Assembly (NCBI RefSeq): GCF_910596095.1
Contig: NC_056542.1
Span: 25,126,457-25,190,456 of the forward strand
Source of the DNA: Thunnus maccoyii
Taxonomy: Eukaryota > Chordata > Actinopteri > Scombriformes > Scombridae
Reading direction: 5' to 3'
Length of the DNA stretch: 64,000 nt
The position numbers and the translations under genes are program-made. The notes beneath the pieces are model-generated. The model searched no databases, was not told the origin of the DNA, and saw only the letters and a list, made by a program, of their open reading frames with translations. Positions 1 to 64,000 of the stretch are shown here, piece after piece (position 1 is the first letter of the stretch; each line of letters begins with the position of its first letter).

Positions 1-1093
1 GTTTGAGGATGAGGTAACAGACAGAGGGGAATAACAGTTTCAACGTTTGGTTATTAAATGTACAGTCAATGAGTAGTTATTGTGTGTAAAGCAGACTGTG
101 TTTGTGTTTGTGTGAGATTCAATTTCACACTTTACCTCTGTGATGGTGTTTTTATTTTAATTTGTAATACTGGTATCTTTCTCGCTGGGGAATCAGCACT
201 CTTGTATATTCATACAATGTACTTCTTCACTGACTGTCTCTGTTCATGCCAAATGAGATGGGTAGAAATGTTCCAACATCTGAAACAACACATTCCTAAT
301 GAACAAGGATTAAATAACACCTGTAGTGCAATATTGCTAACAATAATAAATATTTCAACATTTGTAAAGGTTTTTTTAAAAAATATCTGTCAATTTAACT
401 ATGCTCTCACTTAGCTTAATTGGATGATTTGTCAATCAGAACTTAATTAATTGCAGACTAAAAAGTAGTTTTAACTGAGTGAGTACAAATGCACCAAGTT
501 TAGCGTCTCTACACTTCTGAACTATCAAATAAAGGCAAAAAATTCCGATAAATAATCCTTTAAAAAACGGATCTTATCTTACCTCACTTCCGCCCCAAAC
601 ACATCTAACCAATGAGTGAATATTTTCACGTGGCTTTTATTTATACATTTTGGTTCGCTTGAATTTTGAAAAGAAACCAAACCAAGGGGAAAATGTAACA
701 TAACGAAAAGTTTACCATCTCATCCACTGATTGAGACCAGAGTAAACACACAAGATTTGAGACTTCTGCGTCTCTTTCAAAAGCATGCTCATTTTTGTTT
801 TTAGGTGCTGCCATTGTCATGTAAACAACAGTAGGTTACGGTCAGTGGTGTACTGGCTATCCGGCATACTGCTTTGGGACAAATCCCAGTGGACTGTCAA
901 AACATATCACGGGCCCTCTCTGTGTGCCTGTTATTCAGGGTATGCATGAGAGCGTGCTGCATGCCTTTGTCAGGCAATCACAGCTGAGTGCCCCCCCCCC
1001 CTTACTCTCACCGCCAGAAGGGGGCGACAAAAGTCCTGCTCTCCAGCTTTAAATATCTCCCCTCTCCTGTCTTATCTTTCATTGCCCCTTCAG
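1..1093. other. Upstream/intronic stretch of ccdc127, no coding exon recognised
   Basis: I looked for the missing first coding exon of ccdc127, which in mammals ends in a hydrophobic stretch followed by WIW. I did not find it on the + strand, so this is probably intron and the 5' end lies left of the window. The stretch around 580-660 has an ETS-like CACTTCCG and a CCAAT box, but no transcript can be tied to them. A run of ten or more C at 991-1000 is followed by a partial match to the CTCF core at about 1013-1027. Confidence 0.4.
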
Positions 1094-1903
1094 GTTGGAT
1101 CTGGACCAGGGAGTCTCAGAGGGAGATCCAGAGGGTCAAAGCCCAGTACGACAAAGATGTGACCACAATAAAAAGTGAGATGGAGGCGCGGTACCGGGAG
1201 ACTCTGACAGAGAGACACAGGGCAGCTGCTAAACTGGAGCTGGAGCTGGAGAAAGAGAGACAGAGGGTAAAAGGCTACAAGCAGGCCCTGATCTCACAGA
1301 GCCAGCAGCTGATGGAAGAACGGAAACAGTTACAACAGGTAAAGTTTTGTCTTGCTCCCACTTTGATTGGCCCTCCATTTGTGCTACTGTGCAGGTTCCC
1401 CTTCTAGTCTGTAGCCTCTCCTCCATAAACCTAAACTCTGTCTTCTCTCTTACAAGGAGCGTGAGACTTTGGAGCAAGAGAAGCAAAGGCTGGTGAAGTC
1501 CGGAGCTGCGGGGGCTGTGCTGCATCGCGCCCTGGAACGAGAGAACAACTGGTACCGGCGAGCCACCGCCACTCTGAGGGAGCTAGAAGATCAGCTTGTG
1601 GAGCGACAGAATGCCTTCTGCTCCCTCATCCAACCTCGAGATCAGCGGCTGGAGATGGAGAAGAACATACTGCTTAAGGTCGTCAAAGAACCAATCGGGG
1701 CAGAACTAGATCTAGAGTCAGATCTAAAGGACATTTTTAAGAGAGATAGGCATTGTGCGGACCTGCTAAACATGGACAAGAGGAAGAATGGAAGTCTCAT
1801 GTGGGTGTACCTCAAGTACTGGCAGCTGCAGGTCACCGTGCAGAAACACAAGAGAGCTGAGGAAGCCGTTCTAGGAGGGATAACCCAGTCTCGCAGAGAA
1901 TGA
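1094..1903 (+). CDS. ccdc127: ccdc127, coiled-coil domain-containing protein 127 (3' two coding exons)
   Basis: Two exons are supported: 1094-1338 (acceptor CAG before 1094, donor GTAAAG) and 1457-1903, ending in TGA. The intron is phase 0. The first exon opens with WIWTRESQ and runs into a highly charged coiled coil (EMEAR, LELELEKERQR, LISQSQQLMEE). The second carries NNWYRRA, LVERQNAFCSLIQPR and the very conserved KNGSLMWVYLKYWQLQV near the C-terminus. These match mammalian CCDC127, where the preceding exon ends in a hydrophobic segment before WIW. That N-terminal exon is not in the window, so the gene is partial. CCDC127 is a small, poorly characterised protein, reported to be mitochondrial. 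A polyadenylation signal AATAAA lies at 3084-3089, giving a 3' UTR of about 1.2 kb. The gene is tail-to-tail with tcap. Confidence 0.88.
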
Positions 1904-3907
1904 CAAAAGATGAAGAGAGGTGTTTTTTCATTTGACTTTGAAGAATGTTGAAACTGTGTGGATCAGGAATGGAAAATGCATGTTTCTTTTTCAGTCTGTG
2001 CATTATCTTTATATGCTACATTATAGGTATGTTATGTAAACACACAAGAGATAATCTGAACAACATTATGTTCAAAGGCTAAAAGTTCCATCCCTGATCT
2101 CAAAGTTTTGCAAAGAGGGGAGATTTTTTCAGGTTTAGACCCAATTAAGACTCATTAGCTTTAAATGAATATGTGATAAAAATGCACTGGCATCACTCAG
2201 GTGATATCCATATTGGATACACAATTGATGTTTAATTAAAAAAAAAAAAATCCATTTAAACCCTTGAATTTTTTTGTTGGAACATTTGTGTCAATTTAAC
2301 TCACATTCTGAGTGCCATGAATTAGTGTTAGATGACTGTGTGTCTGGACCTGTGCTAATTTTAGTTTCTTTATCTCAGATATGAATTGAAGGCTCCCAAT
2401 AAATGTCCCCACTGTGATGTGTTCATACACATCTCTTGCTGCGTTTAGAATAACCACAATTCTATAATTTACAATACTCAAATGAAAAATACAGCGTTAA
2501 AGAAAAACAACCATTAATTGAAAACATTATCAGGAATATTTTTCACTCTGTTTTGATGGAAAAGTCATTTATGTCTTTGATTTCTGTGGAATGTAGTTGG
2601 CATGAATATGTTTATGAATTATTGCTGGGGATATTTTTGATGATAACAGTGGAACCTATCTACACCTCTGTCCATAACTTAGTGTTTCCTGCATCTGTGA
2701 CGTCTCTCTTTACAGTCTAATGTGTAACCAAAAATGAAATGTGTGTCTGTCTCTCATCACTGGTTTTACATTTCTAGTATGTGTAACTATCAGGGAAACT
2801 GGAATCTGCTGCATGTGAATCTGAATAAGGGAAAAGAGCACAAAGTTGTGCTCACTGCTGCAACATCTTATCACATTACTGCAACAAAAATAGTCAAACA
2901 GCACAGTTCACACTGTTAATGAAAGGAGAGCTGGCAACAAGACCTTCGAGCCTGATGCATTTTACAAGGTTATCAAGCCTCTCTGCACTGTTAATGTTTT
3001 TGTTGTGACTATATCTTGGTGAATATGTGCTGGATATAATGCCATAAACTCACACTAACCACTCTAATCCACTCAATCCTCCTAATAAATTCTGGTTCAA
3101 GAACTTAATTTCTGGGCTGTTGGTATTTTCTCCTCCAGAGTCTCGAAAGTACTGCTACATGTGATATTTATATTGATTTAATATTAGTGTATATGCTCAC
3201 TGATGATCCCTTTCCGTTGTTGTCTTACCACATGAGGTTGCTGCCACTGGATATCTCTACTGAAAACAGCTATGTGGAATCTCATAATGCATACACTTAA
3301 AAAAACAGTATGCAACAGGATAACATTACACTCATCTATAGTCTCAACTGTAACACAGTTAAACATCAAGTCATTTGTTGTATTTTCTCTTAACAGGACA
3401 ATTTTACTATTTAGCTAAACTGCCATGTAAAACTAGGAAAAATTAAGTTGAGACATTGTTTCTTGAAGCTTTGTGAGGTGTGGAAATGACTGACAACGAC
3501 AAAATCATTTCCTCCTGGAACATAGTTTACAACAATCTTAAAGTGTCAGTGCCAGAATGTGTTCATATCTACAATGCAATACACTTAAGACATATTATAG
3601 TGTTTTTAAGTCTTTTCAATAATATTCAACAATTTTGTAATGTAATAACTTGGTAGTTTAATGTTAAAGAATTTCCAGTGAAGCTCTCCTAACATTTGTC
3701 AACACTATTTTTTTTCAAAGTCTCTTCAGTCTAAAAATACCGAGTTATTTAACAGGTAAGATATCTAGAAGATTCTTAGGATTTTTGTGTAAAAGGTAAG
3801 TGACTTAATAAGGACATTGTAATTTTCAAATATGTAAACCACAAGACCAAATGCTGTGTCATTACATTTTTCAAACTGCAGTTTTAAAACACTTCCAGTT
3901 CCTTGCC
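1904..3907. other. ccdc127 3' UTR and tail-to-tail intergenic spacer
   Basis: This AT-rich stretch has no believable coding exon. The ccdc127 3' UTR most likely ends just after AATAAA at 3084-3089, which is followed by a T/G-rich stretch. The rest, up to the tcap stop codon at 3908, would hold the tcap 3' UTR on the minus strand. The only polyadenylation-like hexamer I see there is ATTAAA near 3656 on the minus strand. Confidence 0.5.
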
Positions 3908-4607
3908 TCACTCTCTCCTCTGCACCCGATGAGAGGTTTCCCTTGGCGATGACATCAGACTCGAAGGTCTGAAGTTCATTCTGACTGGCTTGGTGAGGTT
4001 CTGAGTTACGCCAGTCACTCTCACTTTATCCACATGCACTCTGTCATTCCTCTTCCCGAGTATAACGGGGCCCTTTCCTTGTTGTCGCAAGCTCTCAAAA
4101 CTGGTTTTGGGTAGTTGGTACTCTGTCGTGGCTCTGATGTTGCTGCCCAGCCTCAGTATCTGGCTGGGACTCCTCTCAACCATGAAGTGGACCACCTGTT
4201 CCTGTTTGTAACTCTCTTTGCGAAGGTTGTCTGTCTCTGATAGTGTCAGCCTGGAACACAGAACATACAGCAGATAAACGATTTTTGATACAGTCTCTTT
4301 TACACTAAATTTAGAGTGGTGTTGTGATCTTCATATATCTCATAAAATCTTTCAAATAGCTTATTATTATTAGAATCAGGTCTGAAAGTTTCAACCCTAA
4401 GTCAAAATATAATATATTGATGCAAAGTATTTACAGTAGAAAATACAATAGATTTCAAATGAGAACAACATACCTGTATTGTGGTCTTGTTTCAAGCACC
4501 AGGCTCAGCCAACATGCTTGGTAGCTCTCTTTCTTCCACTCGTTTTCCTCCTGAAGATCACAGTAGGAGTTCACAAGGTAGCAACCCCCTCTGCTCACAC
4601 AGTGCAT
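3908..4607 (-). CDS. tcap: telethonin (titin-cap), two coding exons
   Basis: Exon 1 runs 4607 to 4474 on the minus strand (44 codons plus 2 nt, donor GTATGT). Exon 2 runs 4250 to 3908 (1 nt plus codons and stop, acceptor TTCCAG). The phases fit and give 158 residues. Colinear with human telethonin (167 aa) are QEENEWKKESYQACW, LSLVLETRP, RKESYKQEQVVHFMVERSP (counterpart of ETYHQQGQCQVLVQRSP), a leucine/glycine stretch, then TEYQLP. Human TCAP also has two exons, with the intron at about this point. Telethonin is a sarcomeric Z-disc protein that clamps two titin N-termini through its N-terminal half. The basic, Ser/Arg-rich C-terminus resembles the phosphorylated tail of mammalian TCAP. Teleosts carry tcapa and tcapb; which one this is cannot be decided here. 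The start chosen is the first in-frame ATG. Confidence 0.82.
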
Positions 4608-7540
4608 GTTGTGTCTTTGTGTGTGAGTGTGTATGTGTGTGTAGAAAGGTTACGTTAGGCGTGTGTTCGGATGCTAAGACAAACTTCTCTCACCTGTGAC
4701 CTACATGCTCGAGTAATGCATCAAACGCAAGGGAAAGATACTGAAAACAACAAGCTATACGAAAATATTGTCTTACTGTCTTTGAATGTGTGTACCAAGT
4801 AGCCTGAGATTTGCGTGTGTTGGGAAGCTTCTTAAATATCCGGCCTTGTTTCTATTTTTACTCTTCTGCATCACATCGTGGTGAATGCACTGAATGTCTC
4901 CACATCAGGCATCCTGGAGGTTTGGTTTTCATTTGAAAAACATCGCAGGCTTGAGTTCTTTCCATGAAACGAGCCCACCAGATGAAGATGAATCTGAACC
5001 CTCGTCAATTTTATCTGTTGAACCCCTTTGTGTTGTGAGGTGAGCTTGGAGATTAAAGGGAAGTGCATCATTACGATTGTAACCACCCCAGAGTCCTTTT
5101 ATAATAGTGCACCTGTGTGTTTATATTCAGACTATAAAAGCATGTATGTGTTGACGGAAATATGAAATGACTAATCTGTTTAATGAGAGGCTCATCCCAT
5201 CAGGTCAGAGAAATTATCCTTACACTCCTCAGATGTCTCTCACATTGAGCACATATCACAGGAAGGAAACAGCTGAAGGCAATTAGATCACTGACTGACA
5301 GCAATGATACAACTCATTAATCTAAAGCCACATCAGCTCCTTGGGCAAAACCACGTTTTAGACTTGCCACAGAAGTGTTTGTGACTATATTTTACTTTAA
5401 AACTGGCCCCTTTCAAGCTCAACAAATCAGATTTCTTGGTGACAATGTGGAATGTTTGGAGCCAGGGTTCACGCATTGGATTATAAATGGATATTAAGAG
5501 AAGTCCTCCACCACCTTCACCACTGCTTACAACTGTATAACATGTAGTTTTAGTGCACCTCTGTGCTGATGTGGAGGAACAAAGGGATGGACAGTCAGAG
5601 CTCACAATCAAAGTCTTCAGTTCTAGACATGTATTTCCATTATGTTTCAATTTCAGCTATGATGGATACATGTGAAGGAAGTTTGGGAGGCAAGTCACAA
5701 AATTTGCTGGATTTACACTGAGAATATATATGACAGTTGAAGAAAGATTAGATTATAAGAATAAAAAGAAAAAGATTAGTATCACTTGACACCCCGATAA
5801 CTCTGACGTGTCACAGGCATGTTGGCAACATCCGGTTTCATCGAACTGTGAGGGTGAAACTGAATCAGAGGGTGTACGATGGTGTGACTGAGGCAGTGGA
5901 AGGTATGTTGGATTCACCCCAGCAAAAGCAGCCTATTCCTGCAATACAAGAGCCAATATTACATGACTTCAACTTGGCTCTGAATCCTGCCCAATAAATA
6001 TTGTCGTGGCACCATGATCATACTCTCACAACAAGCATCCAATCATGTTTAATGAAGCGGCTATTCCATTCCAGTTTTATTGATACTAATATTCATATTA
6101 GTGTTTACACAAATACATTTGTGATTTTGAAGATTCTAAAAAACTCTTAATCCTCCTGTAGGCCATGATTTTTAATAGCAAATGTCCTTCAGCCACGTAA
6201 AATAAGACCCTTTTAGATCATTGGACTGGACGGTCAATAAAAGTATTAAATGGATGTTTGAGATGCCATGAAGACTGCAGGCACGTCATAAAAACATTAC
6301 ATTTCCTTTTATTAGGCCTCACAAACATTGTTGTTTCATGTTTTGCTGATATTGATATTAACTCTACTTTTTGTAGTGAAGAAAATCAATCACTCATGAA
6401 AAACTTCAACTCAACTGTAATATTAAAGCCAAATTACACACATTTCAACTTCATATTTAAAATGTTATAACATATTTTAAATGCAAAGACCCCAAAACTG
6501 ATGTTATTGTAATGGTTATAATGGGAACAGTTTTTATTCACAGATGTTGAAAAGATGACCTTTTTTCTCGGTTTTCCTTTATGATTTTATGACTCTCTAA
6601 AATTTCCTCAAAACAAAAACAGCATATGCGCAACCATTATAATGACATTTTTGAACACATTTAGAACTTAATCTTCTTTTACTTTATTTTATTGTATTAT
6701 TTTACTGACTGTGTTTTTCTCATTATCATCGTCCTATATGTCTCTTGATTGAAATTTCAATTTGCAGTGTCTAACTTAGACATCCGATCCTTCCTGGTTT
6801 GTAAAATACAAGGGAAAAGCAACACAGATCCAGCCACCTGTACTAGCCCTTGAAGTTCCAATATGTTTAGAGTGCTGAGCTCCAGGTTGTTAAGTTCCTG
6901 TGATGGAAAAGCTTTTTTTTTAACTGTGTCATGAATTATAGGCAGTAGTCTGCCTCAGAAGTTAAAGAAATGTGTATAAAAAAATGAATTATTTAACAAG
7001 TGTAACAGGAAGGTCCCTTTAAAAAAAGATGAACAAAGTCGATAAATATGATTTTTCATTTTCAAATAATAGATTTATTGTCAAACATAAAATAAGATAC
7101 AGTACATTTCTTTCAGTTGAAAATCTGACATTCTTTACATTAAGTAAGAATCAGTGGAAACAATGACCAAAAAAAAAAAAACTAATATGTTGTTTTTTGA
7201 GGATTTTTTTACCCGCACATTAATGATATAGTTCAGGATATTCAGAGATAAGTCAAGCTGTCCTGACCTGCAGCAGTGTTTCCTTCCATAACTGTGTTTA
7301 TGTCTGATATTCATTTATCAAGGCTCCCGGTATCAGTGCTGATCTAACATGAAAAAACAGATCACTTTATGGATTTTGTTTGTAGAAAAAACAACTGATG
7401 GATCAACATCTCATATTTACTGAACAACAGATCAGGCAGAATATGCTGCTGAGTATATCACATAGAGAATCTGTGTGTATCTGACCAGACCTGCATCAAA
7501 CTGAAGGTATGCATCTACATACAGCTGTAATAACTCAGCA
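4608..7540. other. Intergenic region between tcap and mrpl32
   Basis: No conserved coding exon is recognised; open frames here are short and low-complexity. The left part holds the presumed tcap 5' region. At the right end, the mrpl32 3' UTR on the minus strand reaches a polyadenylation signal (AATAAA on the minus strand, 7079-7074). About 2 kb between them (5150-7050) is AT-rich and shows nothing I can name. Confidence 0.5.
5095..5113 (-). promoter_or_regulatory. candidate tcap promoter: TATA box with adjacent E-box
   Basis: On the minus strand a TATAAAAGG box (5103-5095) is preceded by an E-box CAGGTG about ten bases upstream. This pairing is typical of muscle promoters. It lies about 490 bases upstream of the tcap ATG, so it would imply a long or spliced 5' UTR. 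A weaker TATTTAA near 4838 with an AT-rich MEF2-like site nearby is an alternative. This is inference from position and motif only. Confidence 0.3.
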
Positions 7541-9222
7541 TCACTGGCTGAACCAGGCAGGCCGCTTCCTGGATCTCTCCACTATCCTCTTGTCTTTGTC
7601 CTGCTGGCTTGGTGTCTCGCCTTCATACAGGACGACAGTCTCTGTAGCCGGTGCCCTGAGCGGACCGCCTTCCATTGCTTTAATCTGCTGGCGAATCAGA
7701 GAAGTCTCCCTGCACACCTTAGCGTAACAGAAGCCACACAGGATGTGTTTCTGCTTCAGATGGCCACACTCTGGACACGGCTCAATGTTATTCTGAGAGA
7801 GAAGAGACAGAGGATGCAGACTGTGGGTCAAATAATGTCACGGAGACACTGTCGCTGTATTACCTAAAACATATCTTTGGCCAATATATGCACAAACACT
7901 CACATATATGTGACGAGCTAATATCAGACACCCTCTACTAAAGATGTTAACATTTACACATTTTGCACCTCATGATAAACACAAGTCTCTACACGAGTCA
8001 GCAAGTTTTATATTAGCACATAGTGACTGGTTTAGTACAGAAGGTCGTATTGAAACTTAACATGGTGAGATAATGATGTCTTATTGAGGGGTTTTACACT
8101 AAAAAAATATCATTGACTATATTGAATTGCATGTGCAATCTCATTGGCAATTCTCGGAGGTTTGTTCTTAGCAATTCTTTCCTTGTGCGCTGAGATATAC
8201 AGACAATATACACAGCGAGGGAGGGATCAGTCATGTACTCACAAGTGATCTGGTGCTTGCTGTTTTATGAAACTTTTATGGTATCTTTGTGTTTTGTGCT
8301 GCTTTGTGTGTACTCTGTTATTGAGGTTTGTGCTTTAATGTATGTAAATGTATGTTGAGTCTTGTGCAGTTTCATATGTATTTTACTGTCACATCCCCAT
8401 CTAGGGACGGGCATTGCAAACTAGCTTGGGCTATAAATGCTGTGGTATGTGGCTTTAATTCATGCTATATACTGGTCCCCTCGCATATAAACATGAAATA
8501 AAATAAGGTCTGTGAAGTGAGTTGACATACAGCCTCTCCAAATATTTGCTAATCACTTCCAACCTATCAGTACAGATAGAGAGGAAGTCTAAGTAAGACA
8601 AACATTCTTATAGCTGTGTTTTGATGTGAAATTCCCATTTAAGAGGATCCAGGAGTGTTTCTATTCAGTGTACCTTGACTTTTAGGAGTTTGGCGTCAGC
8701 TCTCCTCCTGGTTCGGTTAACCTCTATGGTGCGTCTCTTCTTAGGTACTGCCATCCACAGGATGCCGTCCAGGATGCCAGGAGGCTGCTCCAGACTCTGC
8801 TGCTCCTCCAGCTCCTCCTCGACCTCAGGCTGAAGCTGAGGCAGCAGACTGGGGCCGTTCACTGCCAGCGCTGGAGCTGCACACAGCAGAGAAACACTGT
8901 TATCTTTTATCACTACTCCGGTGAAAAACAACTCACCAAGTCCAGCGTGACCGGAACATAGGAGGCAAATATAGAAAGACGACTAAGAGAAGATAAAGCT
9001 GCTGATAACAGGTACTGAGAGTTAAAACTTTGGTGAAAGTAAACGTAGATATGTGTGTGTGTCCTGATAGCATGGTTAGCAGTAGCTAACTAACCCTAAG
9101 CTCCAGACAGTCTACTCACCCAGCTGTCTGTCTAATGTTAGTCCCGCTGCCTGCAGCAGTCTGCTTTCAATGTGGAGCAAAGAGCATCTGAGGCTGTGCA
9201 CTAACGCCGATAAATTCATCAT
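7541..9222 (-). CDS. mrpl32: mitochondrial large ribosomal subunit protein bL32m
   Basis: Three coding exons on the minus strand: 9222-9120 (34 codons plus 1 nt), 8876-8674 (2 nt plus 67 codons) and 7792-7541 (83 codons plus stop), giving 185 aa (human 188). The first two residues are Met-Met, followed by a basic, leucine-rich mitochondrial targeting segment. The mature part starts near [19 protein letters not shown]. The zinc-ribbon cysteines are visible as CPEC (108-111) and CGFC (121-124). The C-terminus reads [10 protein letters not shown] then RKRPAWFSQ, as in MRPL32. In mammals and yeast the precursor is matured by the m-AAA protease before assembly into the mitoribosome. The gene is head-to-head with psma2, 1.25 kb away, as in human. 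Its polyadenylation signal is at 7074-7079. Confidence 0.95.
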
Positions 9223-9447
9223 TTTTGTTGTTAGCACGTTTTCGCTCCTTCTAACATGTCAAACAGCTCACGGTCATCGGGATACAATACGTCATTAAAC
9301 ACCGACAAGAAACTGCACTTCTTCGTCTGTTTAATTGTTGCAGGACAAGACGGATTTGAGCATTTTATTTCCATCTAGTGGTCAATATCTCCAACTGCAC
9401 TTTAGTGCCTTCATACTCTTACGCATCTCAAGTCAATTCTCCAAAAC

Positions 9448-9655
9448 AAACTATAGATAGGCTAGCTCTGAACTATAGAAACTACCTATAAAGTTATAGA
9501 TAGTTTCTATAGTTCTATAGAAACTATCTATAGCCATACAACTATCTATAACTATACAAATTATCTATGACTTTATAACTATCAATAACTATAGAACTAT
9601 TTATGAATGTAGAACTATCTATAACTACATAAACTATAACTATCGAAACTATAGC
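9448..9655. repeat. Degenerate CTATA/ACTATC repeat cluster with an 18-bp palindrome
   Basis: About 200 bases consist of irregular repeats of ACTAT, CTATAG and ATAACTATC. Inside lies a perfect inverted repeat: arms 9495-9512 and 9515-9532 (18 bp each) with a TT loop. It sits in the divergent mrpl32/psma2 spacer. Confidence 0.8.
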
Positions 9656-10218
9656 CTTTGCCTCCAGTTATCATCTCTTACTGGTACTATATTATCACCA
9701 TGTGTTTTTAAGATCTTGCTTAATTGTGCTGTGAAATTCAACTGGAATATATTAATTTCTATCTTAAATTGTGTGTAGGATGTTAATATAGTTTTTAAGA
9801 TATGTGTTAGTAGACAAAGAACAAATGTGAACCTTTAGAAAAAAAAACTTGTTCTATTTTTTTCATTTCAAAATTGATAGACACATAAAAAGAGCACAAC
9901 AATTTATAATATCTCTTTTATCTCTTTCATTGTACCACAGCATTACTGTCATTGTCTAACATACTGGTGTATTGATGATGCTGAATAATAATCATTAACA
10001 GAGTATTTCCTTAATTCAGATTATAATTATTTATTAGCAAAATTACCTTGAATATGTGTCATTTTATTTTAAGACACAGAAATGATAAATCAGACGGAAT
10101 GGTTTAACCTTTTATTGGTTTATTTCAGTCTCTGGCCGTAGGGTAGCACTTAACACAACATTAGTCACACATTAAAAGCAGTTGATTAGTTGATTAGTGT
10201 TTTGAATTGACAGGTCAC

Positions 10219-10296
<78 letters not shown>

Positions 10297-10297
10297 G
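10219..10297. repeat. (CTAT)n microsatellite
   Basis: About 19 uninterrupted tetranucleotide CTAT units, about 180 bases upstream of the psma2 ATG. The purity suggests recent expansion and likely length polymorphism. Confidence 0.97.
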
Positions 10298-10476
10298 AAC
10301 GAATGAATTAATTAATATATATGAATATGAATTAAATTGAAATCATATTATCGGGTTTATAACGTAGCCTGGTGACACCAGGATGCAGTTCACACGCAGG
10401 TTTATAGGCGGCGGTGTTCAGTTTGAAATCGATTCGCGAGCCGCTAATCAACACAGAGCAGAAGAAGAAGAAGAAG

Positions 10477-13685
<3,209 letters not shown>

Positions 13686-15659
13686 ACACCCCCTGCCTGG
13701 TGACGGGTCTCTCTGGCCACATTTCAAGACGGAGACATGACAGCGCAGTAGCCAACAGTTGCATGACACATCTTTTTAATACACCACAGAATCATTCATA
13801 AAGAGTTTGACATTATTGTGTTATGTCTGTAAAGTTTCTGCCCTGAGAACATGGAGTATGCGCATAACTTCACTATAACCAGGATTATTAATGTGAGCTA
13901 GCAGGATTAGACAGACTGGTGCATATTTACTGAAGGTGACAGCCTTTGTGTGTGTGCAACTAACTTGGCTGCCACTCACAAATGCACTCACTTGACTCCC
14001 ATCAGTGATAAGTTGTCACATAACGAATTGGCTTTGTCAAAAACGTGTATCCGTATTGTGAAATGTGGCAGTTGGCTACTGTGCGTATGAGAAGGAATGT
14101 GGGCTCTGATGAGTGAAATCTCAAGTCTTCCACTGAATCCTTCAATTTTCTTATTTCTCATTAATGTTCCAGCAGCAATGCAATTTTTCTACAAATCAAG
14201 CACTGCTTTATGCATTTATTAAAATCTGATCACTTGTAACCATTGCTGAGTGTGACAAAGGGCCAAAAAATTGAAATAACTAGTCAGGCCAGACAGATCC
14301 TTATGTGGGTGATTTGTTCATCCTGAACTTGTTTCCCCTCAAAGCTCCTGACTGCACTTCATCAGCACTCTTCAAACACACTAGAAAGGGGGATAAACAA
14401 AAGCAGCAAGAAGGGAGGATCCAGTAGAAAGCTTGAGATTTTACTTAAGGAATCTGGTTGCCTGTACAGCAGTTTTACAAAATGTACTTTTTTTTCAGGC
14501 TAGAAACAATTCTAGAGTTTGTATTTTCTCTTCTGGTATCTGTCAGTTATTCAAATAAAAGACAGTGAGTTCATGTTGTGTGTGTGAGTCTTAAATTTAA
14601 AGCCATTGTACCGTTAAAACATGTAACATGTCAACATGCTGTCAGCGGCTACGTCATGGTCTGTGTACATCAACCGGGACACCTTTCCGAATTTTACATG
14701 TATCCCTACGCCCATGTTATGAATAATAAAAAAGTACTAAGACAGCAAATAATCACAACAGCACTGACCATCCACATCTGGTGCATCTCTGCAACTATGA
14801 AAATAGTACTATTATGATTATGCTACATTTATAATTTAGCCAACGGGTCTATTTTTTGAGACCGCTTTATTGAAACAATTTTATAGCACTTTCTGTACAC
14901 AACTTGAGTCTACAATCGCAATATTGTAAGGGGGATTAATTGTAGTTGTAATAAAAAAATAAAATAAAATGGTAAATACCTTGTAAGGATTAAAGTGGTT
15001 ATAGGTTTAAACAGCGTTTTTGTTTGTACATTCAGATACTGAAAAAATGTATTGTTTGATATGGACAGTCTGAAAAGTTTTTTTGGCTTTTTTCTTAAGA
15101 ATTTGGATTTGTGACTATAAAATTTGGTCAAAATAGTAAGCAAATTAATCAGAACTGTGAACAGAGAATCCTGTCATATGCAGTGAATACAAACAACACA
15201 TTTTCCAAAGTAATAAAAAGTGAGGGTAAATATGATCACCAATAAATTATGACAATTTAATCCACAGATGTTTTGTATGTGTGCAGGACTAAAATAAATG
15301 TAGCAGTATTTCTCTGAGCTCCCAGCAAAAGGTACAGCTTACATCAATGTCTTTCTTGAGTTTCTGCAAATCATTATTTGTTGATTAAAAAAAAACAACA
15401 ACCTGTGAAGCGTTTTAAATGATATCGACGGATCTATTTTTCTGTGCGGCAGCTCCTCGATAGTTACGTCACAACCTCTGATGACGTTTGTGGCGCCAGA
15501 AATCAGTTTAGAGAGGAGCTTGTGTGTGTCAAGCTGGAGGATATTTGCCGTTATCTTTGCTGTGCTGGCGGCACTGTGAGCGTTAGGACACTTTTTTAAG
15601 GGGGGATAGTGGCTGATTATCCGTCGTTCATGCTTGTATAAGGTCAGTTTGGAGTCAAG
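13686..15659. other. psma2 3' UTR and psma2-atad2 spacer
   Basis: The psma2 3' UTR probably ends just after AATAAA at 14554-14559, followed by a GT-rich stretch. From 14600 to 15400 the DNA is AT-rich without recognisable genes. The last 200 bases turn GC-rich and form the atad2 promoter and 5' UTR. Confidence 0.55.
15464..15498 (+). promoter_or_regulatory. Candidate atad2 promoter motifs: CRE and E2F-like sites
   Basis: A near-consensus CRE TTACGTCA (15464-15471), a second CRE half TGACGT (15482-15487) and a palindromic E2F-like TGGCGCCA (15491-15498) lie 160-200 bases upstream of the atad2 ATG. The surroundings are CpG-containing and lack a TATA box. In mammals ATAD2 is a known E2F target expressed in S phase, so the E2F-like palindrome is biologically plausible. 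Binding is inferred. Confidence 0.5.
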
Positions 15660-33313
<17,654 letters not shown>

Positions 33314-33748
33314 CTTTTCTACAGCCCATCCAGCCTTTCAGCTGTGTAAATATACAAACATTAGTTATATTTTGGTAGAAATACACAGGCACATCTTTTT
33401 GTGCACTAACTAAATCTTTGTATTACCTCTTTTGTTTATATTTAAATAAATAATTTTCCTCTGAAATGGTGCTGTGTGCCTTTTTGTGTGCTCAAGATGA
33501 ACATCACACTACAACTGTAAGATTAGCAAATGTATGACCTTTGCCATGAATTTTAGCAAACCCTGACTCACTTGTCCACTGCAGTGATAATATCTTTGTA
33601 CTATCTTTTTAGCCACTGGGTAGTTTACACCCAGGTAATAAGTTACTCTGATATATATCTCCTGTGGTAGAAGTTGTTTTTAACCATGTGAAACTGAATG
33701 ATATAAATATATTTTTACTGCAAAACTATCATGCATCTACAAAATATT

Positions 33749-33984
33749 TAAAGTCCCCTTTCACTCAAAAATGTGTTCTGCTTATTGTTATGTCTGTATG
33801 ATATTTGAACTTCACTGTGCAGAATGATGTATGTGCAGAGCTTGACACTGGAAGGCTGTTTTCACAGCTATCTGCTGGAAGTGGAAAGTTTCTATGCGCT
33901 CATTTAAAATCAGATTTTAAGGTGTGGGCCTACAGCAGGATTTGTGACATCATAAATAGTTTGGAAGCCAATCCTGGTCAAATA
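33749..33984 (+). repeat. Dispersed repeat, copy A (forward)
   Basis: Anchors AAATGTGTTCTGCTTATTGTTA, CTTCACTGTGCAGAATGATGTA, GGAAGGCTGTTTTCAC and GTGACATCATAAATAG recur in reverse orientation at 40381-40620. The copies are clearly homologous but diverged. No terminal repeats or reading frame are seen, so the class is unknown. Confidence 0.75.
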
Positions 33985-34859
33985 TTAAATTTATACAAGT
34001 ATGATGTGGAAACTTGAAGCCTCCAGTGCACAAACACTAAGAATGGACTTTACAGTTAAGTAGGATACATCTTGTGTCCAGCAGGAGAATTTCTGAAATG
34101 AAATATATTTGCATATTTATAAATTCTTGAATTTATAATGAGGAAGGAAAAGATTTTTTAGGGATTTTAACAAGATAATTGAACTTTTAGGGGGTGGAAA
34201 AAAACAGACATTATTCAAACGAGTATTTTATACAGATTTTAAAACATGTCTGGAGGGGCTCTTTAAACTGCTTACAATTACTTAAATTAATTTTCCCACA
34301 GGTATGGTGTATAATACGGCAATAAACGGCACTGCAGTGTAGTTATTAAAAAGTAAAGTAAAAACGGTCGATATGATGAACAGAAAAGCTAAACAGCCCT
34401 AACACCAGGTGTAGTGATGCAGGGAGAGTTTGCAGAGTTGTCCTCAAGTAGCTTCATGCTGCCCTGACAGGTCATGTAAGGACATATTGGCAGACAGCCT
34501 GCTCGGGAAACGCAGAGTTTACGGCCTTCTTTACACTATGTTACGCGCCATATTTGTTTCTAGACACTGTAATAACATTTCTTTCTAGACCACAGTAACA
34601 TATTCTCCGAAAATACGTTTTTGCTTTAATTTCCTAAAAAATTTGAGAGCACACACAGCGAGAGTCGCCGAGGAATGACGTCAGGACGTATCACATAGAA
34701 TGATGACGCCGTTTGATCATTATTATTAAAAAAAAATCAGCCGTTAAAAATATCAGAGAATTAGGTCAGCAAACTAAAACAGCACCAGCGGACAGGTTAT
34801 CAATGTAACAGCTGTGCTTTTGTTCAGGTAGCTTTGTAAAAGACGTGACCGGGGCATGA

Positions 34860-35150
34860 AATAACCTGTTTCCAGAAGAGGAGAGAGAGGTGTCCGGTGT
34901 TTTCAGCATCTGCAGCCGGGAGCCGGAGCCGTTAGACCGGTCCGTCCGTCTGTCTGCCTCCGCTGCGGGGTTCTTAGGAGACCCGTAAGCCCAAATAACG
35001 TAAACGCTGCTCGGGCTGGGGCTGAATGGTTTAACCGGGGGAGAAGGAGAAACCTCGACAGATACTACCAGAGGCAGGAAATTACTCCTCGCCTCGTTTC
35101 GTCTCGTCTCGACAGCCTGGTAGCAGCACAGTCACATTTCTGTACTTCCA
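34860..35150 (+). promoter_or_regulatory. zhx1: zhx1 CpG-rich promoter and 5' noncoding exon
   Basis: GC content and CpG density rise sharply here against AT-rich surroundings. The stretch ends with a consensus donor GTAAGT at 35151, and the next acceptor on the same strand that leads into the zhx1 ATG is at 37487 (TTCCACCAG). This supports a noncoding first exon ending at 35150. The transcription start is not fixed. A TGACGTCA-like stretch (ATGACGTCAGGACG) lies upstream at about 34676. Confidence 0.6.
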
Positions 35151-36178
35151 GTAAGTTTACCGCCAGACATGATCAATAGTAATGACCGGCCCGGCTAACA
35201 CTGGCTAGTTGGCCCCAGCTCATACACATGCTAGATGCTGTAGAGCTATGTTAGATGTCCTTAGATGTGTTAATTTATTGCTTTAACGATACTTTGATGA
35301 TAATAATGATAATAATAAATCACCGTAGCTAGCTCACACCTCCAAATGATTGAGCTGCCGACTGTTAATGATCTCATGATGGCAGTGCAGCATAGCATAC
35401 TACTGTACACAGTCACTGTTATTGTTAACAGGTTTAACCAGCAGTAATGAGAAGTTGACCACACACATATTACACTGTCATACAAGTGGATATTTTGGGC
35501 CTTTGTTGTAGCACCTGTGTCACAGTAAATGTTATAAATAAGGCGGTTAGCCATCAAGTTAAACAGTGACCGTCACTGATTTCCTTTAAGACACAAATGC
35601 AAATTAAAATCAAATATTTTCATTAACCAGACAGTGTATGTAATGGTGTAGAACAACATTATTATATGATAATGATTAAATAATGTTGGTGGTATTACAA
35701 TGTGAGCCCCACTAACATTGCTGGATGAACCTGCTGGGCCCCTACCAACCCCCCAATTCACTCATTTGTTCATTATGTACAGTATTCCTGTGCTGGACTT
35801 GTACCTGGGCCTGTAGGTTTGTTGTTTGATTAAACAGGGATTTATTCAGGGATATGCATAATGTATGCACAGTATCATCTAAAATCATTAATGTCTTTAA
35901 ACCAGATTTTGACACAGGACTACTTAACAAGACAGGGCCATGGACATCAAGGGCCTAATTATGTCACTTGATATTGTGTTTTAGTAGTACACCTTCCCAA
36001 GCAAATTACCACAATCAAATTACTTTAAACCAGTTAACACACAGTGAGCCTTGGGCCTTCCTCAGAGTGTCTGGAGGTTTTGCCTTCTTTGCCTGGCTTG
36101 CCAATGTAACAGGTCTCTATGTGGGGTTACCCTGTGATACACTGAAGTGCATGGTTGACAAGAGGGGATTAGGACATT

Positions 36179-36513
36179 GAGGGCTGCGACAAACAATTAT
36201 TGTTATCAATTAATCTGCCGGTTATTTTTGTGATTAATTGATGAATCATTTGGTCAAGAAAACATCAAAAAATGTGAAAAACACCCATCACAACATCCTG
36301 ATGATGTCCTTAAATGTCTTATTTTGTCCAAACAACAGTCCAAAACCCCAAAATATTAAATTTACAGTAATGTAAGACCAAGAAAAGCAACACATTCTAA
36401 AATTTGAGATCCTTGACCCAACAAATGTTAAACTTACTACTTAAACATATGTATGATTATTAAAATAGTTGTCAATTGATTTTCTGTCAATCGACTAATC
36501 ATTACAGCTCTAA
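36179..36513. mobile_element. AT-rich MITE (GGGCTGCAACTAAC family), copy 2, full length
   Basis: It begins GAGGGCTGCGACAAACAATTAT and ends AATCATTACAGCTCTA, forming short imperfect terminal inverted repeats with ATTAATCTG/GATTAATTG and CAATCGACTAATC motifs inside. It has about 335 bp and no coding capacity. It is probably hAT-derived by resemblance; the target-site duplication is not clear. Confidence 0.65.
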
Positions 36514-36532
36514 AGACGTGCATCAATGTAGG

Positions 36533-36562
36533 GTTGGGCGCTAATTCAATATTATTGTTTAC
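36533..36562. mobile_element. Fragment of the TAGGGCTGGG hAT MITE
   Basis: TAGGGTTGGGCGCTAATTC resembles the left end of the intact element at 54081. Only the end is present, wedged between two copies of the other MITE family. Confidence 0.4.
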
Positions 36563-36618
36563 TTTAGTCTTTTAGTAAATTCATATTTTCTCATGGTTTA
36601 AGAAACTTTTGTAATTTC

Positions 36619-36805
36619 AGGGATGCAGCTAATAGGATTTTTTATTATCGATTAATTGATTAATCATTTAGTCCGTAAAATGACAAAAAAACACGAATTT
36701 CCAAATCTAAGGTGACAACGTCAGATTACTTGTTGATTTAAGATTAATTGATTATTAAAGTTGTTGATTAATTTTCTATCAACCGACTAATTAATTGCAT
36801 TGCAT
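36619..36805. mobile_element. AT-rich MITE (GGGCTGCAACTAAC family), copy 3
   Basis: It starts AGGGATGCAGCTAATAGGA, contains ATCGATTAATTGATTAATC and TTAGTCCGTAAAATGAC, and ends with ATCAACCGACTAATTAATTGC. It is a shortened copy in the zhx1 5' intron. Confidence 0.6.
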
Positions 36806-37342
36806 TGACCTTAAAGTTAATGTCAATATTAATAACCTTTCATTTTGCATTCAGTTGCCATATCATGTGCTGTACTTAATCAAAGTTGGGGGGGAATCCT
36901 TGTCATATATCTTGTAATGTCACCCATCACAATGTAAAACTATATTTATCAAAGTTTTTATGTGATGATTACAAATCTCGTACCACTTGTTAAATCTGTT
37001 TACAGACCCACATGACTCATTCTGTTAGTCATCATACTGAAGTATATAATTACATTTCATCCCCCTGAGCACTTCATTTAATCCAGTCTTTTGTTTACTC
37101 TGCAGTATGTGTTTGTTTAGCTATATGAACGCCAGGCATTACACATGACATGTGGCTCTTATATGACAGTTGAATTGTGAAATACAGTATTATGCATTTG
37201 AGTAGGAACAAGATGCAATTTGTTGCGTTTTATATTAATCCTTTGTGGACTTGGTATGTGCAATATTTGTTGAATTACAGAAATAGTTATATACATACTG
37301 TATGCAAATGTGGTGTTGTCATTCTGTATTATGGTTATAAGT

Positions 37343-37385
37343 AGGGCTGCAACTAACTTTAATTTTTATTAAATGTATATATATC
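37343..37385. mobile_element. AT-rich MITE (GGGCTGCAACTAAC family), copy 4, left end only
   Basis: AGGGCTGCAACTAACTTTAA is the family's left terminus. The sequence departs from it after about 40 bases. It lies 100 bases upstream of the zhx1 coding exon's acceptor. Confidence 0.5.
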
Positions 37386-37605
37386 TATGACAGAAGTATT
37401 TAAGAATAAAATGTTTTTGTACAGTTTACTATTTTTTTGACAAATTACTTGTATGACATTTGCATATTTGTTCTTTCTTCCACCAGCAATTCCTAATTCA
37501 AGGACTCTATCATGTAAGCACAACCACCTAAGACATGTGAGCCTCGACACTTCTGTCACAGATCTTCTTTTGACCTGAGTAGAAGTTACCAGAGTTGGGT
37601 TGACA

Positions 37606-40600
37606 ATGTCGAGCCGTCGGAAGTCAACCACACCTTGTATGGTGCTGCCCTCTGATGTGGTGGAGCAGGAGGAGGTGGAGGAGAAAATAGAAAGGACAAA
37701 GGAGGAAGAGGCGGAGGGGGAGGAGGGGAAGGTGAAGGAGGGAGTAGAGGAGGGGCCAACTGCTGAGGAGCTGGGTCAGGCGGTGGTGGTTGTCCCCACC
37801 CCACCAGACACAGGTAAGATTCTTTTTGTCCCATTCTCCCATCGCACAATCACACCTGATAAGCATGAAATAAACATCAGCTTAGTCATAAATTCACTGT
37901 AAATTTCAATTAACGTGAAGGAAATGAGAAATATCTGTCACAATGAATGTTGTATTATTATTACAGATGAGCCCAGTGTGTCCACCATAGAAGACAGTGA
38001 AGTCCTTGCTCCCTCGCTGAAGCGCAGCGCCACAAACCCTCCTGAGGATCCGAACAGTGACCAGTCGACCCAGGACCAGCAGTGTGATACCCCCGAGGAG
38101 GGAGGAGCAGACCCCGCAACTGTAGCCGCCATCTCTCTCAGCAAGACCCCCATCATGAGGATGAAGACCAAATCTGAGCCCAAGAGGATCGCCGTGTCCT
38201 TGAAATCAGCAGATGAGGTGGCGGAAGGTTTTGGAGGAGGCGGTGAGGGAGAGGTGGGAGGAGAGCAGGAACCCATCGAAGCTCCTCTGGGGCCGATGAC
38301 GCCTGTGGAGATGCTGCTGCATGACTCCATGAAGCTCGGAGGAGGCGGCTTGCTGGTCAGCCAGCCCTCGGAGCAGCAGAGGAAGTCATCCATTTTAAAC
38401 CCCACAGTTCTGCCTGCTGGCCTGGCACAGGTAGAGAGGCTCGATCGTAATGTGAAATTTCCTCAACAGAGACGTTAGATGTCAAATTCAGCTACAGAAC
38501 AGCAGCCTCGCAGCTCATAGACATTCACTGTCTTGTTCTGGGACACCTGAGCAGGACAGCAGCTTGCCAAATAGAGCTTTTGCCACAGTGTTCGTATTAA
38601 CAGTCTTTCTCATCTCTCTCCATCTCCTCCTCTATTCCAGGTGCTTTCTGCTTTTCAGGCCCAGCAGACTGCAGCAGCAGCTCAGCCCCAGCTGCTGATC
38701 CCTCTCAGTAGCATCCCGTCTTACAGTGCAGCTATGGACACCAACCCTCTGCTGGGCAGCATGTACAAGAAGTTTCCCTACCCCTCCATGGCCGAGATCA
38801 GCAGCCTGGCAGCACAGACGCAGTTCACAGAGGAGCAGATCAAGGTAGATGAAAGTGGGCTGAAGTAGGGATGGATTACCTCAGCTGACAGAGGATGTTG
38901 TGGTTTCACCCATCTGTCTGTTTGTTATAAAATATCTCAAAAAGCTACAAGTAGAAGCTCCTTACTCTGTATATTTTATTGGATAAAAAGCCCTTCAATC
39001 TTATTTTAGAATCTAAGTCTGAAGTGTACTAAAGAATCATTTCTCAATCACTTTCTCCTAATTGTTAGATACAGTCAAACATCTGTGATCTATGCCCAGG
39101 TATGGTTCTCTGCCCAGCGGCTGAAACATGGCGTCAGCTGGACTCCAGAAGAAGTGGAGGAGGCCAGGAGGAAACAGTTCAACGGCACAGTGCACACGGT
39201 GCCTCAAACCATCACTGTCATACCTGCTCACCAACTCTCAGCAGCTGCCAATGGTCTGCAGTCAATTCTTCAGACCTGCCAGATAGTGGGCCAGCCTGGC
39301 CTGGTGTTCACACAGGTAGGTAAGGAAAGAATATGTGTTATGTTTGGCAAGTATCGGCTTTGACTTGCCTCACTTTGAACCCAGTCAACTTAAAACTAGT
39401 TGACGTCGACAATAAATCAACTAGCATTGCCTGCCTTGGTTTGATTAATGACTGAAGTCAGCTTGGCTTAAATTTAAGTGACTTTTATTTAATAAACTTG
39501 ATTCGACTTGAAACAATTTGATTGACTTTGATTGTATTTATTGGACATGGACATGATTTTGACTGTCAGAATGCTAACTAGGCACAGTGCTGGAAGATAA
39601 CTCTAACTTTGATTATGGGCCCACTGATACCTGGTATTAGCATCTATTCAGTATCTGGAGACCTTATTTTGATAATGACATGCAATCCCTGGGCCGTTGC
39701 ATTTACACCTGATATTAATAAGTGTTCTCGTTATCTCGATCTTGCCTAGATTGTGGTCGGATTTAAATATGCAAAGTAGTTGGGCGGGGCAGGCTGACTT
39801 GTCAAAAAACATGGCCTGTGCATTTATGATTTACACCTCCATCAACACATGTTTTCCTTATCAAGATAAAATATTATAAGTGTAAAAAGGGTCTTAATTA
39901 TTCTGCGGTAGAGCTGGATGAAAGAAACAAATAGTTAATCACCTGCAGTGTACCAGGTAATTTAACATAGGTAATATATTGATATTTGCTATATGGTAAA
40001 AAGAAGCTTCTCTTTTGAATTTCATTTCAGTTTATTTTTAATACCAATGCTGATAATATTATTGTACATGGTAAATATTTTCATTCAACAATCTCTCAGA
40101 CCATGCCATAAATACTGGATATGTCTCTCTCTCACTCTCTCTCTCTCTTTCTCTGTCTCTGTCTCACTCTTTGTCACTCTCTCTCACACATACACACACA
40201 CACACACACACATAAAATCGCATCTACTCTCCCTCATTGAAAAATCCAGAATATTCAACTATTTTCAGTTTCAGAAGTTTAACTACTTGACACAAGATCT
40301 CTCTTTCTCCAATGTAAAGTCCATTCTCAGTGTATGTGCATTGAAGGCTTCAGGTTTCTACATGTAAGTAGCATACTTGACCACAATTGGCTTCCATACT
40401 AGTTATGATGTCACAAATCATGCTCGTAGGTGCACGCCTTAAACCCAAATTTAAGGTGAGCACAGAGAAACTTTCCTACTTTAGCAGAAAAATGTGAAAA
40501 CAGCCTTCCAGTATCCAAGTCTGTACATACATCATTCTGCACAGTGAAGCTCAAACATCCAACTAAAGTAACAATGAGCAGATTTTGAAAAACACACTTT

Positions 40601-43600
40601 GAGAGGAGGTGGACTTTAAGCTTGCCAAGAAAGTATACAGTGACACAAGTTCAGTTATGCACCTGAAGCCAGTTTTAGTTCCCTACCCATAGATTAAAGC
40701 ATTTAAAATAAAAACTACAGTTGGCCCGGTATTTGTCTGATCTACACACTCTATCTATTGTTCCTAGGTTGGCCCAGGAGGGAACCTTCCAGTTACCAGT
40801 CCCATCACCCTGACAGTGGCAGGGCTGCCCAGCCAGTCCCAGAGCTCCAGCAGAGTTTCCTGCCAGCCCACCCCGACAAACAGTGAGCTCAAACGGGCTA
40901 CCACTGTCCAGCCTCCCTCCCTCTCTCCACAGGTGGGAAAAAATCTAATTTATGCCTTTCAGACAGATTATTGTTTGATGTTGTGCTCTTGTTGCTGTCA
41001 AGAAGCAAGTTAAAGATATCTTGTGTTCAGTTTGTGCACAAAGGTAGCACATGGTGTGTCTCTCTACGCATTCAAACACAGAAAAGTTTCACATGTCTCA
41101 TCTCTAGCCATTTTGTCTTCCTCCTGGCAGGTATTTGGTACTGGCACTGTGAAACCCATGTTTAATGTATAACTCACCCCTTCTCTCTCTAAGGAGAACT
41201 CAGCCCTGAGCGCTGACACATTCAGTATGCGGCCTAAGAAGTCCAAAGAGCAGCTAGCAGAGCTGAAAGCCAGCTACCTTAAAAACCACTTTGTCAGTGA
41301 TGCCGAGATCGCCCGTTTGATGAAGCTCACCAACCTGACAAAGGGAGAAATCAAGAAATGGTTCAGTGACACGAGGTACAACCAGCGCAACTCCAAAAAC
41401 AGCCATGTCATCGTTTTCCATGACGGAGGGGGCAGAGGAGGCGGCAGCTGTAGTAGCACTGCTACCACCACCATTGTCATTGACTCAAGCGACGAGACAC
41501 CCACATCTCCTCATCCTCCCCGCACGCCTCCCGTGAAGGAGAAGGAGACGCGACCCAAAACATGGAATCCATTCCCAGACTTCACTCTGCAGAAGTTTAA
41601 GGAGAAGACGCCGGAGCAGCTGGTGGTTCTGGAGGAGAGTTTTGAGAAGAGCAGCACCCCATCAGATGAAGAATTGAGCCGCCTGAGGACAGAGACTAAA
41701 CTGACACGCAGGGAGATCGATGCCTGGTTCACCGAGAGACGAAAAATGCCATCTGTGAGCACCTCCTCCCCAGATTCTGAGGGAGGAAAGATGGAGACAG
41801 ACGGAGGAAAAGCAGGAGAAGGTGGAGGGAAAGGAGGAGTTGCCTCTTCTTCTCCCTCTGCTTCCTCTTCTCGTAAAGGCAGTCAAACTCCTCCCGGTGG
41901 GCGCAGTAAGCAGCTGCCCACCACGAGCAGTACCAACAGAGACTTAAAAGATAAGAGTAAAAAGTCTCCGGAGCAGCTTCATATTCTGAAAAGTGCCTTC
42001 GTGCGGACCCAGTGGCCCACTCCAGAGGAGTACGACCAGCTGGCAGAGGAGAGCGGCCTTACTCGGTCCTACATTGTCAGCTGGTTTGGGGACTCTCGGT
42101 ACTCCTGGAAAAACGGGAACCTGAAATGGTTCTTCCAGTACCAAAGCGGCAATGTCGAGGGGCCAAATGGTGGAGGAGGCAATAAAATAGGAAGCAGCGG
42201 CGCTCGAAAAAGACGGGGCCGTAATCGTGGTTGGGGGCGGTCCCGAACCCGGAAGCAGCCAAGGAGGTCTGCCTCCTCCTGTGCAGATGTAGACAAATCT
42301 CCCCTGTCGAAGAAATTCAAGACTGGGCGTGAGTTCCTGAAGGAGTACTACCTGAAGCACCGCTTTCTCAATGAGCAGGACCTGGATGAGCTTGTCACTA
42401 AGACCAACATGAGCTATGAACAGGTAATGGAATTATTTTTATCCACATGTGAGAAAAAACATATACATATATCATTGTGTCATGTTACAATCCACGACTC
42501 AAAAGCTTATAAGGGCGAAGAAGTAAAATCCATTTAACGTACCTTCTATGTTTCCCAAAAGCATCGTAACTAGCAAGTTGGCTGCAGGAGTAACCTCAAA
42601 CTACATTTTCATTCAAGTTTATATTGTTAACCTTTAAGTTTAACCGTTATCATGACCAACGAAGCTCTCTGTGAAGTGACTTGGATGAATAAATAAAACC
42701 CACACAGGAACAATTGATTTGTGCAGTTTATCTGCCACTTTCTGCTGGAACCATCCTCCTCTCCCTCTTTTTAGCTAATACACCGTTCTGGCCTGAAATG
42801 CCAATTTCTTAATGCCTTGATGCCTTTATTTGATAGTACTTGTGGAAAGATGACAAGAAACACAAACCGGAGACGTTCATGGTTGGGGTCTGAATCCCTG
42901 AACCTCCCATGAAACTAATGCTTGATTTTAAGTTAAATTTGTGCTTAAGAGTAACATCTGCCTCGAACAGCAGTTAAATTGATAAAAGTTTACTTTCTTA
43001 CGCTTACTTCCACACAGTTTTCCATAACATTTCTGCTTTGTGATTCATGTATTTTTTTGAGATGTTGAACAGCTTACAGATAGAACATGTGTTCAGCAGT
43101 CTTTTCAGCGCCAACAAAAGTCGACAATAAGAAGCCCTTAACGCTATGCAAGTGCACTCGCTCTTAAGTGTTACTTTGGAAAATGTGTAAGAGTGTTTGC
43201 AAATAGGTTCTTAGAAGCTGGACCCAGGAGTGTAACTAGGATTTTAGAAATGCTGAGTGCAAATTCCCCTAGTAGAACCTCACCCACCCAACAAAATTTC
43301 ACATTTTATGTGTTTAACCATTCATTCATCTCCCTGCATTATGGTCTAAATGTTGTGTCAAAGTCATCTCTACAATGTCAGGTGTGTACTTCAGGTGGCA
43401 AAAACATTTTTTGCCTAATCAAAACCTTTTAATTTTAAGACATTTAGTCCAAACAATGTCAGAATTTGCCCCAAAGAATCCATGAAGTATATATGTGTGT
43501 AATCGTAGAATGTAAACTCATCTTCATGTCATTAAAACCACGAAATATTACAAAGGACGTGACCTTGGTGTCCTCAGTGGCAGCTACAGCCCTGCTGTCA

Positions 43601-43920
43601 ACACGTAGTTAAGGTGTCTCTCTCTCTTTAATAAGGTGAGGGAGTGGTTTGCCGAGGTCCAGCGACGCTTGGACATGGGGTCAGATCCCTTCCTGGAGCC
43701 GACTGTAGGGAGGACGGACGGAGAGGAGGGAGGTGAGGAGGAGAGAGAGGAGACGCAGGGAGAGGCGTCGACGGCCACCGAGGAACAGACCGGCACCGGG
43801 ATGGGAGATGAGGATGATGACGAAGAAGATGAGGAGAATGACGGCGATGATACAGATGACAGTGAGGTTTGGGAGCCGTCACGCAGCGTCAGGAAATCCT
43901 TGTCGGTATCTGAAGACTAG
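37606..43920 (+). CDS. zhx1: ZHX1, zinc-fingers-and-homeoboxes family protein lacking the zinc fingers
   Basis: Seven coding exons: 37606-37813, 37967-38430, 38641-38844, 39100-39315, 40768-40932, 41194-42423 and 43636-43920; 2772 nt, 923 aa (human 873). The start [13 protein letters not shown], then [10 protein letters not shown] and [16 protein letters not shown], identify ZHX1. Five homeodomains are visible: about 265-320, 435-492, 556-604, 675-730 and 796-850, each with its WF core ([35 protein letters not shown]). An Arg/Gly-rich basic patch (752-778) lies between the fourth and fifth, and the C-terminus is acidic. The two N-terminal C2H2 fingers of mammalian ZHX1 are absent: exons 1 and 2 hold no C-x2-C/H-x3-5-H pattern, and the 153-bp intron between them has none. 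ZHX proteins are nuclear dimeric repressors that bind NF-YA in mammals. It follows atad2, as in human. Confidence 0.93.
40178..40212. repeat. (CT)n/(CA)n compound microsatellite in zhx1 intron 4
   Basis: A CT/TC-rich run from about 40123 passes into ACACACAC to 40212. Confidence 0.9.
40381..40620 (-). repeat. Dispersed repeat, copy B (inverted relative to copy A)
   Basis: This is the reverse complement of the repeat at 33749-33984: it contains TACATCATTCTGCACAGTGAAG, GTGAAAACAGCCTTCCAG, TATGATGTCAC and ATTGGCTTCCATAC. It lies in zhx1 intron 4. Confidence 0.75.
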
Positions 43921-46900
43921 TGAATGTGGAAAGCGCAGAATGTTACACGAGAAATACTGTTGTGATTAATGCTGGAAGAGCTGTAACAGTTAGCTGAACC
44001 AAGTCTTTGTTGCCACTGATTTGCATGTGTACTCATCTGTAACATTAATTCACTTTATTTTTAATATTTCTAAATCATGTCTACATGAGAATAACAGATG
44101 GATTATTAGCTTCAGCTCCCTGTCTAAATACTTACCTAACTGACGGTATGTAAGGTGTAACATTTGAGAAGGAATCATGGTAAAAAGGGAGTTTTTAGCA
44201 ACCCCTGCGAATCATAAATTACACATCAAACATAAACAAAATAGCAGTTCACCATATTTTGTCAAAAGGAATACCATGAAGTGCAGTCCTCATCCACACA
44301 CATCCATACATCCTTCTTTAGAAGCAATTGATGAATGCTGACTGTTGTTAAGGGGAGACCTTTCGGAGGAATTGACAGTTTACATGTCCGCCAAGCCCCT
44401 TGTTAAATTTGCACTCATTTTTCACACAGTGATGCTGCATTTCCTTGAGAAAAAAGTGTTTGTTAAATGTATGTTGTTGTGAGCAAAGGCCTAAATTCAA
44501 ACTCATATCTCCAACGTTACAAACGTTTCATCCCTGCTCCCAAACTGAAAAAGTGATCACAGGAAGATGTCACTGCCGAGCGACGTCCCCAGTGAAACAC
44601 TTTGTCCACGTCTAGCGTACATCTGTTGTGGAACTGTTTTTTTCTAGCACCTGTGAAGATCATCACAGTTGTTGAAAGCCACATTCACCCAACAGGTTGT
44701 TTGAGCTGACATGGATGCATAATGACGTTGAAAGTTTTTATCTCTGAGATAAACTGTGATATAAGACAAAGTACCTTAATGCAGAATGAATGCCAATGAT
44801 GTGATACTTTTAAATAACGCAGGATGTCTACTCAAGTCTTCCCTTCATAGCCTACAAATGAAACACCTACAAATGAAAAAAACTGATGGAAAAAGTCCAC
44901 GGTATGTGTTAAATATGCACTGAAAGTGATGTTTTTAAACCAATTTCACACCTTTTTGATAGAACACATCCTGTGTTATTGTCACCTTTTTAAAGGAGGT
45001 TATGTAGATTCAGACAGTTTGAGACTGTTGTGCCAAAGTTGAATGTGTTGTCTCCTGAGCAGTGAGCTACAGTCTGAGGCAGAGGCGCCGTTCGTGAACT
45101 TAATAATGGCCACTGTGAGGCAGACTTCGGTCCACTGAAACGATAACAGAGAAAGAAATACAGTATTTCGCCGCAGTGATTTTGCTTCAAATGTGCTCTT
45201 GGTGGGCTTCTGATGGGTTGAATGGATGAATTTAATTATGGGGAAGCAACAATAGAGTTTTCCCCAAACCATGTAAATGCTACTGTAAGCACCAGCTGCA
45301 GCTCCGATGTAAATTTAGAGCAAATCAATCCACAAGTTCATTACCAAATCACCAACACCTTGCCTTCAGGCTCAGTGGAACCCAACAGTTCATGTAAAAA
45401 CTGAGGCCTGTGAATCATTTTGGGTCCTGACCTGTACTTAAAGAAACGCTGTTAAACAGTATTTCAAATATTTCAATGATTTGACTCCAGTCTGCACTGA
45501 AGAGAAAAATCGTGAAGCACCTAAACTAAACTTTTTTTTAAAAAAATGCACTTTGTCCACTACATGGTGGACTGATTAGGCACCTTAATCTCTTATTATA
45601 CCCTTAAATGGCTCTGAGAGACCAAATCTGTTTTATATGACTACAAACTGAACCAGTATTTTGCCTTTTTTAAAATCCTTAGTGTGTTTTCAGGAGGAGG
45701 AATCTTACCAGTTTATCCACTTTTCTAATAATGTCTTGTTCGAGAGTTGGATGTTTATATGGCTCGAAAAAACAGAACAATCACCCACCGCTTTCTTTTG
45801 CTAAATTGCACAATTTGAGCCCCATTTTTAATCTCTTCTCCTTTTGAAAATGCGCATGTGTTATGTTTTGTATTGTTGCTTTAAATCATGGTCTCCCATC
45901 TCTTCTTCTCTGCTTCCACATGATCCTGTTTGATTCTTCCCCTCTCCTCCAGTCCACTGTTGTAAAATGAATGCCTAGATTCATGATGTGCACTTCCCAA
46001 GACATGTTTCTGTGTCCTGTTGGTTTCTCTGTCTCAAGCAGACAGACAGAGCTATAAGGACATCTTCAAAAGACTGAAACTATATGTGTTCAGACAGTCT
46101 TTGGATATTTAGCTTCCTGTCGTTGAAGGAATTGTTGTGATGCCTGAAGAAACAGCACAGCATTCCCTCTGTGGTGGGAAGTCTACCAAATAACGTTCCT
46201 CTTTCCAACTGTTCTCTTCACGCTTTACCGCATTAAGATGGCAAGGACAAAACTGTCTCAACTACAGTTCCTCACCGATAGGAGACTTTGATGAAGCTTT
46301 GCAGATAAACCTATGTGCCTACATGGCTCGTACACTTGTTTGAACAGAATTTCACCAACTCTTGACAGATAATGACGAGAGAGAATATGTGAAAGCTTTG
46401 GAAATCACATACTGTCGAGTGATTCTTAAGGAAGGCTTGTTCAAACCAAGTTGTGACGCATGACCGAGCTCTGCTTTCCGCTGATGCTAAAAGATACTTA
46501 GATACTCTGAAGTTGACATTGGAAACTTCTGTTCTAAGTCCTCAAACAAATACCTTGGTGTTTCGAATTTTATTGTATTTTGTCACCAGGCACTTGTCAC
46601 AGTACATGTTGGCATCTTTAGCTATCTGAAAGAGCAGTTTCAGTTACCATCTTTGAAACAAATATTGTCTGCTAGCTGTAAGCTAACTAAGCAAGCTAGT
46701 TGATAGCAACTGAAGGAGAGCTGAAACCTTTACACATTTTGCCGTAACGTGACATATGCCTGGCCATGAAAAATAACAAATTCAAAGATATTAAGGTATA
46801 CCTTTTGTCTAATACTGCATGCAATAACCAAGACGAACAACTGCTCATTTTGTACATACAATATTTGGGTTGGTATACTAGTTGCCTAATCTGGGCTAAA

Positions 46901-49476
46901 CAAGTTTTCTTGGTGTAGCTTTGATAATACCAGTTAGTAGTCAGTACCAAGGTGACTGCAACCATGGACCTGTATTGTTTTGTTAATGTTTTTCAAACTT
47001 TTCCAAATCATGGACTCATTTATTTAAGCCTTGCGTCACCTTTATCCTGGAGAGGCTTACTTCAATTAGCGAGCTCCATTTTAGTCGGAGTTCTTTGCTC
47101 TGAACTTGTTATCGCTACCAACTGCAGTCATTCTGCGGCAGCCACTTTGAACCCCTCAGTAACCGTTTGGTTTGAGGTGTTTCATGTGTTAATTTCAATA
47201 CATGCTACAAAGTGGCTGTCCACGATTAGCTTGTTTTAGTCCACAGGTTAGGCTTAATCCTGCCCCTGAGTATCCAGCCCACAGTCTTTTACAGTGTGCT
47301 CTTTCTTTACTATAGTCGGTCTGTTTTGAATGGTTTTATATGTTTCTATCTATGAAAACTGTGTCTTTACAACTGTGTCCAAACATCAGTGGATTGCTTC
47401 TTAACAAGACAGACTCATACAATATGTACTATAGAGTAGTGTTTTTGAAATAGAATCAGTTTTAGAGTTCAGCCAGTGTTTGGTTGCAAAAAATATAGAA
47501 TCAGAACTCAATAGAAAAGACATGCACTTTGTTGAAGGAAATACAAAAACTAAATGCCTGCTAGAACCTTAGAAATATTTTTCCTTGCTAATAATGTATC
47601 CATGCTTGAGGCTCAACACCAAATTTGTTTTGAAAAGATACATTAAATGCCACTGACAAATTATTTAAAACCTTATGAGCAACACTTTTAGTTGTTTAAA
47701 GGGGCACAAGTACGATACTACTTTGAAAACGGTTGTATAATGTCTTCTGTGGCTCTGGTGGGAACTTTCTAAAGTTTGAGAAAACAACCCCGATGACGTC
47801 ATCAGTTAATATTGTCCCCATATTAGGTGAATGATAGGGATAAAAATACCATTCTGTTTTAAATATTTATCCTCTAATTAAATAGTTTTCCCAGGTCCGC
47901 TGAAGTGCCACGTCTGCTCCATGAGTTGTGATTTTATATCCAACACTCATCATGTATCCCAGTTAACGTTGTGCAGTAGAGCTAAGAGCTAACATTGTGA
48001 TCTAAGTAGTTTACCTGCTGTCTATTATTGCACATACTGTATGTCATAACTGTATCCTTCGCTATACTTCTGCTATAGTCCTCACTTGTTGTCTGTATTT
48101 AGACAGGTAGTGGTTGAATGTTTCTTACAGCAGTCAGAGATTCAAATGTTTTCACTATACAGCAGCCAGCTTTTTTTTTCGGCAAAAAAATACACCATGT
48201 CAGAATTGTAATATATAAATGTGATTTTATTTACAGTGGAATTTTCACTTTCCAGTTTTTCTGATCTAATCCTTGTCTGTTGACAGTTTTAACCCAAGGT
48301 TGTTGCTTCTTATGGGCGTGCTTTGCTTTTAACTGTAAACTGAACAGCTTTCCCTTTGTTCCTGCTTCAATACAATTTACATTGCCAGACACGTTCCACT
48401 GAATGATGACCGTGATCTCTCAGCTCTTGCGTTACATTACAGTCGGGGCCCTGTGGAAAGCAGACACTGTGGAAAGAATACCACGATCCAGCTGTGACTT
48501 TCTACCTTAAATAAGAGGTTCAGTGTTAAAGATATAAAGTTGAGAAGGATGACACTATCATTTCAAAACTCCAACAAATATTTACTGTGTCATTGTAAAA
48601 ATGTCATCCCTGACTTTCAGCCTTCAATCTGAACTGTCTGAGTGGTTTTACTTTAAGTGTCTGCCTCTACAGCCCCCTCTGGAAGACAGTTTCTGCCCCT
48701 TAGTCCCGGTTTTGTTTTTGTCTGTTTGTTTGTTTGTTTTTTAAATAAGCTGTGATATCAGCCCTGTAAAAATCCACCATCAGCTGGTACACCCGGTGAA
48801 TGAAACTGACTTACTAGAGGTTGGACTTTTTCGTAGGCTGAAGACGATATTTCCATCTCCAAACTCCACAACAAAACAGCTGAAATCGGTGTTATACTGT
48901 GTCTACGGAAAAATTCCTTTTGTGGCCCCTGCAATCGTCAGCTTGTAGCTACCAGCTGTGAGGCAGACAATTTGTGCAATGTTAATTTAAATCCCAGCTG
49001 TTATTGAGGCTCTGGCTTGATTTCTAGCTTGATTTAGAAAAGATTTATATTTTATACTTGTTTGACGACAAAACCCAATAAATCTTGGTCACAAGATGTG
49101 CACTTGCGAGCAGAATGATGAGTGTTTTGTTTTGAAGAAATGTCATATGGACCAGTATGCCAGTATGGATATGAAAACAAAATTTAGATATTAGATAGAT
49201 ATTTAGATATTAAAGTTCTCCTGTTGAAGAGATATTGAGGAAATGCAGGAATATTTGCATGCATAGCAACACTCACACTCTTACTGTTCAATATCCTATC
49301 TTTGTAGTTCAACCCCAGAGATGGTATCGCAGTCATTTAATGTTGACAGATGCAAATAGTAGTCTAGGTGTTTTGACTATTGAAAGAACTGCTGAACTTT
49401 GAGCGGCAACCAGGAGAGATGACGCTGCTTGGGGTCAGTGTATTTTCATACAGGCAGCTGTAAAGCAAGGTAGCTA
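43921..49476. other. zhx1: Long zhx1 3' UTR and/or intergenic region
   Basis: This is 5.5 kb without a believable coding exon; the open frames are short, AT-rich and unlike known proteins. A polyadenylation signal AATAAA lies at 49077-49082, and I saw no clear earlier one. The zhx1 3' UTR could therefore be as long as 5 kb, which would suit a post-transcriptionally regulated transcription factor, but transcripts are needed to tell. A TTTG-type short run occurs at 48720-48742. No complete transposon was recognised. Confidence 0.4.
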
Positions 49477-49478
49477 CG

Positions 49479-49565
49479 TATAAATGTACAAATATAGCTG
49501 TACCTGCGAGAGGGCATCATATCAAAACAGAGACAAAGGTTTGGACGGAGACAAAGGCCGACAAG
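49479..49565 (+). promoter_or_regulatory. Candidate lectin-gene TATA box and noncoding exon 1
   Basis: A TATAAA (49479-49484) is followed by a stretch ending in GACAAG with a consensus donor GTGAGT at 49566. The next acceptor CTTCCAG (49753) opens the exon with the lectin ATG at 49761. The layout fits an inducible, TATA-driven gene with a short noncoding first exon. Confidence 0.5.
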
Positions 49566-49760
49566 GTGAGTGATACCAGTTCAGCCTAAATTGTTCTCAC
49601 AAATTCTGTTCTTTAGATGTAGGATGATACATTTGTGCAATTTTAGAGGAACTGAAAGCTTTATTCCTGATCTTCATTCACTGGCCTGTGGGCAGTTGTT
49701 TAAAACATCTTAACTTGTCTCTAGTCAACTGATGCCATGTTTTTTTCTTCCAGAGTAAAG

Positions 49761-52715
49761 ATGCTGTGGAATCTATTTTTCATCTCTCTGATCTCTCTAG
49801 GTAAGTGGGTCATTTTATGCATGTGCACGTCTGTCCCTGCCTGACATTGTGATCTATTAAAAGATTGATTTTGATTTAATTTTGTCATCCTGTTTTTCCC
49901 ATATACTACTTTTGCTATCTTGGTCTATTCTGACAAAATCTATTGTATGTCTGTCTGTCCTGGAAGAGGAATCCCTCCTTGGTCGCTCTTCCTGTGGTTT
50001 CTTCCATTTTTTCCCCATGAGTTGAATTTTTCCTTATTTGAATTGAGGGTAAAACAGAGGAGAGATAGAGGATGTTGGATGCTGTACAGATTGTAAAGCC
50101 CCTTGAGACAAATTTGATTTCTGACATTGGGCTATATAAATAAAATCAAGTTGAGTCAAACTTGATTGATTGAGATGTAGAACACATCCACAAAAATGTG
50201 AATCATGGATAAAATAATAAAAAGTATATAATACTATTACTTACTGTATTTTGCTCCTCACTCCCCAGTCAAGTTCTCACTCAAATTCCATATAAGCTAC
50301 TAATTATTGATGGATGGGTAACAGAAAATTAAAATAATTACACCATACCAGTTTTTGCATGTTCTAATGAATTCAGTACAAATCTTGAATACTTAACATT
50401 ACTGCCTGTTGCCCACATTTTCCACATAGTGTTGTAGATATATGAATATATTGTTTATACCTTCCTGTTATTTTTGATTCATCTCAACACAGTATGAGAA
50501 TAAACTTGTAGAAACCTTATAATAATCCATCACGTCAACTTTTATTCTGTTATGTTGTTGAGTGTTAACGCAGTACAGACTTTTCAGAGTATTGTGTGCA
50601 TTCATCAGACAATTCTTCCTGACTATAAAATTAAAAACGGGAAATTTTATGTAATCCTTTGGGGTTTTTTTTTACATTTCACAGGAAGGTTACACTTACA
50701 TGCAACAGGTAGGACTAAGTGCTTTCAAAATGTTTAAATTATTCATAACTTTCATTTGTCTTTCAAAGGCATAAATAGATATTTCTACGCTAAATATGTA
50801 AGAGACAATATTTTGAATTGAATTGTTCTGCAATATTTTTCTGTTTTCAGCTATAGATACCTGCAACACACAAAATGAGATCCCGTTAAGAGAACTTAAC
50901 ACCTCTCAGTCATCAAACTACGCCGATACGAGTGGAGTCCCATACGTTTCTGGAAGAGCTATTGATGAGCATAAGAAAAAGTGTTCTCACACAATCAAAG
51001 AGGACAATTCCTGGTGGACAATTGACCTGGATCGTGTCTACAACATTTCCTGTATTTCTATCTACAACATACAACAAAAAAATATTGTTATGAATGATGT
51101 TCAGATCCGCATCGGGAACTCGTCGGTGAAAAACGGCACTGAAAACAAAGTGTAATACCTTCATATTATTTTGAATTGCTTTATTTCACATTTTCAAGCT
51201 TCAGCATGTCTAATATTTTTTAGAATTTTTAGAATCGACAAATAAATTAGAAGACGGTTTTGCTCATAATACACTTAGATTTTCATGCTCCCTGTGACAT
51301 TTCTAACTCAGCTCCAATGTCAAGGTGTCTGTAGAACAGACACAGGCATCCTCTCAGAACCACAAACATCACACTTCCCATCCTTTCTTCCCCTCTCTGA
51401 ATTTCTGTCTGTCCATTTTTTTTCTTTCTTCCAGGAGGAAAAACATCACATCCTTCGAATTAGACGTGTACAATTGCTTTAAATTTGATCCAGCCGTGTC
51501 GGGGCGCTACGTCACTCTGTACTCTCCAAAAACAAACCATGTAGTCCTGTGTGAAGTGAAGATCTACGAAGCCACAGGTACAATAAATGTTCTGTTACGC
51601 AAAGTGAATTGTTTATTCAGCGCAGTGCTCACATACAGTAACAGACTGAGAGCTGCAGAAGAGTTAATACTTTACTGTAATATCTCCTTCACAGTTAAAT
51701 GTGGACAAAAAGCATATTAATGCAATAGCAGAAACCTCCTTAAACTATATGCTCAGAAGAATTGAAATTGACGCCTGTAAATTGAGATTGACAATGTTGA
51801 AGCTAATCATGGCAAAGGTTCTCATTTTTCTGAATTGCGATGGCCACAGGGCTGAAGTATCAAACCACAATAAAATCATTTGATATTTCTAGTTATGTCA
51901 CTCCACAAACTTCAGGCGGTTCTACAAGGCAACTGACAGGCTCTGCTGTAATTCACAAATTATGTCACTTGGAGTCATTTTTATATGCAGTTGCAGAACA
52001 ACAACAGGTAGTAGGGAACTGTGTTTTCTCAGATATTCTCTTTCAGAGAAATCTTCCTATTTCATAACCTGTTATTATCTATTATCTTTGTTTTATATTA
52101 TGAGACTTACAAAGAGTAAGCATTGAAGTGAATAACAGCTGGAAGACTTAGTGAGTAGTCTACATCTTGAGGATGATGCCATCATCACAGAAAGTATTGT
52201 TTCTCCTAGGTGACTCAGTTCATTTGTTGGAACACACAGTTTGGATATTTTCACGTATTTGTTTTCATTTCAACTGAAACATTTCACGCTGTTTTTGTTT
52301 TCCTGGGGTTTTTTGTTTGTTTGTTGTTGGGTTGTTGTTTTTTTTCGTTTGTTTGTTTGTTTTTATAGATTCAAACTTTAGGCTGGTCGAGGAGAGCATG
52401 ACGTGGGAAGATGCTCTGTACTACTGCAGGGATCGTCACAAGGACCTGGCTTCCATCCTTAACAACGAAACCCAGACTGAGTTGGCTAAGTTGGCCAAGA
52501 ACGCAACCACAGACTTCGTGTGGTTGGGCCTTCGCTACACCTGCACCCTGAATTTCTGGTTCTGGGTCGATGATAACCGCTTAGACTTCGAACACTGGAA
52601 TGAAAATGATAAAACAGAAGAATGTGACATGAGTGCTGCCATGGCGAAATCAGGGAACCAAAACTGGTTCAGCAAGCCTGACTACGAAACGTATAATTTC
52701 ATCTGTGCAAAGTAA
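49761..52715 (+). CDS. Secreted chimeric lectin: F-type (fucolectin-like) domain plus C-type lectin domain
   Basis: Five coding exons (49761-49800, 50685-50708, 50851-51151, 51435-51577, 52369-52715); 855 nt, 284 aa. Residues 1-20 form a signal peptide (MLWNLFFISLISLG). Residues 26-168 fit the F-type lectin fold: QSSNY, RAIDEH, CSHTIKEDNSWWTIDL, IRIGNSS, SGRYVTLYSP and VLCEVKIYEA. The fucose-binding His is kept (H68), but the usual Arg-x-Asp-x4-Arg/Lys is replaced around 95-102. Residues 172-284 are a C-type lectin domain: WEDALYYC, VWLGLRYTC, FWFWVD, EECDMSAAM and NFICAK. Neither the EPN/QPD nor the WND calcium-sugar motif is present. About six N-glycosylation sequons occur. It is probably a soluble recognition protein of innate immunity. 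The polyadenylation signal is at 53445-53450. The domain calls are firm; the ligand is unknown. Confidence 0.87.
49915..50165 (+). mobile_element. LINE 3'-end fragment (Rex/Babar-like) in lectin intron 1
   Basis: The sequence contains GTCTGTCTGTCCTGGAAGAG, TCCCTCCTTGGTCGCTCTTCC, TGGTTTCTTCCATTTTTTCC, TACAGATTGTAAAGCCCCTTGAG and GGGCTATATAAATAAAAT, followed by a degenerate TTGAG/TTGAT tail. This order is typical of the 3' UTR and tail of fish Rex-type non-LTR retrotransposons. No reverse transcriptase is present, so it is a 5'-truncated copy. Confidence 0.65.
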
Positions 52716-53672
52716 GAAAAATCAATGGTTGGACAGGTGTCGGTGGTGGCATTATTGTGTTGCGACAAACTCTCCTCTAATATGTGTCATAGGGCCCAGT
52801 GCAGCAGCTTTCCAAATAAAGGTGATGGTGATACTCTGTCTTTAACCATCTCAAGCAGTATATTTAATTCACTGTTTTCACTCTATATGTTAGGCCATGA
52901 ATGCACTCTAGCTCTGTGACATTTTTGTAGTATGTTTAAAGTTGTGTCAGTGTATTCTTCACTTGTAAGTCATGATTCTTGGATGTGATATTTACATGTT
53001 ACTAAAATTATTGCTTGTGTTTTTTTGTGTAATGTAATCGTGTATTTTTGAATATTAGGATGACTTTGAATGGGCTGTCTACATTTTGTTGGTTACATCT
53101 GACACGAAAAAGAATTAACACATCAGAAATGTTTGGGATGTCTCAAATTATACAGAAATTGAAAGAAGGCATTCGTGTATCATCAGATTTCCATTCGTGT
53201 TAAATACATTTTACGTGGTCACATGCTTTGTACATCTTTCCCGATATATAACACTTTCATGTTCAGCCTTCAATGTGTAGCCTATTTTTGATTGAATCTC
53301 GTGTGTTGTGTTTATATTTGGAGCATTTTTGCAAGTGCATAGAAGAACTAGATATATTCATATAGGCCTATAGATTTTTGAGGTTTGCGGCATTATGAAG
53401 GCACTTTAACAATGTATATTTTTGTGATATCAATGGCATGTTTAAATAAAAGTTGGGATATATTTAAAACAATTTGTTCGTGTCTGTTTGATCGATAGGA
53501 ACCTTTGTGTCCAGGAACTATAGTCACTGCATAGTGTAGTCGTCGTGCATTTTAAAGCAAAGGACTGTGCAACCGCGGGATATAAACAATCCACGCATGA
53601 GCCGAGCTACAGCTTGTTGGACACGTTTATACAGTGAAATTGTGTGATTTAGTGGCATTTCTCGGCCGCCTG
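52716..53672. other. Lectin 3' UTR and c8orf76 promoter
   Basis: The lectin 3' UTR is about 750 bases, ending after AATAAA at 53445-53450 with a GTTCGTGTCTGTTTG downstream element. Only about 200 bases separate this from the c8orf76 ATG, so that gene's promoter must be compact. The interval 53500-53672 is moderately CpG-rich and has no clear TATA box. Confidence 0.55.
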
Positions 53673-56600
53673 ATGGAGATATTAGGAAGCACGTTTGATG
53701 ACTCGGTGTTTTCGGAGGCGAGAGACCGAGTCTCTGTGTCTTTGTCCTCTTACAAAGCCAAAGTGTGTGAGCCGGAGGTGAGTCTGTTCAACAGCAGCTA
53801 ACTTCACCACAGCTGACATGACTGACTGACGTTTTCTGGAAAGAACAACGTAAATACAGCATTAGTAGTGACTGACAATATATATTTTTCAGTTTTCCCT
53901 ATAATTACACCGAATTAGGCTATACTATATATTTCCTATTTTCACGAAACTTCCAAGTAAATTATCAGGCAATTACAGACCCGTAAGATATACACACATA
54001 CAGTAGCTGTTATACTTTACATGCCGGCTAATAAAATATATTTATCTTAAGAATAAACTTACAAACAAATCTATCCAAATTAGGGCTGGGTGATATGGAC
54101 TAAATTGAATATCACGGTATTTTTGACCAAATACCTCGATATTGAAATTGCAACAATATTGTTGGGATGATTATTGGTGCTTTCACAAAATATTTACACA
54201 ATGAGGTTTTTGATAAATAATCATCAGTAATGTGGATATAATAACTAAGTGGCTAAAGGCAAATAATAAATAATAGCTAAAACAGTCTGGTAAGTTTGGA
54301 AAATTACATCACTTTATTGTAATGCAGCCTTTGAAACCAGGAAAAGACAACACTTATGCCATATCATGATATTATGATATCCAAAATCTAAGAAAATATC
54401 AAGTGTCATATCACAATATTGATATAATACCAATATATTGCCCAGCCCTAATCCAAATGCATATTTTGTCTGCTTACATTTTCAGTAAATGATATTTCCT
54501 GGATATGTAATGTGTTTGCATCTGGTTCCAGTGAAAGTTTTTAATATTGCTTCACAGTTTACACTCACCGAGCACTTTATTAGAACACCTGTGCAGTCTA
54601 ATGCAATCCAACACAACAGCTCTGCCATCAATTCTTTTTATGAAGCTTATATGTTTTTCAGTTTTTGTTGACATTATCAGAAAGGTGATAATTCTACTTT
54701 ATGTATTATTGAGGTTTAAGTGGGTGGTGGTGGTGTACTGAAGTGCATTATATTGAAAAGTGTTTTGTCCACCCCATTAACCTACATGAAACCACCCACT
54801 ACAACCTCAATAATAGACATAAAGTAGAATTATCACCTTTCTGACAATGTCAACAAAAACTGAAAATGTATAAGCTTTGTAAAAGTAGAATTTATGGCAG
54901 AGCTGTTGTGTTGGATTGCATTAGATTGCACAGGTGCTCTAATAAAGTGCTTGCTGAGTGTATATGTGGCTAAGTATCCAAAAAAAAAGTCTCCACCAGT
55001 CATTGAGTCGCTCCATGAAGGATTTTTTAAAATTGTTGTTGTTTTTTCTCCTCCTGTTTCTCTCTGCAGTGGTTTTGTGAGAGCGCCGCTCTCGATACAG
55101 ACGATTCTTTGGAGAAGCAGAAAGTCCACAAGTTTAGAGGTGACTTGGCTGTGAGGCAGGGCAAATATCAGGTAATTAAACAGCAATTCAATTCAATTAA
55201 TCATCGCTTGTTTAAAATATGCACCAAAGGCTATTGTGATTCTCTAGTCCCGGTTACAAATTTCCAGTGAAGTTGGTGACATAATTTCAAGATACAGAAT
55301 AAAATAATGGAGGCACATTTACATTTTATTACTCGGCTTGTTTATGGGACTATTATGCAAAACTGTAGCCATGAACTGGTATTTGAATGTTTCTGTAGAG
55401 CTACTGTGGAGATAAGAACAAACAGGACTTATTTATTCCCATGTACACATGAACACTTTCCAACAGAACAGAATATCTGTTGTTCAGTTTTTTTAATATG
55501 GGTTGCCATTACTTGTTAGTACCTTCCATGTTCTTGGTGTAATATATTTATAATAGCCAGCAGTGTGTGCCACAGAGACATTTCCTGACAGCATGGAAGG
55601 GTCTCAGGAAACACATTTAGCTACATCACACCGGAAATCTTTTTGAAATTGAAACATTAAATACATCTGTAATCTGCTCTATTTGAACAACCCGCTCTCT
55701 GCTATCATGGTATGTAATAATGATATGATGAAACACTTAAATAGAAATAAATTAATCAAGTTCCAGTACGTTTATATTAACAATAGCACACAACAGAGGC
55801 TGCTTGAGCTTTTACATGTCACACTGTTTTTTTTTTTTTTTTAAGGTGTATAATGTTCAAACTCTTCATTTTCTATCCTAATGGTGTGTGTGTGTGGTGT
55901 AGATAGCCCTGGATGCGTACAGCAGCTGCCTGGAGTGGATTGCTGACAACAACCTGACCATCAGAAGGGATGTGCTGGAGGGAATGGCTCGATGCTGCAC
56001 CAAACTGGGACAGAGAGAAAAGGCGTTGGACTTGGCTGACTTACTGGTAATTCAGTCAGTTTTTCATGCTGAACAGTGTCCCACACAGGTGACTGTACCT
56101 GGAACAACCTGCTGTCGGTGTGACACCCTTTGTATACCACTAGGTGTTCAAAAATCTAAATTAATTACACTGATTGCTAGAACCACCAGTGCATGATAAC
56201 AAAATATCTTTTTTTTTTTTTTTTTGTACTTGATAAATAGTCATTGCAGCCACCTTGCTTGCATAAAAAGGTTGCCATCCTACAACCATTAAGGACAATG
56301 ATACACCATTGCAGACTTTATGTTGTCTGATTTAGATGAACAGTACTCAATAAGTTAGATTCCTTTTAAGAGTGAATTTTAACAAGAAGCATCGCCCAAA
56401 CAAAAAAATATATGCTATAAGAAATTTAAAAAAAGGTAAACTTCACTATTGACATTTCTTTAAGTGCACCAAGGTTTTAGACATTTAGTATCTTGACCTG
56501 TGGTTGATTTTCACTCACCTTTCATGGTGTGAAAATCAGAGTGTTGAGGCTTGAAACTTCATTGAGACAGTTTATTTCTGTCATTTAATTCAGCGTGAAG

Positions 56601-58224
56601 TGCTAATGAAGTTTGAAAATTTCGACTGATTCGGAAAAAAATGTCTCTTAGTGCTTCTTACATCAAGAGTTGGCTCTCAAACAGAAACATCTTTAAAACA
56701 CAAACCCACCGGAGTCCATGTTTACAGATTGTTGGGGTAAATTGTCCAACAATGCAGCTCGTGAATGCAGTCTATGTGGACGGTCAACTCTTACATCTTA
56801 GAGGCTAGAGTTTCCCTACAGCACATGAACACACCACTCTGGAAGACTTCAAATCAATCCATGAAATAAAACCATAACTTTGATAAACTGAGAGCTGACA
56901 GGCTCCTTTATGTCTCTGTATGTGTCTCTCTCTCTCCAGAGCAAAGAAGCCTCCAACACCTGTCATCTCATCGGCCTCCTGCTGCTCAAGGTAAACATTG
57001 ACCAGAACACACACAGCTGGGGATGTTTTTATATTTGTACTGCTTTTATTGGCGCTACATCGTTCTGTGGAGATATAACATATTTTAATAAGCTAACAAG
57101 CAATGCAAAGGGAGCTTTATTGATTATATGCAACATACTTTTTTTTACTAAAGGTCAGCATCTACCAGCATTTTGGAGCCATAGGATCAAAGGTGTCGTC
57201 TCTGCAGCAGCTGTGCAGCCTGCTGCCCTTTAACCCTTGGCACTGGTGCACCCTAGGACAAACGTGTCTGCAGCTGCTGGAGAGGGACAGAGCCACAGGT
57301 AGGATGGAGTTCACTACCTGTCTGATTTAAAACCAATATAATATATATTGCTTTTTTAAAAAAAAATCTGCTTCAATGACTGGACACTGATCTTTTTCTG
57401 TAAGTTGTATTAATTAAGACGTAGATGTAAATGTGATTGATTTGTCCACATGACCTGAAATGATCTCTCCTGTATTTACCCTTTACTAGGATCCTGTTCC
57501 CCACAGAGGTGTGAGTCAGCAGGAGAGCAGAGGGATGGAGAGACTGCGGAGCAACAGGAGGAGGCAGCAGAGCTCGATGAGGACAGGATCTGGCTGAAGG
57601 CCTGCACGAGCTTCATCAGGACAAGGTACAGCTCAAAAAGGAGAAGAGCACTCTGTAGAGACAGACAGACAGATCTAGAAAGACCAGTGGGCCTTGATGT
57701 GTTGTGCGTCGTTTGTACAGAGAGGAAGTATAAATGATAAGTGTATTTGTCTCTTTGATGTCTGCCTTCAGACTCCTGTTGAGAATCCTTCGGCAGCAGC
57801 AGTCGTCCTTTGTGCTGCAGCGCAGCGAAAGTGCCCTCCAAACAACAGAAAAGGCGTTACAGTGGCTAAATCCCAAAGAGACAACTCTGCAGGCCGTCAC
57901 TGAGGTGAGCCAAGAGCTCCTGGTTTTGTGTATGAATGCTACGTAAAGGGTTGATTCCCAGAAAGTTTTGGGTTAGCGAAGGCGAGGGGCTGAGTCACTG
58001 GATAATTTTTACACAGCTTTCAGTGTGCCTGTTCCTTTTGTTTCACCTCCCAGGTGATGTCAGAGGACCTGATCCCAGAGAAGATGAGGGAAGACTACCA
58101 GGACGGGGAGAGTTTGGCTACCGTGTGTGTGCAGAGCTTCAGAGAACGCTGGTGGAACAAGATCTTACTGACTGGAGTGCTAGAGACTGATGGATGTCAA
58201 CATCGGACGGACACAAAGTCCTGA
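53673..58224 (+). CDS. c8orf76: C8orf76 homologue, uncharacterised TPR-like helical protein
   Basis: Eight coding exons: 53673-53777, 55070-55171, 55903-56046, 56940-56990, 57154-57298, 57490-57625, 57772-57904 and 58054-58224; 987 nt, 328 aa. Landmarks shared with human C8orf76 are FDDSVFSEAR near the start, the C.EP.WF motif, KFRGDLAVRQGKYQ.AL (a TPR-like helix pair; human has KFKGDLAYRRQEYQKAL), RRDVLEGMARCCTKLG, PFNPWHW, LKACTSFIRTRLLL and an EVMSEDLIPEKM block near the end. The function of this family is not established. Exons 1-3 encode repeats like those in TPR proteins. In human it lies next to ZHX1 and can be read through from it; here a lectin gene intervenes. The polyadenylation signal is at 58713-58718. 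Confidence 0.92.
54081..54450. mobile_element. hAT-type MITE with perfect 8-bp target-site duplication (c8orf76 intron 1)
   Basis: The ends are TAGGGCTGGG (54081-54090) and CCCAGCCCTA (54441-54450). The flanking octamer ATCCAAAT is identical on both sides (54073-54080 and 54451-54458). It is 370 bp, rich in ATATCA/TGATAT motifs, with no coding capacity. Perfect flanks and matching ends suggest a fairly young insertion. Confidence 0.92.
54560..54962. mobile_element. Foldback (near-palindromic) DNA element in c8orf76 intron 1
   Basis: It begins TACACTCACCGAGCACTTTA and ends with the near-exact reverse complement, ..AAGTGCTTGCTGAGTGTA. Arms of about 170 bases pair almost throughout with a loop of about 60 bases around 54740-54785. 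The TA at each end fits a mariner-like TA target. The ACTCACCGAGCACTTTATTAG-type terminus is a widespread fish repeat. Confidence 0.85.
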
Positions 58225-59759
58225 TGCTCTAGTGTTACCTGTTTACAGAGAAGTTGGTGGGGAAAAAATCACTGTACAGATCCCATCTAAGAGCAGAGAA
58301 AGACAGTGACGAACCAGATCCACCTCCAATGACATGACTCCCTATAAAGTACATGTCTAACTAGTGACGTTCTGTTGCATAATCAGGGAACAAGGACTGC
58401 ATTTACTAAAGAGCCATTTGGTAGAACTTCACACATTGTTCCCTAAAACGTAACAGATTATTTTAATGTGTGTCCCTTCATGTAAAGCACAGTGAGAACT
58501 GCACAGTGGGTACAATAATAGTTAATCCCACAGTACCAAACACTGAATGTGTCACCTATTTAATATCGTGGTATGTGTAGTTGATGACTGTGATCCTACT
58601 CTGCCTTGACAAAGGTCACAAAAGGAGACAAAGTCAGACGTTTTAAATTCTTTAATGTTCTCCTGAAATCTAACTTATATCATAACATGTTCATATCTTT
58701 AAAAATCATTTTAATAAAACATACATATTTTGTTTTTACACTTCTGTTTGGTTTTGTTCTTGTTGCTGAAATATTGTCAACCATTTTACAGAAATCAAAA
58801 GTGTTTCATAGCAGATATTTGTTGGACATGTGAGATCAGGAAAAGCACAGGTGTAATTAATAGTAATAATAATGGCTGCATCCCATTTATTTGTACCAGT
58901 GTCAGGTCCCTGCTATGGTTCAAATTGGGTTACTAAATGTAACAGTAAGGCTTTTAGTTCCACCTGTGTTTCTCCTGATATGTTGTGAAACAGGCCTGTT
59001 GTTTTAGATGCAGGCACTTCTCATTTAAACATTTAACTTCACAGTTCAGAAGCAGTCTGCCTTCATTATTAACTGTACTCAGAATTGATGCTCACAGCTG
59101 GCACTCCCCCTCTTAGTAGTCAGGTGTTCTTGGGTTACGTAGCAGAATATTAAACACGTAATTTAAGTGCAGTCGGTAAGTACTGGATTCACATGATATA
59201 CCAACGCAGGTGTTTTCACTAAATTGCCTGATTAGACCTCATCAGGACTGTGGGTGTGTACAGACTGTGCTTGATTGACATCTTCTGTTCTGTTGTATCT
59301 TTTACAACGGGACACTCAACACCTTTAATCCCTCTAGTTTTGTGACATCACATACTGTATCTCCAACCTGAGCGGAGATCTAATCAGCCTAATAACTGAG
59401 AAAAAAACTGTGTGTATGCAGTAGACACTACAAAATCATGTGACTATTCACAAGATTAAACCAATATTATGTTTTTAACATGAAAAAATCTTTTTTTTTC
59501 TAAGTACTACACACAAAACAGACAAAGGTTGATGCTCCTACACACTTACCTACTAGTTTAGTACAGTGTGATACACTATATTTCACAGGGACAACTGAAT
59601 ACACCATGCTCCACTGACCTGTATGATTACATCTTCTCTGTGCCTGTGCGTGAAGGTGAATTTAGATTATACCACCAGATGTAAAACCTATGTTTGTCCA
59701 CAGTTTGTATATTTCTGTCAGGTCTTGGTTATGTTTGGTTCAGGCCTGCTGTGTGTCAG
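58225..59759. other. c8orf76 3' UTR and tail-to-tail spacer to fam83a
   Basis: The c8orf76 3' UTR ends near AATAAA at 58713-58718. Beyond it lies a diverged fragment of the AGGAAAAGCACAGGTGTAAT repeat (about 58838-58915). The rest should hold the fam83a 3' UTR on the minus strand; a minus-strand AATAAA is present at about 58887. No exon is recognised. Confidence 0.45.
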
Positions 59760-61147
59760 TCACTCAGTCATGCTCTTGCTCCTTCCCAATGTTGTCATCC
59801 CGCTGCTGTGAAACGCCCTCCAGCCCAGCTGTCCACCCATCTCTTGTCCAATCCCGTAGGCGCTGCCGAATGAGTGTTGTCTAGCCACGGGTCTGGGTCT
59901 CCCAGTGTGATTCCAGTTTAGTCTTGCAGACTGCTGGGAGGTACAGTGCTGTAGGTGCAGCTTGGTTCCTGTAGCTGGTAAGAACAGCTTGGAGTCTGTC
60001 TGGAGCTGAACCTTAAGATGAGTCTCCATACCTGTTGATGCTGACATTAACCCTGGCAACTCTGTGGATAAATGACGGTGCCTCTGTGGCTGATCTTGCC
60101 TCCTGGTTCCAAAGGACCAAAATTTGGTTTCTAATCCAGATGTGTGGCCTCTTGGATGGGTTAAAGGGAACTGAAGCCCTGTGTTTGTTTGCTTTTGCTG
60201 TGACATGGAGGGAGAGAAGACATTAGGATTATCAGACAGAAAGTCCATGTGTTGTTTTAAGTTAAGTGTGTAGCTCCATTGTCCTCTTTGTGTGTTTAAA
60301 CCTGCAGCGATCCCTGAAGGCTGTGTCATCCTGTGTCTATGTCTTTGCTGAAAGAAAAGTGTTTCAGTACCAACATTATGGTAATCAAGATTAGAATTAG
60401 TCTTGAAAGGGGATTGATAACGGACAGTATTGTGCTGTGTGTGTGTCAGGGAGCCCAGAGTGTTTGACTCTTGAAGCTTTGCAGCATTTTCAGCTGCAGT
60501 GGTGGTGGTGGTGGTGATGGTAAGGCCGGTGAGCTCAGGCTGACTGCATGAGTCGTGGGTCTGACTGAGAGGATTCGAGTGACTCTGGATCTGGTTTTGA
60601 GCTGGATCTTGTGTCTGGTTTTGATTCTTCTCCAGAGATTCCACGTTTATTTTTGCGTCATGCTGGGTTAAGACTGCTTCCACTGCATGCTTCGGCTTTT
60701 CCACGGATACACTCTGCGGTGTTTCTGCTTGAACCACAGTTTTCGAGCACAGCTGTGTTTGGATTTGGATCTGTGAAAGAGGTTTTGTCTGCGTTTGTGT
60801 ACCTGCAACATGCAGAGGGTGTGTATTACCATCGCTGCACTCAAACTCTGCACTGAGTTTAGATAATCCACTACTTGGGACATCTGCGGGCATTTTTGCT
60901 TTTGTCTGCGTGTTTTGTGCATCTTCAGACCAAGCCCGGCACATTGTTTTGTTCTGGCTTGATTTCGACTGACTGAAACTGTCACTGTAAGTGTGAGGCA
61001 CAGTAACGAAGCCGGGGACTGGTTTAGAGCTGCAGTACAGCCTGTGGAATTCCTGATGGAAGGGTGTGACCGCGCTGCCCTTTACAAGAACAGCAAGACT
61101 CCGATGGACCTGCCAGGACAGCCAGGAGAAACTGAGGAGACGACACA

Positions 61148-61200
<53 letters not shown>

Positions 61201-63896
61201 TAGAGGATTACTGAGAGCTCTAGTAAAGCTGAAAATCAAAGAAAGCAGTCTATACATGCAAATACATACAAATATATAATTCGAGCACATTATCAGATGC
61301 GCAAACACACTCACACACAATCAAAACTCTAAATGAGGTATTCATGTATGTATGTACCTGTATGAGCCAGTCAGCGCCTCATTCCAGTCAGTGATGATGA
61401 AACTTTCAGCAATTTGGCCAGTCAGCTTCCTGCCTGTCTTGGCACAGTAAGTCTGTCCATCAACACTGCGAACTGACAGCTTCTATACACAAATATGGTG
61501 GAAAAGTAACACACACCAAGGGTTGTAGTGAAGTGCTGATCACTGGAGGTAGACTTGAGAGTAGGAAAAAAGTGCCGCACATTCTGGCTCCATATGCTTT
61601 TCTCTTTTATTCAGAAGACATTTGGGCCCTCAGGTCTTCTTCTAGATCAACAATCACAGTAGCACACAGGCATGCGGGCCACACCCTAGTAACACATCTG
61701 ATGGTGATAATCATGTTCCACCATTAGGGTGAGAAAAAAACAATCAAGAGGCCTTCAGCGAATCAAAACTTTTAACAAATAGTGACAGGAACTACAACCA
61801 ATCAATTCTCTTCAAATAAAGTGACAAAAACCAACATGTTTCATACCATATATAGAGATTTAAATTCACTTATTTTGGTATATTCAAATATGTTAAAATA
61901 CATTTATTTTGAATATATTTCTAAAAGATATACAGAAAAAGTTAAACCTCAGCTCTGGATGAACATCTGGCTTGTTCTAGGAGCATCTGGATGTTCATCC
62001 AGAGCTGAGGTTTAACTTTTCTGTACATATATTAGAAATGCATATGGAGCCAGGATGTGTGACACTTTTTTCCTACTCTCAAAGCTTCTATACAAACACA
62101 CAAACATTTTATATTCGTATTTCCTTTGCTCAGCTATGAGGCCAGCTGAAAGCTAAGAAGTTGTGATGGTTTTATTTGTTAACTAGGATAAATTATGATG
62201 GACATTCTTTTCATTGCAACATAAGATTAACTGAGTGGCACTTTAGGACATGGACGAAATGTCTGAAAAAGTGATAATAAGTAGACATGAAAAAATGTCT
62301 AATATAGGTTTTTGTAGCACTGCTCATCACTTGTTGCAGTTTCTGTTGCTGTAAATAAAAAAGTACATGAATAATAGCAAATAATTATCTTACAATATAC
62401 AGTAGTGTTTATCACAATTCAGTTATTTTTCAACAAAGTGTTAAAGGATAGATTCACAATTTTTCAAGTCTGTCTTAAAACAACAGTCAGGTGTCCATGT
62501 GAACACTGAAAGAGGTTTTCCTCACTGTAATCATTCCTCTTGTTCATACTGACCATTAAAAGATCCTCTTCAAATGCACTTTCAATGTAAGTGATGGGGG
62601 CCAAAATCCACAGTGTGTCTACACAGTCATTTAAAAGTTGATCTGAGCTTATATGAGGCTTCAGCAGTCTGAGTTAGTCATATTAAGTTGATATCTGCCA
62701 CATTTACAGTCTCTTTAGCATCAAATTCCCTCTTTGTGTTTCCTCAGACAGTGTTTTTGAACTGTGGTGGAAGTATAGTAACGAGAAGAGTTTACCTGAA
62801 GCTTCATATCAGCTTCAGGTAAACTTTTAAATATATTTTTGCACAGAAGGAGGAATGTGGATTTTGTCCACCATCACTTATAATTAAAGCACATTATGAA
62901 GGGATCTTCTAATAGTCTGTTTGAGCAGGAGGAATAATTATGGGAAGAAAAACCTATTTTAATGTTGATTTGGGTACCTGACTGTTGTTTTAAGACAGAC
63001 TTGAAAAAATGTGTACCTGTACTTTAAAAATCTGGTCACTGCAGCAGCAAATTAAATAAAAGAACAAAAAAGATTTAATGTAGAGCTTTACCATGATGTT
63101 CTACTGCACTGGATCATGATAAACACATGCTTATTGTGTGTTGGATTGTCAAGTGACACATTTAGATCCCAATTCTCAATCTCATTATTCAAGAAACCCC
63201 AACTGGACTGATGAGCTCCTGACAAACTACTCCTGCTGTTCTAGGCATAATTTAGGATTATTAGGATTAGGATTTGATCCAGGACTGACTCTCCAGAAGT
63301 CCCCCGCTTTTCCAAACACTTGTAGGGTTGTGCATAAAACCCGCTGGGCCCTTGTTTACAGTCTGCCCAAGGTGCTTTCCATGTTCACTATGAGTCTAGT
63401 GTTAGCATCTGGCAGGCAGCCAGACATCTGTGCTGTGTGGTGCTGCAGGGAGAAGCTGTGGTGCTTTGGTTTATGGCTGAGTGGTTACAAGAGGAAGAAG
63501 ATGACTAAATGACACTAATGACAATAATAATGATGCAGCAGGTTTTAGAAAAGCAGCGAACACAAGACTTTTTCATTTTAGGTAAACAAATCTCAGGTTT
63601 ATATTTGAACTTTTTTTTTTTTTAGCTTTTAACTCAGTGAGGCTATAAATAATATAAAAATAACAGCAAAAACAGAAAGAGGGGGCAATGTAGACAGGCA
63701 GGCGGTGAGACAGGAAGACGGACAGACTCACTGGGAAGTTTTTGCTGTTGAGTTTGAGCTCTTGCCACATGCTGACAAACAGGTTCAGGTTGAGATGATC
63801 CAGCAGCAGATGAATGGACACATTCCTTCTGCTGGCCTCCAGAAGATCACACAGCAGCTCCACGTCACTGAAGCTGTCCATCACTATGACCAGGGC
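59760..63896 (-). CDS. fam83a: FAM83A, DUF1669 protein (3' three coding exons; 5' part outside window)
   Basis: Minus-strand exons are 63896-63732 (55 codons, phase 0), 61482-61358 (125 nt) and 61131-59760 (1372 nt with stop). The pseudo-phospholipase-D DUF1669 fold shows as ALVIVMDSFSDVELLCDLLE, VRSVDGQTYCAKTGRKLTGQ, FIITDWNEALTGSYSFSWL and FHRLYCSSKPVPGF, closest to FAM83A, as expected beside C8orf76. In the family this fold binds casein kinase 1 isoforms and has no phospholipase activity. After it comes a tail of about 410 residues rich in Gln, Thr, Ser and His with no recognisable domain, much longer than the roughly 130-residue human tail. The upstream exons lie beyond 64000. The 3' UTR lies tail-to-tail with c8orf76. 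Confidence 0.88.
61156..61197. repeat. (CA)n microsatellite in the last fam83a intron
   Basis: Read on the coding (minus) strand this is (TG)n, ending about 25 bases before the acceptor of the final fam83a exon. The intron is only 226 bp long. Confidence 0.95.
61553..62087. mobile_element. Nested foldback element in fam83a intron
   Basis: The outer arms 61555-61597 (TTGAGAGTAGGAAAAAAGTG..) and 62042-62083 (..CACTTTTTTCCTACTCTCAA) are nearly perfect reverse complements. Inside the right half a second inverted repeat pairs 61931-61967 with 61990-62025 (arms about 36 bp, one-base slip, loop about 22). It lies 70 bases beyond the acceptor of the exon at 61482. The superfamily is unknown and there is no coding capacity. 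Confidence 0.75.
62441..63027. mobile_element. TTAA-flanked palindromic MITE (piggyBac-like) in fam83a intron
   Basis: TTAA at 62441-62444 and 63024-63027 bounds a 587-bp element. The ends AAAGGATAGATTCACAATTTTT / CAAGTCTGTCTTAAAACAAC are mirrored at the right as GTTGTTTTAAGACAGACTTG..GTACTTTAA. The arms keep pairing inward, and a separate 15-bp hairpin (AGTTTACCTGAAGCT) sits at about 62790-62828. TTAA borders are the mark of piggyBac insertion. No transposase is present. Confidence 0.8.
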
Positions 63897-63900
63897 CTAC

Positions 63901-63926
63901 ACAAACACACACACACACACACACAC
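63901..63926. repeat. (CA)n microsatellite next to fam83a exon acceptor
   Basis: About eleven CA units lie directly upstream (minus strand) of the acceptor for the exon beginning at 63896, so this splice site too is preceded by UG repeats. Confidence 0.9.
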
Positions 63927-64000
63927 TCTTGCTCGGTGACAGATCACTAAAGGCATCAATCACCTGCACAGACAGATATCACTCACTGTGTATCTGACCT

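Follow-up and report, generated by a model that had tools for sequence, protein, structure and literature searches.

The ZHX1 orthologue of Thunnus maccoyii, as read from a 64-kb stretch of DNA (the window), has likely undergone a true loss of its tandem C2H2 zinc-finger domain, while its N-terminal motif and its homeodomains were kept. The zhx1-like gene lies at 37606-43920 on the plus strand and comprises seven coding exons, which encode a product of 923 residues with five homeodomains; exon placement follows from open frames joined at consensus splice sites, hence the gene structure is a prediction. All six introns run from GT to AG, with intron 1 in phase 1 and the other five in phase 0, and the features are as follows:

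37606-37813, plus strand: coding exon 1 (residues 1-69 plus one base), 14-residue N-terminal motif and behind it an acidic linker rich in Glu
37615-37635, plus strand: RRKSTTP (residues 4-10), similar to RRKQxxP, the N-terminal NuRD interaction motif
37814-37966, plus strand: intron 1, 153 bp, GT-AG, phase 1, within the interval that the fingers occupy in mammalian ZHX1
37967-38430, plus strand: coding exon 2, in order the remainder of the linker, SKTPIM..KRIAV, and a stretch rich in Gly and Glu
38641-38844, plus strand: coding exon 3, homeodomain 1 up to its position 46
39100-39315, plus strand: coding exon 4, remainder of homeodomain 1 plus the conserved block behind it
40768-40932, plus strand: coding exon 5, linker that connects homeodomain 1 to homeodomain 2
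41194-42423, plus strand: coding exon 6, homeodomains 2-4 and homeodomain 5 up to its position 44
43636-43920, plus strand: coding exon 7, remainder of homeodomain 5 and the acidic C-terminus, with the stop codon at 43918-43920

Pfam assigns five homeodomain stretches to the 923-residue product, in agreement with the sequence-only reading, which had placed five homeodomains downstream of the conserved blocks, and a Homez-type match covers homeodomain 5. Individual homeodomains were assigned by phmmer against the PDB using pairwise scores, and together with the matches of homeodomains 2-4 to ZHX1, the five Pfam stretches correspond to the about five ZHX-type homeodomains that characterize the family. 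Homeodomain 4 reaches 113.7 bits with human ZHX1 (3nar) versus 58.8 with HOMEZ (2ecc), and no ZHX2 or ZHX3 homeodomain 4 is present among its nine PDB matches; homeodomain 2 scores 94.2 bits with ZHX1 (2ly9) versus 51.2 with ZHX2 and 46.5 with ZHX3; and homeodomain 3 scores 75.7 bits with ZHX1 (2ecb), narrowly above ZHX2 (72.8), with ZHX3 at 60.6. These PDB scores place the product nearer to ZHX1 than to any of ZHX2, ZHX3 and HOMEZ, clearly so for homeodomains 2 and 4 and narrowly for homeodomain 3, and its homeodomains are not closest to HOMEZ. Over the aligned stretches, 48/67, 42/65 and 51/66 residues of homeodomains 2, 3 and 4, respectively, are identical to human ZHX1. Homeodomain 1 and the block that follows are nearly identical to human ZHX1, and the first 17 residues and the SKTPIM..KRIAV block are conserved with the mammalian protein, as had been proposed.

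The neighborhood of the gene points in the same direction, as ATAD2 is the best PDB match for three stretches (23075-23512, 29820-30083, and 30674-30967), all of which lie upstream of zhx1 on the same strand, with ATAD2B being next-best for the two bromodomain pieces. In Atlantic salmon, the arrangement ATAD2-ZHX1-ZHX2 has been described, with the orientation as in human (PMC2846915). When ten neighboring stretches were compared with Pfam, four contained a family above the cut-off (AAA, C-type lectin, DUF5588, and SACK1), one (988-1404) had only weak matches below the cut-off, and five, including 30674-30967, had none. Downstream of zhx1 are a DUF5588 stretch, which we take to be C8orf76, and a FAM83-type SACK1 stretch on the minus strand; a C-type lectin domain (PF00059, E 6.1e-13) is located at 52278-52712, between zhx1 and the DUF5588 stretch. 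No second zhx gene was found in the 64-kb window at E 1e-3. On the basis of these sequence comparisons, the gene is probably the orthologue of ZHX1.

Neither zf_C2H2_ZHX (PF18387) nor any other C2H2 family was detected by Pfam in the product, and the two N-terminal C2H2 fingers are thus missing from the ZHX1 orthologue as assembled. The human ZHX1 finger domain (PDB 2ghf), which in human lies between the N-terminal motif and SKTPIM, served as the query for the window; by tblastn, its best match had an E of 0.32 and lies outside zhx1 (46774-46875, minus strand), and by phmmer, the best E was 2.6 among 2824 six-frame stretches, each at least 15 aa long. In a positive control for tblastn, degraded fingers placed in intron 1 were detected in 20/20 cases in each of eight settings with E below 0.01, namely at 70, 60, 50, or 40% identity and either whole or split over two exons, the degradation consisting of random residue substitutions from one human parent with no insertions or deletions modeled. 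As homeodomains 2-4 have retained 65 to 77% identity, similarly constrained fingers would be expected to show up, and a hidden finger exon in the window is ruled out by tblastn and phmmer in combination with this control. A loose C2H2 pattern scan of the window in all six frames returned 24 matches, none of which lies between exons 1 and 2; a single match falls inside zhx1 (41665-41943, on the opposite strand of exon 6), and none of the 24 was judged by eye to resemble a ZHX finger. The central proposal of the sequence-only reading, namely a ZHX1 orthologue that encodes no C2H2 fingers as assembled, is therefore upheld by the homeodomain scores, the ATAD2 neighbor, Pfam, the tblastn and phmmer searches, and the control. 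Searches among openly licensed papers brought up no description of a fingerless ZHX1, which does not show that it is unpublished. Relatives were found neither in viral contigs (4 and 16 pattern matches) nor in the prokaryotic collection genome_contigs (205 pattern matches), these collections being not vertebrate-directed and silent on fish.

The residues between the N-terminal motif and SKTPIM (18-128) contain a single Cys (C109) and lack His altogether, and Glu makes up 21% and Gly 6% of them; the interval had been described as Glu/Gly-rich, of which the Glu-rich part holds, whereas the clearly Gly-rich stretch sits behind KRIAV. From CMVL to SKTPIM, the interval measures 113 residues here versus 164 in human ZHX1. 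When the three forward frames of intron 1 were compared with the fingers, the score of 21 was reached by 397/500 shuffles, and a decayed finger exon in intron 1 is hence unsupported; likewise, the linker as degenerate fingers is unsupported, as 249/500 shuffles score equally high. Together with the absence of any C2H2 scan match between exons 1 and 2, the shuffles agree with the earlier statement that the 153-bp intron has no Cys/His pattern. The G+C content by codon position is 0.81/0.33/0.71 in exon 1 versus 0.29/0.35/0.31 in intron 1, and due to such differences the linker reads as coding. Exon 1 contains GGA-rich low-complexity repeats, and the linker is short. Elsewhere in the gene, part of intron 4 (its positions 935-1304; region 40250-40619) shares 76% identity, across 382 aligned positions, with the opposite strand of 33748-34117, which is probably a dispersed repeat.

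Two features count against a real loss, as intron 1 is located in the finger interval, so that the sequence would look identical if the assembly had dropped a symmetric phase-1 finger exon, and the short GGA-rich linker has a composition that can trouble assembly. Both fit an assembly artefact, in which a finger cassette exon with flanking phase-1 introns was dropped from intron 1 in the assembly or in the haplotype. We regard this as unlikely, however, given that there is no N in the window, that intron 1, at 153 bp, is complete from GT to AG and shows no partial finger trace, and that both breakpoints must be intronic, with the splice sites undisturbed. It is more doubtful still that labor has been divided, with a duplicate zhx1, or zhx2 or zhx3, keeping the fingers elsewhere and freeing this copy to lose them; teleosts have a whole-genome duplication in their ancestry, which favors this explanation, but a second zhx gene is absent within the 64-kb window. 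Such a division of labor is in any case a version of real loss and not its exclusion.

There is little chance that the orthology is wrong and that the gene is of the HOMEZ type or of the ZHX2/ZHX3 type, for which no finger loss from ZHX1 would be needed. The Pfam Homez model does match homeodomain 5, the margin of ZHX1 over ZHX2 at homeodomain 3 is narrow, and HOMEZ is described as having no fingers (PMC2211742), but the scores of homeodomain 4 against HOMEZ and of homeodomain 2 against ZHX2 and ZHX3 are far below those for ZHX1, and ATAD2 adjoins zhx1. Fingers that reside on an exon beyond the searched stretch, or that are highly divergent, are to be expected least of all: DNA alone cannot reveal alternative transcripts, yet the window search was negative under conditions in which even split fingers of 40% identity were detected in 20/20 cases.

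Real loss of the finger pair thus remains the best explanation, as the product has five homeodomains and no Pfam finger family, its PDB matches favor ZHX1, and ATAD2 is located upstream; as the search for fingers was negative over the whole window with a functional positive control, and no trace was found in intron 1 or the linker; and as the linker reads as coding, the N-terminus and SKTPIM..KRIAV are kept, and the window has no N. With human and mammalian ZHX1, the orthologue shares the N-terminal motif, SKTPIM..KRIAV, the five homeodomains, the acidic C-terminus, and the ATAD2 neighbor, but it has no C2H2 pair. The family architecture is also shared with ZHX2 and ZHX3, both of which, however, carry the finger pair and give lower homeodomain scores than ZHX1. 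HOMEZ, in contrast, is not known to carry the ZHX N-terminal motif, and homeodomains 2-4 of the present gene are closer to ZHX1. It nonetheless has ZHX-family homeodomains without zinc fingers, and with HOMEZ already known as a fingerless member, fingerlessness is not new to the ZHX/HOMEZ family (PMC2211742).

A further difference concerns the coding region, which is cut by six predicted introns here, whereas mammalian ZHX1 has one coding exon. Intron 3 splits homeodomain 1 at 46/47 and intron 6 splits homeodomain 5 at 44/45, the numbering being set by W48 in both cases, and the joined exons read (C/A)AG|GT at four of the six junctions (introns 2, 3, 4, and 6), which is the proto-splice pattern. 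The introns were either gained at proto-splice-type sites, or they are old ones that were kept here and lost in mammals. Human ZHX2 is likewise described as having a sole coding exon (PMC9718504), and both homeobox intron positions were already known, 46/47 from many PRD-class genes and 44/45 from NANOG (PMC2211742).

The conserved flanks stay in frame in one predicted transcript, bridged by the acidic low-complexity linker, and the ZHX1 orthologue would most likely still act as a ZHX-type transcriptional co-repressor, from which whatever the finger pair contributes would be missing. ZHX proteins dimerize via the region of homeodomain 1, and ZHX1 was discovered through its interaction with NF-YA (PMC2893186). 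In human ZHX2, both functions map outside the fingers, with dimerization assigned to residues 195-358 and NF-YA binding to residues 263-497, in a review that counts four homeodomains and not the original five (PMC9718504). The region that matches these segments is kept in the ZHX1 orthologue, and by extension from the mammalian work, dimerization and NF-YA binding would proceed via the region of homeodomains 1 and 2.

The N-terminal RRKSTTP retains R, R, K, and P of RRKQxxP, with Q replaced by S. In FOG-1, SALL1, SALL4, BCL11A, and ZNF827, RRKxxxP is likewise found at the extreme N-terminus, but these NuRD-motif proteins have Gln at the fourth position, where the ZHX1 orthologue has Ser (PMC11602157). 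For the motif of ZNF512B, the second R, the K, and the P are reported to be essential, while the first R is dispensable and the Q is partly required; the main text of that paper does not mention ZHX (PMC11602157). Our literature search returned no paper on ZHX with RBBP4 and RRKQ, nor on the letters RRKSTTP. By its resemblance to the motif, RRKSTTP may recruit RBBP4/NuRD and thus serve the orthologue as a predicted docking site for a co-repressor, and an RRKSTTP-type NuRD motif may extend to the whole ZHX family. According to a review, the activity of ZHX2 is regulated through methylation of its N-terminus by NRMT1 (PMC9718504), hence in one family member at least, this end serves a function in its own right. 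The earlier designation of the protein as a homeodomain-only regulator omits the kept N-terminal motif with its resemblance to a co-repressor docking site.

To our knowledge, what the ZHX finger pair does has not been clarified, despite the solved structure 2ghf. An orthologue that lost just the finger domain and kept the rest would represent a natural domain-deletion experiment, and such a deletion would point to the conserved N-terminus as a part of importance for repression. It would also follow that the name "zinc fingers and homeoboxes" should not be trusted in fish genes without a check. It is conceivable, although we hold this only tentatively, that a fish lineage converted ZHX1 from a finger-plus-homeodomain to an N-terminal-motif-plus-homeodomain co-repressor. 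If this is true, the finger pair would be dispensable for the conserved core role of ZHX1, in contrast to RRKSTTP at the start of the protein, which is probably a NuRD docking site.
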